Below, piece by piece: positions 1-64,000 of a DNA stretch of 64,000 bases (the first letter of the stretch is position 1; every line of letters starts with the position of its first letter). The translations under genes were made by a program, and so were the position numbers. The stretch lies in the NCBI RefSeq assembly GCF_030698145.1, contig NZ_JAUYNW010000085.1, positions 1 to 64,000 on the forward strand, read 5' to 3'. This stretch comes from Phenylobacterium sp. Its GTDB lineage: Bacteria > Pseudomonadota > Alphaproteobacteria > Caulobacterales > Caulobacteraceae. Below the pieces are notes generated by a model. The model saw only the letters and a list, made by a program, of their open reading frames with translations, ran no database searches and had not been told where the DNA came from.

Positions 1-97
1 CTAGGTGGCGACGGTCTCGACGGTGCGGCGGCCGGCCGCTGGCGTGATGAGCGCCTCGGCCGGCCGCTCTGCAAATCTAGCGCAAGCCAAATACACG
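1..97. other. left-edge sequence without a supported gene
   Basis: I see no gene I can support here. Open frames cross the region on both strands, and a minus-strand frame meets a TAG at bases 3-1, but none shows a recognisable protein and all run into the adjacent repeat. A gene lying mostly to the left of the window could end or begin here. Confidence 0.3.
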
Positions 98-213
98 AGG
101 TGGCGCGTCGCCCTCTTCGGCGACGTGACGGAGGGGGTTGCCGCCCGCAAACAAGAGTCAAAGTCCCCCTCACCCGGCCATTCGGCCGGGAGCTCCCCCA
201 GGGGGGGAGCATC
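98..213 (-). repeat. dispersed intergenic repeat, copy R1 (reverse orientation)
   Basis: This is the first of five related copies; the others start near 20296, 38799, 53928 and 60483. Read on the minus strand it holds a C-run/G-run hairpin, then the stem CCCGGCC-GAAT-GGCCGGG, a conserved GGGGGACTTTGACTC block containing a GANTC site, and a CTCCGTCACGTCGCC...GGGCGACG hairpin. The far end (beyond CCACCT) no longer matches the other copies, so this copy is truncated or diverged. It lies just downstream of the penicillin-binding protein stop codon. Confidence 0.8.
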
Positions 214-237
214 TGGCTCGGCGGGTCGCCGCCGCCC

Positions 238-2256
238 TCAGTACGGAATCCCGGACCACACATCGGGCTCCCGGGTGGCGACGTCGGCGAGTTCAAGGCT
301 GTCGGGCGACCGGGCCCGCTCGGCGTGGCGCACCGGTATGATCGGGGGCCGCGGCGGTTCGTAGGCGGGGGCGTCCGGCGGCAGTATGGCCGGGAACCAG
401 TCGAAGCCGCGCACCGGCAGGCCTCGGTGGGCCTCGACCATGAACCTGCGCCAGATGTCGGCGGGGATCTGGCCGCCGGTCACCCGGGCCATGGGCCGGT
501 TGTCGTCATTGCCCACCCAGACGGCGCAGAGCCAGTCGGGAGTGAAGCCTACGAACCAGGCGTCGCGGTGGTCCTGGCTGGTGCCGGTCTTGCCGGCGGC
601 CGGACGGCCGAAGCCCGCGCCGCGCGCGGTGCCCGAGGTGATGACCCCCTGCATCATCCGCACCATCTGGGCGGATTCGAACACCGGATAGACCGGGATC
701 GCGGGCCCGGCTTGGCGCTGGTAGAGCGTGCGGCCCCGCGCGTCGGCGATGGCCGAAATCAGGTAGGGCCGGCTCTGGCCGCCGCCGGTCTGCAGCACCT
801 GATAGGCGCTGGCCAGTTGCAGCAGGCTGACCTCGTAGGCGCCCAGCGCCAGGGAGGGCAGGGGATGGACCGGCGTCTCCGCCAGGCCGAACCGGCGGGC
901 CAGGGCGCCGACCTCGTCGAAGCCCGTCTCCCGCGCCAGCCGCACCGAGATGGTGTTGATCGACTGGGCCAGGGCCGCCTGGACGCTGACCTCGCCGCGA
1001 TAGCCGCCGCCGTAGTTCTGGGGCCGCCAGGCGCCGATGCGGATCGGGGCGTCGCTGCGATGGTCCAGCGGGCGGACCCCGTGTTCCAGGGCCGCAGCCC
1101 AGACGATGGGCTTGATCGCCGAGCCGGGCTGGCGCCTCGCCTGGATCACCCGGTTGAAGCGGTCGGTGTCGCGATCGACCCCGCCGACCATGGCCCGGAT
1201 AGCGCCGTCGGGCGCCATGGCCACCAGCGCCGCCTGGCGCGCGCCACGCGCCCGGCCCTCGCCGGCCATGGCGCGGCGCAGGATGGTCGCGGCCTTCGCC
1301 TGGGCGGCCGGGTCGACGGTCAGGTGGATGACCAGGTCGGGAACCTCGTCGCCCACCAGGGCGAGCGCCTGGGCCTGGGCGGCGTCGAGCGCCCAGCCCA
1401 TGTCGCCCTCGCCGTTCGCCGCGTCCTTGACCACGGCGGGCGGCGGGCCGGCCGCGGCGGCCCGCGCGGTCGTGGGATCGATCCAGTCCATCTCCGCCAG
1501 CTGTTCCAGCACCAAGCGGGCGCGGGCCCAGGCGGCGGCGGGATCGTTGCTGGGGGCGAGCTTGCTGGGGGCGCGGGGCAGGGCGGCCAGCAGGGCCGCC
1601 TCTGACAGGGTCAGCTCCGACGCCGGCTTGCCGAAATAGGTCTGGGCGGCGGCCGAGATCCCGTAGGCGCGGTCGCCGAAATAGATGCGATTCAGATAGA
1701 GCTCCAGCACCTCGTCCTTGCTGAGCATCGCCTCCAGGCGCGCGGCGAGCAGGGTCTCCTGCACCTTGCGGCGCAGGGTCTTTTCCGGCTTGAGGAACAG
1801 GGTGCGGGCGAGCTGCTGGCTCAGCGTCGAGCCGCCCTCGACGGTATGACCGGCGCTTTGGTTGGCCCAGGCGGCGCGGGCGATGGCCCGCAGGTCGACG
1901 GGGCCATGCTGGTAGAACCGGCGGTCCTCGATGGCCAGGAAGGCCAGGGGCACATGGGCGGGCAGTTCGGCGAGCTTCACCGCCTGGCCGTGGCGGGGCC
2001 CGCGATAGGCCACCACCTTGCCGTCGGGCCCTACGAAGGTGGCGCCCGGCGGGCGGCCCACGGCCCACAGCTCCTCCCGCCCCGGTATGGGCGGCAGGTC
2101 GCGCATGAAGGCCAGGTCGAAGGCCGCCCAGCCGCCCAGCAGCAGATTGACGATCAGCAGGGCGGTCGACCCGGCGAGGGGCCAGTTGACGGGGCGCCGC
2201 GGCCGTACAGGCTCCACGGGTCGCGGGCCATCGCCGGGTAGGACTGAAGCGGCCAT
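238..2256 (-). CDS. class A penicillin-binding protein (PBP1A-like)
   Basis: This is a bifunctional peptidoglycan synthase. It polymerises glycan strands (glycosyltransferase) and cross-links peptides (transpeptidase) at the outer face of the inner membrane. An N-terminal membrane anchor lies at about residues 28-48. The GT51 domain shows EDRRFYQHG (110-118, catalytic Glu) and GGSTLSQQLARTLFL (141-155). The transpeptidase domain shows SAIK (379-382, acylated Ser), SIN (432-434) and KTGTS (556-560). At 672 residues it is shorter than typical PBP1A (~800), closer to compact alphaproteobacterial paralogues. The last ~50 residues are proline/arginine-rich. It stands alone, with repeat R1 just after the stop. 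Confidence 0.93.
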   Translation of the reverse strand: MAASVLPGDGPRPVEPVRPRRPVNWPLAGSTALLIVNLLLGGWAAFDLAFMRDLPPIPGREELWAVGRPPGATFVGPDGKVVAYRGPRHGQAVKLAELPAHVPLAFLAIEDRRFYQHGPVDLRAIARAAWANQSAGHTVEGGSTLSQQLARTLFLKPEKTLRRKVQETLLAARLEAMLSKDEVLELYLNRIYFGDRAYGISAAAQTYFGKPASELTLSEAALLAALPRAPSKLAPSNDPAAAWARARLVLEQLAEMDWIDPTTARAAAAGPPPAVVKDAANGEGDMGWALDAAQAQALALVGDEVPDLVIHLTVDPAAQAKAATILRRAMAGEGRARGARQAALVAMAPDGAIRAMVGGVDRDTDRFNRVIQARRQPGSAIKPIVWAAALEHGVRPLDHRSDAPIRIGAWRPQNYGGGYRGEVSVQAALAQSINTISVRLARETGFDEVGALARRFGLAETPVHPLPSLALGAYEVSLLQLASAYQVLQTGGGQSRPYLISAIADARGRTLYQRQAGPAIPVYPVFESAQMVRMMQGVITSGTARGAGFGRPAAGKTGTSQDHRDAWFVGFTPDWLCAVWVGNDDNRPMARVTGGQIPADIWRRFMVEAHRGLPVRGFDWFPAILPPDAPAYEPPRPPIIPVRHAERARSPDSLELADVATREPDVWSGIPY

Positions 2257-2304
2257 ACCGAACTCATGGCCGAGGGTCGAAACGGGGGCAAGCCCCCGCG
2301 CGCG

Positions 2305-2487
2305 TCAGGCGAGCGCGAGCAGGAACAGGGGGGCGGCGATCACGGCGACGACCACGGCGAGAACCAGGTCATGGGTGATGCGGTCGGCGCTCGAGGGCGC
2401 GACGTCGTTGGGGATGGCGTTCCTTGGGGAGGAGTCCTGGGGTGGGGTCGAGGCCAGGATTGAACGCTCTCGGGGCCGTGGCGACAA
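2305..2487 (-). CDS. possible small single-span membrane protein
   Basis: A 60-residue frame ends in one strongly hydrophobic segment, LVLAVVVAVIAAPLFLLALA, reaching the last residue. The polar N-terminal part is low in recognisable features and the true start may lie further in, near the THDLV stretch. I recognise no family. It sits in the 262-bp gap upstream of the penicillin-binding protein, on the same strand. The hydrophobic tail is the only argument for it; high-GC chance frames of this size are common. Confidence 0.3.
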   Translation of the reverse strand: MSPRPRERSILASTPPQDSSPRNAIPNDVAPSSADRITHDLVLAVVVAVIAAPLFLLALA

Positions 2488-2518
2488 ACGACCAATAGGG
2501 CTTTCAGGTGACTTCAGA

Positions 2519-2752
2519 TCAACCGCGGCGCGGCAGGCCGTCGGCCGAGGCCTGGTCCAGCAGCCAGGTGCGGAAGCGGTGGATGCTGGGCTGGTCCGCC
2601 TTTTCCGGCAGGGACAGGACCCAGTGGCTGAAGGGGCTCTCCAGGGTGACGCCGAAGGGTTTGACCAGCCGTCCCGCCGCCAGGTCGTCGAGGATCATGG
2701 CCTCCTGGGCGAGCGCCATGCCACGCCCGGTGAGCGCGGCCTCGGCCCTGAC
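2519..2752 (-). pseudogene. LysR-family regulator, C-terminal remnant
   Basis: The minus strand encodes AEAALTGRGMALAQEAM followed by DDLAAGRLVKPF and a typical LysR effector-domain end (SFxHWVLSLP-like, RFRTWLLDQA). This matches the last ~78 residues of GcvA-type LysR regulators, with the normal stop at 2519. The N-terminal helix-turn-helix and about three quarters of the effector domain are missing. Coding sense stops at about 2740-2755, where plus-strand coding sense for an unrelated gene begins. This is a truncated remnant without its DNA-binding domain. The exact breakpoint is uncertain by about 10 bp. Confidence 0.8.
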
Positions 2753-2943
2753 CGGCGGTCATGACGACAAGGCGGTGATCAACGAGGTCGAGCGCGGCGA
2801 GGACTTCATCAAGGGCAGGTACGAGCACGCCCTGAAGGACGACGGGCTGCCGATGACGGGCCCGCGAGACGGTCCAACGCGCCTACGCAACCATCAAGGC
2901 CGACCACGACGAGGTCAGCGCGATCAAGCACTCGCTGAACTAG
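2745..2943 (+). pseudogene. DUF2383/PA2169-family four-helix protein, C-terminal remnant with frameshift
   Basis: The plus strand reads ALTGGHDDKAVINEVERGED then FIKGRYEHALKDDGLP, typical of the C-terminal half of PA2169-family (DUF2383, ferritin-like) proteins. Around 2856-2866 the frame shifts by one base; the family ending ETVQRAYATIKADHDEVSA then continues in another frame to a TAG at 2941. The N-terminal half is absent because the sequence upstream is the LysR remnant. The gene is therefore both truncated and frameshifted. Known members are small, often stress-associated proteins of unknown role. Confidence 0.8.
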
Positions 2944-2965
2944 CCGGGAACTAGCCGGGAACTAG
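2941..2965. repeat. 11-bp tandem repeat across two stop codons
   Basis: The unit tagccgggaac occurs twice in a row, followed by a third tag. The first unit carries the TAG that ends the DUF2383 remnant on the plus strand. The second unit and third tag contain the CTA that is the nth stop codon on the minus strand. It looks like a slippage product at the scar. Confidence 0.85.
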
Positions 2966-3636
2966 TCGGCGACGAACAGCCGCTTCGACGGACAGAGGTC
3001 CGCCACCGGGCAATCCTCGCACTTGGGCCGCCGCGCCACGCAGGTGTAGCGGCCGTGCAGGATCAGCCAGTGGTGGGCCCGCGTCAGATAGGGCTCGGGG
3101 ACAACGGCCATCAGGTCGGCCTCGACGAGGTCGGGGGTCTTGCCCGCCGACAGTTTCAGGCGGTGGGCGACGCGGAAGACGTGGGTGTCGACGGCGATCG
3201 CCGGCTCGATGCGCAGCTCGTTCAGCACCACGCTGGCGGTCTTGCGCCCGACCCCAGGCAGGGCCTGCAGGGCTTCGCGGGTCAGCGGCACCTCGCCGCC
3301 GTGCTGGTCGATGATCATCCGGGCCGCCGCCATCACGTTCTTGGCCTTGGTCCGGTAGAGGCCGATCGAGGCGATGAAGGCGATCAGCCCCTCCTCGCCC
3401 AGGGCCAGCATCTTCTGGGGCGTGTCGGCGACGGCGAACAGCCTGGCGGTGGCCTTGTTGACGGAGACGTCGGTGGCCTGGGCCGACAGGGCCACGGCGG
3501 TGACCAGGGTGTAGGGGCTGTCGTAGTTGAGCTCGGTGCGCGGGTCGTCGGCGAGCGACAGGAACCGGTGGAAGAGCTCCTCGATCCGGGCCCGCTCGGC
3601 CGGGGGCAGGGGTTTGCGCGTCGCGAGCTTGGCCAT
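2962..3636 (-). CDS. nth: endonuclease III (DNA glycosylase/AP lyase)
   Basis: It removes oxidised pyrimidines and nicks abasic sites in base excision repair. From the chosen ATG (224 residues) it shows the helix-hairpin-helix LPGVGRKTA with catalytic Lys132, the catalytic Asp150 in AVDTHVFR, and the C-terminal [4Fe-4S] motif Cys199-X6-Cys206-X2-Cys209-X5-Cys215. The track starts at an upstream TTG (3672). I prefer the ATG at 3636 because the protein then opens MAKLATRKPLPP, like family members; an ATG at 3648 is also possible. It is divergent from the DUF2244 gene, 77 bp away. Confidence 0.95.
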   Translation of the reverse strand: MAKLATRKPLPPAERARIEELFHRFLSLADDPRTELNYDSPYTLVTAVALSAQATDVSVNKATARLFAVADTPQKMLALGEEGLIAFIASIGLYRTKAKNVMAAARMIIDQHGGEVPLTREALQALPGVGRKTASVVLNELRIEPAIAVDTHVFRVAHRLKLSAGKTPDLVEADLMAVVPEPYLTRAHHWLILHGRYTCVARRPKCEDCPVADLCPSKRLFVAD

Positions 3637-3713
3637 CGCCGCGACCATCGCTTGCGTCGGGCTGCACGCCAAGGCCTTGGCGTAGCCGCAAACAGGTCTA
3701 TGTTCGGGCCGCG

Positions 3714-4184
3714 ATGGATGGCCTCGTCTATATGGACGCCGTGATCACCCCCAACCGCGCCTTGTCGCAGCGGGGGTTCATCGTGCTGATCTGCATCGTC
3801 ACCTTCTTCAACTGCGCGGCCGCAGCGGTCTTCCTGGCCATGGGCGCGACCCTGGTGCCGTTCTTCCTGGGCCTGGACGTGCTGGCGGTCACCGCGGCCT
3901 TCCTGGCCAGCTACGCCGCCGCCAAGCGCGTCGAGCGAGTGCAGGTGACCTCCCGCGAGGTGCGGGTCCTGCGCGAGACGCCGAACTCCAGCGAACTGGT
4001 GTGGGAAAGCCCGACCGCCTTCACCCGCGTCGCCCTGGAGCTGGACGCCGACGAGGTGGTCCAGGCCGTGCGCCTGGCCATCTCCGGCCGCCACGCCTCG
4101 GTGGCCATGGCGCTCAGCCCGCCCGAGCGCGCTGATTTCGCCCGGCACCTGGAATGGGCGATCTACGAGGCGCGGCGGGGGTAG
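3714..4184 (+). CDS. DUF2244 family membrane protein
   Basis: This is a 156-residue protein with two predicted membrane spans (about residues 22-44 and 46-68) and a cytosolic C-terminal domain containing the pattern RVxVTSREVRVLRE and WESPTAFTRV. These match the DUF2244 family of alphaproteobacteria, whose function is unknown. It is divergent from nth. It ends one base before the stop codon of the opposing unknown gene, leaving no room for a terminator. Confidence 0.85.
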   Translation: MDGLVYMDAVITPNRALSQRGFIVLICIVTFFNCAAAAVFLAMGATLVPFFLGLDVLAVTAAFLASYAAAKRVERVQVTSREVRVLRETPNSSELVWESPTAFTRVALELDADEVVQAVRLAISGRHASVAMALSPPERADFARHLEWAIYEARRG

Positions 4185-4185
4185 G

Positions 4186-5028
4186 CTACCGCTTGTCCCG
4201 CAGGGCCATGCCCTTGACGATCATCATCTTGGCCAGGTTCGCGCCGGGGATGACCATGTTGAGCGTCTCGGCCCCGACATCGAGCAGGAACTGGGTGTCC
4301 ATCACCTTGCCGAGGTACTGCTCGAAGGTGGCGCCGCCGGTCCGGGTCTCGCCGGTCACCGCGTCGAACTCGACCACCGCCTCCTTGCCGGCGCGGCGAT
4401 AGCGGAAGGCGTGGACCGGGCGGTAGTAGAGATCCACCGCCTCCACCCGCACCAACTCCTCCAGCACCTTGTCGGCGTCGATCTTGCCGATGGCCGCGGC
4501 GATGACGTCGCGGACCACCATCGAGGCCTTGGCCTCGGGCGGCACCACCACCAGCCCCTCGGCGGTGGCCGCGGCCAGGGCGCCGGCGTCGATCTCGATG
4601 GCGTCGTGCTGCAGATAGGCCGAGAGGCCGGGCGCGACCTGCTTGGAGAGCCCGTCGATCAGGGTCTCGCGCCGGGTCTCCTCCTTGCAGCTTTCCAGGC
4701 CGCGGACCTTGAACTGGCCGGCGACCACCGGCAGCACCTGCTCGCCGATGGTCACCTCGCGGACCTCCGGCAGGACCTTCATCTCGTAGTCGCGGGCGCG
4801 CTCATAGGTCGTGGATGTCGACACGGTCAGCCGCCAGAAGGGCTGCAGCCGCCGCTCGCGATAGACGGTCTCGAACTCGTCGTCCTTGGGCTGGGCGAAC
4901 AGGCCGGTGACCCGCGCCATGGTCCCGAAGGCTTCGATCCGCTTGGACCAGGCGCGGCCCTCGGCGTGCTCCAGGGTGAACCGGTCGGTCATCCGGAACA
5001 CCCGCTCCTCGGCGAGTTCGACCTGCAT
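4186..5028 (-). CDS. conserved hypothetical protein, 280 aa
   Basis: I do not recognise a family. The protein is acidic, has no signal peptide and no clear membrane segment. The middle contains SKQVAPGLSAYLQHDAIEID and a charged helical stretch. The C-terminal part reads DLYYRPVHAFRYRRAGKE...VVEFDAVTGETR, a beta-rich pattern also seen in bacterial proteins of unknown function whose sequences reuse a YYRP/F-R-Y strand. It follows hslU by 43 bp on the same strand, separated by a possible weak terminator. The ATG at 5028 is the only good upstream start. Confidence 0.7.
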   Translation of the reverse strand: MQVELAEERVFRMTDRFTLEHAEGRAWSKRIEAFGTMARVTGLFAQPKDDEFETVYRERRLQPFWRLTVSTSTTYERARDYEMKVLPEVREVTIGEQVLPVVAGQFKVRGLESCKEETRRETLIDGLSKQVAPGLSAYLQHDAIEIDAGALAAATAEGLVVVPPEAKASMVVRDVIAAAIGKIDADKVLEELVRVEAVDLYYRPVHAFRYRRAGKEAVVEFDAVTGETRTGGATFEQYLGKVMDTQFLLDVGAETLNMVIPGANLAKMMIVKGMALRDKR

Positions 5029-5040
5029 GCCATCCTCACA

Positions 5041-5056
5041 AACCCCGGCGCGGGGC
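5041..5056 (-). terminator. weak candidate terminator after hslU
   Basis: On the minus strand the sequence CCCCG-CGC-CGGGG is followed by TTTGTG. It begins 16 bases after the hslU stop and precedes the 280-aa gene on the same strand. The stem is only five pairs and the T run is short, so readthrough is likely. Confidence 0.3.
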
Positions 5057-5071
5057 TGTGCGGATTAGGGG

Positions 5072-6379
5072 CTAGAGAATGAACCGCGACAAGTCCGCGT
5101 TCTTGGCCAGGTCGCCGACCCGGGCCTTCACATAGGCCGCGTCGACCGCCACCGTGTCGCCGCCGCGGTCGGAGGCGGTGTAGCTGATCTCCTCCAGCAC
5201 CTTCTCGATCACGGTCTGCAGGCGCCGGGCGCCGATGTTCTCGACGGCGTTGTTCACGGTCACGGCGGCGTCGGCCATGGCGTCGATGGCGTCCTCGGTG
5301 AAGGTCAGGGTCACGCCCTCGGTCGCCAGCAGCGCCTGGTTCTGGCGCACCAGATTGGCCTCCGGTTCGGTGAGGATGCGGCGGAAGTCGTCGCGGCTGA
5401 GCGCCTTCAGCTCCACCCGGATCGGCAGGCGGCCCTGCAGCTCGGGCAGCAGGTCCGAGGGCTTGGCCACGTGGAAGGCGCCGGAGGCGATGAACAGGAT
5501 GTGATCGGTCTTCACCGGCCCGTACTTGGTGGAGACGGTGGTGCCCTCGATCAGCGGCAGCAGGTCGCGCTGCACGCCCTCGCGGCTGACGTCGGCCCCG
5601 CCGGCGCGTTCGCGGGAGGAGGCGACCTTGTCGATCTCGTCCAGAAAGACGATGCCCTCGTTCTCGGCCAGAGCCAGGGCTTCCTGGGTCAGGGCCTCCT
5701 GGTCCAGCAGCTTGTCGCTCTCCTCGGCGATCAGCGGCGCCCAGGCGCCGGAGACGGTGGTCTTGTGGGTCTTGGTGCGGCCGCCGAAGGCCTTGCCCAT
5801 CATCTCCGACAGATTCATCACCCCCAGCGAGGCGCCGGGCTGGCCGGGGATGTCGAAGGTGGGCATGCCGCCACCGGTGTCGGCGAGGGTCAGCTCCACC
5901 TCCTTGTCGTCCAACTCATTGGCTCGCAGCTTCTTGCGGAAGCTCTCGCGGGCGGCGGTGGAGCCGGGGCCGGTGAGGGCGTCCAGCACCCGCTCCTCTG
6001 CGGCGGCCTCGGCCCGGGCGCGGACGGCGGCGCGGCGCTTGTCGCGCACCATGGCCATGGCGCTCTCCACCAGGTCGCGGACGATCTGGTCGACGTCGCG
6101 GCCGACATAGCCGACCTCGGTGAACTTGGTGGCCTCGACCTTCAGGAACGGGGCGTGGGCCAGCTTGGCCAGCCGCCGGGCGATCTCGGTCTTGCCGACG
6201 CCCGTGGGACCGATCAGCAGGATGTTCTTGGGCGTCACCTCGTCGCGCAGGTCGGCGGGCACTCGCCGACGGCGCCAGCGGTTGCGCAGGGCCACGGCCA
6301 CGGCCTTCTTGGCCTCGGCGTGGCCGACGATGAAGCGGTCCAGTTCGGAGACGATTTCGCGGGGAGAAAACTCGGTCAT
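5072..6379 (-). CDS. hslU: HslU, ATPase subunit of the HslVU protease
   Basis: This AAA+ unfoldase feeds substrates into the HslV proteolytic chamber in the cytosol. The chosen protein is 435 residues. Walker A GPTGVGKT is at 57-64, the pore-loop GYVGRD near 90, Walker B is in [10 protein letters not shown], and the C-terminal tail SRFIL is the segment that docks on HslV. The track start at 6541 adds 54 residues that do not belong to the family and lie inside the upstream gene; the ATG at 6379 gives the standard [14 protein letters not shown] start. It lies 13 bp downstream of the NTF2-like gene. Confidence 0.96.
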
Positions 6380-6392
6380 GCCCGCCAGATAG

Positions 6393-7262
6393 TCACGCCG
6401 CGGGCTTGGTGACAGGGAGAATCTGGGTGACAGGGAGAATCTGGTCGAACACCAGCTTCCAGCCGTCCTTTCGGCTCTGCCAGACGCGGACATAGTGGCC
6501 GCGGCCGGACGCCCCGTCCCGCGTCCAGCCGGCGTCGCCATAGGTCCAGGCCAGGTCGCCGGCGCTCGACGCGCTTCCGCCCAGGGTCTTGAAGGCGATG
6601 GCCGGCGCGCGGCCGGCGAGCTCGGCGGCCACGGCGGCGGGGGTCGCGGCGGGGACGGACGGCGATCCGGCGACCCGGGCGTCGGGGGCCAGGGCTGAGA
6701 GGTAGGCCGCCTTGGCGTCGGTCGCGGCCTTGGCGGCCAAGGCGGTTTCGGCGGCGCGAACCTGGACCATGGCCGCGTCGGGGGTCAGCTTGCCCCCGGT
6801 CGAGGGGGCGAGATAGGCGACATCGGAGCCCTGGGGCGCCGCCGCGCCATGGGCGCTGGCCGCGCCGCCGTCATAGATCCACTTCCAGCCGCCGTCGGCC
6901 TGCCTGGCCCAGACCGTGAAGTACCATCCGCTCGGCTTGCCATCGAAGGTGGCCGGGCCGGTGGTGAAGCCGAGATCGCCGGATCGCGCGATCCCAGCCC
7001 ACAGCGGCCACCAGACCAGGGGCGGGACGGGGCCCTGGTCGGGGCGGGAGTTCAGGAACTCGTGGGCCTTGACCGGATCGGGGGCGAACAGCACCGCGTC
7101 GGGGGTCGAGTGTTTCAGGAAGGACCGCTTGACCCCCATGGCCAGGCCGTCGACGGCGAAGGCGCGCTCGGCGGCGACCACCGGGGCGGGATCGCCGCGG
7201 GCCTGGGCGAAAACCGGAACTGCGGCCAGAGCCAAGGCGAAGGCGAGGACATGTCGGCGCAA
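6393..7262 (-). CDS. secreted NTF2/SnoaL-like two-domain protein between hslV and hslU
   Basis: After an N-terminal signal peptide ([21 protein letters not shown]) come two NTF2-like (DUF4440-type) domains. The first has [21 protein letters not shown] and the second [20 protein letters not shown] chose a TTG start at 7262 because GGGAG sits seven bases upstream; the ATG at 7292 would add ten non-signal residues. The C-terminus contains a perfect 18-bp tandem duplication giving QILPVT twice. It sits inside the hslV-hslU operon, 81 bp after hslV. Its substrate is unknown; the fold alone does not define a function. Confidence 0.8.
6409..6444. repeat. 18-bp perfect tandem duplication in the NTF2-like gene
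   Basis: The unit gtgacagggagaatctgg occurs twice in a row with no mismatch. It is in frame and duplicates six residues (QILPVT) just before the C-terminal KPAA. The absence of any substitution suggests a recent slippage event. Confidence 0.95.
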
Positions 7263-7343
7263 GGGGCATCTCCCGTTATCCGCCGCGAGCATGCGACGGG
7301 TCGCGCGCGGCGGAAACGCGAAAAGCGGGCGGAAGACGCGTCG

Positions 7344-7889
7344 TCAGAGCGTTTCGACCGTCAGCGCCCCATTGGTGTAGACGCAGATTCGGGCCGCGAT
7401 CCCCATGGCCTTCCGGGCCACCTCCTCGGCTGACAGCGTGCTGTCAGAAAGCGCCAGGGCGGCGGCCAGGGCGTAGTTGCCGCCCGAGCCGATGGCCGCG
7501 ACCCCGGTTTCCGGCTCGAGCACGTCGCCGACCCCGGTGACGGTGAAGATCGAGTCCTTGTCGGCCACCAGCAGCATGGCCTCCAGCCGGCGCAGATAGC
7601 GGTCGGTCCGCCAGTCCTTGGCCAGGTCCACGCAGGCCCGGGCCAGCTGGTCGGGATACTGCTCCAGCTTGGCTTCCAGGCGCTCGATCAGGGTGAAGGC
7701 GTCGGCCGTGGCCCCGGCGAAGCCCGCCAGCACCTTGCCGCCCGCCAGGGTGCGGACCTTTCGGGCGTTGCCCTTGACTACGGTCTGGCCCATGGAAACC
7801 TGGCCGTCGCCGGCGATCACGGTCTTGCCGTCCTTGCGCACCGCCAGGATGGTCGTGCCGTGCCAGTCCGGAAAATTGCTGTTCGTCAT
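7344..7889 (-). CDS. hslV: HslV, peptidase subunit of the HslVU protease
   Basis: This is an N-terminal-nucleophile threonine peptidase that forms the dodecameric chamber paired with HslU. The 181-residue protein starts [11 protein letters not shown] and matures before TTILAVRK, so the nucleophile is Thr12. GDGQVSMG and [13 protein letters not shown] are typical of the family, as is the C-terminal CVYTN. The track start at 7925 adds 12 residues; the ATG at 7889 matches the family. It heads the hslV / NTF2-like / hslU operon. The moeB-like gene starts divergently only 41 bp away, so the two promoters must overlap or lie inside coding sequence. Confidence 0.96.
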
Positions 7890-7930
7890 GTCCTGCGATG
7901 TGGTCAGGGCCGCGTGGAAGGTCAAGCGCG

Positions 7931-8665
7931 ATGAGTTTCACCGACGACGAGGTCGAACGCTACGCCCGCCACCTGGTGCTGCGCGAGGTGGGCGGTCCGG
8001 GCCAGCAGCGGCTGAAGGCCGCCAGCGTGCTGATCGTCGGCGCGGGGGGCCTGGGCGCGCCCGCCGCGCTCTATCTGGCGGCCGCCGGGGTGGGCCGGAT
8101 CGTCCTGGCCGATCCCGACGTGGTCGACACCTCCAACCTCCAGCGCCAGGTGATCTATGCCGACGCCGATGTGGGCCGCCTCAAGGTCGAGGCGGCCGCC
8201 GAGCGCCTGCGGGGCCTCAACCCCCACGTCCATGTGGACTGCGCGCCGGTGCATCTGGAGGCCTGCAATGCCGGGCCCCTGGTGGCGGGGGTCGACCTGG
8301 TGCTGGACGGCACCGACGACTTCGCCACCCGCTTCGCCGTCAACGCCGCCTGCGTGGCCCACGAGCGGACCCTGGTCTCCGGCGCCATCGGCCGCTGGAC
8401 GGGCCAGGTGGGGGTGTTCCGCGGCAAGCCCTGCTACCGCTGCCTGGTCCCCGAAATCCCGCCCGAGGCCGAGACCTGTTCGGCGGTCGGCGTGGTCGGC
8501 GCCCTGGCAGGCGTGGTCGGCTCGATGATGGCGCTCGAAGCCATCAAGCTGATCACCAGCGCCGGAGAGCCTCTGTCCGGTCGCCTGCTGATCTACGACG
8601 CCCTGGCCGCCGAGACGCGGACGGTGCGCATCGGCGCCGACCCGGAGTGCGAGGTCTGCGGCTAG
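7931..8665 (+). CDS. moeB: MoeB/ThiF-family adenylyltransferase
   Basis: This enzyme activates the C-terminal glycine of a ubiquitin-like sulfur carrier (MoaD for molybdopterin, or ThiS) by adenylation with ATP. Its 244 residues show the nucleotide-binding GAGGLG near 36-41, the [10 protein letters not shown] segment with the Mg-binding Asp, and two zinc-binding pairs, CYRC and CEVC, the last at the extreme C-terminus. MoeB, HesA and ThiF cannot be told apart from this window, as no mo- or thi- gene is adjacent. The start ATG at 7931 replaces the track start. Its TAG interlocks with the S9 peptidase stop through CTAG. Confidence 0.88.
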
Positions 8666-10659
8666 GCGAAGGCCTTGGCGAGGAAATCCACGGTCTTGCC
8701 GAGGATCAACTTCTCGTCCTCTTCCTCCCAACCGCCGTGGCCGGCGCCGGTGACCTCGATGTGTTCATGGCGCTTGCCGGCCGCCTTGAGGGCCGCCGCC
8801 ATGTAGGCCGATTGCCGGGGCGGCACGACGCCGTCGTCCAAGCCATGGATCAGCAGAACGGGAACCTTGACCTCCGCCGCCCGCAGGGCGGGCGAGGCAG
8901 CGATGAGCTTGGCCGATTCCGTCTTCGGGTCGCCCATCCGTTCGACCCACAGCTTGTAGACCAGAGATTCCTCTCCCTCCTCGAAGTCGCGCCGGGTCTC
9001 GGCCAGCATCTTGGGCAGGTCGCTGACGCCGGCGATGGACACGGCGGCCTTGTAGAGCTCCGGCCGCCGCACGACGCCCATCAGGGCCGCGTAGCCGCCA
9101 TAGCTCATCCCGCAGATCGCCACCTTGCCGGGGTCGGCCGCGCCGGTCGCCAACACCTGGGCGACGGCGTCCTCGACATCCTCCTGCATCCGACCGCCCC
9201 AATGACCGTGGCCGGCCTCGGTGAACGCCCGCCCATAGCCGGCGGAGCCCCGGAAGTTGGGCTGCAGGACCAGCCATCCCTGGGCCGCGAAGGCCTGGGT
9301 GAAGACATCGAACTCGACGCGGTCGCGCGCCTCCGGCCCACCGTGAGGCATGACCACCAGGGGTCGTGGCCCGGCGGCGTTCGGCTTGGTCAGGTAGGCG
9401 CGCAGCGACGCCCCGTCGCGGGTCTTCACGTCCAGGCCCTCGACCCGGGCCAGGCCCTCGGCGTTCAGCCATGGCTTGCCCAGGCCCAGGGGCTCGAACC
9501 GCGCGGCGGCGGAATCGTAGAAATAGAAGGCGGAATGCACGCCAGGCCCATCGACCCGCGCCAGGTAGCGGGTGTGGTCGCGATTGGTCTGCATCAGACG
9601 CACATTGTATTGCTTGCCGAAGAACGACTCCATTCCGCGGAAGTGAGGCGCGAACTTCGGGTCGGCGAAGACATAGGCCGTGCGGTCGTCGGTGAACTCG
9701 CCGGCGACGAAATGCCCACGATCGTCGAACAGGGCGCCTTCCATGTCGCGGCCAGGCCGCGCCGCGACGACCTCGCCGAGCGCATGGGTGCGGATATCGT
9801 AGCGTCGTATGGTCGCCGCGCCGTCCTGCGAACCCCGGGTTCGCGCAAGGAACACGCCGGCCTGTTCGGTGGGACCGACGAACTCGAAGTTCGGCCGGAA
9901 CCATTCCGAGCGCCGCACGACCTGGCGGAGCGGCTTCCATTCGGTCTCGCCCTCCGTGCGGCTGAGCACGGTGGTGATCGTTCCTCTTTCGTTGGTGTCG
10001 TAGCGAAGCACGGGCTTGCCGCCCTGGGCCGCCCAACCGGTCGTCTGGCCGCCGCCGCGTTCGAGGAACGCGGCCTCGCCGGTGTGTACGTTGAGATGAT
10101 GCAGGCTGAAGGCGGGCGCTCCGCCGTCATAGGCCATCATCATGATGCGGTCGTCGTCGTCCGGCATCAGGTCGATCAGCATGGCCAGATCGAAGTTGAC
10201 GCGTTGGAAGCGCTTCAGATCCCCGAACATCAGGACAGGATTGGACCCATCGGCGCCGATGGCCATCATCCGCCGGAACCGGCTCGTGTGCTTCCGCCCG
10301 AGGTTCGAGCCGGTCTCCCGAAATATCTCCTCGCGTTCGATGAGGAAGGAGACCAGCAGGCGCTTGTCGCTGGCCCAGGCCAGGCGGTCGACCGTGTAGT
10401 TCCCCAGCACCACCAGCTTGGGCTCGGCGCTGGGCGCGTCGGCGTCGATGAGGTGGAGGTAGGCCAGCCGTTCGCTGTCCTTGCCGCGCTGGAACATCAC
10501 GGCGATCTGCTTGCCGTTGGGCGACATGGCCGCGTCGCGGGCGAGCGGCGGCCTGATCAGGTCCTCCAGGCTCGGCGGCGGCGTGGTCGCCCGCACGGCC
10601 GTAGGCGCGACCAGGGGCAAGGCCCCGATGAGGCCCATGGCCCCTCGTCTGCTGAACAT
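8662..10659 (-). CDS. S9 family (prolyl oligopeptidase-type) peptidase, exported
   Basis: This is an alpha/beta-hydrolase serine peptidase. The N-terminus MFSRRGAMGLIGALPLVAPTAVRA looks like a signal peptide, so a periplasmic location is likely. The first ~400 residues form a degenerate beta-propeller region. The catalytic domain has the nucleophile in GMSYGGYAA (Ser519), the acid in HGLDDGVVP (Asp608 or 609) and the base in GAGHGG (His641). The 665-residue length is normal for dipeptidyl-peptidase/acylaminoacyl-peptidase-like members. It ends four bases inside the moeB-like gene. Confidence 0.92.
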   Translation of the reverse strand: MFSRRGAMGLIGALPLVAPTAVRATTPPPSLEDLIRPPLARDAAMSPNGKQIAVMFQRGKDSERLAYLHLIDADAPSAEPKLVVLGNYTVDRLAWASDKRLLVSFLIEREEIFRETGSNLGRKHTSRFRRMMAIGADGSNPVLMFGDLKRFQRVNFDLAMLIDLMPDDDDRIMMMAYDGGAPAFSLHHLNVHTGEAAFLERGGGQTTGWAAQGGKPVLRYDTNERGTITTVLSRTEGETEWKPLRQVVRRSEWFRPNFEFVGPTEQAGVFLARTRGSQDGAATIRRYDIRTHALGEVVAARPGRDMEGALFDDRGHFVAGEFTDDRTAYVFADPKFAPHFRGMESFFGKQYNVRLMQTNRDHTRYLARVDGPGVHSAFYFYDSAAARFEPLGLGKPWLNAEGLARVEGLDVKTRDGASLRAYLTKPNAAGPRPLVVMPHGGPEARDRVEFDVFTQAFAAQGWLVLQPNFRGSAGYGRAFTEAGHGHWGGRMQEDVEDAVAQVLATGAADPGKVAICGMSYGGYAALMGVVRRPELYKAAVSIAGVSDLPKMLAETRRDFEEGEESLVYKLWVERMGDPKTESAKLIAASPALRAAEVKVPVLLIHGLDDGVVPPRQSAYMAAALKAAGKRHEHIEVTGAGHGGWEEEDEKLILGKTVDFLAKAFA

Positions 10660-10742
10660 TCAACCGCCCCCCGGCGTCACAACCTACGAGCGCAGGCTTG
10701 GCCGTGGGCGCGCCGCCCGTCAACCGGGAATGACGGCCGCTG

Positions 10743-11729
10743 CTAAAGCATCGACGTCAGCACCCGGTCGGGGGGGCGGTGGCCGTCCATCCAGGTCTTG
10801 AGGTTGATAATCACCTTCTCGCCCATGTCGGTGCGGGCCTCGACCGTGGCCGAGCCCAGGTGGGGCAGGAGGACGGCGTTGGGCAGCTTGAGCAGCTTGG
10901 GATTGATCGCCGGTTCGAACTCGAAGACGTCCAGGCCCGCCCCGCCGATGGCGCCCTGGGCCAGCAGTTCGGTGAGCGCGCCCTCGTCGATGATCTCGCC
11001 GCGGGCGGTGTTGACCACGATGGCGTGGGACTGGAGCAGCTTCAGCCGCCGCGCCGACAGCAGATGGTAGGTGGCCGGCGTGTGCGGGCAGTTGACCGAG
11101 ATGATGTCCATGCGGGCCAGCATCTGGTCGAGGCTCTCCCAGTAGGTGGCCTCGAGCTCTTCGGCGATCAGGTGACTGACCGGCTTGCGGTTGTGGTAGT
11201 GGATCTGCATGCCGAAGGCCCGGGCGCGGCGCGCCACCGCCTGGCCGATCCGGCCCATGCCGATGATCCCCAACCGTTTGCCGTTGACCCGCCGGCCCAT
11301 CATCCAGGTGGGGGTCCAGCCGGTGAAGCTTCCGGCCTGGACAACCTCGGCGCCTTCCACGATCCGGCGCGAGACCGCCATGATCAGGGCCATTGTCAGG
11401 TCGGCGGTGTCCTCGGTGAGTACGCCGGGCGTATTGGTCACCGCGATGCCGCGGGCGTTGGCGGCGGCCACGTCGATATGGTCGACGCCCATGCCGAAAT
11501 TGGCGATCAGCTTCAGGCGCTCGCCCGCCCCGGCCAGCAGGTCGGCGTCGATCCGGTCGGTGATGGTGGGCACCAGGGCGTCGGCGCGACTCAAGGCGTC
11601 GGCCAGCGCGGCGCGGCTCATGGGCGCGTCGTCGAGGTTGAGCTCGGTGTCGAACAACTCGCGCATCCGCGTCTCCACCACATCGGGGAGTCGGCGGGTT
11701 ACGATGACTTTCGGCTTGCGGGCGGCCAT
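10743..11729 (-). CDS. D-2-hydroxyacid dehydrogenase (glyoxylate/hydroxypyruvate reductase type)
   Basis: This NAD(P)-dependent enzyme reduces 2-keto acids such as glyoxylate or hydroxypyruvate. Its 328 residues show the Rossmann motif GMGRIG (157-162) and the catalytic set Arg243 (TARGEI), Glu272 (FEFEP) and His290 (LPHLGSAT). HNRKP after the second strand, with Arg at the cofactor-selecting position, suggests NADPH preference. It starts 74 bp from the divergent SH3 gene. Exact substrate cannot be read from sequence. Confidence 0.92.
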   Translation of the reverse strand: MAARKPKVIVTRRLPDVVETRMRELFDTELNLDDAPMSRAALADALSRADALVPTITDRIDADLLAGAGERLKLIANFGMGVDHIDVAAANARGIAVTNTPGVLTEDTADLTMALIMAVSRRIVEGAEVVQAGSFTGWTPTWMMGRRVNGKRLGIIGMGRIGQAVARRARAFGMQIHYHNRKPVSHLIAEELEATYWESLDQMLARMDIISVNCPHTPATYHLLSARRLKLLQSHAIVVNTARGEIIDEGALTELLAQGAIGGAGLDVFEFEPAINPKLLKLPNAVLLPHLGSATVEARTDMGEKVIINLKTWMDGHRPPDRVLTSML

Positions 11730-11803
11730 GGGCGTCTGAAAGGAATCTTTAACTGCGCGTGGCGCGCTTTGAGTTGTGACCAGGAACCTCTAGCAAAGCC
11801 CCT

Positions 11804-12358
11804 ATGGACGGCCAAGGCGAGCCTCATCTGATCGAGCGTGACAATTGGGCGGCGCCGTTGTTTGCGGCGGTGCTGCTGTGCGCCCTTTCCTGCCTGCCGG
11901 CCCAGGCGGCCGATCGGGCCACCCCGTCGGGCTATCCCGTACCCCGCTATATCACCCTGAAGTTCGACGAGGTCTATGCCCGAGCGGGTCCGGGGGAGGA
12001 TCATCGGCTGCTCTGGGTCTACCGGGTCAAGGGCCTGCCGGTGCAGGTGGTGGCCGAGAACAGCGAGTGGCGGCGCGTCTGCGACCCCTCCGGCGGGGTC
12101 GCCTGGGTCCACAAGCGGCTCACCGACGGGCGGCGCAACGTTCTCATCGCCCAAGCCACGCGCGTGGCGGTGCGCAAGAAACCCAAGGCCGACGCCCAGA
12201 TCGTCGCCTATCTGAACCCCAGGTCGCTGGCCGCGTTGACCCGGTGCGACAAGGGCTGGTGCAAGGTCCGGCTGGACGGCGCATCGGGGTGGACGCAGGC
12301 GCGGGGCCTCTGGGGCGTGTCGGACGCCCTGCAGTGCAAGGCTCCCGCCCGCCGTTGA
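11804..12358 (+). CDS. exported protein with two SH3-like domains
   Basis: This 184-residue protein has a hydrophobic N-terminal export segment (AAPLFAAVLLCALSCLPAQA, about residues 16-35). Two bacterial SH3-like domains follow: the first around VYARAGPGEDHRLLWVY...WRRVCDPSGGVAWVHK, the second around RVAVRKKPKADAQIVAYL...GWCKVRLDGASGWTQ. Such proteins usually bind cell-wall components in the periplasm. Four cysteines in the mature part could form disulfides. It lies upstream of fabA on the same strand, 90 bp away, but no functional link to fatty-acid synthesis is apparent. Confidence 0.85.
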   Translation: MDGQGEPHLIERDNWAAPLFAAVLLCALSCLPAQAADRATPSGYPVPRYITLKFDEVYARAGPGEDHRLLWVYRVKGLPVQVVAENSEWRRVCDPSGGVAWVHKRLTDGRRNVLIAQATRVAVRKKPKADAQIVAYLNPRSLAALTRCDKGWCKVRLDGASGWTQARGLWGVSDALQCKAPARR

Positions 12359-12448
12359 GCCCCGGCGTTGAGCAACCGGGCCGGCTCTGCTAGGCCGTGA
12401 CCCAGACGATTTCATCGGCCCCCAGGGCCGCCGACAAGAAAGCCGACC

Positions 12449-12976
12449 ATGATCCAGGGCGCCAAGGCCAAGGACCACTACAGCCTCGAGGAACTCCTGG
12501 CCTGTGGCCGGGGCGAGATGTTCGGGCCGGGCAACGCCCAGCTCCCCGTCCCCCCGATGCTGATGTTCGACCGGATCACCAAGATCGCCGACGCCGGCGG
12601 CCTGCACGGCAAGGGCCATGTCGAGGCCGAGCTCGACGTGAACCCGGACCTCTGGTTCTTCCAGTGCCACTTCATCAACGATCCCGTCATGCCCGGCTGC
12701 CTGGGCCTGGACGCCATGTGGCAGCTCGTGGGCTTCTTCCTCGGCTGGTCCGGCGCGCCGGGCAAGGGCCGGGCCCTGGGCGTCGGCGAGGTCAAGTTCA
12801 CCGGCCAGGTGACGCCCAAGGTCTCCAAGCTGGTCTACAAGATCGACCTCAAGCGGGTGATCATCCGCAAGCTGGTCATGGGGATCGGCGACGGGGTGCT
12901 GGAAGCCGACGGCAAGCCCATCTACGAGGCCAAGGACCTGCGCGTCGGTTTGTTCGACGCCAAGGATTTGGTCTAG
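12449..12976 (+). CDS. fabA: FabA, 3-hydroxyacyl-ACP dehydratase/isomerase
   Basis: It dehydrates 3-hydroxydecanoyl-ACP and isomerises trans-2- to cis-3-decenoyl-ACP, the branch point to unsaturated fatty acids. The 175-residue protein has catalytic His74 ([11 protein letters not shown]) and Asp88 (CLGLDAMWQ). It lies 10 bp upstream of fabB, a typical fabAB operon. The start ATG at 12449 gives the family-like opening before [19 protein letters not shown]. Confidence 0.97.
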
Positions 12977-12986
12977 GGAGGCCGCC

Positions 12987-14198
12987 ATGCGTCGCGTCGT
13001 CGTCACGGGTATCGGGATCGTCTCCTCGATCGGCAACAACGCAAACGAGGTCCTGGCCTCGCTGCGGGAAGCCAAGTCGGGGATCAGCTTCTCTCCGGAA
13101 TATGCCGAGCTGGGTTTCCGCTCGCAGGTCCACGCCGCCCCGGCCATCGAGTGGGAAGGCATGGTCGACCGCCGCGCCGCCCGCTTCCTGGCCCAGGGCA
13201 CGGCCTTCGGCCACATCGCCATGGAGCAGGCCATCGCCGACTCCGGCCTGGAGGAGGCCGAGGTCTCCAACGCGCGGACCGGCCTGATCGTCGGCTCGGG
13301 CGGGCCCTCGACGAAATCCATCGTCGAGGCGGCCCACACCGCCAAGGAGCGCGGCCCCAAGCGGGTCGGCCCGTTCGCCGTGCCCAAGGCGATGAGCTCC
13401 GGCGCGTCTGCGACGCTGGCCACCTGGTTCAAGATCAAGGGCCTGAACTTCTCGATCTCCTCGGCCTGCGCCACCTCCACCCACTGCATCGGCTCGGGCT
13501 ACGAGCAGATCCAGCTCGGCAAGCAGGACATCGTCTTCGCCGGCGGGACCGAGGAGCTGGACTGGACCCTGTCGGTGCTGTTCGACGCCATGGGCGCCAT
13601 GAGCTCCAACTTCAACGAGAAGCCGGCCACCGCCAGCCGCGCCTATGACGTGGCCCGCGACGGCTTCGTGATCGCCGGCGGCGCCGGGATCGTGGTGCTG
13701 GAAGAGTACGAGCACGCCAAGGCCCGCGGGGCCAAGATCTATGGCGAGATCGTCGGTTACGCCGCCAATTCCGACGGCTTCGACATGGTCGCCCCGTCCG
13801 GCGAGGGCGCGGTGCGCTGCATGCGCCTGGCCATGGACGGCCTGGGCGGGCGCAAGATCGACTATCTGAACCCGCACGGCACCTCGACCCCGGTGGGGGA
13901 TTCCAAGGAGATGGGCGCGGTGCGCGAGGTCTTCGGCTCCAACGTGCCGCTGATCTCCTCGACCAAGTCGCTGACCGGCCACAGCCTGGGCGCGGCCGGG
14001 GCGCAGGAGGCCATCTACTCGATCCTGATGCTCAACAACGGCTTCGCCGCCGAGAGCGCCCACATCGAGAACCTGGACCCTGAATTCGCCGACCTGCCGA
14101 TCCTGCGCCAGCGCAAGGACGTGGAGCTGCAGACGGTGATGTCCAACAGCTTCGGCTTCGGCGGCACTAATGGCTGCCTGGTGATGGCGCGGGTCTAG
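12987..14198 (+). CDS. fabB: FabB, 3-oxoacyl-ACP synthase I
   Basis: This is a condensing enzyme that elongates acyl-ACP and is needed for unsaturated chains made by FabA. The 403-residue protein has the Cys-His-His triad: Cys161 in [10 protein letters not shown], His297 in [11 protein letters not shown], His332 in [11 protein letters not shown]. An AGGGAGG ribosome site lies just before the ATG in the 10-bp gap after fabA. Its TAG interlocks with the opposing DUF6968 gene. Confidence 0.97.
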
Positions 14199-14524
14199 GG
14201 CCGACCTTCCCGCTGCCATTTCATCGAATAGGCATCGAGCGGAAACTCGTCGCCGCGTGCTGTTAGAGATCCGCCCTTCTCAATGAAGTCGTGCAGCAGG
14301 TCCTGCGCCAGGGCGATCGCCAGGCACAGGGCCTGAAACGAGTCTTCGCCCGTGATGTCAGACAGCTTGGCATAGAGGGGGTGCAATGACACCGGACACC
14401 GCCACGCCCCCGATGGGTCGGGGTAGGGCGCGCCAATCTCCAGGGAAATCTCGAAGTCCTCCTCTCCCGGAACCGAGGCGCCCAAGGTAATGCTTGCGAC
14501 TGTTGCCGACATGATCCGCGCCAC
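14195..14524 (-). CDS. DUF6968-like small protein
   Basis: This 109-residue protein has the pattern [40 protein letters not shown] and [21 protein letters not shown]. That pattern matches small alphaproteobacterial proteins now grouped as DUF6968. Function is unknown; there is no signal peptide or membrane segment. It is inserted antisense between fabB and fabI, sharing a CTAG stop with fabB. The start could also be the second Met (14512). The surrounding DNA is slightly richer in A and T than its neighbours. Confidence 0.75.
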
Positions 14525-14689
14525 ACCGATTGGTTGAAATTAGAGGGTAGAGTGTCGGTGACCATGCGGCTAGGGCGGGCCGTGCTGGCAGCTTGTTCAT
14601 TTCGCCGTCGTCGGCTGGCAGAGGTTGCCGCTTGCGTGCTCCAACGCGCGAGTCCACAAACCCGCACGAAAAACGCGAGGGAGACGCGC

Positions 14690-15505
14690 ATGGCCAAGGA
14701 TGGCTGGGACTTGCCCACGGGCGAGCTGATGAAGGGCAAGAAGGGCGTTGTGATCGGCGTGGCCAATCACGACTCCATCGCCTGGGGCATCGCCTCGCAA
14801 CTCGCCGCCCAGGGCGCCGAGATGGCCCTGTTCCACCTGCCGGGCATGGAGCGCCGGGTCCAGCCCCTGGGCGAGAGCATCGGGGTCAAGACCATCGTCC
14901 CCGTCGACGTCACCCAGGACGACCAGATGGACGCGGCCTTCGCCGCCGTCGAGACGGCCTTCGGGACCATCGACTTCTTCGTCCACGCCATCGCCTACGC
15001 CCCGCGCGACCAGATCAAGGGCAGCTTCGTCGACAACGCCAGCCGCGAGGGCTTCCTGCAGGCCATGGACATCTCGGCCTACAGCTTCGTCGACTGCGCC
15101 CGGCGCGCCGAGAAGCTGATGCCGAATGGCGGCTCGATCATCTGCCTGACCTATATGGGCTCGGAACGCGCCATCCCGAACTACAACACCATGGGGGTGG
15201 CCAAGGCCGCCCTGGAGGCCGCCAGCCGCTATGTGGCCCGCGACCTCGGCCCCAAGGGCATTCGTGTCAACGCGTTGTCACCCGGCGCCATGCGCACCCT
15301 GTCCCTGGCCGGGATCTCCGGCGGCAAGGGCATGCTGGCCAAGGGCCGCGACCTCTCGGCCATGAAGCAGGACACCTCGATGGAAGGGGTGGCCGGCGCC
15401 GCCCTGTGGCTGCTGTCGGACCTCGGCCGCTCGACCACGGGCGAGCTGATCCACGTGGACGCCGGCTTCCACATGATGGGCTTCACCGAGGACGAGGAAG
15501 CCTAG
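14690..15505 (+). CDS. fabI: FabI, enoyl-ACP reductase (NADH)
   Basis: It catalyses the last step of each fatty-acid elongation cycle and is the triclosan target family. The 271-residue protein has the FabI pattern Tyr155 (LTYMGSE), Tyr165 and Lys172 (NYNTMGVAK), equivalent to Y146/Y156/K163 of the E. coli enzyme. The track start at 14534 adds 52 unrelated residues; the ATG at 14690 has GAGGGAG upstream. It is separated from fabAB by the antisense DUF6968 gene. Its stop interlocks with the TetR gene through CTAG. Confidence 0.96.
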   Translation: MAKDGWDLPTGELMKGKKGVVIGVANHDSIAWGIASQLAAQGAEMALFHLPGMERRVQPLGESIGVKTIVPVDVTQDDQMDAAFAAVETAFGTIDFFVHAIAYAPRDQIKGSFVDNASREGFLQAMDISAYSFVDCARRAEKLMPNGGSIICLTYMGSERAIPNYNTMGVAKAALEAASRYVARDLGPKGIRVNALSPGAMRTLSLAGISGGKGMLAKGRDLSAMKQDTSMEGVAGAALWLLSDLGRSTTGELIHVDAGFHMMGFTEDEEA

Positions 15506-16110
15506 CTCGAATAGGCCTTCATGAACCTGCGCGCGGCCTCGCAGGCGACGTGGTCGATCTGGCCGGCGGTCAAGTCGCGTCCCACGCCCAGCAGGTGGGC
15601 GAGCTGATGCGTGCCGATCACCATGCCGGCGAAGAACTCGGCCGCCAGGGCCGGGTCGTCCACCGCCAGGCGACCGGCGGCGGTTTCCATCTCCAGGAAC
15701 CGGGCCAGCCTGCGCCGTGACGTGACGGGGCCGGATTCGTAGAAGGCTCGGGCCAGCTCGGGCAGCTCCACCGCGCCCTGGACGGTCATGCGCAGCATGG
15801 AAGTCCCGCGCGGGGCCATCACCGCTTCGATCATCACCCGGCCGAAGGCGGCCAGCGCCTCCTCGGGGTGCTCTTGGGCGCCCGGCGTCATAAGGGGGGC
15901 GGTGATCTCGGAGACCCGGCGGTCGACGATGGCGCGCATCAGCTCTGCCTTGGAGCCGTAGTGATTGTAGACCGTCTGCTTGGAGACCCCGGCGCGGCGG
16001 GCGATCAGCTCCACCGAGGCCGAAAGGCCGCGCTCGCCGAACACCAGGGCGGCGGCGTCGAGAATGGCCTCGGTCTTGGCGAGGTCGATCTGTCCGGCCA
16101 GCCTGGGCAT
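15502..16110 (-). CDS. TetR-family regulator of the adjacent efflux operon
   Basis: This 202-residue repressor has an N-terminal helix-turn-helix, ELIARRAGVSKQTVYNHYGSKAEL (about 36-59). The C-terminal ligand domain ends in a TetR_C_7-like helix bundle (EMETAAGRLAVDDPALAAEFFAGMV). It is the last gene of the EmrA-like, EmrB-like, TetR operon; its ATG overlaps the transporter stop as ATGA. The track fuses it to an out-of-frame stretch (15502-17445). An imperfect palindrome upstream of the operon is a candidate operator. Confidence 0.92.
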   Translation of the reverse strand: MPRLAGQIDLAKTEAILDAAALVFGERGLSASVELIARRAGVSKQTVYNHYGSKAELMRAIVDRRVSEITAPLMTPGAQEHPEEALAAFGRVMIEAVMAPRGTSMLRMTVQGAVELPELARAFYESGPVTSRRRLARFLEMETAAGRLAVDDPALAAEFFAGMVIGTHQLAHLLGVGRDLTAGQIDHVACEAARRFMKAYSS

Positions 16111-17726
16111 CAGCGGCCCTCGGCCTGGGCCGGGACCGGCGCGGCCTTGGCGGGCTTGGCGAAGATCCCCAGCACCGCGGCGGCGGCGCAGGCCAGGGCC
16201 AGGAAGGCGAAGCCGTCGGCGAAGCCCATGACGCTCGCCTCCCGCCGCAGCATCATGCCGAGCGCCTTGTTGGCCGCGCCCTCGGGGTCGGCCATGCCGC
16301 GCTGGGTCATCAGGCTGGTGAAGCCCTGGACCAGGTCCTGGGCCGCGGGATTGGCGCTGGTCAGGGCCGCCGAGAGGTCCCCCAGGTGGACGGCGGTCTG
16401 GTGGCTGAGCACGGTGGTCAGCAGGGCCATGCCCACCGCGCCGCCCACGTTGCGCAGCAGGTTCACCAGGCCCGAGGCGTCCTTCATCATCGAGGCCGGC
16501 AGGGTGGAGACCGAGAGCTGGGACGCCGCGATCATCGCCGTCATCACCCCCATGCCGCGGAACACCTGCAGGACGGCGAAGTCCCAGAACCCCCAGTCGG
16601 CGTTGACGTGGGAGCCCAGGCCGATGCCGTAGGCGGTGAGGCCGAAGCCCAGCACCAGGGGAATGCGGGCGTCCAGCGCGCGGACCATGCGGCCGGCCAC
16701 GGGGGCCATGGCGAACATGACCAGGCCGGAGACCAGCATGGTGGTGCCCACCTCGGCGGCCGAATAGCGCAGCACCTGGCCCAGGAAGAGCGGCAGGATG
16801 AAGGTGCCGCCGAACAGCCCCGCCCCGGCCACGAAGTTCATCACGGCGCCGAGCGCGAAGTTGCGGTCGGCGAACGGCTTCAGCGAGACGATGGGCTGGC
16901 GGTAGTTGAGCTGGCGCAGGATGAAGCTCACCCCGGTGACGAGGGCCAGGATGGTCAGGCCCACGATCAGCTCGTCGTCGAACCAGCCCTCGCTGGCGCC
17001 CTCCTCCAGCACGTACTGCATGGAGAGCAGGGCTACGGTCATCAGCACCAGGCCCACCCAGTCGACGCCCTTGCCCAGGCGCGGATCGCCCCGGTCGAAG
17101 TCGGCGTAGCGCGAGACCAGGAACATCACCACCAGCCCGATCGGGACATTGATGAAGAACAGCCAATGCCAGGACAGGGCGTCGGTGAGGTGGCCGCCCA
17201 GCGTCGGCCCGACCGTGGGCGCCAGGGTCACCACCAGGCCGAACACCACATTGGCGGTGACCCGCCGCTCCTGGGGGAAGACCGTCATGGCGGTGGCGAA
17301 GGCCGCCGGGATCATCGCCCCGGCCGCCAGGCCCTGCATCGTCCGTGTCAGGATCATCGTCTCGATACTGGTCGAGAAGCCGGTCATCACCGAGGTGACC
17401 ACGAAGGCGCCGCAGGCCCAGACATAGACCGTGCGGGTGCTCCACATCTTCGACAGGTAGGCGGTGAGCGGAATGATCACCACCTCGGCCAGCAGGTAGC
17501 TGGTCTGCACCCAGCTGATCTCGTCGGCGGTCGCCCCGATCCCCGCCTGGATCTGTGACAGCGAGGCCGCGACGATCTGGATGTCGAGCACGGCCATGAA
17601 CTGGCCCAGCACCATGCCCCCGAAGCCCAGGAAGACCGCGGTCCAGTTGACCTCGCCGGTCGGCCGTCGGTGGCGGACCAGGGGGTCGGCGTCGTGAGCG
17701 CCGTGGGGGAGGGGTTCGGGCGCCAA
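16110..17726 (-). CDS. MFS drug exporter, DHA2/EmrB family
   Basis: This 538-residue inner-membrane proton antiporter has about 14 predicted spans. Motif C-like sequence and the family signature GQFMAVLDIQIVAASLSQIQ and SWVQTSYLLAEVVIIPLTAYLSK are present near the N-terminus. With the EmrA-like periplasmic adaptor encoded 8 bp upstream it should form a tripartite pump with an outer-membrane channel encoded elsewhere. Substrates are unknown; the family exports hydrophobic drugs and uncouplers. Confidence 0.94.
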   Translation of the reverse strand: MAPEPLPHGAHDADPLVRHRRPTGEVNWTAVFLGFGGMVLGQFMAVLDIQIVAASLSQIQAGIGATADEISWVQTSYLLAEVVIIPLTAYLSKMWSTRTVYVWACGAFVVTSVMTGFSTSIETMILTRTMQGLAAGAMIPAAFATAMTVFPQERRVTANVVFGLVVTLAPTVGPTLGGHLTDALSWHWLFFINVPIGLVVMFLVSRYADFDRGDPRLGKGVDWVGLVLMTVALLSMQYVLEEGASEGWFDDELIVGLTILALVTGVSFILRQLNYRQPIVSLKPFADRNFALGAVMNFVAGAGLFGGTFILPLFLGQVLRYSAAEVGTTMLVSGLVMFAMAPVAGRMVRALDARIPLVLGFGLTAYGIGLGSHVNADWGFWDFAVLQVFRGMGVMTAMIAASQLSVSTLPASMMKDASGLVNLLRNVGGAVGMALLTTVLSHQTAVHLGDLSAALTSANPAAQDLVQGFTSLMTQRGMADPEGAANKALGMMLRREASVMGFADGFAFLALACAAAAVLGIFAKPAKAAPVPAQAEGR

Positions 17727-17734
17727 GGCGCGGC

Positions 17735-18832
17735 TCAGCGCGAGACGCCGTGGCGGGCGTATTGGGGCGCGGCGCTGGTCTCGGCGAAGCTGGGACCGGT
17801 GTCGGCGGTGACGTCGACCTTGACCTGCACCGACAGGCCGGGCCGCAGGGCGCCGGCCAGGGGCGATTTGGGATCGACCACGATCTTCACCGGCAGGCGT
17901 TGGGCGATCTTGGTGAAGTTGCCGACCGCGTTCTCCACCGGGATCATGGCGAACTCAGACCCAGTGGCGGGCGCGAAGCTGTCGATGTGGCCCGCGATGG
18001 TCTGCTTGCCGAAGGCGTCGGCGCGGATGGTCACCGGCTGGCCGATACGCAGCCGGGCGACCTGGGTCTCCTTGAAGTTCGCGACCACATAGGCCTCGCC
18101 CAGGGGCACCACGCTCATCAGGGCCGAGCCCGGCCGCACATACTGGCCCTGCCGCACGGCCCGCGCGCCGATCACGCCCGCCACCGGGGCGCGGATCTCG
18201 GTGCGGTCAAGGTCGATGCGCGCCTGGTCGACGGCGGCGCGGGCCGCCTGGGCCTGGGCCAGGGTCTGGGCGCGGACCGAGCTCAGGGAGGCGGCGGTGC
18301 GGCGTTCGGCCTCCAGGGTGGCGCGGGCCTGGGCGACGCCGGCGGTGGCCTGGCTGGCCGCGGCGCGGGCCGACTGGGCGCGCTGCGGCGAGACCCAGCC
18401 CTGGCTGGCCAGGGCGCCGTAGCGGGCGAGCTCGGCCTGGGCCATCTGGGCGCCGGCGTCGGCGCTCTGCACGCCCGCGGCCTTCTGGGCGATCATCGCC
18501 TGTTCCAGCCGCGCCTTGTCGTCGACGCCCCGGACGGCGGCGTCCAGAGCCTCGGCGTTGGCCTCGGCCTGGGCCAGCCGCGCCTTCAGCGGGCCGGCGT
18601 CCAGGCGCACCAGGACCTGACCGGCGGCCACCCGGACATTGTCGCCCACCAGCACCTCGGCGACATAGCCGTCCACCTGGGGCGCCACGGTGACCTTGTC
18701 GGCCTCGACGAAGGCGTTGTCGGTGTTCTCGTGCTTCTGCTTGTCGACCCACCACAGGCCTCCGCCCACGACCAGCACGGCGGCGGTCAGGGACGCGGCG
18801 GCGATGGGAACAAGCCTCTTGGGAAGGGCCAT
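17735..18832 (-). CDS. HlyD/EmrA-family periplasmic adaptor
   Basis: This membrane-fusion protein couples the EmrB-like pump to an outer-membrane channel. The chosen 365-residue protein has one N-terminal span (about 6-26), then a lipoyl/beta-barrel part (NTDNAFVEADKVTVAPQVDG). A long Ala/Gln-rich coiled-coil hairpin follows (about 75-190), then the second lipoyl half and beta-barrel (LDRTEIRAPVAGVIGARAVR). The track start at 18940 adds 36 residues that cover the candidate operator. The ATG at 18832 opens MALPKRLVPIAAAS, as expected. Confidence 0.93.
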   Translation of the reverse strand: MALPKRLVPIAAASLTAAVLVVGGGLWWVDKQKHENTDNAFVEADKVTVAPQVDGYVAEVLVGDNVRVAAGQVLVRLDAGPLKARLAQAEANAEALDAAVRGVDDKARLEQAMIAQKAAGVQSADAGAQMAQAELARYGALASQGWVSPQRAQSARAAASQATAGVAQARATLEAERRTAASLSSVRAQTLAQAQAARAAVDQARIDLDRTEIRAPVAGVIGARAVRQGQYVRPGSALMSVVPLGEAYVVANFKETQVARLRIGQPVTIRADAFGKQTIAGHIDSFAPATGSEFAMIPVENAVGNFTKIAQRLPVKIVVDPKSPLAGALRPGLSVQVKVDVTADTGPSFAETSAAPQYARHGVSR

Positions 18833-18923
18833 GCAATGAACTCGAAAAGGGTCAAAACCGGACGACGGGGTCCAAATCAAAACCGGACCGGAGCCCGGGC
18901 GCAGCAATGCACAATCTGTAAAA

Positions 18924-18939
18924 TGGACGGACTGGTCCA
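18924..18939. promoter_or_regulatory. candidate TetR operator upstream of the efflux operon
   Basis: The sequence TGGACGGACTGGTCCA is an imperfect palindrome whose outer five bases match on each side (TGGAC/GTCCA). It lies 92 bp upstream of the adaptor gene start, in the 155-bp divergent gap with the UbiH-like gene. On the minus strand a TTGGAC overlaps it and could serve as a -35 element. TetR proteins encoded with EmrAB-like pumps usually repress from such sites; binding here is inferred. Confidence 0.45.
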
Positions 18940-18987
18940 AAAATCAACCAGCTTGGCGCCGGCCCCTGAACATCGGCATATCCGCCC

Positions 18988-20241
18988 ATGGCTGAGACTT
19001 ACGATGCGGATGTGATCATCGCCGGCGCCGGCATGGCGGGGGCGACCCTGGCCCTGGCGCTGAAGAGCGCGGGCCTGACGCCGATCCTGATCGACCCCAT
19101 CGTGTTCGACGCCCAGGTGGCGCCGACCTTCGACGGGCGCGCCTCGGCCATCGCCTTCGCCGCGTTCCGCCAGTGGCGGACCCTGGGGCTGGCCGCCGAC
19201 ATCGAGCCGCACGCCCAGGCCATCGAGCAGATCCTGGTCACCGACGGGACCTCCCCCGGCGCGGCGGCGGGGGGACCGAACCCTTTCTATCTTCGCTTCG
19301 ATTCCGCCGAGATCGCCGAGCGGTCCGACGGCGAGCCCCTGGGTTACATGCTGGAGAACCGCCGCACGCGCGCCGCCCTGGCCGCCGCCGTCGGCAAGGC
19401 CGGGATCGAGGTCCTGGCCCCCGCCAGGGTCGCCTCGGTGGCCTTCGAGCCGCGCGCCGCCCGGGTGAGCCTGGAGGACGGCCGTGTCCTGGGCGCGCCT
19501 CTGGTGGTGGGCGCCGAGGGCCGCGGCTCGGTGGTGCGCCGCGAGGCCGGGATCGGGGTGATCGGCTGGGACTATCCGCAGACCGGGGTGGTGGCCACCG
19601 TACGCCTGGAGCGGCCCCACCAGGGCGTGGCGCACGAATATTTCCTGCCGGGCGGGCCCTTCGCCATCCTGCCGCTCACCGAGGATCGGGCGAGCCTGGT
19701 CTGGACGGAGTCCACCGCTCGCGGCGCGGCGCTGAAGGCCGCGCGGCCCGAGGTGTTCCACGCCCACCTGCAGCGCCGGTTCGGCGACCTGCTGGGCGAG
19801 GCGACCCTGGACGGGCCGGTGTTCAGCTATCCCCTGTCGTTGCAGCTGGCCGAGCGGCTGACCGGACCCCGCGCGGCCCTGCTGGGCGACGCCGCCCACG
19901 GCATCCACCCCATCGCCGGCCAGGGCCTGAACCTGGGGCTGAAGGGCGCGGCGGCCCTGGCGCAGGTGCTGGTCGAGGCCGCGCGCCTGGGCGAGGACAT
20001 CGGCTCGGAGCTGGTGCTGGAGCGCTACGCCCGCTGGCGCAACTTTGACAACGTGATGCTGGCGGCGGCCACCGACGTCTTCACCCGGCTGTTCTCCAAC
20101 GACCACCCGCTGCTGCGGCTGGCGCGGGGCGCGGGTATGGCCGCGGTCAACCGCATCGCGCCCGCCCGCCGGTTCTTCATGCACGACGCCGGCGGCGCGC
20201 TCGGCGACCTACCGAGGTTGCTGCGCGGCGAGGCGCTGTAG
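18988..20241 (+). CDS. ubiH: UbiH/UbiF-family FAD-dependent ring hydroxylase
   Basis: This flavin monooxygenase is expected to hydroxylate the aromatic ring during ubiquinone synthesis, associated with the inner membrane. The 417-residue protein shows the FAD-binding GAGMAGAT (13-20) and the second FAD motif GDAAHGIHPIAGQGLNLGLKG (near residue 295), a hallmark of the UbiH/F/I/L group. The exact hydroxylation position (C1, C5 or C6) cannot be assigned. It is divergent from the efflux operon. Repeat R2 follows its stop. Confidence 0.85.
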   Translation: MAETYDADVIIAGAGMAGATLALALKSAGLTPILIDPIVFDAQVAPTFDGRASAIAFAAFRQWRTLGLAADIEPHAQAIEQILVTDGTSPGAAAGGPNPFYLRFDSAEIAERSDGEPLGYMLENRRTRAALAAAVGKAGIEVLAPARVASVAFEPRAARVSLEDGRVLGAPLVVGAEGRGSVVRREAGIGVIGWDYPQTGVVATVRLERPHQGVAHEYFLPGGPFAILPLTEDRASLVWTESTARGAALKAARPEVFHAHLQRRFGDLLGEATLDGPVFSYPLSLQLAERLTGPRAALLGDAAHGIHPIAGQGLNLGLKGAAALAQVLVEAARLGEDIGSELVLERYARWRNFDNVMLAAATDVFTRLFSNDHPLLRLARGAGMAAVNRIAPARRFFMHDAGGALGDLPRLLRGEAL

Positions 20242-20295
20242 CGTCCTCGGACGCGGCCAGCCATGGGTCAAACAACCCGCAACTTGAACATGGTT

Positions 20296-20525
20296 GCTCC
20301 GTCACCTCGCCAAAGAGGGCGACGCGCCACCTCGCCCAGATCGCGCTGCGCGCTGGGGGAGGATCTAGAGACCTCATAGATGCGCCCCCTCTGGGGGAGC
20401 TGTCGGCGAAGCCGACTGAGGGGGACTTTGACCCTTGTTTGTGGGCTTCAGCCCCCTCCGACACCTCGCCAAAGAGGGCGACGCGCCACCTCCCCCAAAT
20501 CGCGCTCCGCGCTGGGGGAGGATCT
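20296..20525 (+). repeat. dispersed intergenic repeat, composite copy R2
   Basis: A full unit (20379-20525) is preceded by an extra copy of its distal module (about 20296-20366). Both distal modules read CACCTCGCCAAAGAGGGC and end in GCTGGGGGAGGATCT. The central hairpin is GTCGGC-GAA-GCCGAC. The GANTC site found in other copies is GACCC here. The element fills the 293-bp gap between the convergent ubiH-like and Trm112 genes, where I see no gene. Confidence 0.9.
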
Positions 20526-20534
20526 GAGAACGGG

Positions 20535-20738
20535 TCAGCCCAGCTCCCGCGCCTCTTCGGGAAGCATGATCGGCACGCCGTCGCGGATCGGATAGGCGAG
20601 CTTGGCGCGCTTGGAGATCAGTTCGCCGGCCTTGCGGTCATAGGTCAGCGGGCCGTGGGTCACCGGGCAGACCAGCACCTCGAGCAGGCGCGGATCGACC
20701 TCGGCGGTCAGGGAGAGGGGCACGGAGGTCTCGGTCAT
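20535..20738 (-). CDS. Trm112 family protein
   Basis: This 67-residue protein has the family pattern [41 protein letters not shown]. In eukaryotes and archaea Trm112 activates several methyltransferases; bacterial YcaR-like forms are less understood. Only one Cys of the usual zinc-binding set remains, so zinc is not expected. It lies 9 bp downstream of the LON-domain gene, on the same strand, and is probably co-transcribed with it and the CnoX-like gene. Confidence 0.9.
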
Positions 20739-20747
20739 CCCGGTTCT

Positions 20748-21413
20748 CTACTGGATCGAGTGCGGCTCGTCATCGTCGCCTTCCAGGGCGTCGATCTCGA
20801 GCAGGACGGTGAGCGCGTCACAGCGCTCGAGCATGCCGGGCGCCTCCAGCAGGGCCTGCTTCTCGGCCGGGTCGAAGGGCAGGCCCATGGCCAGGCTGGT
20901 GACCAGGGCCTCCAGGGGCGCGGTCTCGGCGGTCTCCCAGTCGATGTCGAGCTCGCGGCGGTTCAGATAGCGCTTCAGGGCGCTGGCGAACCGGCGGCGG
21001 TCGAAGGCCGGGATGTCGGCCTCGTCCTCATCCATGTCCTCGGCGAAGGGCTCGAAGGCCGCGCGCACCTGGCGGTACGGGGTCTGGGCCGAGAGCTCGG
21101 CGCCCACGGCGAAGCGGCAGACTCCGGTCAGGGTGATCAGGTAGCGGCCGTCGGAAGTCTCGGAGAAGCTGGTTATGCGGCCCGCGCAGCCGACGTTGGC
21201 CAGGTTGGGCCGCACCCGCTCGCCGCCGGCCCGTGTCTGGACCATGCCGATCATCCGGTCGCCGGCCATGACGTCGTCGATCATGTTGAGATAGCGCGGC
21301 TCGAAGATTTGCAGCGGCAGGTCGCCGCCGGGCAGCAGCAGGGCCCCGTCCAGCGGAAAGACCGGGATGACCTGGGGCAGGTCGGAAGCTCGGCGATAGG
21401 GCGCGGCCGTCAT
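20748..21413 (-). CDS. LON substrate-binding-domain protein
   Basis: This 221-residue protein corresponds to the N-terminal domain of Lon protease without ATPase or peptidase parts. VIPVFPLDGALLLPGGDLPLQIFEPRY is the family signature, and a helical C-terminal half follows. Such stand-alone proteins are widespread in alphaproteobacteria next to a thioredoxin-like gene, but their role is unknown. The track fuses it to an out-of-frame extension (to 22184); the ATG at 21413 opens MTAAPYRRASDLPQVIPVFP. It starts 8 bp after the CnoX-like stop. Confidence 0.9.
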   Translation of the reverse strand: MTAAPYRRASDLPQVIPVFPLDGALLLPGGDLPLQIFEPRYLNMIDDVMAGDRMIGMVQTRAGGERVRPNLANVGCAGRITSFSETSDGRYLITLTGVCRFAVGAELSAQTPYRQVRAAFEPFAEDMDEDEADIPAFDRRRFASALKRYLNRRELDIDWETAETAPLEALVTSLAMGLPFDPAEKQALLEAPGMLERCDALTVLLEIDALEGDDDEPHSIQ

Positions 21414-21421
21414 CCTGAGCC

Positions 21422-22318
21422 TCACGAGAACAGGATCGAGGACAGCCGACGCCGCCCCGTCCGGGTGATATCGGAGCCGGAGCCCGCGGCCTCGAAGATG
21501 GTGATGAGCTGCTTGCGCGCCGCGTCCTCGTTCCAGGTGCGGTCGGCGGCGATGATGTGCAGCAGGTGGTCGCTGGCCTGGGCCCAGGCGCCGCGGCCGG
21601 CCAGGGCCTTGGCGATCTCGTAGCGCGCCTCGTGGTCGTCCGGGTCCTTGGCCAGGCGCTTTTCGAACTCGGTGGTCTCCTCGGGCGCCTCCTGGGCCAG
21701 GGCCAGGGTCGCGCGCACGCTGTCGAGGTCGGGGTCCCGGGCCTCGGCCGGGGCCATGTCGGCGATCTCCCGGGCCCGCTCGGCGTCGCCGCCGGAGAGG
21801 TAGGACCGGGCGAGGCCCCCCAGGGCCTTCACATTGACCGGGTCGGCCTGAAGCACCTGGGCGTAGGCCTGCGCCGCGCCGCCCAGGTCGCCGAGGTCCA
21901 ACGACTCCTTGGCCATGGCCAGCAGCTCGTCGCTCTCGTTGGCCGGGGCCTGGCCCGCGATCTTGTCGACGAACTGCTTCACCTGGCTGTCGGGCAGGGC
22001 GCCCATGAAGCCGTCCACCGGGCGGCCGCCGACAAAGGCGAACACCGCCGGGATCGACTGGACGCGAAGCTGGCCCGCGTATTGCGGGTTCTTGTCGATG
22101 TCGACCTTGACCAGCTTGACCTTGCCCTTGGCGGCCAGGACGGCCTTCTCGATGGCGGGTCCGAGCTGACGGCAGGGGCCGCACCAGGTCGCCCAGAAGT
22201 CGACGATGACCGGCGTGTCCTTGGAGGCCTCGATCACGTCGGCCATGAAACTGGCGTCGGTTCCGTCCTTGATCAGGTCGGCGGCGACTTGGGGCTCAGT
22301 TTCGCCGATCAGGCTCAT
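21422..22318 (-). CDS. thioredoxin-TPR chaperone, CnoX/YbbN-like
   Basis: An N-terminal thioredoxin domain carries an intact WCGPC (Cys46, Cys49). It is followed by TPR-like helices (about 130-280) with the repeating pattern of YbbN proteins. CnoX-type proteins hold unfolded clients and protect them from oxidation. The E. coli form lacks a redox-active pair; this one has it, so disulfide reductase activity is plausible. The chosen ATG at 22318 has GGAAG upstream; the track start at 22399 adds 27 residues. It heads a three-gene minus-strand group with the LON-domain and Trm112 genes. Confidence 0.92.
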   Translation of the reverse strand: MSLIGETEPQVAADLIKDGTDASFMADVIEASKDTPVIVDFWATWCGPCRQLGPAIEKAVLAAKGKVKLVKVDIDKNPQYAGQLRVQSIPAVFAFVGGRPVDGFMGALPDSQVKQFVDKIAGQAPANESDELLAMAKESLDLGDLGGAAQAYAQVLQADPVNVKALGGLARSYLSGGDAERAREIADMAPAEARDPDLDSVRATLALAQEAPEETTEFEKRLAKDPDDHEARYEIAKALAGRGAWAQASDHLLHIIAADRTWNEDAARKQLITIFEAAGSGSDITRTGRRRLSSILFS

Positions 22319-22405
22319 GGCGGTGCTTCCCGTCTTGTCTCTTGCCAGGCCCACAACGCGCCTGGCGGCTAAAATGGTCCCTTCGGGCGTCGTCTTCAAC
22401 GCCGC

Positions 22406-22912
22406 TCAGGCATCGAGGGCGACGGCCATGGCCGCGAAATCCACCACCAGGGGCGTGACGCCCAGCGCCGCCAGGAACCGGCGGAAGCCCTCTCTCGATG
22501 TTCCGGTGGTGGCGGTGTTCTCCAGCGGATGGAAGTTCACACGGTCGGCCAGGGCCAGTTCGCGATCCAGCACGAAGGTCACGGCGCGCGCGCGGTCATT
22601 GATCAGGGCGAAGGCCGTGACCGATCCCGGCGTGACCCCTAGGACCCGTTCCATCAACTCCGCATTGCCGAAGGACAGCCGCGCCGAGCCGATGACCGTA
22701 TGCAGGCGCTTGAGATCGATCGCCGCGTGCTCGTGTGCCGAGATCAGCCACAGCCGGCCCTTGGCGTCCTTCAGGAACAGGTTCTTGGTGTGGGCGCCTT
22801 CTATGTCGTCCCCGGTCGCCTCGCCGACCCGGAATACCGCCTGGTGCTCGACGGTGGCATGGTCGATCCCGTGGGCGTCGAAGAAGGCGAAGAGGTCGTC
22901 GCGGGTTCTCAT
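22406..22912 (-). CDS. prolyl-tRNA editing protein (ProX/YbaK superfamily)
   Basis: This 168-residue trans-editing deacylase hydrolyses mischarged Ala-tRNA(Pro) or related species in the cytosol. The family pattern is seen in [20 protein letters not shown], the catalytic-Lys segment [16 protein letters not shown], and [21 protein letters not shown]. It is a separate cistron, 87 bp upstream of the CnoX-like start, and divergent from the DUF6065 gene. Confidence 0.9.
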
Positions 22913-22991
22913 GTCCTCCTGATTAGCGAACTGGACGCGGGCGCGACACCCGCTCTAGACCAGTCCAAGCAAAGTTCGCCGGAGACGTCCC

Positions 22992-23732
22992 ATGGATCTC
23001 GAGTGCTATCCCACCGCCGAACGGCCCCCCGAGATCGTGCCGGGCCGGCCGCAGCGCGCCTGGATGGACCATTTCTCCGACCGCCACCCCTATCGCTGCC
23101 TGCCGCTCAGCATGGCCAACACCACCGGCTGGGAGATCCTCTGCCCGATGGCCTTCACCGCCGAGTGGAACGGCGGGCTTATGCAGAGCGACATCACGCT
23201 CACCTCCGACCGGCCCAATCCCGACTTCCACAACTTCGTGAAGACCCATTTCAGCCACGGGGTCCTCACCTTCCACCCGGGCTACCTGTTTCGGACCCCG
23301 CCTGGCTGGTCGATGATCGCCCAGGGCCCGCCCAACCATATCAAGGACGGCATCCAGCCCCTGGCCGGCCTGGTGGAGACCGACTGGCTGCCCTTCCCCT
23401 TCACGATGAACTGGATCTTCACGCGGCCAGGCCGGGTGCGGTTCGAGAAGGGTGAGCCGTTCTGCTTCATCACCCTCACCCAGGACCGCCAGCTCGCCCA
23501 GGTGCAGCCAGTGATCAGGCCGATGGCCCGGAACCCGGAGCTGCGCGAGCAGTACGACACCTGGGAGAAGCACCGCAGCGAGTTCAACAAGCGCATCTTC
23601 CGCGCCGACCCGGACGCCACCAAGGAAGCCTGGCAGCGCTTCTACTTCAAGGGCGAGTTCCCCGAGGAGACCGGCGAGGCGCCCAAGGACCACGTGAACA
23701 AGCGCCGGCTGAAGGCCCCGCGGATGGGCTAG
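22992..23732 (+). CDS. DUF6065 family protein
   Basis: This is a 246-residue soluble protein with many conserved aromatic and proline residues: DHFSDRHPYRCLPLSMANTTGWE, GYLFRTPPGWSMIAQGPPN, FTMNWIFTRPG and FEKGEPFCFITL. These match a protein family of unknown function numbered DUF6065. It shows cupin-like beta-strand patterns, but I cannot assign metal ligands. The C-terminus is a basic helix. It stands alone between the ProX-like gene and tRNA-Gly. Confidence 0.75.
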   Translation: MDLECYPTAERPPEIVPGRPQRAWMDHFSDRHPYRCLPLSMANTTGWEILCPMAFTAEWNGGLMQSDITLTSDRPNPDFHNFVKTHFSHGVLTFHPGYLFRTPPGWSMIAQGPPNHIKDGIQPLAGLVETDWLPFPFTMNWIFTRPGRVRFEKGEPFCFITLTQDRQLAQVQPVIRPMARNPELREQYDTWEKHRSEFNKRIFRADPDATKEAWQRFYFKGEFPEETGEAPKDHVNKRRLKAPRMG

Positions 23733-23822
23733 TTGGCGAATGCCGAAAGCCTTTCTCGTGCTTTGGAGCGCGATGGCCGCCGAAACCGGCCACCACTTTC
23801 GGCTATCGCGGTCCAGGGGGTG

Positions 23823-23851
23823 TTGCCAAGGGGCGGACCCTCTGCCATAAG
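23823..23851 (+). promoter_or_regulatory. candidate promoter of tRNA-Gly
   Basis: TTGCCA and CATAAG are separated by 17 bp, a reasonable sigma-70 spacing. The predicted start site lies about 40 bp before the tRNA. There is no other gene on this strand between here and the tRNA. Confidence 0.35.
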
Positions 23852-23898
23852 CCCGCTCTCGATTTTCGGGCGGCCGGTCTCTCGGCCTCTCGCGGATT

Positions 23899-23973
23899 GC
23901 GGGCGTAGCTCAGTGGTAGAGCACAACCTTGCCAAGGTTGGGGTCGAGAGTTCGAATCTCTTCGCCCGCTCCA
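23899..23973 (+). tRNA. tRNA-Gly (anticodon GCC)
   Basis: The cloverleaf is complete. Acceptor stem GCGGGCG pairs with CGCCCGC, the D arm is GCTC...GAGC, the anticodon arm is CAACC-TTGCCAA-GGTTG with anticodon GCC, and the T arm is GAGAG-TTCGAAT-CTCTT. Discriminator U and an encoded CCA follow. It reads GGC and GGT codons. A strong terminator lies 27 bp downstream. Confidence 0.98.
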
Positions 23974-24000
23974 ATTTCCTCCAGGAAGTTGCAGCGATCA

Positions 24001-24025
24001 AAGCGGCCCCTCGGGGCCGCTTTTT
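24001..24025 (+). terminator. intrinsic terminator after tRNA-Gly
   Basis: AAGCGGCCCC-TC-GGGGCCGC is followed by TTTTT: an eight- to ten-pair GC-rich stem and a U run. It ends the tRNA transcript just before the convergent enoyl-CoA hydratase gene. Confidence 0.85.
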
Positions 24026-24034
24026 GCGTTCCGG

Positions 24035-24871
24035 TCAGCGGGCCTTGAAATCGGGCGGGCGCTTCTCGAGGAACGAGGTCATCCCCTCGCGGAAGTCCTG
24101 GGTGCGGATCAGCTGCAGGAACTGCAGATAGACGTGGTGGACGTGGTCGTTGAACGTCTCGTTCATGCCCATCCGCATCAACCGCTTGGCAGACTGCACC
24201 GCCAGGGGCGCGTTGGCGGCGATCTCGGCGGCCAGTTCGCGGGCCTTGGTCTGAAGCTCGGCGTCGGGGACCACGTGGGTCGCCAGGCCCATCTCCAGGC
24301 TCTCCTGGGCCGTGAGCGTGCGGCCGGTGAAGATCAGCTCGGCGGCCTTCGACCAGCCAATCAGTCGTGGCAGGATCCAGGTGCCGCCGGACTCCGGCAC
24401 CACCCCGCGCTTGACGAAGGCCGCGGCCAGCTTGGCGCCCTGCGCCATCATGCGGATATCGCAGCCCATGGCGGTGTCCATGCCGTAGCCCGCGGCCGCG
24501 CCGTTGAGCGCGCAGATGGTCGGCTTGTCCATGGCGAACAGCACGGTGGGCGGGGTGTTGCGCAGGTCGAGATTGACCGAGACGTTGCTGGCTTGGCTCT
24601 CCGAGCCGATGCCCGTGCCCTGGGTGGCGCCCACCAGGTCCAGGCCCGCGCAGAACGCCCGGCCGGTTCCGGTCAGGATCACCACGCGCACGGCCGGATC
24701 CTCGTTGGCCTTGATCAGCAGCTCCGTCAGCAGGGCCAGCATCGGGCCGGAGATGGTGTTCAGGCGCTCGGGGCGGTTGAGGGTGATGGTGGCGATCCCG
24801 TCGGACGCCTCGTAGATCACCTCGGGGGCTTCGCGGGTCAGCTCCGCCGTCATCGTCGAAGTCTCGCTCAT
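24035..24871 (-). CDS. enoyl-CoA hydratase/isomerase (crotonase) family
   Basis: This 278-residue crotonase-fold enzyme acts on acyl-CoA thioesters, probably in beta-oxidation. Oxyanion-hole segments are AFCAGLDL and NGAAAGYG; a Glu in VVPESGGTW lies where the catalytic acid of hydratases sits, while the usual second Glu is not obvious. An AAGGGGAAGG ribosome site supports the ATG at 24871. The operon is single-gene. The exact substrate is unknown. Confidence 0.88.
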   Translation of the reverse strand: MSETSTMTAELTREAPEVIYEASDGIATITLNRPERLNTISGPMLALLTELLIKANEDPAVRVVILTGTGRAFCAGLDLVGATQGTGIGSESQASNVSVNLDLRNTPPTVLFAMDKPTICALNGAAAGYGMDTAMGCDIRMMAQGAKLAAAFVKRGVVPESGGTWILPRLIGWSKAAELIFTGRTLTAQESLEMGLATHVVPDAELQTKARELAAEIAANAPLAVQSAKRLMRMGMNETFNDHVHHVYLQFLQLIRTQDFREGMTSFLEKRPPDFKAR

Positions 24872-24936
24872 GGCCTTCCCCTTACGTTGTAAGCGGTCAA
24901 CCTAGGCCCAGGCCGGCGCAGGTCAAGGGCGGCGTA

Positions 24937-24965
24937 TTGCCGGGCGGCCGCAATCTCGGCTATAG
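24937..24965 (+). promoter_or_regulatory. candidate promoter of the leader-peptide operon
   Basis: TTGCCG and CTATAG are separated by 17 bp. The predicted start site near 24972 would give a short 5' end before the leader open frame. It lies in the divergent 364-bp gap between the crotonase gene and the first gene of the small operon. Confidence 0.4.
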
Positions 24966-24996
24966 GTCGGCTGCGAGCTTCATCATCGTGGCGGCC

Positions 24997-25128
24997 ATGA
25001 GCGCTTCCTTCGATCCCTGCCGGCAGACCCTGACGCGCCCCGCGGCGCGCGCGGCCGCCTGCGTCTCGAAAACCATGATGATTATTATGACCCCCATCAC
25101 AGGAACGGGGCGAACGCGCGCGACCTAA
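24997..25128 (+). CDS. leader peptide with Met/Ile/Thr control codons
   Basis: A 43-residue frame ends MMIIMTPITGTGRTRAT before TAA at 25126. The cluster has three Met, three Ile and five Thr in the last 17 codons, far from the Ala/Arg-rich background. It is followed 28 bases later by a terminator hairpin whose left arm (CCCCG) can pair with CGGGG inside the control region (25106-25110). This is the arrangement of amino-acid attenuators such as thr and ilv leaders. The exact start is uncertain: no strong ribosome site precedes the ATG at 24997. Confidence 0.6.
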   Translation: MSASFDPCRQTLTRPAARAAACVSKTMMIIMTPITGTGRTRAT

Positions 25129-25156
25129 AACACCGCCGACGGATCGCAAGATCAGC

Positions 25157-25190
25157 AACCCCGCTCCCTTCACAGGCAGCGGGGTTTTTT
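25157..25190 (+). terminator. attenuator terminator
   Basis: AACCCCGCT and AGCGGGGTT pair around a 12-base loop and are followed by TTTT, a classic intrinsic terminator. It sits between the leader peptide and the first structural gene, 46 bases before its ATG, so it can only work as a regulated terminator of that operon. Confidence 0.8.
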
Positions 25191-25235
25191 ATTGCGCGCC
25201 GTCGGTCCCGACATCCACCCAGAGGACCTTCAGCC

Positions 25236-25535
25236 ATGCCTTCCCAAGACCCCAACCTCTCCGATCCGCCCGACGCCGGTAACGCCGTGCGCGGCTTCGT
25301 CCGCGCGTTGGTCTCCCGGGCCCTGTTCGAACACACCGCCCGCCTGGAGGTGACGCTGGGCGGCGGCGGGGCGCTCGAGACCCTGCTGGCGGTGGAGCGG
25401 GCCCTGACCTGGCCGCCGGCCGGGCCGAGCCGCGAGCTGATCTGGGCCACCGAGGCCGGCGCCCTGCGGCTCAGCGCCTATGACGAGGCCGGCCGCCTGC
25501 TGCTGAAACGCGACTATGGTGACTCACGTGGCTGA
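25236..25535 (+). CDS. unknown small protein, first gene of the attenuated operon
   Basis: This 99-residue acidic protein shows no family I recognise, no signal peptide and no membrane span. It has an amphipathic helix (AVRGFVRALVSRALFEHTARLEV) and a strand-rich C-terminal half (RELIWATEAGALRLSAYDEAGRLLLKRDYG). AGAGGA lies 10 bases before the ATG. Its end overlaps the ACT-domain gene by 20 bp, indicating translational coupling. Its position behind an amino-acid attenuator suggests a role tied to amino-acid metabolism, but that is inference. Confidence 0.7.
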   Translation: MPSQDPNLSDPPDAGNAVRGFVRALVSRALFEHTARLEVTLGGGGALETLLAVERALTWPPAGPSRELIWATEAGALRLSAYDEAGRLLLKRDYGDSRG

Positions 25536-25842
25536 CGGGGCTGTGGCGCGACGCGTCTTCCTGATCGAAGCCCGCACAGGTCATGAAGGCCTCCTGCGAG
25601 TGCTGGGACGGCTGGCTGTGTGCGGCGTGCCCTTGATCGCACTGGAAGCCCGCGCCCGCGGCGATCTGGTCAACATTCGGGTCGAGGTGGGCGAGCTCGG
25701 GGCTGACAAGGCCGAAGCGGCGGTCGCGCGTTTAAGTTCCATCCCCGGCGTGGACATGGTCGGGCTGATCTGGCGGCCAGCGCCGTGCGAGCGCGCGACG
25801 CCGACTATGGAGCCGTCGAGGCGTCTGCTGGTGTCAGGCTGA
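25516..25842 (+). CDS. small ACT-domain protein, IlvM/IlvN-like
   Basis: This 108-residue protein fits the ACT fold order: strand RRVFLIEA, helix EGLLRVLGRLAVCG, strand PLIALEAR, strand VNIRVEVG, helix KAEAAVARLSSIPG, strand VDMVGLIW. This layout resembles the small regulatory subunits of acetolactate synthase (IlvM, IlvN), but no catalytic subunit is adjacent. It might bind an amino acid and regulate a partner encoded elsewhere. The start could be the ATG at 25516 or a nearby GTG. The last 38 bp overlap the opposing membrane-protein gene. Confidence 0.7.
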   Translation: MVTHVADGAVARRVFLIEARTGHEGLLRVLGRLAVCGVPLIALEARARGDLVNIRVEVGELGADKAEAAVARLSSIPGVDMVGLIWRPAPCERATPTMEPSRRLLVSG

Positions 25843-26530
25843 TCCTGGCGATATCGCGTTCGCCCAGTTCAGCCAGGCGACCCAGGAAGGTGCGGAGGAA
25901 GATCGCGACGGCGATCATCTCTCCGGTCTCCTCCCCGGTGACCAGGGCCAGCATCTTTGGAAGCGATTGCGAGGTTCCCACCGCCCGCTCAGCGTTCTGA
26001 ACCATCTCGAGCCCGACCGCCGAGAAGACATAGATCAACCCCCCGCTGGCCAGACCCAGGCGCACAAGCGGCTTCTGACGCAGCCAGAATCGAAAGAGCC
26101 AGACGCCAAGCGTCAAGGCGACGAGCGCATAGGGGAAGACCCCGATACTGCTGAACATTCCGGCGGTGCGGTCTCCAAAGCTGTTCAGTTTCTCGTGGAC
26201 CTGCGCGGCTTCATCGAGGGTCATGAAGCTGAATAGGGCGGCGAAGACCATCCAGGCGCGGGACTCGTCGGCGGCGAGGTTGGGGGTAGTCGCCAGGCGC
26301 CAGGCGACGAGAGCTGTCGCCAGCAAGGCGAGAGTCGCGCAGAAGGTCGGGAGATTGGACTCAAAAGCCATTCGGAAGAATTGGCTCGGCTCTCCGGCCC
26401 CGTCCGCCAGCGCCGTCACGACATTCGCGACGGCGAGCGCGAGTATGAGCAGCAGGTGCCAAGCGAACAGACGTCGGGCGGAAATGGTCCAGAGCAATCG
26501 CGTCATCGTCCACAATCTTGGCGAGAGCAT
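25805..26530 (-). CDS. polytopic membrane protein of unknown function
   Basis: This 241-residue protein has about six predicted spans. Acidic and histidine residues sit at the edges of hydrophobic segments: FSFMTLDEAAQVHEKL and LVTGEETGEMIAVAIFLRTF. A recurring DE-x5-HE and EE-x2-EM arrangement is seen in several uncharacterised bacterial membrane proteins and could bind metal, but I know no proven function. The start may be the ATG at 26530 or the one nine codons later. Its end overlaps the convergent ACT gene by 38 bp. Confidence 0.7.
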   Translation of the reverse strand: MLSPRLWTMTRLLWTISARRLFAWHLLLILALAVANVVTALADGAGEPSQFFRMAFESNLPTFCATLALLATALVAWRLATTPNLAADESRAWMVFAALFSFMTLDEAAQVHEKLNSFGDRTAGMFSSIGVFPYALVALTLGVWLFRFWLRQKPLVRLGLASGGLIYVFSAVGLEMVQNAERAVGTSQSLPKMLALVTGEETGEMIAVAIFLRTFLGRLAELGERDIARISLTPADASTAP

Positions 26531-26548
26531 CGCATTGAAGCCGAAGCG

Positions 26549-26569
26549 TCACAATAGGGTCACATAGGG
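26549..26569. repeat. short direct repeat upstream of the membrane-protein gene
   Basis: TCACAATAGGG is followed at once by TCACATAGGG. It lies 19-39 bp upstream of the minus-strand start at 26530, where a regulator or the promoter could sit. The rest of the 221-bp gap to the GGDEF-EAL gene shows nothing I recognise. Confidence 0.5.
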
Positions 26570-26751
26570 CGTCAGTCGCTTCGCCGACGGCGCGATATCG
26601 TCCATCGCTGCGCGAGCGTCGAAGGCGCGGGAGCTCTGCGCGTCGCTTCAGGTCGGCGGGCGGCGGCCTGGAATCGCCCAGGTAAGCGTAGGATTTTCTT
26701 TACGGAAGAGATGGCAATTGGCTTTGACCGTCATGGCGAGGCTTCGTTTCC

Positions 26752-29145
26752 GTGCTCAAGACTATTACCTGTCTAGTGACAGAACATGATCTCCGACTGG
26801 TCCTCGTCGCGGGGTTGGTTTGCTTCGGCGGCTGCTTTACGACCTTCCGTCTCTACTCTCGGATGCGAAATACATCTACGCACGGAGTGCGAGCGGCTTG
26901 GATTCTACTGACCGGCCTGGTGGCCGGCTGCTCGGTCTGGGCCACCCATTTCATCGCCATGCTCGCCTATTCGACCGGCCTCAAGGCAGGCTTCATGCCG
27001 CTTGGGACGCTCGCCTCGCTGCTGATCGCGGGGATCTTCATGGCCCTCGCCTTCGGCGCGGCCGCCTCGGCCCGCGGTGTCGGGGGCAAGGTGGCCGGCG
27101 GGGTGCTGGCGGCCCAGGGCGTGGGCGCCAGGCACTATGTCGGCATGTCGGCCTATGTGACCCAGGGGACCCTGAGCTGGGACCTGGGCCTGGTGGCGGT
27201 CTCCATGGCGCTGGGAACCCTCGGCGGGGTCGGCGCCCTGTTCGCTGCGGGCCAGGCGCGGACCCTGCCCCGGCAACTGTTGGGCGGCCTGGTCCTCACG
27301 CTGGGCATATGCGGCCTGCACTTCACGGGAATGGGCGCCATCACGGTGCTCCCCGACGCCGGGATCGAGGTTCCGCCGCAGCTGTTGTCGTCGGTGATGA
27401 TGACCCTGGCCGTCGCCCTGATCGTCAGCCTGATCATCCTGGGCGGCCTGGGCGCCGTCCTGATCGAGGGCGGGGCCAACGAGCAGGCGCTGACGCGCAC
27501 CCGCCGGCTGGCCGACGCGGCCTATGAGGGCATTGTGGTGACCCGCGCCGGCTGCATACAGGACGCCAACGCGGCCTTCTGCGCCCTGGCCTGCGCCGAG
27601 GTCGGCGACCTCATCGGCCTGCATCTCACGATCGACATGCTGACCTTCGACGACGCCGGCGGCGGCGCGGTCGACGCGCGCCGGGAGGGTCGGTTGCGGC
27701 CCCGCGACGGCGGCGTCGAGGTGCCCGTCGAGGCTTTCGCGCGCGTGCTGGAGGCGGGGGGCGATCAGAGCGACCTGATGGTCCTGGCGATCCGCGACCT
27801 GCGCGAGCGCCGCTCGGCCGAGGAGAAGATCCGCTACCTCGCCGAACATGATGGCCTCACGGGCCTCGCCAACCGCAACGTGATGCAGGCCCGGCTCAGC
27901 CAGGCCCTGGAGCAGGCGGCGACCTCGGGCGAGCGCCTGGCCGTGATCTGCGTCGACCTGGATCACTTCAAGGAGGCCAACGACCTGCACGGCCACCTGG
28001 CCGGCGACGTCATCCTGCGAGAGACCGCCAAGCGCCTGCAGCTGTCGGTGGAGGCCCCGTCCTTCGCCGCGCGCCTGGGCGGAGACGAATTCGTGATCGT
28101 CCAGATCGGCGGCGACCAGCCGGCGGCCGCCGCTGAACTCTCGGCCACGCTGCAGGAGGTCCTCGCCCAGCCCGTGGCCTATGAGAGCCATGACCTGCCA
28201 GTGGGCGCGAGCCTGGGGGTCAGCCTCTACCCCGACGACGGTGAGACCGGCGAAGCGCTGCTGGCCAACGCCGACATGGCCCTTTATCGCGCCAAGGACG
28301 ACGGCCGCGGGGGGTATCGGTTCTTCAAGCGCGAGATGGACCAGACCATCCGCGAGCGCCGCGCCGTGGCGCGCGAACTGCGCACCGCCATCGCCGCCGA
28401 CGAGCTCTTCCTGCACTACCAGCCGTTGGCGCGCGCGGAAGACGGCGAGGTTTGCGGCTTCGAAGCCTTGGTCCGCTGGCGCCATCCGGTCCGCGGCGTG
28501 GTCGCGCCGCTCGATTTCATTCCCATCGCCGAGGAAAGCGGACTGATCCTGCCGATCGGTGAATGGGTGCTCCGCCGCGCCTGCGCGGACGCGGCCAACT
28601 GGGACAAGCCCCTGCGGATCGCGGTCAACCTTTCGCCCGTGCAGCTGCACCAGGCGAACCTGCCCAACCTGGTCCACGAGATCCTGCTGGAGACCGGCCT
28701 CTCGCCGCGCCGGCTGGAGCTGGAGATCACCGAGACCGCGCTCTTCAAGGACTTCCAGCGGGCGCTGGACAATCTGCGCCGGCTCAAGGCCCTCGGCGTG
28801 CGGATCGCCATGGACGACTTCGGCACCGGCTTCTCATCGCTCTCGACCCTGCAGTCATTCCCCTTCGACAAGATCAAGATCGACAAGAGCTTCGTCGAGA
28901 ACATCCATCGCGACGATCGCGCCACCGCCATCGTCCGCGCGGTGCTGGGCCTGGGCCGCAGCCTGGACATCCCGGTCACCGCCGAGGGTGTCGAGACCTC
29001 CGAGCAACTGGCGTTCCTGCGCGAGGAGGCCTGCGCCGAGGTGCAGGGCTACGCCATCGGCCGACCGGCTCTGCTGGAGACCCTGGGCGGCTGGACCGAT
29101 ACGACGCCCGTCGTCGACGAGCGCCGCGAGACCAACGCCGCTTAG
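26752..29145 (+). CDS. MHYT-GGDEF-EAL cyclic-di-GMP signalling protein
   Basis: This 797-residue inner-membrane protein makes and/or degrades cyclic di-GMP. The N-terminal MHYT sensor has about seven spans and three MHYT-like motifs (THFIAM, RHYVGM, LHFTGM), thought to bind a metal and sense gas or redox state. A PAS-like segment (about 250-350) follows. GGDEF is intact at 443-447, with no RxxD inhibitory site five residues before it. EAL is intact (EALVRW from 571), with TETALF, DDFGTGFSS and EGVET, so both activities are possible. Translation starts at GTG (26752). It is a single gene, sharing a TTAG stop with the lipoprotein gene. Confidence 0.93.
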   Translation: MLKTITCLVTEHDLRLVLVAGLVCFGGCFTTFRLYSRMRNTSTHGVRAAWILLTGLVAGCSVWATHFIAMLAYSTGLKAGFMPLGTLASLLIAGIFMALAFGAAASARGVGGKVAGGVLAAQGVGARHYVGMSAYVTQGTLSWDLGLVAVSMALGTLGGVGALFAAGQARTLPRQLLGGLVLTLGICGLHFTGMGAITVLPDAGIEVPPQLLSSVMMTLAVALIVSLIILGGLGAVLIEGGANEQALTRTRRLADAAYEGIVVTRAGCIQDANAAFCALACAEVGDLIGLHLTIDMLTFDDAGGGAVDARREGRLRPRDGGVEVPVEAFARVLEAGGDQSDLMVLAIRDLRERRSAEEKIRYLAEHDGLTGLANRNVMQARLSQALEQAATSGERLAVICVDLDHFKEANDLHGHLAGDVILRETAKRLQLSVEAPSFAARLGGDEFVIVQIGGDQPAAAAELSATLQEVLAQPVAYESHDLPVGASLGVSLYPDDGETGEALLANADMALYRAKDDGRGGYRFFKREMDQTIRERRAVARELRTAIAADELFLHYQPLARAEDGEVCGFEALVRWRHPVRGVVAPLDFIPIAEESGLILPIGEWVLRRACADAANWDKPLRIAVNLSPVQLHQANLPNLVHEILLETGLSPRRLELEITETALFKDFQRALDNLRRLKALGVRIAMDDFGTGFSSLSTLQSFPFDKIKIDKSFVENIHRDDRATAIVRAVLGLGRSLDIPVTAEGVETSEQLAFLREEACAEVQGYAIGRPALLETLGGWTDTTPVVDERRETNAA

Positions 29146-29729
29146 GCCTTGGGGACCGGTCGCATCACGCGCGGGCCGATATTCTCCATTACGGCGCGGG
29201 CGTCGAAGGCGCGCGGATCGTCCACGGGCTTGGCGCCCTTGCGCATGACGATCTCGGCGCTGGCCTCGAACTTCTCGACCGTGCGCACGTCCAGGCGGTC
29301 GGCCCAGAACGGGTCGCCCCAATAGGGGTCCCAGGTCCGCCAGCCGAAACCGCCGCCGTAATAGCGCCAGTAGGGCTGCCAGGCGCCGTAGCTCGGGCCA
29401 TACCAGGGCCGGTAGAACGGGTCGCGGTCGACATAGGTGCGGCGGTCTCGCTCGGTCTCGCGCTCGACGATCGAGAACCAGTCATAGCCCTGCTGGACCG
29501 TGAGCTCGGCGGCGCGGAACAGCAGGTAGGCCTCGACCGTGTCGCGGGAGGTCAGGCTGTTGCCGGCGAAGGTGACCTTGAAGCGGTCGGCCTCCAGCCG
29601 ATGTTCCGAGAAGCCGCCCGAGATGGACTGGCCCGGAATGTTGGGTTGATAGGGGGTGGCGGTGGCGCACGCGGAGACCAGGCCCGCCAGGGCCAGGCTT
29701 GCGGCGATGGAGGCGAACCTGCGTGTCAT
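29142..29729 (-). CDS. CC0125/CC1285-family lipoprotein
   Basis: This 195-residue lipoprotein has a signal peptide with lipobox LVSAC (lipidated Cys21). The conserved body begins YQPNIPGQSISGGFSEHRLEADRF and continues VTFAGNSLTSRDTVEAYLLFRAAELT, the signature of CC0125/CC1285 proteins of Caulobacterales. An aromatic, Tyr/Trp/Pro-rich insert (about 105-145) precedes the C-terminal strand ASAEIVMRKG. Function is unknown; an outer-membrane or periplasmic location is expected. Confidence 0.9.
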   Translation of the reverse strand: MTRRFASIAASLALAGLVSACATATPYQPNIPGQSISGGFSEHRLEADRFKVTFAGNSLTSRDTVEAYLLFRAAELTVQQGYDWFSIVERETERDRRTYVDRDPFYRPWYGPSYGAWQPYWRYYGGGFGWRTWDPYWGDPFWADRLDVRTVEKFEASAEIVMRKGAKPVDDPRAFDARAVMENIGPRVMRPVPKA

Positions 29730-29813
29730 CGTTGTCGAACCTGAAAGCGTCCCTTGCGGGGATTAGTAAGGAAACACATGGGCTTAATTGTGGTTGCGCT
29801 TGGGTGCCGGCGA

Positions 29814-30446
29814 CTATCTCGCCTTGCCCGCCATCAGGACGGCGGCGGTGAGAAGAAGCAAGCCCACCACGAAGGAAAATCCTCGTCGGAAGCGCGGCTC
29901 GCTCATCTGCATGGCCAGGGCCGCGCCGCCCAGGCCGTAGGCGCTCATGGCCAGCACGTCCATGCCGATGGTGGCTACGGCGAAGGCGGCGAGCTGGGCG
30001 GGGAGGGGCCGTTGGGGATCGAGGAACGGCGGCAGGACCGCCGTGAAGAACAGCACGGCCTTCGGATTGGTGATCTGCACGGTGAAACCATCGAGTAGGG
30101 CCGACTTGCCCTGCTTGAACGCCCCATGCTCCGGCTCGGCGTCGGACTTGAAGGCGCCCCGCAGCGCCTTGATCCCGAGCCAGGCGATATAGGCCGCGCC
30201 CGCATAGGCCAGCAGCAGGAAGACCTGCGGGAAGGCCAGGATCAAGGCGCCGAGGCCGAGCGCGGCGGCGGCGAACCAGACCAGGGTGGCCGAATTCATG
30301 CCCACGACGCCGGTCAGGGCCGCGGCGGGGCCCTTCTGCGCCCCGGTGGCGATGGCGAACAGGTTGGCCGGGCCGGGCGTGACCGCCATGACGGCCATCA
30401 CGCCCAGGAAGGTGGCGTAGCGCGCGGGATCGACGGGAAGGTCCAT
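29814..30446 (-). CDS. LysE/RhtB-family amino-acid exporter
   Basis: This 210-residue inner-membrane protein has about six spans. The family signature AVTPGPANLFAIATGAQKGPAAALTGVVGM lies in the first third, and FTVQITNPKAVLFFTAVLPPF in the middle. It exports amino acids or related metabolites; the substrate is not predictable. It is divergent from the TauE-like gene (115-bp gap). Confidence 0.92.
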   Translation of the reverse strand: MDLPVDPARYATFLGVMAVMAVTPGPANLFAIATGAQKGPAAALTGVVGMNSATLVWFAAAALGLGALILAFPQVFLLLAYAGAAYIAWLGIKALRGAFKSDAEPEHGAFKQGKSALLDGFTVQITNPKAVLFFTAVLPPFLDPQRPLPAQLAAFAVATIGMDVLAMSAYGLGGAALAMQMSEPRFRRGFSFVVGLLLLTAAVLMAGKAR

Positions 30447-30561
30447 GGGTGCGTCGCGATCTTTTGGGGGGAGAGATTCAGGGATGCTGGCGCCGCCCTC
30501 AGGTAATCCCCATTGCCCGGGTTCGGAAGACCTGCGACCTCCCAGTTCGAACGGGGGGACG

Positions 30562-31332
30562 ATGGGTCCGGAATTCTGGTTGTTCGCCGCGGTCGGCTTC
30601 GCGGCTCAGCTCGTCGACGGCGCCCTGGGCATGGCCTATGGCGTGGTCTCGACCACCGTCCTGCTGGCCAATGGCGTGCCGCCCGCGGCGGCCTCGGCCA
30701 GTGTGCACGCAGCCAAGGTGTTCACTGGCGCGGCCTCGGCCGTCTCGCACATCGCTCACCGCAACGTCGACTGGCGGCTGCTGCTGTTGTTGTCCCTGGG
30801 CGGCGTCCTGGGCGGGATCGTCGGCACCTTCGTCCTCACCTCGGTCGATGGCGAGATGATCAAACCCTATGTGGTCGGTTGGCTGGGCCTGATGGGGATC
30901 GTCATCCTCTACCGCGCCTATAAGGGGTCGCGGCCCAAGGCGTTCTCCTGGAAGTCGCCATTTCCGCTCGGCCTGGTCGGCGGGTTCTTCGACGCCGTGG
31001 GCGGCGGGGGGTGGGGGCCGGTGGTCACCTCGACCCTGCTGGGGAGCGGCGCTGAGCCGCGCAAGGCCATCGGCACCACCAACGCCGCGGAGGCCTTCGT
31101 CGCCGCGGCGATCTCGGCGACCTTCCTGGCGGCCCTGGTCAGCGGCCACTGGGATTCCGGCGGCCTGAAACAGTACCTGTGGTCGGTGCTGGGCTTGATC
31201 GGCGGCGGGATCATCGCCGCGCCCATCGCCGGCTGGATGGTCAAGATCCTGCCGCTGCGGGCCCTGACCTGGATCGTCGGCCTGCTGGTGACCGGCCTGG
31301 CGATCTGGCAGGGCGTCGTCCTGCTGCTTTAG
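30562..31332 (+). CDS. TauE/SafE-family anion exporter
   Basis: This 256-residue inner-membrane protein with about eight spans belongs to a family that moves sulfite or organosulfonates. The two half-repeats show GALGMAYGVVSTTVLLANGVPPAAASASVH and GGGGWGPVVTSTLLGSGAEPRKAIGTTNAAE. The ATG at 30562 follows a GGGGGG run and gives a hydrophobic start; the track start at 30445 adds 39 non-membrane residues. Confidence 0.92.
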   Translation: MGPEFWLFAAVGFAAQLVDGALGMAYGVVSTTVLLANGVPPAAASASVHAAKVFTGAASAVSHIAHRNVDWRLLLLLSLGGVLGGIVGTFVLTSVDGEMIKPYVVGWLGLMGIVILYRAYKGSRPKAFSWKSPFPLGLVGGFFDAVGGGGWGPVVTSTLLGSGAEPRKAIGTTNAAEAFVAAAISATFLAALVSGHWDSGGLKQYLWSVLGLIGGGIIAAPIAGWMVKILPLRALTWIVGLLVTGLAIWQGVVLLL

Positions 31333-31411
31333 CCGACGCCCGCGATGCTGCGCGGCGACGCGGTCGCCGTGGCGCTTGTGGTCCGCCACCGTCCTGAATT
31401 GAGACGCGACC

Positions 31412-31816
31412 CTAGGCGCCGACCACGGCGATCGACCAGATGATCCGTCCCAGAGCGCCGAACAGCAGGATGGCGGTGGCGGCCATCTGGATCATGAAGC
31501 CGGCCTCGCGCTTGCCTGGGTCGACGTAGTAGCCCAGCGCATAGATGATCCGCCCCACGATCCACAGCACGCCCAGTCCGGCGGCGACCAGGTCGTTCCA
31601 ATAGATGGCGAACAGCCAGAGGCTCGCCAGGAAGATCGGCAGCCACTCGAGCGTGTTGTAGTGGACCCGAATGGCGCGCTCGAGCACGGGATCTCCGGTC
31701 ATGGCCGGGGCGGCGATCCCGGTCTTGCTGCGCGCCTGGCCGACGCGGATCGCCATCCAGAAATAGGTGAGAAGCGCGGCGATGGTGACGAGCGCCACAT
31801 AGCTGTGCGGTTGCAT
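31412..31816 (-). CDS. MAPEG-family membrane protein
   Basis: This 134-residue protein with four spans has the MAPEG pattern RVGQARSKTG, ERAIRVHYNTLEWLPIFLASLWL and GRIIYALGYYVDPGKREAGF. Family members are membrane glutathione transferases or related. The ATG at 31816 has GGGGAA five bases upstream and is preferred to the track start four codons earlier. Confidence 0.9.
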   Translation of the reverse strand: MQPHSYVALVTIAALLTYFWMAIRVGQARSKTGIAAPAMTGDPVLERAIRVHYNTLEWLPIFLASLWLFAIYWNDLVAAGLGVLWIVGRIIYALGYYVDPGKREAGFMIQMAATAILLFGALGRIIWSIAVVGA

Positions 31817-31950
31817 GGAGTTCCCCAATGACGATCGGCGGTCGTTCCGCCGTTACGGCGCAGCTTGGCATGGCGGAAGGCCGGGAGGGAACAAATCCGC
31901 CAGGTCCAGGCGTTCTTAGGGTCGGTCCACGGAAGGTTGGGAGACCCGCC

Positions 31951-32153
31951 ATGCAGGTCGAGTCCGAAGCTATCTCCGACATCCGCTACGACGAAGAGCG
32001 CGCGAAGCTGTTCGTCACGTTCCACGACGGGGACGCCTACGTCTATGTGGGCGTGCCCGGCGAGGTGCACCGCAGCTTCGTCGACGCCGACTCGAAAGGC
32101 CGGTACTTCGCCTTCGAGATCCGCGACCAGTACCCCTACAACAAATTGACGGC

Positions 32154-32157
<4 letters not shown>
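31951..32157 (+). CDS. KTSC-domain protein
   Basis: This 68-residue protein consists almost wholly of a KTSC domain: [44 protein letters not shown] and [10 protein letters not shown]. The domain is found alone or with nucleases; its role is unknown. The ATG at 31951 follows GGTTGGGAG, and the track start is 41 codons upstream. It shares a TTAG stop with argG. Confidence 0.88.
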
Positions 32158-33392
<1,235 letters not shown>

Positions 33393-33452
33393 GGGCGGCA
33401 CCTTAGGCCAAGATCAAAACAATTGGGTTGCAAAGACACCAAGAATAAGCCC

Positions 33453-33475
33453 GATTGCGGCATCGGATGCCAATC
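33453..33475. promoter_or_regulatory. near-perfect palindrome between argG and the Lrp gene
   Basis: GATTG-C-GGCATC faces GATGCC-AATC, an inverted repeat of about ten bases per arm with one unpaired base. It lies 29 bp before the Lrp-family start and 61 bp from argG. Lrp-family regulators often bind such sites beside their own gene, so autoregulation and control of argG are plausible but unproven. Confidence 0.5.
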
Positions 33476-33503
33476 TGGCTAAAGAAAGAGGCGCTGGGCG
33501 CCA

Positions 33504-33965
33504 ATGAAACTCGACACGATCGACCGGCGCATCCTACGCGCGCTGCAGCGGGACGGCCGCATGCAGAATATCGAACTCGCCCGGGAGGTGGGCTTGTCGC
33601 CTTCGCCCTGCCTGCGCCGGGTGCGGCTGTTGGAAGAGGCCGGCGTGATCGAGCGCTATGTGGCGGTGCTGGATGGCGCGAAGCTCGGGGTCGGCCTGAC
33701 CGTGTTCGCGCGCGTCTGGTTCAAGACCCAGGACGCCGATGTCACCAACCAGTTCGCCGAGGCCGTCCGGAGGATGCCCGAGGTGATGGAGTGCTACCTG
33801 ACCACCGGCGAATGCGACGCCCTGCTGCGCATCGTCACCGCCGACCTGAACAGCTATTGGCGCTTCCAGGCCGACCACCTGACCCGCATCCCCAGCGTCC
33901 AGAGCGTCAAGACCGACGTTCCGATGGAGACGGTCAAGCGGAGCTTCGAGATTCCGCTTCCCTGA
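33504..33965 (+). CDS. Lrp/AsnC-family regulator
   Basis: This 153-residue regulator has an N-terminal helix-turn-helix (DRRILRALQRDGRMQNIELAREVGLSPSPCLRRVRLLEE) and a C-terminal RAM effector domain (TGECDALLRIVTADLNSYWRF). Members sense amino acids and oligomerise as octamers. The SPSPCLRRV recognition-helix start is close to Lrp itself. It is divergent from argG. Confidence 0.93.
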   Translation: MKLDTIDRRILRALQRDGRMQNIELAREVGLSPSPCLRRVRLLEEAGVIERYVAVLDGAKLGVGLTVFARVWFKTQDADVTNQFAEAVRRMPEVMECYLTTGECDALLRIVTADLNSYWRFQADHLTRIPSVQSVKTDVPMETVKRSFEIPLP

Positions 33966-33974
33966 CCGCCGGCC

Positions 33975-34331
33975 TCAGGGCTTGAGCGCGCCTTCGGCCT
34001 CGAGGGCGGCCAGGGCGCCCTTCAGCCACTGCAGGTGCATGAGCGCGATGACCGCCGCCAAGGTGGCGCGCAGGCCGAAGAAGATCACGTCGTAGCTGAT
34101 ATTGGTCACGCTCCGATGGCCCCACAGCAGGACCGCGCCGAAGGCGAAGGCGAGGCCGATCGGCAGGCCCAGGGCGAGGTCCCGCTTCAGCCGCAAGGCC
34201 TTGCGGGCGTCACCTTGCATGGGAACCCTGGTGTCGGCGTCCATGCGCCGCCAGGCGGTCAGGCTGATCGAGGCCATGATGGAGAGCGCCACGATCCACA
34301 GGATGTCGGCGGCGATGGAAAGCAGCGTCAT
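33975..34331 (-). CDS. small membrane protein downstream of kup
   Basis: This 118-residue protein has about three hydrophobic spans (residues 4-25, 51-70, 80-102). I recognise no family. Its ATG directly follows the Kup stop (TAGATG), so the two are co-transcribed and probably translationally coupled. A role with potassium uptake is only inferred from position. Confidence 0.7.
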   Translation of the reverse strand: MTLLSIAADILWIVALSIMASISLTAWRRMDADTRVPMQGDARKALRLKRDLALGLPIGLAFAFGAVLLWGHRSVTNISYDVIFFGLRATLAAVIALMHLQWLKGALAALEAEGALKP

Positions 34332-36251
34332 CTAGACGGTCACCTGGGTGCCAAGCTCCACCACCCGGCCCGGGGGGATCTTGTAGAAGTCGGTGGGATT
34401 GGCCGCGTTGCGCATCAGGAAGATGAAGATCTTGTCCTGCCAGAGCGGCATGCCCGACTGGGCCGAGGGCACGATGGAGCGGCGGCCGAGGAAGAAGCTG
34501 GTGGCCATGATGTCGAACTTCAGCCCCTGCTTGCGGCACAGGCCGAGCGCCTTGGGCAGGTTCGGGCTCTCCATGAAGCCGTAGGAGATGAACACCTTCT
34601 TGAAGTCGTCGTTGACCGGTTCGATGCGGATGCGGTCGTCGTCCTTCACCCGCGGGGTCTCGGCGGTCAGCACGGTCAGCACGATGTTCTTCTCGTGCAG
34701 CACCTTGTTGTGCTTGAGATTGTGCATCAGGGCGACCGGGGCCATGTCGGGGTCCGAGGTCAGGAAGATCGCCGTGCCGGGCGCGCGGTGCGGCGCGCGG
34801 GCCCGCAGGATTTCCGACAGTTCCACCAGCGGCACGGAATCGCGGCGGGTCTTCTCGCTGAGGATGTCGGCGCCCCGGGTCCAGGTCCACATGATGACCA
34901 CCAGCGCGGCGCCCAGGACCAGCGGCAGCCAGGCGCCGTCGGGGATCTTCAGCAGGTTCGAGCCGATGAACACCACGTCCAGGACGCCGAAGGCGCCCGC
35001 CGCGGCCGCCGCCTGCCAGGCCGGACGCTTCCACATGTGCTTGACGATGACGAAGAAGATCAGGGTGTCGACGAACATCGATCCCGTCACCGCGATGCCG
35101 TAGGCCGCCGCCAGGGCCGAAGAGTTCTGGAAGGTGAACAGCAGGATCAGCACGCCCACCATCAGGAAGGTGTTGACCTGCGGCACGAAGATCTGGCCGG
35201 CCTGGGTCTCGGAGGTCCGGCGGATGTCGATGCGCGGCAGCAGGCCGAGCTGCACCGCCTGCTGGGTCATCGAGAAGGCGCCGGTGATCACCGCCTGGCT
35301 GGCGATGACGGTGGCGACGGTGGCCAGCACCAGCACCGGCCAGTAGGCGATCTCCGGGACCATGTCCCAGAACGGATTGTGCCGCGCCATCGGGTGGGCC
35401 AGCACATTGGCGCCCTGGCCAAGATAGTTGAGCAGCAGGCAGGGCAGGACGAACCACAGCCAGGCGGCGCGGATCGGGCCTTTCCCGAAGTGGCCCATGT
35501 CGGCGTAGAGCGCCTCGGCCCCGGTCACCGCCAGGAACACCGAGCCCAGGATGACGAAGCCCACCAGGCCGTCGTTCAGCAGGAAGCGGACCCCGTAGTA
35601 GGGATTGAAGGCCCGCAGGATCGAGAGGTCGTCGGCGATGTGGTAGACGCCGAGCGCGCCCAGCACGAGGAACCAGACGGCGGTGATCGGCCCGAACAGG
35701 GCGGCCATGCGGTGGGTGCCGCGCGCCTGGACCATGAACAACCCCACCAGCACGGCGGCCGAGATCGGCACGATATAGGGCTCGATGCCGCGGCCCAGGC
35801 CTGGCGCGTCCTTCAGGCCCTCGACGGCCGAGAGCACGGAAATGGCCGGGGTGATCACCCCGTCGCCGTAGAACAGGGCCGCGCCGACCACGCCCAGGAA
35901 GAATACCGCTGTGGAGCGTTTGGGCAGATAACGCTGGGCCAGCGCCATGAGCGCCAGCGTGCCGCCTTCGCCCTTGTTGTCGGCCCGCATCAGGAAGACG
36001 ACGTACTTGATGGTGACGATGAGGAAGAGCGCCCAGATCACCAGGGAGACCACGCCCAGCACCGCCAGCTCGCTCGCGCCGCCCGACCGGGAATGGTGCA
36101 GGGCCTCGCGCATGGCGTAGAGCGGGCTCGTTCCGATATCTCCGAACACCACGCCGATGGCCCCGAGCGCGAGCGCCCGGAAGCTGTCTTTCTTGTGGGG
36201 GGAGTGAGACTCCTCCGCCGCCTCCAGGGCGACGCCGGCCGGGTCAGCCAT
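34332..36251 (-). CDS. kup: Kup potassium uptake transporter
   Basis: This 639-residue inner-membrane K+/H+ symporter has about 12 spans and a C-terminal cytosolic domain. Family motifs are IGVVFGDIGTSPLYAMREAL near the N-terminus, TIKYVVFLMRADNKGEGGTLAL, YGDGVITPAISVLSAVEGLK and the Tyr-Gly-Ile-Ala-Val-Thr-Gly segment. The upstream gap to the divergent SDR gene is about 207 bp and shows no clear riboswitch. A small membrane protein follows without a gap. Confidence 0.95.
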   Translation of the reverse strand: MADPAGVALEAAEESHSPHKKDSFRALALGAIGVVFGDIGTSPLYAMREALHHSRSGGASELAVLGVVSLVIWALFLIVTIKYVVFLMRADNKGEGGTLALMALAQRYLPKRSTAVFFLGVVGAALFYGDGVITPAISVLSAVEGLKDAPGLGRGIEPYIVPISAAVLVGLFMVQARGTHRMAALFGPITAVWFLVLGALGVYHIADDLSILRAFNPYYGVRFLLNDGLVGFVILGSVFLAVTGAEALYADMGHFGKGPIRAAWLWFVLPCLLLNYLGQGANVLAHPMARHNPFWDMVPEIAYWPVLVLATVATVIASQAVITGAFSMTQQAVQLGLLPRIDIRRTSETQAGQIFVPQVNTFLMVGVLILLFTFQNSSALAAAYGIAVTGSMFVDTLIFFVIVKHMWKRPAWQAAAAAGAFGVLDVVFIGSNLLKIPDGAWLPLVLGAALVVIMWTWTRGADILSEKTRRDSVPLVELSEILRARAPHRAPGTAIFLTSDPDMAPVALMHNLKHNKVLHEKNIVLTVLTAETPRVKDDDRIRIEPVNDDFKKVFISYGFMESPNLPKALGLCRKQGLKFDIMATSFFLGRRSIVPSAQSGMPLWQDKIFIFLMRNAANPTDFYKIPPGRVVELGTQVTV

Positions 36252-36458
36252 TCAAAGTCTCCGGGAACAGGATCATGGGTTCCCTTGGGCGGCCCGATGC
36301 CGTCGCGGCGGGCGCGATACACCCGATTGAACCGCCATACAACGTCGGCGTGGCCGCGTCATGCTGACGCTCACCGGCTCGGAGCGCGCGCGGCTTGACC
36401 TTCGGACGGCTTTGGCCACCTTCGGGGCTTGACCGCTTCGAGAGGTTCGAGGGCCGAC

Positions 36459-37298
36459 ATGGATCGCAGACTTGCGCTGGTGACAGGGGCCTCGGCCGGC
36501 ATCGGCGCGGCCTTCGCGCGCATCTTCGCCAGCCACGGCTACGACGTGGCGCTCACCGCCCGGCGCACCGACCGGCTGGAGAAACTGGCCGAGGAGATCC
36601 GCCTGCGCTTCGGGGTCGAGACCCTGACCATCACCGCCGACCTGGCCGAGCCCGCCGCCCCCGCCGCCATCCTCGATCACCTGACGGCCCATGGCCGGGT
36701 GGTGGACGCCCTGATCAACAACGCCGGCTACGGCATCCCCGGCGGCTTCCTGGAGACCCCCTGGGAGGCGCATGCGGCCTTCCTGCGGGTCATGCTGACC
36801 GCGCCGACGGAGCTGGCGCACCGGGTGCTGCCGGGCATGGTCGAGCGCCGCTTCGGGCGGATCGTCAACGTGGCCTCCCTGGCCGGCCTGATCCCGGGCT
36901 CGGCGGGGGCCAGCCTCTACGGCGCGACCAAGAGCTATCTGGTGAAGGCGTCTCAGAGCCTGCACCTGGAGAACCAGGCCACCGGGGTGCATGTGAGCGC
37001 GCTATGTCCGGGCTTCACCTATTCGGAGTTCCACGACGCCAACCACACCCGCGACCAGATCAGCCGCGGGGCGCCCGAATGGATGTGGCTGGGCGCTGAC
37101 GAGGTGGCCGCCGCCGGCTACGAGGCCGTGGAGGCCAACCGCGCCATCTGCGTGCCCGGCGCGCCGAACAAGGCCATCGCCGCCTTCGCCAAGCTGGTCC
37201 CCGACGACTGGGCCCTGGCGCTCATGGCCAGCCAGGGGCCACGTTTCCGGGGGAAGGTGCAAGTCGCCCCTCATCAAACCAGGGATGACACTCTTTGA
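36459..37298 (+). CDS. short-chain dehydrogenase/reductase (SDR)
   Basis: This 279-residue NAD(P)-dependent oxidoreductase has the cofactor motif TGASAGIGAAFA near residue 9, NNAGYG and the catalytic Ser/Tyr/Lys set (NVASLAG, YGATKSYL). The Arg-Arg after the second strand (ALTARRTDR) indicates NADPH. The ATG at 36459 follows GAGGG; the track starts at a TTG ten codons upstream. The substrate is unknown. Confidence 0.9.
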   Translation: MDRRLALVTGASAGIGAAFARIFASHGYDVALTARRTDRLEKLAEEIRLRFGVETLTITADLAEPAAPAAILDHLTAHGRVVDALINNAGYGIPGGFLETPWEAHAAFLRVMLTAPTELAHRVLPGMVERRFGRIVNVASLAGLIPGSAGASLYGATKSYLVKASQSLHLENQATGVHVSALCPGFTYSEFHDANHTRDQISRGAPEWMWLGADEVAAAGYEAVEANRAICVPGAPNKAIAAFAKLVPDDWALALMASQGPRFRGKVQVAPHQTRDDTL

Positions 37299-37310
37299 CC
37301 GGTTTCGGTG

Positions 37311-38000
37311 CTACTTCGCGTAGGGCGCCGCAGCCTCGCGCAAGATGACGCCCGCTGTCGACTCCGCGATGCCGGCCAGGATGAATTGGACGGCCAGGGC
37401 GCAGAGGATCAGGCCCAGGACGCGGACCACGATGGTCAGGCCGATGCGTCCCAGCAGCCGGGTGATCACGGGTGTGGCCCAGAAGCTGAGCATGGTGGCC
37501 AGCGCCAGGGCGGCGATCACCGCCACCCCCACGGCGGCCCCGGCCAGGCCGAACCGCTTGGCCTCGCTGGCGTAGATCACCACTGTCGAGATGGCGCCGG
37601 GCCCGATCAGCAGCGGCATCGCGAAGGGCACGATCATCCGTTCGAACCGGGCGCGGGCCTGGGCCCGGCCGCCAGCCGTGGCGCCGTCGTCGCCCTCGAG
37701 GGTCAGGCTGGCGGTGAAATCGTTGCGCACCATGTCGAGGCCCAGGAGGAACAGGATCACCCCGCCGGCGATGCGGAAGGCCGCGAGCGAGATGCCGAAG
37801 AACTCCAGCAGGGCCAGGCCGGAGAAATAGAAGAAGGTCAGGAAGACCAGCACGAACAGCGAGAGATAGACCGCGATCAGCCGGCTCTCGCGGCCCTTGA
37901 CCCCATTGGTCGCCGCGGCGAACAGCGGAACGTTCCCGATCGGATCGATCAGGGCGAAAAGGGCGACGAAGAAGTTGACCGCGAAGTCCCACTGGCTCAT
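37311..38000 (-). CDS. MarC-family membrane protein
   Basis: This 229-residue protein has six spans and the MarC pattern FFVALFALIDPIGNVPLF near the start and PFAMPLLIGPGAISTVVI in the middle. Despite its name the family has no proven link to drug resistance. It ends 12 bp from the convergent SDR stop and is divergent from pyrF (75-bp gap). Confidence 0.92.
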   Translation of the reverse strand: MSQWDFAVNFFVALFALIDPIGNVPLFAAATNGVKGRESRLIAVYLSLFVLVFLTFFYFSGLALLEFFGISLAAFRIAGGVILFLLGLDMVRNDFTASLTLEGDDGATAGGRAQARARFERMIVPFAMPLLIGPGAISTVVIYASEAKRFGLAGAAVGVAVIAALALATMLSFWATPVITRLLGRIGLTIVVRVLGLILCALAVQFILAGIAESTAGVILREAAAPYAK

Positions 38001-38075
38001 GCCTGGGTCTTAGCCCAATTCGACGCCGCGCCGAACCCCGCACCGGGGGGTGCGCAGACCTGCCTGGAGACCGCC

Positions 38076-38786
38076 ATGAGCCTCGCCGCCGCCGTCCGCT
38101 GCGACCCGCGTCTGATCGTGCCGCTGGACCTGCCCACGGTCGAGGAGGCCCGCGCCCTGGTGGCCGCCCTGGGCGATGCGGTGAGCTTCTACAAGGTGGG
38201 CCTGGAGCTGTTCGCCACCGGCGGCGGCATGACGCTGGCCCGCGAGCTGAAGGCCGCCGGCCATCAAGTGTTCATCGACTGGAAGCTCCACGACATCGGC
38301 GCCACGGTGCAGCGGGCCGCCAGCGTGCTGGCCGACACCGGCTGCGACTTCCTGACGGTTCACGCCGAGCCCCAGGTGATGGAGGCCGCGGTGCGCGGCA
38401 AGGGCCGCTCGTCGTTGAAGATCCTGGGTGTGACTGTGCTGACCAGCCTGGGCGACGCCGACCTGGTCGAGATGGGGTTCTCCGAGACCGCCCGCCAACT
38501 GGTCGAGCGGCGCATCCATCACGCGGTCAAGGCCGGCTGCGACGGGGTGGTCGCCAGCCCGCACGAGGCGGCCCTGGCGCGCGCCATCGGCGGCCAGGAC
38601 TTCCTGGTGGTGACGCCCGGCGTGCGGCCCGACTGGTCGGCCAGGAACGACCAGGCCCGCGCCGCCACCCCCGCCGACGCGCTCAAGGCCGGCGCCAGCC
38701 ACATCGTCTGCGGCCGCCCGATCAGCGCCGCCAACGATCCGCGCGAAGCCGCCCTGCGGGTGGCCGCGGAGATGTTCGGGGTCTAG
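38076..38786 (+). CDS. pyrF: orotidine-5'-phosphate decarboxylase
   Basis: It converts OMP to UMP, the last step of pyrimidine synthesis. The 236-residue TIM-barrel protein has the catalytic DWKLHDI (Asp68, Lys70, Asp73), the phosphate-binding VVTPGVRP and CGRPI near the C-terminus. The ATG at 38076 has TGGAGA upstream; the track begins far upstream in a shadow frame. Repeat R3 follows the stop. Confidence 0.96.
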   Translation: MSLAAAVRCDPRLIVPLDLPTVEEARALVAALGDAVSFYKVGLELFATGGGMTLARELKAAGHQVFIDWKLHDIGATVQRAASVLADTGCDFLTVHAEPQVMEAAVRGKGRSSLKILGVTVLTSLGDADLVEMGFSETARQLVERRIHHAVKAGCDGVVASPHEAALARAIGGQDFLVVTPGVRPDWSARNDQARAATPADALKAGASHIVCGRPISAANDPREAALRVAAEMFGV

Positions 38787-38798
38787 GCGCATTGTCCC

Positions 38799-38944
38799 AG
38801 ATGCTCCCCCCCTGGGGGAGCTGTCACCGTAGGTGACTGAGGGGGACTTTGACTCTTGTTTGTGGGCTGCAACCCCCTCCGTCTCGTCGCGAAGAGGCGA
38901 CGATCCACCTCCCCCAAATCGCGCTCCGCGCTGGGGGAGGATCT
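38799..38944 (+). repeat. dispersed intergenic repeat, copy R3
   Basis: This is a complete unit between the convergent pyrF and Tyr/Gly-rich protein genes. The first hairpin is CTCCCCCCCTGGGGGAG and the central stem GTCACC-GTA-GGTGAC. A GACTC (CcrM-type) site lies at 38851-38855, and the last hairpin ends CGCGCTGGGGGAGGATCT. No coding function; the frames through it give spurious proteins. Confidence 0.92.
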
Positions 38945-38952
38945 TGGTGGTT

Positions 38953-39612
38953 TTAGTGCTTCCCCCCGCCGCAGCCGCTCTTGCAACCGCGGGCGCCGTG
39001 ATGGCCGCCGCGGCCGCCGAAGCGGATGCTGACATTGGAGGACGAGGAGGCCGAGGCCGAAGCGCGCGCCGAGGCGCCGGCGAAGGCGCCCGCGCCCGCC
39101 ACGGAGTAACCGCCGCCGCCGCCGCCATAGCCGCCGTCCATGTAGCCGCCGACGCCGCCGTAATCGTAGAAGAAGCTGGAGGGCACGCCGATCTCCCCGA
39201 CCGCCCGGCCGCAGGTCGAGCGGCAGGCCGCGCCCGGCCAGCCATAGTTCTGCGAGGCGTAGCCGTAGGTGGGGATCTGGTAGCCGTAGCCGCGCGAGCG
39301 TTCGCGCTCATCGTAGCGGGCCTCGACGTGGCGGCGGTCGTAGCCGGACGGGCCGTAGCGGTCAGGGCCGGGGTCCGCATAACGCCCGCGCCAGCCGCTG
39401 TCGTATTCCTCGTCCTGGATGCGACGCTCGGCATAGGCCATCCGACGGTCGTCGGCATAGCCGCCTTGCTCGTAGCGCTCGTCGTAGCGGCTGCTGGGAC
39501 CCTGGTCGTAGCCGGGCCCTCCCATGAGCTCGGGATAGCGGTCTCCCGCCAGGGCAGAGCCCGCGCCGCACGCCAGGGTTAGACCGACAACCGCGCTCAG
39601 AATCCGACGCAT
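38953..39612 (-). CDS. secreted Tyr/Arg/Gly/Ser-rich protein
   Basis: This 219-residue protein has a signal peptide (RRILSAVVGLTLACGAGSALAG). The middle is rich in Arg, Asp and Tyr (repeated YDER/RYDE-like runs, about 40-110). A short Cys-containing segment (GAACRSTCGRA) follows, then a Gly/Tyr run and an Ala-Ser run (SARASASASSSS), ending GCKSGCGGGKH. Four Cys near the end could bind metal or form disulfides. It looks like an intrinsically disordered cell-envelope protein; I know no family. The ATG at 39612 has GGAGG six bases upstream. Confidence 0.75.
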   Translation of the reverse strand: MRRILSAVVGLTLACGAGSALAGDRYPELMGGPGYDQGPSSRYDERYEQGGYADDRRMAYAERRIQDEEYDSGWRGRYADPGPDRYGPSGYDRRHVEARYDERERSRGYGYQIPTYGYASQNYGWPGAACRSTCGRAVGEIGVPSSFFYDYGGVGGYMDGGYGGGGGGYSVAGAGAFAGASARASASASSSSNVSIRFGGRGGHHGARGCKSGCGGGKH

Positions 39613-39701
39613 GACCGCCTCCGCACACAAGATTTCGGGCGGAGCCTAGGGATGTGGGGCCGCTCTCGCGACCGCTTGCCCCTCAGGCGGGAGCGACAGG
39701 G

Positions 39702-39902
39702 TTAAAAATCAACCGCGATGCCCTTGCGCTCCCAGTCGCCGAAGCGCGTGGGCTCCAGGCCGCTGGGGCCGCCGGCTTCGGCGGCGCGGGCGGCGGCTTC
39801 CGCTTCGGCCGCATGGCGCGCGGCGGCCTCCTCCAGCGCGCGGCGAGCGGCGGGGGTCAGAACCTTGTCCGGGGCGGCGTTAGGCGGGGTCTGGTCGGGC
39901 AT
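39702..39902 (-). CDS. DUF1674 protein (SDHAF4-like)
   Basis: This 66-residue protein ends GGPSGLEPTRFGDWERKGIAVDF, the DUF1674 signature shared with mitochondrial SDHAF4, which assists flavinated SdhA during succinate dehydrogenase assembly. The first 45 residues form an Ala/Glu-rich helix. No sdh gene is nearby, so the link is by homology only. Confidence 0.88.
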   Translation of the reverse strand: MPDQTPPNAAPDKVLTPAARRALEEAAARHAAEAEAAARAAEAGGPSGLEPTRFGDWERKGIAVDF

Positions 39903-40013
39903 GGGCGGAATTTAGGGACTGTGAGCCGCCAAGGCCAGCATTGTCAGGCCCGGGATACTGGATCTAGATAGGCCTGCAGGCGTCGGCCACGGCGCACGTT
40001 CGGGGGAACGTCC

Positions 40014-40397
40014 ATGTCCAAGCTGTCCTTGTCTTTCTTTACGGTGGCCGCGCTTTGTGGACTTGCCGGTATGGTCTTCGGCGCGGTGATGGGGATCACC
40101 GAGGACTTCACGCTCGCCCCGTCCCACGCGCACCTGAACCTGCTGGGCTGGGTGAGCCTGGCGCTCATGGGGACCTTCTACGCCATGTCCGGCCGGGGCG
40201 GCCGGTTGGGCTGGATCAATTTCGCGCTATCCAGCGCCGGCGCCATCCTCATGTCGGTCTCGCTCGCCCTCTTTCTCGGCGGCGCCAAGCCGTTCCTGAC
40301 CGGGGTGATGGCGGGGACGCTCATCGCGGTCCTGGGCATGCTCGCCTTCGTCGCCTCGGTGGCGCGGAGCTGGGGCCGGAGCAGCCCCGCGGCCTAA
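40014..40397 (+). CDS. small membrane protein resembling haem-copper oxidase subunit I segments
   Basis: This 127-residue protein has four predicted spans. The segment APSHAHLNLLGWVSLALMGTFYAMSGR resembles the histidine-bearing helix of cbb3-type oxidase subunit I and NnrS-like proteins. Such short stand-alone homologues are annotated in alphaproteobacteria without known function. It lies 41 bp upstream of rsmB on the same strand. Confidence 0.7.
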   Translation: MSKLSLSFFTVAALCGLAGMVFGAVMGITEDFTLAPSHAHLNLLGWVSLALMGTFYAMSGRGGRLGWINFALSSAGAILMSVSLALFLGGAKPFLTGVMAGTLIAVLGMLAFVASVARSWGRSSPAA

Positions 40398-40438
40398 GGC
40401 GGCTTGCATCGGGGCGCGGAAGGGGGCACGCCCCGCCC

Positions 40439-41722
40439 GTGACTTCAGATGCAGACCTCGGCCTTCCGGCCCGCCGCGCGGCCCTCGACATCCTTTCCGC
40501 CAGCCTTGCGCGCAGGGCCGGCCTGGACGAGGCGCTCAACCGTCCCGCCTTCGGGGCCCTGCCGCCCCGCGACCGCGGCTTCGCCATGGCGCTGGCCATG
40601 GCCACCCTGCGCCGGCTGGGGGCCATCGATCGGGCGCTCGACGCCAAGCTTGCCAAGGCCCCGCCCGAGGCGGTGCGCAACATCCTGCGGATCGGTGTGA
40701 CCCAGGCCTTCGTGCTGGACACCCCGGCCTTCGCCGCGGTCACCACCAGCGTCGACCTGGCGGCTAGCCATTCCTCGACCCGGGCCTTCAAGGGCCTGGT
40801 CAACGCCGTGCTGCGCGGCCTGGTGCGCGAGCCGCCGAAACTGGACGAGCCCGAGGCCCTTGCGCCGCCCTGGCTCTATGCCCGCTGGAGCGCAGCCTTC
40901 GGCCCCCAGGCCGCTAGGGACATGGCCGCCTTGATCGCCGACGAACCCGCCACCGACCTCTCGCCGAAGTCCCTGGACGGCCTGGCCGCCCTGGCCGCCG
41001 AACTCGAGGCCGAGATGCTCACCGGCGGGACCCTGCGCACCGCCCGCAAGGGCGACGTGGCCGCCTGGCCCGCCTATGAGGCCGGGTCGTGGTGGGTGCA
41101 GGACGCCAGCGCGGCGATCCCCGCGCGGCTGCTGAACGTAGGCCCCGGCGAGACCGCCCTCGACATGTGCGCCGCCCCCGGCGGCAAGACCCTGCAGCTC
41201 GCCGCCACGGGCGCGAGCGTCACCGCCATCGACCGCTCCGCCGCGCGCCTGGTGCGGGTCAGCGAGAACCTGGAACGCATGGGGCTGGCCGCCGAGATCG
41301 CCGCCGCCGAGGCCGGCGACTGGGCCGATACGCGCGAATTCGACGCCGTGCTGCTGGACGCACCCTGCAGCGCCACCGGCACGTTCCGGCGCCATCCCGA
41401 CGTGCTGTGGGCCGCGCGGCCGGGCGACGTGGCGGCCCTGGCCGGGGTGCAGTCACGGCTGCTAGACTCCGCGGCGCGGCGCACTCGGGTCGGCGGACGG
41501 CTGGTCTATTGCGTCTGTTCGCTGGAGCCGGAGGAGGGCGAGGCCCAGGTCGCGGGCTTCCTGGCCCGCCATCCCGGCTTCGCGCTCGCCCCCATGGCGG
41601 CGGGGGAGGGCGGGGCGCCGGAGGCCAGCCTGCTGGCCGACGGGACCCTGCGCCTGCTGCCTCACCAGCGGCCGGGCGGGCAGGACGGATTCTACGTTGC
41701 CCGCTTCACCCGTAGCTCCTGA
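40439..41722 (+). CDS. rsmB: RsmB-family 16S rRNA m5C methyltransferase
   Basis: This SAM-dependent enzyme methylates a cytosine of 16S rRNA (C967 in E. coli). The 427-residue protein has an N-terminal NusB-like RNA-binding domain (about 5-135). The catalytic domain follows with SAM motif LDMCAAPGGKT, motif IV DAPCSATGTFRRHP, and motif VI YCVCSLEPEEGE; the two conserved Cys act in catalysis and release. A GTG start at 40439 gives the family-length N-terminus; the track starts inside the preceding gene. Confidence 0.92.
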   Translation: MTSDADLGLPARRAALDILSASLARRAGLDEALNRPAFGALPPRDRGFAMALAMATLRRLGAIDRALDAKLAKAPPEAVRNILRIGVTQAFVLDTPAFAAVTTSVDLAASHSSTRAFKGLVNAVLRGLVREPPKLDEPEALAPPWLYARWSAAFGPQAARDMAALIADEPATDLSPKSLDGLAALAAELEAEMLTGGTLRTARKGDVAAWPAYEAGSWWVQDASAAIPARLLNVGPGETALDMCAAPGGKTLQLAATGASVTAIDRSAARLVRVSENLERMGLAAEIAAAEAGDWADTREFDAVLLDAPCSATGTFRRHPDVLWAARPGDVAALAGVQSRLLDSAARRTRVGGRLVYCVCSLEPEEGEAQVAGFLARHPGFALAPMAAGEGGAPEASLLADGTLRLLPHQRPGGQDGFYVARFTRSS

Positions 41723-41785
41723 CGACCCACTCTCTTCAAGAATTGTCGGTTGGCGCAGCGGCCGGGCTTGGCTAAGTCCAGGGAC

Positions 41786-42448
41786 ATGACCCGCGCTCCG
41801 ATCATCGCCCCCTCCATACTGGCCTCGGACTTCGCCAAGCTGGGCCAGGAGGTCGCCGCCATCGAGGCGGCCGGCGCCGACTGGGTGCATGTGGACGTCA
41901 TGGACGGCCACTTCGTGCCCAACATCACGCTCGGCCCCGACATCGTCAAAGCCCTGCGCCCGCACGCCAAGATCCCCTTCGACGTGCACCTGATGATCGC
42001 GCCGGTGGACCCCTATCTCGAGGCCTTCGCCCAGGCCGGCGCCGACATCATCAGCGTCCATCCCGAGAGCGGCCCGCACCTCAACCGCACGCTCAAGCGC
42101 ATCCGCGAGCTGGGGGCCAAGGCCGGGGTGGTGTTCAACCCCTCCACCGATCCCAGCGTCATCCAGTGGATGATGGACGAGGTCGACCTGATCCTGGTCA
42201 TGTCGATCAATCCGGGCTTCGGCGGCCAGAAGTTCATGCACTCGCAGCTCAGGAAGATCGAGCGCCTGCGCAAGATGATCGACGAGACCGGCCGGCCGAT
42301 CGAGCTGGAGGTCGACGGCGGCGTCACCGTCGAGACTGCGCCCCTTTGCGTCGCGGCCGGGGCCACGGCCCTGGTGGCCGGGACGGCGGTGTTCAAGGGC
42401 GGACCCGAGGCCTATGCCGGCAATATCCGCGCGCTGAAGGGCGGCTAG
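41786..42448 (+). CDS. rpe: ribulose-phosphate 3-epimerase
   Basis: It interconverts ribulose-5-phosphate and xylulose-5-phosphate in the pentose-phosphate pathway. The 220-residue TIM barrel has APSILASDFAKLG, HVDVMDGHFVPNITLG, DVHLMI, MSINPGFGGQKF and EVDGGV, which supply the metal-binding His and Asp residues. The ATG at 41786 replaces a start 12 codons upstream. The heparinase-like gene begins 4 bp after the stop. Confidence 0.96.
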   Translation: MTRAPIIAPSILASDFAKLGQEVAAIEAAGADWVHVDVMDGHFVPNITLGPDIVKALRPHAKIPFDVHLMIAPVDPYLEAFAQAGADIISVHPESGPHLNRTLKRIRELGAKAGVVFNPSTDPSVIQWMMDEVDLILVMSINPGFGGQKFMHSQLRKIERLRKMIDETGRPIELEVDGGVTVETAPLCVAAGATALVAGTAVFKGGPEAYAGNIRALKGG

Positions 42449-42452
42449 GGCG

Positions 42453-44183
42453 GTGGCCGGCGGCTTCCCGGCGATCTTCGATACGCCCGCCGGGGCCTAT
42501 GTCCTGGCCTTCGCGGAAGGCGGCCGCCGCGCGCTAGCTCGCGAGTGGGCCGGAACCGGACTGCACCGCTGGCTGCTCTCGCATCCGAAGGCCCAGGCCC
42601 TGGCCGGGCGACCCAAGGATCCGCGGCCCGTGGACCTGGCGGCGGGCCATCGTCTCCTGGCCGGCCGCTTTGAGTTCGGCGGCGCCTTGCTGGAGGCGGG
42701 CGTCGGCGGCGACCCCTGGGACCGTCCCAGCCCCTCGCGCCGCTTCGCCGCGGCCCTGCACCGGTTCGACTGGACCCGGGACCTGGTCGCTATCGGCGAC
42801 GAGGGCGCGGCCGAGGCCCTGCGCCTGACCCTGGACTGGCGGCGGCTGTTCGGCCGCTGGAACGGATTCGCCTGGTCGCCGGAGGTGCTGGAGCGGCGGG
42901 TGTTCAACCTGGCCTGCGCCGCCAAGCCAATCTGCTCCAAAGCCTCCGACGCTGAGGTGGCCCTGATCGCCCAGGACCTGGCCCGCCAGGCCCGCCATCT
43001 GGTCAGCTTGATCGACGGTCCGGTCCGCGCCGCCGAGCGCGCCTGCGCCGCGGCCTTGGCCGGCACGGCCCTGGGGGGCGACGCCGGCGAGGCCCTGATC
43101 GCCCAGGGCCTGTCGCGGCTCCAGCGATCCCTGCCCGTGACGGTGCAGCCGGACGGCGGCCACGCCTCGCGCTGCCCTCGCGCAGCCCTCGAACTCCTGC
43201 TGGACCTCCAGGCCCTGGACGAGGCCCTGGTCCAGCGCGGGATCGCCCCGCCCGACGAGATGCTGCGCGCCATCGACCGGTTGGCGGGCGCGGTGCGGTT
43301 CTTCACCCTGGCCGACGGCGGCCTGCCCGACCTGCAGGGCGGCGAGGGCGGGACCGCTGCCTATGTGGCCGCCGCCCGGGCCAGCGAAGGCGCCTCGACC
43401 AAACCGCCGGTGGCGCGCAACGGCTATCACCGGCTGGAGGGCCGCAGCCTGCAGGTGATCGCCGACGCCGCCCCGCCGGCCCGCGGACCCTGGAGCGTCA
43501 CCGCCTGCGCCCAGCCGCTGGCCATGGAGCTGTTGATCGGCGCGCGGCGGGTGATCGTCGGCAGCGCCTGGTCGCCCGACGCGGTGGGACCGCAGGCGCT
43601 TCGCGTGGCCGACGCCGCCTCGACGGCGACCCTCGCCGACGCGGTCTGCGGTGAACCGATCGGCGGCTTCCGGGCCGGGGTCCTGGGGCCGCGCCTGGTG
43701 GGCGCCTATGAGGCGGTCGACGCGCGCCGGCAAGAGGGCGACGGCGCCCTGTGGCTGGAGCTGGCCCATGACGGCTGGGTCAAGCGTTTCGGCCTGCGCC
43801 ATGAGCGCCGGCTCTATCTCGACCTCGCCGCCGACGAACTGCGCGGCGAGGACCGGTTCCTGACCGCGCGGCCGGGCGTCGACCTGGGCCCGGCCGGACG
43901 CCGCTTCATCCCCTTCGCCGTGCGCTTCCACCTCCATCCCGACGTGAAGGCCAGCCTGGCGCGCGACAGTAAGAGCGTGCTGCTGCAGGCCGGCGATCAG
44001 GAACACGGCTGGTGGCTGCGCAACGACGCCGCCGACGCCTCGGTGGAGCCCTCGGTGTTCTTCCAGGACGGCCAGCCCAAGCGCGCCCAGCAGATCGTCC
44101 TGCGCGGCCAGGCGCGGGTCGAGACCGGCGCCCGTGTGCGCTGGAAACTCGCCGCCGCGGAGATCTGGCCGCCGCCGCAATAG
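42453..44183 (+). CDS. heparinase II/III-family protein
   Basis: This 576-residue protein has an alpha/alpha-toroid N-terminal half (LDWRRLFGRWNGFAWSPEVLERRVFNLACA) and a beta-sandwich C-terminal half typical of the heparinase II/III family. That family cleaves uronate-containing polysaccharides by elimination. No signal peptide is visible at the GTG start (42453), which is unusual for an enzyme acting on polymers. In alphaproteobacteria this gene recurs between rpe and purH, so a conserved housekeeping role is likely, but unknown. Confidence 0.85.
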   Translation: MAGGFPAIFDTPAGAYVLAFAEGGRRALAREWAGTGLHRWLLSHPKAQALAGRPKDPRPVDLAAGHRLLAGRFEFGGALLEAGVGGDPWDRPSPSRRFAAALHRFDWTRDLVAIGDEGAAEALRLTLDWRRLFGRWNGFAWSPEVLERRVFNLACAAKPICSKASDAEVALIAQDLARQARHLVSLIDGPVRAAERACAAALAGTALGGDAGEALIAQGLSRLQRSLPVTVQPDGGHASRCPRAALELLLDLQALDEALVQRGIAPPDEMLRAIDRLAGAVRFFTLADGGLPDLQGGEGGTAAYVAAARASEGASTKPPVARNGYHRLEGRSLQVIADAAPPARGPWSVTACAQPLAMELLIGARRVIVGSAWSPDAVGPQALRVADAASTATLADAVCGEPIGGFRAGVLGPRLVGAYEAVDARRQEGDGALWLELAHDGWVKRFGLRHERRLYLDLAADELRGEDRFLTARPGVDLGPAGRRFIPFAVRFHLHPDVKASLARDSKSVLLQAGDQEHGWWLRNDAADASVEPSVFFQDGQPKRAQQIVLRGQARVETGARVRWKLAAAEIWPPPQ

Positions 44184-44342
44184 ACACGCTGCGAGCGCGC
44201 CGCATTGACTGGCGCGGGCGTCGGGCCTATGCCGCCGCCATTCCGCGTGACTGGCGAATGAAGGTGGGCGACCACCGGGGAGCGCGGGATCTCATATGCC
44301 GCTCGCCTGGGCAATTTCCTTGAAACGCATCAGGAGACTGCC

Positions 44343-45956
44343 GTGCCCGCCGCGCCGAATTTCCCGCCCGCCCCCGACCGTGTCGCGCCCAAGCGCGCCC
44401 TGATCTCGGTCTCCGACAAGACCGGCCTGGTCGAGGCCGCCAAGCTCCTGGCCGAGCTTGGCGTCGAGCTGGTCTCCACGGGCGGCACCCGCGCCGCCAT
44501 CGCCGCGGCCGGCCTGGCGGTGAAGGACGTGTCCGACCTCACCGGCTTCCCGGAGATGATGGACGGGCGGGTGAAGACCCTGCACCCCATCGTGCATGGC
44601 GGGCTGCTGGGGGTCCGCGACGCGCCCGACCACGCCAAGGCCATGGCCGACCACGGCATCGGCGCCATCGATATCGTCTACGTGAACCTCTACCCGTTCG
44701 AAGCCACGGTGGCGAAGGGCGGGAGCTTCGAGGACTGCGTCGAGAACATCGACATCGGCGGCCCGGCCATGGTGCGCTCGGCGGCCAAGAACCACGGCTA
44801 TGTGGCCATCTGCACCGAGATCGCCGACCTGGAAGAGGTGCTGGCGGAGCTGAAGGTGGACGGCGCCACGAGCCTCGAGTTGCGCAAGAAGCTGGCGGCG
44901 CGGGCCTATGCCCGGACCGCGGCCTATGACGCGGCGATCTCGGCCTGGTTCGTCAGGTCGCTGGGCGAGATCGCGCCGGCGCGACGCGCCTTCGCCGGCA
45001 AGCTGGTCCAGACCATGCGCTATGGCGAGAACCCGCATCAGGCCGCGGCCTTCTACGCCGAGGAGACCCCGCGCATCGGCGTCGCCACCGCCCGCCAGAT
45101 GCAGGGCAAGGCGCTCAGCTATAACAACATCGCCGACACCGACGCCGCCCTGGAGCTGGTGGCCGAGTTCGATCCCGCGGCGGGCGCCGCCGTGGCCATC
45201 ATCAAGCACGCCAATCCCTGCGGCGTGGCGCTGGGTCCGGACCTGAAGAGCGCCTATGAGCGCGCCCTGCAGTGCGACCCGGTCTCAGCCTTCGGCGGGA
45301 TCGTGGCGGTGAACCACCGACTGGACGCCGCCGCGGCCCGCGAGATCATCAAGATCTTCACCGAGGTGGTCGTCGCCCCCGAGGCCGACGAGGACGCCAT
45401 CGCCCTGTTCGCCAAGAAGAAGGACCTGCGCCTGCTGCTGACCGGCGGCCTGCCCGATCCGCGCGCGGCGGGTGACGCCTACAAGCAGGTGGCCGGCGGC
45501 TTCCTCGTGCAGAGCCGCGACACCGCCCACATCACGGCCGCCGACCTGAAGATCGTCACCAAGCGCCAGCCGACGCCGAGCGAGATCGCCGACATGCTGT
45601 TCGCCTTCACGGTGGCCAAGCACGTGAAGTCCAACGCCATCGTCTACGCCAAGGACGGCCAGACGGCGGGGATCGGCGCCGGCCAGATGAACCGCAAGGA
45701 CTCGGCCCGGATCGCGGCGTTGCGGGCGGGCGAGGCCGCGGAGGCCGCGGGCCTGCCGGCGTCGCTGGCCAAGGGTTCAGCCTGCGCCTCGGACGCCTTC
45801 TTCCCGTTCGCCGACGGCCTGCTGCAGGCGGCGGAGGCCGGGGCCACGGCGGTGATCCAGCCGGGCGGCTCGATCCGCGACCAGGAGGTGATCGACGCCG
45901 CCGACGCCGCGGGTCTGGCCATGGCCTTCACCGGCGTGCGGGTGTTCAGACACTAG
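44343..45956 (+). CDS. purH: PurH, AICAR transformylase/IMP cyclohydrolase
   Basis: It catalyses the last two steps of IMP synthesis. The 537-residue protein has the N-terminal cyclohydrolase domain ([44 protein letters not shown]). The C-terminal transformylase domain has [34 protein letters not shown] and a final [11 protein letters not shown]. The start is GTG (44343) with AGGAG upstream. An AT-rich hairpin lies after the stop. Confidence 0.97.
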
Positions 45957-45985
45957 ATCAGATGGACCTTCGCCCAGGCGAAAAC

Positions 45986-46010
45986 ATAACTGATTGATTT
46001 AGTTATCTTT
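45986..46010 (+). terminator. candidate terminator after purH
   Basis: ATAACT and AGTTAT form a six-pair AT stem around a nine-base loop, followed by CTTTTCTTT. It lies 30 bases after the purH stop and runs into the last codons of the convergent glutamate dehydrogenase gene. The weak stem makes its strength doubtful. Confidence 0.35.
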
Positions 46011-49000
46011 TCTTTCCGACATCCATCGTCGCCAGCTCGCGCAGGGCGGCGTTGGCGATGGTGAGCTTGGCGAAGCTCCAGCCGCCGCCGGCGGCCTCGA
46101 TCTCCTCCACCGACTTGCGGGCGGCCTCGGCGAGGTCGCGGCGCAGGGCCGTCCAGGAGCCGATGGCGGCCTGGGCGGTCTGCACCGTCTCGCCGGCCTG
46201 GGCGTTCCCCGAGAAGGCCATGATGGCGCGGGTCACCGAGGCCTGCTCGGCCAGCAGGTCCTCCACCAGCCGCCGCACGGCGGTGCGCTCGAAGCTGTCG
46301 CCGGCCGTGAAGCCGCCCGCCGCGGCGCGCAGCCGGTCGAAGGCGAAGGCGCGGCCCACCTGGTGGTAGAGCCGGGCGACGTTGGGCAGGGCCCAGCTCG
46401 AGGCGTCGGCCAGGTCGACCAGGTCGACGGCGGTGGTCAGGGGCTGCAGGTTGGCGACCTGGCGGGCGAGGTCCTCGGGGGCGCCGGCCTCGGTCATGCG
46501 GACCACCTGGGCTTCCAGGCGTTCGCGCTCGACCGGGGAGAGGATCTCCGGGATGAGCTTCTTGAGCGTCGCCGCGCCGGGACCATAGCGCCTGACCAGG
46601 GCCTCAACCCCGCCGCCGGAGCGGGCGGCGCGTCGGGCCAGCCAGAAGGTCTCACCGCGCAGGGTGTAGGCCAGTCGCCGGTAGAGGGCCATCTGACCCG
46701 CGGCTGGAACCTTGCCGTCCAGGGCCGAGACCTGATCCCACAACGCCGGGAGGGCCAGCACCGCCTTAGCCGCCTCGTAGGCGGTGACGAAGGCGGTCAC
46801 GTCGCAGGAGGCCGCGGTCATCAGCCGTTCCGGGAAGGACGGGCCGCAACGGTTGACGACGTCGTTCGCCGTCACCGTGGTGATGATCTCGCGGCGCAGG
46901 CGGTGGCGGCGCAGGGCCTCGTCGAACTTGCGAACGCCCTTGGGGAAATAGCCCTCCAGGATGTCCTCGAAGAACGGGTCGTCGGGGACCTCGCTCTCGA
47001 TCATGTGCCGCTTGAGCTCCAGCTTGCCGTAGGCCAGCAGGATGGCCTCCTCGGGCCGTGTCAGGCCCTTCCCGGCCTTGCGGCGATCGGCGATGACATT
47101 GGCGTCGGGCAGGCCCTCGACCGCGCGGTCGAGTTGGCCGCGCGACTCCAGCAGACTCATGAACCGGGCGTGCGGCTCCAGCTCGCCCGGGGCGTCCAGG
47201 TCCATCAGCGACAGGGCCAGGGTCTGGTCGTAGTTGTGGGTCAGGACGTGGCGGCCCACGTCATCGGTCATCGACTTCAGCAGCTTGTCGCGCTTGGGTC
47301 GGTTGAACACCCCGTGGCGCTCCAGCGTGCCGGTGAGGATCTTGATATTGACCTCGTGGTCGGACGAATCGACCCCCGCGGAATTGTCGATGGCGTCGGT
47401 GTTGATCCGCCCGCCGCCGAGCGCGAAGGCGATGCGGCCGGCCTGGGTGAGGCCGAGATTGGCGCCCTCGCCCACCACCTTGACCTTGAGCTCGTCGGCG
47501 TTGACGCGGATGGCGTCATTGGCCTTGTCGCCCACCTCGATGTGGGTCTCGCCGCGCGCCTTCACATAGGTCCCGATGCCGCCGACATAGAGCAGCTCGG
47601 CCGGCGCCTTGAGGATGGCGTTCATCAGCTCGGCCGGGGTCAGGCTGTCGGCCTCGACGCCCAGCAGGGCCTTGATCTCGCGGCTGAGCGGGATCGACTT
47701 CAGCGCCCGGGAGAACACCCCGCCGCCCTTGGAGATCTTCTTGCGGTCGTAGTCGTCCCAGGACGAGCGCGGCAGGGCGAACATCCGCTCGCGTTCCCTG
47801 TAGGAGGCGGCGATGTCGGGGTTGGGATCGATGAAGATGTGGCGGTGGTCGAAGGCGGCCTGGAGCCGTGTCTGGGTCGAGAGCAGCATGCCGTTGCCGA
47901 ACACGTCGCCGGACAGGTCGCCCACGCCCACCACGGTGAAGGGCTCGGTCTGGATATCCTTGCCCAGTTCGCGGAAGTGGCGCCTGACCGCTTCCCAGGC
48001 GCCGCGGGCGGTGATGCCCATGACCTTGTGGTCGTAGCCGGCCGAACCGCCTGAGGCGAAGGCGTCGCCCAGCCAGAAGCCGTAGGACTCGGCCACGCCG
48101 TTGGCGATGTCGGAGAAGGTGGCCGTGCCCTTGTCGGCGGCGACCACCAGATAGGGATCGTCCCCGTCATGGACCACCACGCCCTGCGGGTGGATCACCT
48201 TGCCCTCGGCGTCGAGGTTGTCGGTGAGGTCGAGCAGGCCGCAGAGGAAGGTCTTGTAGGCCCGGATGGCCTCGGCGCGCACGGCGTCCTGGGTTCCGCC
48301 CTTGGGTAGCTGCTTGGGATAGAAGCCGCCCTTGGAACCCACCGGCACGATGACGGCGTTCTTGGTCTGCTGGGCCTTCACCAGGCCCAGCACCTCGGTG
48401 CGGAAGTCGTCGCGGCGGTCGGACCAGCGCAGGCCGCCGCGGGCGACGGGGCCGAAGCGCAGGTGGACGCCCTCCACATGGGTCGCCCAGACGAAGATCT
48501 CGCGATAGGGCTTGGGCAGGGGCAGGTCGGCGACCTCGGGGGAGGCGACCTTGAAGCTGATATAGGGTTTCACCCGGCCTTCGGCGTCGAGCTGGTAGTA
48601 GTTGGTCCGCACGGTCGCGGCGACCAGCAGGGCCAGGCGGCGCAGAACCCGGTCGTCGTCCAGGCTCTCGACCAGCTGCAGGGCCGAGGTGATCTCTTCC
48701 ATCACCTTCATGGCCTGGCCGGAACGGGCGGTCAGGTCGGCGGCGATCGCCGGATCGAACTTGGTGCGGAACAGATCGAGGATCAGCCGCGCCACGCCCG
48801 GATGGTTGGAGAGGGCGGTCTCGGTGACCCGCTGGCTGGGATCGAGGCCAGACTGCTGGCGGTGGCGCGACAGGGCCCGGATCAGGGCCGCCTCGCGCCA
48901 GGAGATCGAGAGCTCGAGCACCAGGCGGTTGAAGCCGTCGTTCTCGGTGGAGCCGGTCCAGACCGCCACGAAGGCGTCCTCGAAGGCGGCGCGCAGGTCG

Positions 49001-50847
49001 TCGAACACCAGGTGCCCGCCGTGGGCGTCGTCGATCTCGAACTCGTGGACATGGACCCGCCTGGCGCCGGCCCGCATGACCGGGAAGCCGTTCTCGACCA
49101 TGGCCTTGAGGCCCATGTTCTCCAGCATCGGCAACACGTCGGCCAGGGGCGCGGGCGCGCCCGGACGGTAGAGCTTGAAGCGGAACTGGGTATTGGCGTC
49201 GGCGGGACGGCGGAAGGCGCGCACCCGCACCGGCTCGTCGGGATCCAGGCTCTCGATGACGGCGATGTCGGCCAGGGCCTCGTCGACGTCGTAGCGTTCG
49301 CGGTAGCCAGCGGAGAAGGCCTCGGCGTAGCGGCCGACGATCTGCGCCACCTGTGGAGTGTCGCGGCCCGAGGCGCGCACGGCCGCGGAGAAGCGGTCGG
49401 CCCAGGTGCGCGAGGCCGCGGCGATCTGGGCCTCGACCACCTTCAGGTTGGGCTCGTCATGGGCGCCCGGCTGGAAGCCGATGATGAAGTGCACCCGGGC
49501 CAGGGGCGAGTCCGTGAAGCTCGGATAATAGGCTGAGACCCGGCCGCCATAGGCGTGGGCCAGCAGGTCGCCGGCCCGTTCGCGCAGGTCGGAATCGTAG
49601 CGCTCGCGCGGCACGTAGAGCAGGACCGAGGCGAAGCGGTCGAAGGGGTCGCGGCGTTCGAAGACGCGGACCCGCGGCCGGTCGTTGAGGTGCAGGATGG
49701 CCAGCGCCGTGGCCAGCAGATCGTCCTCGGCGGCCTGGAACAGCTCGTCCCGGGGATAGGTCTCCAGGATGTTGCGCATGCGCTTTTCGTTGTGGCTGCC
49801 AGGGGCTTTGGCGGCGCGGGCCAGGACGTGGGCGACCTTGGCGCGGATCATCGGCACGGCGTGAGCCGGCTCGTCATAGGCCTCGGCGGTGACCCGGCCG
49901 CCGAAGCGGATCTCGCCCGAGGGCTTGCCGTCGGCGCCGTAACGCTTGACCCCGACATAGTCCATGTAGCCCCGGCGATGGACGCGGGAGCGGACGTTGG
50001 ACTTGGCCACGGTGACCGGATCGGTTCCGAGGCCCGCCTGGATCTGGGCGGTGAGCAGGGCGGGCTCGGAGGTCCGGCGCAGGACGGTGCGCTCGGGATC
50101 GCGCAGCACGCCCAGGCCGCCTTCCGGCAGGTAGAGCGGTTCCTCGGGCGCGTAGTCGCCGTTGGGCAGGCGCGGATACTCGTAGATCCGGGCGCCCAGA
50201 TAGACGAAGTGCTCGTCGTGCAGCCATTCGAGGAAGGCGACGTTCTCGTCGCGGGCGGCGCTGGCCGGCGAGGTCTTCAGCTCCCCGATCGTGCGCGAGA
50301 TCAGGGCCAGCATGGCCGGGAAGTCCTCGACCGCGGCGCGGACGTCAGCGAGGGTCGCCTGCAGCCCGGCGACCAGGGCGGCCTCGCGGTCGGCGCCGAC
50401 CCGCTCCAGGATCACCTGGATCATCGACTCCCGCTTGACCGCGCCGTCCTGCGCTCGCGCGCCCTTGCGGTCACGGGCGACGGCGACGATGGGGTGGAAC
50501 ATGGCCCTGACCGACAGGCCCTGGTCGGCGATCTCGCCCATCACGCTGTCGACCAGGAAGGGGGCGTCGGCCTGCAGGATCTCCAGGCGCTCCAGGTCGG
50601 ACGAGCCCGCGATGGGGGCCAGCCGGATCACCGGCGCCGAGCCCTTGCGGGTGGCCGCGAAGGCCCAGAAGTCGGCCAGCAGGGCGGCCAGGGCCGAGGT
50701 GGCGATCTCGGGCAGTTCGTCCGGCGCGGCGTCCTCGGCGGCCTGGCCGATGAAGTCGCGCGCCGCGTCGCTGTCGTCGCCCGCGATCTGGCCGAAGGCC
50801 GCGATCAGGGCGCGCTGGGCGGAGCTCTTTCGGGGGGCCTTGCTCAT
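46003..50847 (-). CDS. gdhZ: large NAD-specific glutamate dehydrogenase (GDH-180 type)
   Basis: It oxidises glutamate to 2-oxoglutarate with NAD. The 1614-residue length is typical of the 180-kDa class; in Caulobacter crescentus the homologue GdhZ also slows FtsZ assembly. An N-terminal regulatory region with ACT-like segments (about 1-700) precedes the catalytic core. The core shows VHLRFGPVARGGLRWSDRRDDFRTEVLGLVKAQ, KNAVIVPVGSKGGF (catalytic Lys) and the Rossmann part GVGDLSGDVFGNGML. The position beside purH fits Caulobacteraceae. A strong hairpin lies 23 bases before the ATG. Confidence 0.95.
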   Translation of the reverse strand: MSKAPRKSSAQRALIAAFGQIAGDDSDAARDFIGQAAEDAAPDELPEIATSALAALLADFWAFAATRKGSAPVIRLAPIAGSSDLERLEILQADAPFLVDSVMGEIADQGLSVRAMFHPIVAVARDRKGARAQDGAVKRESMIQVILERVGADREAALVAGLQATLADVRAAVEDFPAMLALISRTIGELKTSPASAARDENVAFLEWLHDEHFVYLGARIYEYPRLPNGDYAPEEPLYLPEGGLGVLRDPERTVLRRTSEPALLTAQIQAGLGTDPVTVAKSNVRSRVHRRGYMDYVGVKRYGADGKPSGEIRFGGRVTAEAYDEPAHAVPMIRAKVAHVLARAAKAPGSHNEKRMRNILETYPRDELFQAAEDDLLATALAILHLNDRPRVRVFERRDPFDRFASVLLYVPRERYDSDLRERAGDLLAHAYGGRVSAYYPSFTDSPLARVHFIIGFQPGAHDEPNLKVVEAQIAAASRTWADRFSAAVRASGRDTPQVAQIVGRYAEAFSAGYRERYDVDEALADIAVIESLDPDEPVRVRAFRRPADANTQFRFKLYRPGAPAPLADVLPMLENMGLKAMVENGFPVMRAGARRVHVHEFEIDDAHGGHLVFDDLRAAFEDAFVAVWTGSTENDGFNRLVLELSISWREAALIRALSRHRQQSGLDPSQRVTETALSNHPGVARLILDLFRTKFDPAIAADLTARSGQAMKVMEEITSALQLVESLDDDRVLRRLALLVAATVRTNYYQLDAEGRVKPYISFKVASPEVADLPLPKPYREIFVWATHVEGVHLRFGPVARGGLRWSDRRDDFRTEVLGLVKAQQTKNAVIVPVGSKGGFYPKQLPKGGTQDAVRAEAIRAYKTFLCGLLDLTDNLDAEGKVIHPQGVVVHDGDDPYLVVAADKGTATFSDIANGVAESYGFWLGDAFASGGSAGYDHKVMGITARGAWEAVRRHFRELGKDIQTEPFTVVGVGDLSGDVFGNGMLLSTQTRLQAAFDHRHIFIDPNPDIAASYRERERMFALPRSSWDDYDRKKISKGGGVFSRALKSIPLSREIKALLGVEADSLTPAELMNAILKAPAELLYVGGIGTYVKARGETHIEVGDKANDAIRVNADELKVKVVGEGANLGLTQAGRIAFALGGGRINTDAIDNSAGVDSSDHEVNIKILTGTLERHGVFNRPKRDKLLKSMTDDVGRHVLTHNYDQTLALSLMDLDAPGELEPHARFMSLLESRGQLDRAVEGLPDANVIADRRKAGKGLTRPEEAILLAYGKLELKRHMIESEVPDDPFFEDILEGYFPKGVRKFDEALRRHRLRREIITTVTANDVVNRCGPSFPERLMTAASCDVTAFVTAYEAAKAVLALPALWDQVSALDGKVPAAGQMALYRRLAYTLRGETFWLARRAARSGGGVEALVRRYGPGAATLKKLIPEILSPVERERLEAQVVRMTEAGAPEDLARQVANLQPLTTAVDLVDLADASSWALPNVARLYHQVGRAFAFDRLRAAAGGFTAGDSFERTAVRRLVEDLLAEQASVTRAIMAFSGNAQAGETVQTAQAAIGSWTALRRDLAEAARKSVEEIEAAGGGWSFAKLTIANAALRELATMDVGKKR

Positions 50848-50869
50848 ATCCGGGCTCCGGACACGAGAA

Positions 50870-50897
50870 CGCCGCCGGAGGAGAGAGTCCGGCGGCG
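50870..50897 (-). promoter_or_regulatory. hairpin in the glutamate dehydrogenase 5' leader
   Basis: CGCCGCCGGA and TCCGGCGGCG pair perfectly around an eight-base purine loop. On the minus strand the hairpin lies 23 bases upstream of the ATG, just before a weak GGAG ribosome site. It could affect translation or mRNA stability, or be the end of another element. Confidence 0.4.
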
Positions 50898-50973
50898 CGT
50901 TGTCCCGCCCTGGGGGGGGAGGCGGAACACTCGGGGCTCGCAGCGGCGGGGGCTAACGCCGGCGTCGCCAAGA

Positions 50974-50992
50974 GTTCGGGAGGAACCCGAAC
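50974..50992 (-). terminator. hairpin after the AI-2E transporter gene
   Basis: GTTCGGG and CCCGAAC pair around AGGAA, about 46 bases after the transporter stop on the minus strand. There is no T run, so at most it is a Rho-assisted or mRNA-protecting structure. Confidence 0.3.
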
Positions 50993-51037
50993 AACACTGA
51001 GATAGGAAGGAAACGGCCAAGTTGAAGACCCTGGTTT

Positions 51038-52174
51038 TCAGGATTTGGGTTCACGCTTGCGTGACGCGGGGGTGCGCCTTTCGGGCGCGGGGTTTTTGTC
51101 CGGAGACCCGATGGGTTTGTGCTCGCGCAGCTTCTCCGGCTCGCCGTCGGCTGACAGCAGCACCGCCAGCCAGCGGGTGCCGCTGAACTGGGCCAGGATC
51201 ACCATGACCATGACGGTGAGCGGGGTGGACAGGAACATGCCGGTCGTGCCCCACAGCACGCCCCAGAAGGCCAGGCTGAGCAAGACCACCACCGGGTCCA
51301 TGTTGAGGCTGTCGCCCTGCATACGCGGCAGAATGATGTTGCCGACCACGAACTGGATGGCCTGCAGCACCCCCAGCAGGATCACCGCCGGCCAGAAGGT
51401 GGGGAACTGGATCAGCGCGAAGACCGGCGGCGCCAGGATGCCCACCGCCCCGCCGATCACCGGGATGTAGGAGGCGATGAAGATCAGGAAGGCCCAGAAG
51501 ACCGCGTTGTCGAGGCCCATCACGGCCATGGCGATCCAGGAGGCCACCGCGATGATCAGGCCGGTGACCGTCTGGACCCACAGATAGCGCTCCACCCCGT
51601 CGCGGATGCGGCGGAAGGCCGCCATGGCCTCGGCGCGCTCGGCATGGTGCGGGAACAGGCCCACCACCTTGCGCTGGAACCCGCGCCGCGAGGCGATGAT
51701 GAAGCCCAGATAGATCAGGATGAAGAAGGCGTCGGAGGCGAAGCCCTGCAAGCCCTTGGCGATGTCGGCCAGGTAGGCGCTGGGATTCAGCCGCACGAAC
51801 AGCTCGCTGACCGTCGGCGGCACGTCGATACCCAGCAGGCCCGCCACCTGGGCGATCAGGCCGTTGAGCCGAGGGGTGTAGGCGACCAGTTGGCCGACGA
51901 AGCTGGTGGCGTTCTCGGCGATGACGAAGGTCGAGCCGCCGAACAGCAGCACCGACAGCACGATGGCGCTGGGCAGGGCGGCGCCCTCGCTCACCCAGGG
52001 CAGGCGCGAGCGGATCACCCGGGCGAAGCCGTCGATCATCACCGCCAGGAAGACGGCCAGCGCCAGGGGGGTGAGGATGCCGCGAAGCAGGTAGAGGGTC
52101 GCGCCGCAGGCGATCACCGCGAGGATGACGAGGGCGGTGCGGCTGACGGTCGACGGGGGAGCGGTTTCGGGCAT
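51038..52174 (-). CDS. AI-2E family transporter
   Basis: This 378-residue inner-membrane protein has about seven to eight spans and the family ending FWAFLIFIASYIPVIGGAVGI, VGNIILPRMQGDSLNMDPVVVLLSLAFWG and FLSTPLTVMVMVILAQ. The family includes the AI-2 exporter TqsA and sodium/proton antiporters, so the substrate is open. The last 40 residues are charged and proline-rich. The ATG at 52174 replaces a start 21 codons upstream. Confidence 0.9.
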   Translation of the reverse strand: MPETAPPSTVSRTALVILAVIACGATLYLLRGILTPLALAVFLAVMIDGFARVIRSRLPWVSEGAALPSAIVLSVLLFGGSTFVIAENATSFVGQLVAYTPRLNGLIAQVAGLLGIDVPPTVSELFVRLNPSAYLADIAKGLQGFASDAFFILIYLGFIIASRRGFQRKVVGLFPHHAERAEAMAAFRRIRDGVERYLWVQTVTGLIIAVASWIAMAVMGLDNAVFWAFLIFIASYIPVIGGAVGILAPPVFALIQFPTFWPAVILLGVLQAIQFVVGNIILPRMQGDSLNMDPVVVLLSLAFWGVLWGTTGMFLSTPLTVMVMVILAQFSGTRWLAVLLSADGEPEKLREHKPIGSPDKNPAPERRTPASRKREPKS

Positions 52175-52427
52175 CGGTCTCTTGCGGCGCACTCTGGGGT
52201 CGGACGCGACTGTCCGCGCCGGGGAGGTCCGCGTCAATTTTGGCGACCCCTACCCTGTTTTGGGCTTAGATGGGAGGCATTTTGCCGTCTGAACGTTAAA
52301 TTTTGGTCCACCCTGCCCGATTTTCTCAAGTTATCGGCAATCACGTTTCATTCAACCGATGGCGGTGGTCGGCGGCGCGCGGCGGCGATAGCTTGGCCGA
52401 CGCCACGAAAACCCCTTGGAGCACCCT

Positions 52428-53912
52428 ATGTCCGACGGCGTCATGATCGGCTTTTCCGACCATCCCGAGATGCTGCGGCTGGACCGCGCCAACCGCCACG
52501 GCCTGGTGGCCGGCGCCACGGGGACGGGCAAGACGGTCACCCTGCAGATCCTGGCCCAGGGCCTGTCTGACGCCGGCGTCCCGGTGTTCGCCGCCGATGT
52601 GAAGGGCGACCTGTGCGGGATCGCCGCCATCGGCGCCCCCAACGAGAAAATGCTGGCCCGTGCCGCCACCATGAACCTGACGCTCAATCCGGCCGCCGCG
52701 CCGGTGGTGTTCTGGGATCTGTTCGGCGAGCAGGGCCACCCGATCCGCGCCACGGTCTCGGAGATGGGCCCGCTGCTGATCTCCCGGATGCTGGAGCTGA
52801 ACGACGTCCAGGAGGGGGTGCTCTCGGTGGTGTTCCGCGCCGCCGACGACGAGGGCCTGGCGCTGCTGGACATGAAGGACCTGCGGGCGGCCTTGACCCA
52901 CGCCTCCGATAACGCCTCGGCGCTGGGGGCCAAGTACGGCAACGTCTCGCCGACCACGGTGGCCACCATCCAGCGCAAGCTGCTGATGCTGGAGGACCAG
53001 GGCGGGGCGGGGCTGTTCGGCGAGCCGGCCCTGCAGCTCTCCGACCTGATGCGCACCGACGGTTCGGGACGGGGCTATGTGAACATTCTGGCGGCCAACC
53101 GGCTGATCGCCAGTCCCCGGCTCTACGCCACCTTCCTGCTGTGGCTGATGAGCGAGCTGTTCGAGGAGCTGCCCGAGGTGGGCGATCCGGAGAAGCCGCG
53201 CCTGGCCTTCTTCTTCGACGAGGCCCACCTGCTGTTCCGCGACGCGCCCAAGCCGCTGCTGGAGAAGGTCGAGCAGGTGATCCGGCTGATCCGCTCCAAG
53301 GGGGTCGGGGTCTATTTCGTCACGCAGAACCCCGCCGACATCCCCGAGACCGTGCTGGGCCAGCTCGGCAACCGCATCCAGCACGCCCTGCGCGCCTATA
53401 CCCCGTCCGAGCAGAAGGGCCTGCGGGCCGCGGCGCAGAGCTTCCGCGAGAACCCGGCCTTCGACACCGCCGAGGCGATCCAGGGCCTGGGGGTGGGCGA
53501 GGCCCTGGTCTCGGTGCTGGACGAACGCGGCGCGCCGACCGTGGTGCAGAAGACCCTGGTCCGGCCGCCGGTCTCGCGCCTGGGGCCGATCACCTCGGCC
53601 GAGCGCGCGGCGGTCATGGCCCAGAGCCCGGTGCGCGGCCTCTACGACACCACCAAGGACCGCGAGAGCGCCTACGAGACGCTGAAGGCCCGCGCCGCGG
53701 CGGCGGCCGAGGCGCTCGAGGCGCCGCCCGCCCGCCGGGCCGCCGAGCCTGACGACGACGAGCCGGCCCGCCGCGCCCAGCCCCGGGCGCGGGCCTCCAA
53801 CCGCCAGGGCATGGGCGAGACCTTCGCCAAGTCCCTGCTGCGCCAGGCCGGCAGCGCCATCGCCCGAGAACTGATGCGCGGCGTACTGGGGAGCCTGAAG
53901 AAGCGGCGGTAG
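52428..53912 (+). CDS. HerA-like ATPase (DUF853/YjgR family)
   Basis: This 494-residue ATPase of the HerA/FtsK superfamily has Walker A GATGTGKT (29-36) and Walker B LAFFFDEAHLL (about 260), then TQNPADIPETVLGQLGNRIQHALRAYTP. The C-terminal DUF853 part ends in an Arg/Ala-rich helix. Bacterial members are uncharacterised; archaeal HerA works with NurA nuclease in DNA end resection. The ATG at 52428 has GGAG upstream. Repeat R4 follows the stop. The 253-bp upstream gap shows no gene. Confidence 0.9.
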   Translation: MSDGVMIGFSDHPEMLRLDRANRHGLVAGATGTGKTVTLQILAQGLSDAGVPVFAADVKGDLCGIAAIGAPNEKMLARAATMNLTLNPAAAPVVFWDLFGEQGHPIRATVSEMGPLLISRMLELNDVQEGVLSVVFRAADDEGLALLDMKDLRAALTHASDNASALGAKYGNVSPTTVATIQRKLLMLEDQGGAGLFGEPALQLSDLMRTDGSGRGYVNILAANRLIASPRLYATFLLWLMSELFEELPEVGDPEKPRLAFFFDEAHLLFRDAPKPLLEKVEQVIRLIRSKGVGVYFVTQNPADIPETVLGQLGNRIQHALRAYTPSEQKGLRAAAQSFRENPAFDTAEAIQGLGVGEALVSVLDERGAPTVVQKTLVRPPVSRLGPITSAERAAVMAQSPVRGLYDTTKDRESAYETLKARAAAAAEALEAPPARRAAEPDDDEPARRAQPRARASNRQGMGETFAKSLLRQAGSAIARELMRGVLGSLKKRR

Positions 53913-53927
53913 GGTGTAGCCGATCTC

Positions 53928-54061
53928 AGATGCTCCCCTCCTGGGGGAGCTGTCACCGCAGGTGACTGAGGGGGTCTTTGACTCTTGCTTGTGGGCCCGA
54001 GCCCCCTCCGCGACGTCGCCAAAGAGGGCGCCGCGCCACCTCCCCCAGAAGGCGAGGATCT
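53928..54061 (+). repeat. dispersed intergenic repeat, copy R4
   Basis: A unit between the convergent HerA-like and histidine-kinase genes. The first hairpin is CTCCCCTCCTGGGGGAG and the central stem GTCACC-GCA-GGTGAC; a GACTC site lies at 53980-53984. The final module is shortened: the CGCGCTCCGCGC part is replaced by AGAAGGCGAGGATC. Confidence 0.92.
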
Positions 54062-54067
54062 GGGGAC

Positions 54068-56767
54068 CTAAACCCGCGTCTTCACCCCGCCCAGGGCGTC
54101 GCGCACGGCCGCGGCCAGCTGCTCGGCGCGGAAGGGCTTGCGCAGCACGGGCCATGACGAGGGGTCGGTGGCTTCGTCCAGGCGGTCGCCGGCATAGCCG
54201 GTGGTCAGGATGATCGGCAGATCGGGGAGGCGGGCGTGGGCGGCGCGGGCGAGGTCGGCGCCGCTCATGCCGCCGGGCATGATGATGTCGGAGATCAGCA
54301 GGTCGAAGCGCTCGGCGCCGGCCAGGCGCGCCAGGGCGGCCGGACCATCGGCCTCGCTCTCCACCCGGCAGCCGAGCTCGGCCAGCAGGTCCTCGGTGAC
54401 GGTGCGCACGGCGGAGTCGTCCTCGACCAGCAGGACCCGCGCGCCGTGCGCCCAGCGCGTTTCGACCAACGGATCGGCGACGGGCTCGGAGCGGGCGCCC
54501 GGCTCGGCGGCCGGCAGATAGAGCGACACGACCGCGCCGCGGCCAGGCTCGGACTCCAGGGTCACCGCCCCGCCGGCCTGTTTGACGAAGCCGTAGACCT
54601 GGGCGAGGCCCAGGCCCGTGCCCTTGCCGACCTCCTTGGTGGTGAAGAAGGGCTCGAACGCGCGCTCGAGGATCTCTGGCGTCATGCCCGCGCCGGTGTC
54701 GGCGACGCTCAACCTGATGTGGTCGCCGGGGCTCGCGCCCACCACCTCTCCCTCGGAGAGCGTGACCCGGGCCGTGGAGACCTCCACCGCCGCGCCGGGC
54801 CGGCCGGAGGTGGCGTCGACGGCGTTGACCACCAGGTTCAACAGGGCGGCCTCGAACTGGGCGGGGTCGAGTCGGCTCATGCCGACCCCGGGTTCGCGGC
54901 GGATGGTCAGCTCCACCCCCTCGTCGATGGCGCGGCGCACCAGGGGCTCGACCTGCTCGATCAGGTCGTGCAGGTCGACCACCTCCAGCTTCAGCTCCTG
55001 GCGGCGGGAGAAGACCAGCAGCTGACGGGTCAGGCGTTCGCCGCGCCGGCCGGCGGCGAGGGCCGCCTCGGCCAGCCTGCGCACCCGGGCGGTGTCGTCG
55101 GGGTGGCGCAGGATCAGGTCCAGGCCGCCGATCACCACGGTCAGCAGGTTGTTGAAGTCGTGGGCGACGCCGCCGGTCAGCCGGCCCACGGTCTCCAGGC
55201 GCTGGGCCTGGGCGAGGGCGGCCTCGGCGCGGGCGCGCTCCTCCAGGCTCTCCTGCAGTTCACGGGTGCGTTCGATCACCCGGGCCTCCAGGTCGGAGCG
55301 GGCCTCGACGATCTCGGTGATGTCGCTGGAGGAGCCGAACCAGCGGCGGATCGTCCCGTCGTCCTCACGCACCGCCGAGGCGCGGCCGTTGAACCAGCGC
55401 CAGACCCCGTCGTGGCGGCGGATGCGGTACTCCACGTCGAAGGGCAGGCCGCCCTTCACCGCCTGGGCCCAGGCCTGCTGCACCGTGTCCTGGTCCTGCG
55501 GGTGCACGGCCTGCAGCCAGCCATCGCCCCTGTGCTGTTCGGCGGGCACGCCGGTGAAGGTTGTCCACTGGGGGCTCAGATAGTCGCAGAACCCGTCGAC
55601 GCGGTTGGACCACAGCAGTTGCGGCAGGCTGTCGACCAGGGCGCGGATGCGGGCCTCGCCCGCGCGGAGCGCGGTCTCGGCCAGCCGCCGGTCGGTCACG
55701 TCGACGCACGAACCGACATAGCCCTGGAACTCGCCCTGGCCGTCGAAGGCCGGGGCGGCGGCCTCGTCCAGCCAGCGGTACTGGCCGTCGTGGCGGCGGA
55801 TCCGGTACTCCATGCGCCCGGGCTCGCGCCCGGCGAAATGCTTGGCGTAGGTCGCCAGCAGGCCTTCGCGGTCGTCGGGATGGACGTCCTCAAGCCAGCC
55901 CCGGCCCTGCTCCTGATCCAGGGTTCGGCCGGTGAAGGCCAGCCAGCTGTCGTTGAACCAACTCGCCCGCTGGTCGGCCCCGCTCATCCAGATCAGCACC
56001 GGCGCGGCGTTGGCGATGCTGCGGAACTGGTCGCGGCCACGGGTCGCCGCCGCTTCGGCCTCGCGCTGGGCGGTCACGTCGCGGAACGAGACGGCCACGC
56101 CGCCCTCCGCCCGCACGGCGCTGGAATGCAGGATCCGCGGCTGGCCGTCGATGGTCCGCCGCACCTCGATGTCGTCGGGCCCGCCGTCGGCCATCACGGC
56201 GATGAAGCGGCGGACCGTCTCGGCGCCGGTCTCTCCAGGAAAGGCGTCGCGGACCCGGCGGCCGGTCAGGCCCACCACGCCTTCCGGGGCCATCTTCTCG
56301 GCGGCGGGGTTGGCGTAGACCCAGGTGAAGTCGACCACCTCGCCGCGTTCCACGACCGCCTCCAGGATCACGAAGGCGTCCAGGCCGTGCTCCTGGAAGA
56401 TGCGGAACCGCTCCTCGGCCGCGGCGCCGCGCATGACGGCCAGGCGGACGGCCTTGGCGATCAGCACCGTGGCGAACGCCGTGGCCAGGAACATGACGAG
56501 CTGCGAATAGTCCGGAACGGGCATCCAGAGCGCCCAGACCGCCAGCGCGCTGGCCACGGTGGCGAACAGCCCGCCGCGCAGGCCTGCCACCAGGGTGGCG
56601 AACAGCACCGCCGGGTAGAAGATCATGAAGTTGGGCGGCGGATCGAGGACCAGGCCGGCGGCCTCGCGCAGGGCGCCAGCCAGCGCCACGGCGCCGAGCG
56701 CGGCGCCGTAGGCCACGACCGGGCGCTCGATGGCGGTCGCGAACCGTTGCGCCCAACGTCCGATCAT
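54068..56767 (-). CDS. hybrid sensor histidine kinase with PAS domains and receiver
   Basis: This 899-residue membrane kinase begins with a KdpD-like DUF4118 region of about three to four spans (15-110). Three PAS/PAC units follow (about 120-500), two of them with [13 protein letters not shown]- and [13 protein letters not shown]-type cores. The HisKA box holds phospho-acceptor His536 in [11 protein letters not shown], and the HATPase region has NAVDAT, DTGAGM and [11 protein letters not shown]. The C-terminal receiver has Asp827 in [11 protein letters not shown]. The AHDFNNLL box is the CckA-like class. There is no response-regulator gene beside it, so the phosphorelay partner is elsewhere. 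Confidence 0.94.
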
Positions 56768-56885
56768 GCCGCGCTCAGACCCCCACGAACTCCGCAGCCT
56801 TACCGAAGGCCGAAACGGAGCGGAGGTAAAGCGGCGCCGTGAAAGTTGGCGGACCGATCCCCTGGGACCGGTCCGCCTGGAATTC

Positions 56886-57665
<780 letters not shown>

Positions 57666-57716
57666 GGACGCTTGGCTCCCGTTCTCGTCTAAACTGATGT
57701 CGGAGGCTTTAGCCCG

Positions 57717-58145
57717 ATGAGCGCAGACTCAAAAGCGTCACCCAACGTCAAGGGCGCCGCTTTCGACCCCAAGCAGACCCTGAACCCGGCCCGCGCCCTT
57801 GTGCCGGCGGTGATCCAGGTCAACGAACAGCGCGTGGCCAAGGGCTTCTGGCCGAAGATCCGACGCACGGCGGCCAAGATCCCGTTCGCCGGCGACGCCC
57901 TGTCGGTCTGGTTCTGCGCCAGGGATCCGGCCACGCCGCGCACGGCCAAGGCGATGATGATGGCGGCGCTCGCCTATTTCGTCCTGCCGGCCGACGCCAT
58001 CCCCGACGTGCTGGCGGTGGTGGGCTTCACCGATGACGCGGCGGTGTTCGCCGCCCTCATGGCCCTGGTGGGCAAGAACCTGAAGCCCCGCCACCGCGAG
58101 GCGGCGCAGGGGCTCCTGGCCCAGATGAAGCGGGACGACGACTAG
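57717..58145 (+). CDS. YkvA-family (DUF1232) membrane protein
   Basis: This 142-residue protein has the DUF1232 core MMAALAYFVLPADAIPDVLAVVGFTDDAAV (about 80-110), including the conserved YF-x-P-x-D-x-IPD motif. Function is unknown. The N-terminal part is soluble and basic. It shares a CTAG stop with the opposing DMT transporter. Confidence 0.9.
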   Translation: MSADSKASPNVKGAAFDPKQTLNPARALVPAVIQVNEQRVAKGFWPKIRRTAAKIPFAGDALSVWFCARDPATPRTAKAMMMAALAYFVLPADAIPDVLAVVGFTDDAAVFAALMALVGKNLKPRHREAAQGLLAQMKRDDD

Positions 58146-59065
58146 AGGGGTTCTTCCGAGACGACCACCGCGGCCTTGGCCTTGCTGATCTGGTGCTCGC
58201 GCCAGGTGATGAACAGGGTCGAGGCCACCACCAGGCCCGCGCCGGCCACGGTCCAGATGCTGGGGATCTCGCTGAACAACGCGAAGCCCACGATCACCGT
58301 GAACACCAGGCGGATATAGTCGATGGGGGCCATGGCCGCGGCGTCGCCGATGGACATGCCCTTGATGTAGCAGCCCTGGGTGATGGTCCCCAGCACCCCC
58401 ATGGCGCCTAGCAGGACCAGGTCGAAGGGCTCGGGCCAGCGCCAGGTGAGGATCGCGCCGGGAATACCCATGACCAGGCCCAGCGTCGCGGCCCAGACCA
58501 GCAGGACGGTCGGGGAGTGGTCGCGGGTCATCACCTTCATGCCGGTGATGGTGAGCGCGAACAGGAAGGACGAGGCCAGCATGGCCAGGGCCGGCAGGCC
58601 GATGGCGAAGGGTCCGTCGACGCCGGGCCGCAGCATGATCAGGACGCCCAGGAAGCCGACCACCGCCGCGCCGATGCGCAGGGGCCCGACGGTCTCGCGC
58701 ACCACCAGGGCGGCCAGCGGCACCAGCCACAGGGTGCGGGTGAAGGAGAGCGCATTGGCGTCGGCGAGCGGCATCTTCTGGAAGGCGTAGAAGGAGAGGA
58801 TCATCCCCACCGTCCCGGCCGCCGAGCGGAACAGCAGGATGCCGGGCCGGGTGGTGGCGAAGGCCGCGCGGCCGCGGCTGAGGATGATCGGCAGCAGGAC
58901 GATGAAGCCCGCGAGTTGGCGGTAGAAGGTCTGCAGCGCGGCCGGATAGTCATCGCCCAGGAACTTGATCAGCGTGGTCATGCCGGTGAAGGCGAGCGCC
59001 GAGCCCACCATCCATAGCGCCCCGTGGACGTTCGGCGTCAGGGCGGCGCGGGGCTCAGCGCTCAC
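58142..59065 (-). CDS. EamA/DMT-family transporter
   Basis: This 307-residue inner-membrane protein has ten spans in two EamA repeats (about 12-140 and 150-290). Signatures are FTGMTTLIKFLG, FYAFQKMPLADANALSFTRTLW and GCYIKGMSIGDAAAMAPIDYIRLVF. It exports small metabolites. The start is GTG at 59065, which overlaps the end of the 2OG-oxygenase gene by 11 bp, so it is coupled to that gene. Confidence 0.9.
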   Translation of the reverse strand: MSAEPRAALTPNVHGALWMVGSALAFTGMTTLIKFLGDDYPAALQTFYRQLAGFIVLLPIILSRGRAAFATTRPGILLFRSAAGTVGMILSFYAFQKMPLADANALSFTRTLWLVPLAALVVRETVGPLRIGAAVVGFLGVLIMLRPGVDGPFAIGLPALAMLASSFLFALTITGMKVMTRDHSPTVLLVWAATLGLVMGIPGAILTWRWPEPFDLVLLGAMGVLGTITQGCYIKGMSIGDAAAMAPIDYIRLVFTVIVGFALFSEIPSIWTVAGAGLVVASTLFITWREHQISKAKAAVVVSEEPL

Positions 59066-59543
59066 GGATCCACCCGGTGACCGACAGCCGCTCGCCGGCC
59101 GCGTAGCTCGCCACCTGGGTCACGGCGTGGAGCTGGGGCACACGGAAGATGTTCAGCGCATTGAAGGTGGGGACATAGGCCTCGGCCACATGGCCGTCGG
59201 CGTCGTGGAAGGCCAGCAGTCCGCCCCGGTCGGTGCGCCAGGCCGGGGTGAAGTTCAGCACATAGGCGTAGAGCCGGTTCTTGCCCTCGACCCCGTCGTC
59301 GTGGGCGGCGAGGAAGTCGCCGGCCCGATAGCGGGTCTCCAGGGCGAAGTCGTAGCCCTTGCCGCCGATGTGCATGGACTTGTGCCAGGGGGTGGCGGTC
59401 GCCAGCGCCGTGCTCTCGGCCCGGGCCTGGGCGAGCGGCAGGACGCCGGGCAGGTGCAGGCGCCCGAAGCGCGCGAAGGCCGCCGCCAGCTTGCCGGGGT
59501 CGAGCCCCGCGCCGAGTTTCAAGCCGGAGGCCGGGCCGCTCAA
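59055..59543 (-). CDS. 2-oxoglutarate/Fe(II)-dependent oxygenase-like protein
   Basis: This ~162-residue protein has the HxD iron ligands in FLAAHDDG, the distal His in RVPQLHAVTQV and a following SVTGWIRER that supplies the 2OG-binding Arg. The strand pattern RLYAYVLNFTPAW...GGLLAFHDADG fits the prolyl-hydroxylase-like double-stranded beta-helix. The real frame is hidden in the track inside 59055-60605. The best start is TTG at 59543, overlapping the SDR stop as TTGA. The substrate is unknown. Confidence 0.75.
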   Translation of the reverse strand: MSGPASGLKLGAGLDPGKLAAAFARFGRLHLPGVLPLAQARAESTALATATPWHKSMHIGGKGYDFALETRYRAGDFLAAHDDGVEGKNRLYAYVLNFTPAWRTDRGGLLAFHDADGHVAEAYVPTFNALNIFRVPQLHAVTQVASYAAGERLSVTGWIRER

Positions 59544-60391
59544 GACGGTTCGGGCATCATGTCGCCGAACATCGCGGCGAACGGCGAGCCGGCGCTTTGG
59601 TCCCAGGCATGGCGGCTGCCCACGGTGATGCCGCCGTCGACCACGATGTGCGTGCCCGAGACGAAGGCCGAGGCGTCGGAGGCGAGGTAGAGCGCGGCCT
59701 GGGCGATATCCTCGGGCATGCCGGCCTTGGGCACCGGCTGGACCTTGGCGGCGCCCTCGGCGACGCGGGCGGCCATCTGGTCGGCGACCTCGCGCGGCAG
59801 GCCGAGCGAGGCGCCGAAGATCGAGGTGGCGATCAGGCCCGGGCAGATGGCGTTGACCCGGATCTTCTGCGGCGAGAGCTGGGCCGCGGCCACCCGGCTC
59901 ATATGGATCACCCCGGCCTTGGCGGTGGAATAGGCGATCGGCCCCCAGCCGGCCTGCAGGCCGGCGATCGAGGCGGTGTTGATGATCGAGCCGCCGCCCC
60001 GCGCCAACATCAGGGGCACGGCGTGCTTCATGCCGAGCGCGGGGCCGCGCACCAGGACGTCGAAGATCCAGCTCCAGCCCTCGGCGGTGACCTCGGGCAG
60101 CGAGCTCATCCGGTCGGAGATGCCGGCGTTGTTGAACAGGATGTCCAGTCCGCCGAACTCGGTCTTGGCCTTGGCGAGCGCGGCCTCGATCTGAGCCTCG
60201 TCGGTGACGTCGCAATGGGCGTAGGCGACCTTGCCGGGGAAGCGCTTCTCCAGCATGGCGCCCTTTTCGTCCTGGATGTCGGCGGCCACGACCCGCGCGC
60301 CCTCGGCCACGAACAGCTCGACGCTTCCCAGCCCGATCCCCGACACCCCGCCGGTGATCACCGCCACCTTGCCGTCCAGCCGCCCCGCCAT
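59540..60391 (-). CDS. SDR family oxidoreductase
   Basis: This 283-residue NAD(P)-dependent dehydrogenase shows ITGGVSGIGLGSVELF, ADIQDEKGA with Asp for NAD, NNAGISD, NTASIAGLQAGWGPIAYSTAKAG (Ser/Tyr/Lys) and the C-terminal VDGGITVG. It has an extra ~25-residue tail ending MPEPS. It is the first gene of a coupled minus-strand group with the 2OG-oxygenase-like and EamA genes. Confidence 0.92.
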   Translation of the reverse strand: MAGRLDGKVAVITGGVSGIGLGSVELFVAEGARVVAADIQDEKGAMLEKRFPGKVAYAHCDVTDEAQIEAALAKAKTEFGGLDILFNNAGISDRMSSLPEVTAEGWSWIFDVLVRGPALGMKHAVPLMLARGGGSIINTASIAGLQAGWGPIAYSTAKAGVIHMSRVAAAQLSPQKIRVNAICPGLIATSIFGASLGLPREVADQMAARVAEGAAKVQPVPKAGMPEDIAQAALYLASDASAFVSGTHIVVDGGITVGSRHAWDQSAGSPFAAMFGDMMPEPS

Positions 60392-60482
60392 GCTTCGCTC
60401 CCGTTATATGATCAGCGATAACTAGAGCGGCTTTGGCGCGGCGTCGAGAGCAAGGCGCTGTTCGGGCCTTGGCGCAGACCAT

Positions 60483-60631
60483 AGATGCTCCCCCGCAGGG
60501 GGAGCTGTCGGCCGAATGGCCGACTGAGGGGGACTTTGACTCGTCCCGCCGTGGATGAAACCCCCTCCGTCTCGTCGCCAAGGGGCGACGATCCACCTCC
60601 CCCAACCGCGCTGCGCGCTGGGGGAGGATCT
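60483..60631 (+). repeat. dispersed intergenic repeat, copy R5
   Basis: This copy lies between two minus-strand genes, downstream of the quinone-oxidoreductase stop and upstream of the SDR start. The first hairpin is CTCCCCCGCAGGGGGAG, the central stem GTCGGCC-GAAT-GGCCGAC, the GACTC site 60538-60542, and the last module ends GCGCGCTGGGGGAGGATCT. It is oriented opposite to the flanking genes. Confidence 0.92.
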
Positions 60632-60638
60632 GGGAACC

Positions 60639-61643
60639 TCAGTCGATCGTGACGACGACCTTGCCCATGGCCTTGCGGCTGCCGAGATGGGCGATGGCGT
60701 CGGCGCCCTTGGCGAGCGGGAAGCTCTCGGAGACATAGGGCTTGATCTTGCCCTGGGCGTAGAGCTCCAGCAGCTCCTCGATGCTCTGCTGGAAGAGGGC
60801 CGGATTGCGCGCCGTCCAATTGCCCCAGAACACGCCGACGATGTCGCAGCCCTTCAGCAGGGCGAGGTTCAGCGGGATGCGCGGAATGTCGCCGGCGGCG
60901 AAGCCGATCACCAGGTAGCGGCCTTCCCAGGCGATGGAGCGCAGGGCGGGCTCGGCGTAGTCGCCGCCCACCGCGTCATAGATAGCGTCGAAGCCGTCGG
61001 CGCCGCCGGCTTCCTTGAAGAGGGCGCCTAACGCCTTCTGGCCGTCCTTGTCGAAGGGTCCGCGGCCATAGACCACGCCGGCGTCGGCGCCGTGCTTGAT
61101 GGCCAGATCGACCTTCTCCTGGGTGGAGCAGGCGGCCACGACGCGGGCCCCCATGGCCTTGCCCAGCTCCACGGCCGAGAGGCCGACGCCGCCGGCCGCG
61201 CCCAGCACCAGCAGGGTCTCGCCGGCCTTCAGATGGCCGCGATCCTTGAGCGCGTGATAGCTGGTGCCATAGGTCAGGATGAAGGCCGCGGCGATGTCAT
61301 AGGGCATGGCGTCGGGGATCTTGGTCAGCCGCCCGGCGGGCGCGCTCACCTGCTCGACCATGCCGCCCGACCCGATCTGGGCCAGGACCCGGTCGCCGAC
61401 CTTCACATTGGTCACGCCCTCGCCGATGGCGGTGATGACGCCGGAAAGCTCGCCGCCCGGCGCGAAGGGGCGCGGCGGCTTGGCCTGGTACTTGTCCTCG
61501 ATCATCAGCACGTCGGGGAAGTTGATCCCCACGGCCTTGACGTCGATGGTCGCATAGCCGGGCTTGGGGGCCTCCGGCGCGGGGATGTCCTCATAGACCA
61601 GGGTCTCGGGTCCGCCCGTAACCTTGCTGAGCACCGCTTTCAT
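60639..61643 (-). CDS. zinc-independent quinone oxidoreductase (MDR family)
   Basis: This 334-residue NADPH:quinone oxidoreductase-like enzyme has [12 protein letters not shown] in the N-terminal domain and the Rossmann motif [22 protein letters not shown] near 145-165. No zinc-ligand cysteines are present. The substrate is unclear; some relatives are acrylyl-CoA or enoyl reductases. The ATG at 61643 with GGGAGA upstream replaces a start six codons earlier. It is divergent from rlmN. Confidence 0.92.
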
Positions 61644-61820
61644 CGTCGTCTCCCGCGTCATTCTGAATTTGCGGCGGACGCTAGCGCAGGGGCGCGGGGC
61701 GCGGAAGGGTCAGACGAACATTTGTTTGATTTGCCGCCGTGCGGGGAGGCCGCGGGCCGTTCATTTGGTGGAAGGCGCGCCTTCGCCTATATTGGCCGGC
61801 TTCCAGACAGCGAGTTTCCC

Positions 61821-62984
61821 TTGGGCGTCACCCTTGATCTTTCGCGCGGACCCTCCGCGCCCAGCGCCGTGAAGCCGAACCTTTCGGGCCTGACCCGTAA
61901 GCGGCTGGCCGAGGCGCTGGTCGCCGCCGAAGTGGTGAAGCCTGAGAAGGCCAAGATGCGGGCGACCCAGCTCTGGCGCTGGATCCACCACTATGGCGCC
62001 ACCGACTTCGCCATGATGACCGACGTGGCCAAGGAAACCCGCGCGGCGCTGGACGAGGCCTTTTCCCTCACCCGCCCCGAGATCGTCGAGCGCCAGGTGT
62101 CCAAGGACGGCACCCGCAAGTGGCTGATCCGCATGGCGCCGGGGATCGAGGTCGAGACCGTCTACATCCCCGACGTCGGCCGCTCGGGCGCGCTCTGCGT
62201 CTCCAGCCAGGTGGGCTGCACGCTCAACTGCACCTTCTGCCACACCGGCACCCAGGCCCTGGTGCGCAACCTGACCGCCGCCGAGATCGTGGCTCAGGTG
62301 CAGGTCGCCCGCGACGACCTTTCCGAATGGCCCTCGCCCAAGGAGGACCGCCGGCTCTCGAACATCGTCTTCATGGGCATGGGCGAGCCCCTCTACAATC
62401 TGGACAATGTCGCCGACGCCATCGACATCATTTCCGACGGCGAGGGCATCGCCATCTCGCGGCGGCGGATCACCGTCTCGACCTCGGGCGTCGTGCCGGA
62501 GCTGCACGAACTGGGCGAACGCACCCAGGCCATGCTGGCCATCTCGCTGCACGCCACCAATGACGAGCTGCGCGACGTGCTGGTGCCGCTCAACAAGAAG
62601 TATCCGATCGAGCAGCTGATCGCCGGCATCCGCGCCTATCCGGGCCTGTCCAACGCCCGGCGGGTGACCTTTGAATACGTCATGCTGAAGGGCGTCAACG
62701 ACAGCCCGGCCGAGGCGCTGGCCCTGCTGAAGTTGCTGAAGGGCGTGCCGGCCAAGATCAACCTGATCCCGTTCAATCCCTGGCCGGGGACCGACTACGA
62801 ATGCTCGAGCTGGGGCGCGATCGAGAAGTTCGCCGCGATCCTGAACAAGGCCGGCTACGCCTCGCCGATCCGCACGCCGCGCGGCCGCGACATCCTGGCG
62901 GCCTGCGGCCAGCTCAAGTCGGAGAGCGAAAAGGTCCGCGCCAGCGCTCGGCGCAAGCCGCCTGTGGAGCAACCGGCCGCCTGA
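61821..62984 (+). CDS. rlmN: RlmN, dual-specificity rRNA/tRNA A2-methyltransferase
   Basis: This radical-SAM enzyme methylates A2503 of 23S rRNA and A37 of some tRNAs. From the TTG start it has 387 residues, with the [4Fe-4S] motif Cys133-x3-Cys137-x2-Cys140 (GCTLNCTFC). MGMGEPLYN and TVSTSGVVP follow, and the C-terminal methyl-carrying Cys is in ILAACGQL (about 363). No ATG exists in frame before the conserved N-terminus; TTG at 61821 opens [10 protein letters not shown] like family members. The track extension to 61092 is a shadow of the opposing gene. Confidence 0.93.
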
Positions 62985-63083
62985 ACCGGTATCCACTTCA
63001 GGCTGTCATGCTCTAGCCCATTGCCAGGGTTGCGTTGCGTGCTAACCCTTCGCCCCGGCTTTAACATTCGCTGACGGGCCCCG

Positions 63084-63512
63084 ATGCCGCCAGAGCTGCA
63101 ATCCCCGGAAATCCAGGCGTTCGCCACCGGTTTCCCCGTCACCCTGATGCATATCGGGGTGACCATGCTGATCCTGGTCGCCGCCGCGGCGATCTACATC
63201 CTGCTGACCCCGCACAAGGAAATCGCCTTGATCCGGGCCGGCAACTCGGCGGCCGCCCTGTCGCTGGGCGGAGTGCTGCTGGGCCTTTCGATACCGCTGG
63301 CCACCTCCCTGGCGCGCTCCACCTCCATGCTGGAGATCGCGCTGTGGGGCGCCGCGGCCGTGGCCCTGCAGCTGCTCGTCTTCCGGCTGGTGGACATGCT
63401 GCTGCGCGGCCTGCCTCAACGGATCCACGAGGGCGAGGTGGCCGCCGCCGCCCTGCTGGTGGGCGCCAAGCTCGCCACCGCCGTGATCATCGCCGCCGCC
63501 GTCTCCGGCTAG
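63084..63512 (+). CDS. DUF350 family membrane protein
   Basis: This 142-residue protein has four predicted spans and the DUF350 pattern ALIRAGNSAAALSLGGVLLGLSIPLATSLARS. Function is unknown. It lies 7 bp upstream of the trypsin-like protease gene, so the two are likely one operon. Confidence 0.88.
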   Translation: MPPELQSPEIQAFATGFPVTLMHIGVTMLILVAAAAIYILLTPHKEIALIRAGNSAAALSLGGVLLGLSIPLATSLARSTSMLEIALWGAAAVALQLLVFRLVDMLLRGLPQRIHEGEVAAAALLVGAKLATAVIIAAAVSG

Positions 63513-63519
63513 GACCCCC

Positions 63520-64000
63520 GTGCATTTTCCCCGCCTGCCCGACTGGCTGGTCTATCTGGCGGTGGTCCTGGCCCTGCTGATCGCCGCCGTGGGCCGCCAG
63601 GAACGCGCCGACGCCCCGCCGCCGCCGCCGCCGGTGGCCAGCGACGAGGGGCTGCCGCTGGGTCCGGCCTCGCCCTTCGACCCGTCCGTAGTGGTCGATG
63701 TGCCCGACCGGGCCGAGCCCGGGGTAGGCACCGCCTTCTCGGTCGCCGACCGTGGAGTCTGGGTCACCGCCCGGCACGTGGTCGACGGCTGCGCCCAGAC
63801 CGCCATCGTGGTCGCCGAGGGTCGCGGGGTGGAGGCGATCGTCCGCATCGACCCGCGTGGCGAGGCCGCCATCCTGACCACCGAGGGCGGGGCGCCGCCC
63901 CTGCCCATGGGCCTGGACCAGCCGCTGCGCCGGGGCGACCGCGCCTATCATCTGGGCTTCCCGCAGGGCCAGCCGGGGGAGGCGACTTCGCGCCTGCTGG
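63520..64000 (+). CDS. trypsin-like serine protease, 5' part (cut by window end)
   Basis: A GTG start opens HFPRLPDWLVYLAVVLALLIAAVG, an N-terminal membrane anchor or uncleaved signal. A short proline-rich linker follows, then the protease start PGVGTAFSVADRGVWVTARHVVDGC with the catalytic His. The usual acidic residue position reads RGEAAIL, Glu instead of Asp. The Ser region lies beyond base 64000; the last visible residues are FPQGQPGEATSRLL. The fold suggests a periplasmic protease of the HtrA/trypsin superfamily. Confidence 0.82.
   Translation, partial: MHFPRLPDWLVYLAVVLALLIAAVGRQERADAPPPPPPVASDEGLPLGPASPFDPSVVVDVPDRAEPGVGTAFSVADRGVWVTARHVVDGCAQTAIVVAEGRGVEAIVRIDPRGEAAILTTEGGAPPLPMGLDQPLRRGDRAYHLGFPQGQPGEATSRLL

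Follow-up and report, generated by a model that had tools for sequence, protein, structure and literature searches.

Attenuators that sense amino acids mostly switch enzymes, transporters or tRNA synthetases. In the stretch of Phenylobacterium sp. DNA analysed here (contig NZ_JAUYNW010000085.1, 64,000 nt, hereafter the window), an attenuator-like leader stands in front of two very small genes, raising the question of which amino acid it reads and what its output could regulate. A first-pass annotation, made from the sequence alone, had proposed a leader peptide with Met/Ile/Thr control codons upstream of an unknown 99-aa protein and a 108-aa IlvM-like ACT protein.

Organization of the locus

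Direct reading of the DNA located all of the following elements in the window.

24960-24967, + strand: probable -10 box (CTATAGGT) of the leader promoter, a TATAG-type box found at the same place in relatives
24997-25128, + strand: leader peptide ORF, 43 aa, ending MMIIMTPITGTGRTRAT; an in-frame ORF lies upstream of 63/63 homologous loci
25075-25092, + strand: control codons ATG ATG ATT ATT ATG ACC (Met Met Ile Ile Met Thr)
25101-25112, + strand: antiterminator 5' arm AGGAACGGGGCG, within the end of the leader ORF, pairing with the terminator 5' arm
25136-25142, + strand: outer helix 5' arm CCGACGG, partner at 25199-25205
25142-25153, + strand: small hairpin GATC-GCAA-GATC, 3' of the leader stop and 5' of the terminator; across 36 sequences, 96.5% of its cells are paired
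25157-25190, + strand: intrinsic terminator AACCCCGCT / AGCGGGGTT plus T run (TTTT)
25199-25205, + strand: outer helix 3' arm CCGTCGG, present only in read-through RNA
25221-25228, + strand: ribosome-binding site AGAGGACC of gene 1, by direct reading
25236-25535, + strand: gene 1, 99-aa truncated ASB-like domain protein, from profile and fold matches to L-serine dehydratase
25528-25842, + strand: gene 2, stand-alone ACT-domain protein, from predicted structure, fold matches and Pfam ACT_5 in relatives

The end of the leader frame, the terminator starting exactly 28 nt after the leader stop, and its TTTT run all lie where the first-pass annotation had put them, as does the antiterminator pairing it had proposed, in which CGGGG (25106-25110) is complementary to CCCCG (25159-25163). 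A simple terminator scan missed the terminator hairpin because the scan was limited to an 8-base loop. The leader peptide, MSASFDPCRQTLTRPAARAAACVSKTMMIIMTPITGTGRTRAT (43 aa), runs from ATG 24997 to a TAA stop at 25126-25128; its frame had initially been opened at TTG 24937, but the ATG, which is conserved in relatives, is the likely start. A TATAG-type box often lies 8-11 nt 5' of the leader ATG in relatives, and the -10 at 24960-24967 was absent from a promoter consensus scan. For gene 2 the most likely start is GTG 25528, which gives 104 codons and an overlap with the stop of gene 1; ATG 25516 is the alternative.

The upstream neighbor, an enoyl-CoA hydratase gene (24035-24871), and the downstream neighbor (25805-26530) are both on the opposite strand, so the operon consists of the two genes. 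Co-transcription with a downstream MHYT-GGDEF-EAL gene was rejected, as gene order differs among relatives. The absence of any biosynthetic enzyme, pointed out in the first-pass annotation, holds both here and at the ACT-pair loci of relatives. Another occurrence of the antiterminator arm sequence, at 6144, lies in coding sequence and was dismissed as a chance match. Elsewhere in the window, a ZMP/ZTP riboswitch (44237-44319, Rfam 66.6 bits) lies just 5' of a purH-like gene (44343-45956), an expected pairing.

Distribution and conservation of the RNA architecture

A protein search found gene 2 in 11 of 60 relatives, and a profile search found it in 80 of 249 Caulobacteraceae genomes. These come from 8 of 22 genera, and almost all genomes of one large genus (probably Caulobacter) are among them. 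A scan of the genome collection with gene 2 itself as query returned no relatives; with gene 1 as query, the nearest named matches were Phenylobacterium records. One congener (G025) has two diverged copies (L013, L010) of the whole attenuator-gene 1-gene 2 unit.

We examined 63 homologous loci in Caulobacteraceae, reduced them to 52 non-redundant loci for pairing and codon tests, and scored helix covariation on a 36-sequence alignment. Each of the 63 loci has a leader ORF, then a terminator 48-74 nt past the leader stop, then the small-gene operon; the terminator of L008, which has a C-to-T change in the stem, was added by hand. Comparing the leader codons and the terminator among relatives, as the first-pass annotation had suggested, found both kept in at least eight genera. 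The terminator folds in 52/52 non-redundant loci, with 96.9% of cells paired in the 36 sequences, and its closing pair has undergone double changes from A-U to G-C. Pairing of the antiterminator exceeded that of shuffled leader ends in 52/52 loci and that of swapped partners in 39/52, and it fell to about half when the partner was shifted by 1-3 columns. Both sides of the antiterminator changed at 2 of 9 pairs, with seven cells changed on both sides against 2.2 in shuffles; an example is a G-C to A-U double change where the arm reads GAAGCGGGGC against GCCCCGCTTC. The presence of leader, arm and terminator 5' of all 63 loci, the pairing above shuffled levels and the compensatory changes together show that this arrangement did not arise by chance.

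The outer helix (CCGACGG/CCGTCGG) paired better than with a shuffled partner in 50/52 loci and better than with a swapped one in 45/52, and is backed by compensatory changes such as CCGGCGG/CCGCCGG in L007. Its 3' arm overlaps GGTCC, which is complementary to the gene 1 Shine-Dalgarno AGGACC, so the helix could possibly add a second, translational layer of control. A 1:2 pause hairpin is predicted in the minimum-energy fold of the window element, its upstream GC-rich partner being variable between relatives; no conserved segment-1 partner emerged for it, a point against the attenuator reading. Conservation of the leader peptide extends beyond the control codons to its upstream half. No Rfam family matched above its gathering threshold at the element or at 18 related loci; at 25081-25187 there is a sub-threshold match to the Pseudomonas sRNA P9 (21.3 bits, cut-off 43).

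Control codons and the amino acid signal

Codons were counted in each non-redundant leader over a stall window that spans 12-32 nt 5' of the CGGGG core. Ile was present in 52/52 stall windows, Thr in 49/52, Met in 35/52 and Lys in 30/52. The Ile codon was nearly always ATT, which is otherwise rare: it made up 20.6% of stall-window codons but 0.2% of codons in the background genes of these genomes, a ~100-fold enrichment. From the Ile codons to the antiterminator arm downstream the distance is 17-20 nt, a spacing like that of the Trp codons in trpL.

Isoleucine is most likely the signal, as judged from the leader sequences, because Ile occurs in every stall window and Met in only 35 of 52. Of the Met/Ile/Thr control originally proposed, the Ile part is the one shared by all the leaders; methionine was not universal and was rejected as the main signal. 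Counting against the isoleucine reading, many Caulobacter-like leaders have QIKT at this place, with a single Ile codon and no run. Apart from CAG and CCC, every strongly enriched control codon begins with A and codes for an amino acid of the aspartate family, so a general reading of that family, or selection for an A-rich stretch free of structure, is a less likely alternative.

Products of the two genes

The 99-aa product of gene 1, previously called unknown, can be assigned on profile and fold evidence as a truncated ASB (allosteric) domain of L-serine dehydratase. Its profile matched L-serine dehydratase chains 2IAF, 2IQQ and 4RQO in the PDB (E 2.7e-5 to 6.6e-4, 2IAF being the 2.7e-5 match), Pfam SDH_beta matched 5 of 19 relatives (E down to 1e-4), and the four best fold matches of the gene 1 model were all L-serine dehydratase. 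By eye, its N-terminal helix-strand and C-terminal 'IWA..LxAFDxxGxxLL' strands resemble a family member's full-length serine dehydratase, with weak support from single-pair BLAST (E 0.002 and 0.11). The window protein alone reached no Pfam or NCBIfam cut-off, and it is without the middle of the ASB domain and the conserved GPSSSHT ligand loop, having a DPASAG-like sequence instead. Presence of L-serine dehydratase does not track presence of the operon. A kinship of gene 1 with the ACT protein of gene 2 was rejected (hhalign E 0.32). Caulobacter-like loci are the exception: their gene 1 does encode a second ACT protein, related to gene 2 with an hhalign E of 1e-11.

Gene 2, judged by its profile and predicted structure, encodes a stand-alone ACT protein whose nearest relation, a remote one, is the small subunit of acetolactate synthase. 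The best PDB match of its profile is E. coli IlvH (2F1F, E 0.0019); its AlphaFold2 model (pLDDT 84) has the beta-alpha-beta-beta-alpha-beta ACT fold, with Rel ACT and IlvN structures as fold matches; and Pfam ACT_5 matched 12 of 25 relatives (best relative E 6e-4). The window protein alone matched no Pfam (including ACT_5) or NCBIfam model over cut-off. The IlvM-like label given in the first-pass annotation therefore stands as a remote relation, but its length of 108 aa gives way to 104 codons from the likely GTG start. No acetolactate synthase catalytic-subunit gene adjoins gene 2 in the loci examined; ilvB and ilvN are elsewhere in the genome.

Both genes are under purifying selection, with dN/dS of 0.07-0.33 in congeneric pairs when the window's own gene 2 is excluded. 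Gene 1 has a dN/dS of 0.24, and the window's own gene 2 has 0.56. This gene 2 is ~41% identical to that of the congener L009, although the L009 gene 1 is 89% identical, and at L255 gene 1 is 95% identical over the best segment, yet it is accompanied by an L009-like gene 2. Gene 2 thus seems, from these comparisons, to have been replaced or to be fast-evolving in the window genome.

Sibling leaders in other genomes

A class-wide search found relatives of gene 2 in 42 of 385 alphaproteobacterial genomes (profile-profile hhalign E 2e-17). Most of these are preceded by a short leader ORF with the motif GCGAATTANNNNCCCGG (R-I-[TSI]-x-P), whose Ile-bearing part includes CGA ATT A[GC]C. A scan of 372 genomes for GCGAATTANNNNCCCGG gave ~110 matches against ~9 in the reversed control. 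Of 30 motif loci that were read, 14 lie directly before ileS and 10 before an ACT gene; ileS follows next after two of these ten ACT genes, and citramalate synthase after one. The ileS gene of the window genome is also preceded by such a leader, MTSVRKTSRIIRPA. From its sequence, the R-I-[TSI]-x-P motif of these loci (L134-L163) probably defines a distinct isoleucine leader family. The ileS leader motif occurs across Alphaproteobacteria with a CCCGG/CCGGG hairpin and has no Rfam match. In three genomes of one genus (L155-L157) the Ile leader motif precedes a conserved ~170-aa protein, one member of which had no NCBIfam match. Three motif matches (L140, L141, L154) were rejected as lying within coding sequence or being unrelated.

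A covariance model built from the attenuator and searched within Caulobacteraceae found the same architecture before other genes in relatives. One is asd, with the leader MLATMTMIIRKTT... (MTMIIRKTT); the others are an ASB-like gene followed by ilvE (leader ..LVLVIMPAP..), a lone ASB-like gene (..LLLTVLIT..) and, in another genus, ilvD (..LILTVLIGLL..). The differences among the asd, ilvE, ilvD and ASB leaders indicate that the control codons follow the regulated pathway and the RNA stays alike. The asd case (L222, G263) is in a Phenylobacterium genome, where the attenuator-like leader MLATMTMIIRKTTRLGGASAGARG precedes the aspartate-semialdehyde dehydrogenase gene. Caulobacter-like genomes have extra attenuator copies with Leu/Val/Ile leaders before lone ASB-like genes (L205-L210), and in three of these genomes the ASB-like gene is directly 5' of ilvE. 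Matches L215-L218, L223 and L224 were rejected as ordinary terminators after genes. On this sequence evidence, the operon is one member of a wider isoleucine/branched-chain set, to which ileS, asd, ilvD and ilvE belong in relatives.

In the window genome, ilvB is preceded by a separate classical leader (..REILVLPVRPVAA). Its ilvB (8796-10487) and ilvN (~2067-2255) are ~6.5 kb apart on the same contig (L110 and L174; G000:C73), and another gene follows ilvB instead of the usual adjacent ilvBN pair.

Proposed mechanism and alternative explanations

What the sequences show directly is the set of parts, how these are conserved and covary, the folds, and which genes keep company with the relatives. 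From this we infer, with reasonable confidence, a ribosome-mediated attenuator that senses isoleucine before a two-gene operon of free-standing, allosteric-type domains, which likely re-tune an enzyme of the branched-chain or aspartate family. The primary input would be charged tRNA-Ile; Thr, and perhaps Met, would contribute secondarily. With ample isoleucine, the ribosome would pass ATT-ATT and reach the stop, the terminator would form and a short RNA would result. When isoleucine is short, the ribosome would stall ~17-20 nt upstream of the AGGAACGGGGCG arm, which would then pair with the terminator 5' arm and let RNA polymerase enter the operon. The output would be the truncated ASB-like protein and the ACT protein, probably co-produced because their genes overlap, and these would most likely act in trans as regulatory subunits for an isoleucine/branched-chain or aspartate-family enzyme during starvation.

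Acetolactate synthase heads the candidate targets, although any specific choice is a guess. In the Caulobacteraceae loci examined the ACT-pair operon has no linked enzyme, so the choice of protein target rests on gene company elsewhere. Speculatively, an IlvM-like subunit made only at isoleucine shortage could relieve valine inhibition of acetolactate synthase, but we hold this particular target to be more doubtful than likely. A broader and still tentative possibility is an isoleucine-starvation regulon in Alphaproteobacteria, in which attenuators release ACT and truncated ASB proteins as exchangeable trans subunits, for instance replacing IlvN on acetolactate synthase, so that isoleucine is made despite excess valine; if so, starvation would be answered via enzyme allostery, not enzyme amount. 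The resident IlvN, together with an IlvA of the ACT-bearing family, counts against the trans-regulatory model. We rejected the pair as a replacement for a missing IlvN, which is present in the genome, and for a missing IlvA regulatory domain, since the genome's IlvA matches the full-length threonine ammonia-lyase models TIGR01127 and NF005600, which we take to include the C-terminal ACT domain.

As an alternative to isoleucine as the main input, the attenuator could read methionine, threonine or the aspartate family as a whole (Met, Thr, Ile, Lys, Asn). Three Met codons and one Thr codon lie in or next to the window stall site, Met, Thr and Lys recur in the stall windows at the frequencies given above, and this architecture also stands before asd (leader MTMIIRKTT), the step that Lys, Thr, Met and Ile synthesis have in common. 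Nevertheless, only Ile is universal, the leaders of gene 2 relatives outside Caulobacteraceae retain Ile and not Met, and the Ile leader motif is common to ileS, making this reading unlikely. Another thought is that the leader itself is the main product, a short terminated RNA or 43-aa peptide acting in trans, with the two genes secondary. Attenuator RNAs and leader peptides with trans roles are known in Alphaproteobacteria, such as Sinorhizobium rnTrpL/peTrpL (PMC7298713, PMC10117765), and this precedent and the conserved upstream half of the leader peptide speak for such a role. We regard it as very unlikely given that a small-gene operon under purifying selection adjoins the element at 63 loci, and that the constraints on control codons and antiterminator are cis features.

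The small proteins might also be non-functional leftovers of L-serine dehydratase and the acetolactate synthase small subunit under a still-working attenuator, as the incomplete ASB domain of gene 1, missing its GPSSSHT loop and middle, and the divergence of the window's gene 2 relative to its gene 1 would allow. The low dN/dS in other congeneric pairs, retention of the pair in nearly all members of one large genus, and retention with an isoleucine leader across other alphaproteobacterial families make decay highly improbable. GC-rich DNA often has short ORFs, and the element might be no more than an ordinary terminator separating unrelated transcription units, with an open frame there by chance, but conservation, covariation and codon enrichment over the 52 non-redundant loci refute this explanation, leaving it a negligible probability.

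Comparison with known systems

The attenuator device is of a known kind; what is new is its output and the family of sibling attenuators. The operon is not described in the literature we could search, which mostly excluded subscription papers. Like the E. coli thr, ilvGMEDA and trp attenuators (thrL/ilvL/trpL), the element has control codons in a leader, mutually exclusive antiterminator and terminator, and codons ~15-20 nt before the arm. In contrast to these systems, its control codons are few and its Ile codon is nearly always ATT, it adds a conserved GATC hairpin and an outer helix restricted to read-through RNA, and what it controls are two free-standing regulatory-domain proteins, not biosynthetic enzymes. 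The Caulobacter ilvBN attenuator, as cited in PMC4117421, shares the organism family, a branched-chain signal and an intrinsic terminator, and such a leader precedes ilvB in the window genome; it differs in its leader (..REILVLPV..), its RNA sequence and its control of an enzyme. An ilvB leader is also mentioned in PMC1273637.

Leaders of tRNA synthetase genes, such as the Caulobacter ileS leader CDS CCNA_03934 (PMC4117421) and the cysS leader uORFC-8-2 in Rhodobacterales (PMC8632094), are alike in being starvation-sensing leaders before a gene of the same amino acid, and the ileS leader motif is common to gene 2 relatives outside Caulobacteraceae. The window element differs in being a terminator-type attenuator of other sequence that stands before ASB/ACT genes. 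Gene 2 resembles IlvM/IlvN in its ACT fold, its IlvM size and its best PDB sequence match, but it is very divergent, has no adjoining catalytic-subunit gene and coexists with a separate IlvN. Gene 1 matches the N-terminal helix-strand and resembles the C-terminal strands of the ASB domain of Fe-S L-serine dehydratase (PF03315). ASB and ACT domains in succession form a known regulatory pair in type I PGDH (PMC6300728), whereas in the window the two are separate polypeptides with no catalytic domain, and the middle segment and GPSSSHT loop are missing.

Compared to these systems, the same device here switches small proteins resembling detached sensor domains at 63 loci in 8 genera, and a related Ile-codon leader occurs in other alphaproteobacterial families. 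If the proteins act on enzymes in trans, a translation-based starvation signal would be linked to allosteric control, pointing to a little-studied re-tuning of amino acid synthesis during starvation, and the Caulobacter-like version falls in a genetically tractable group.
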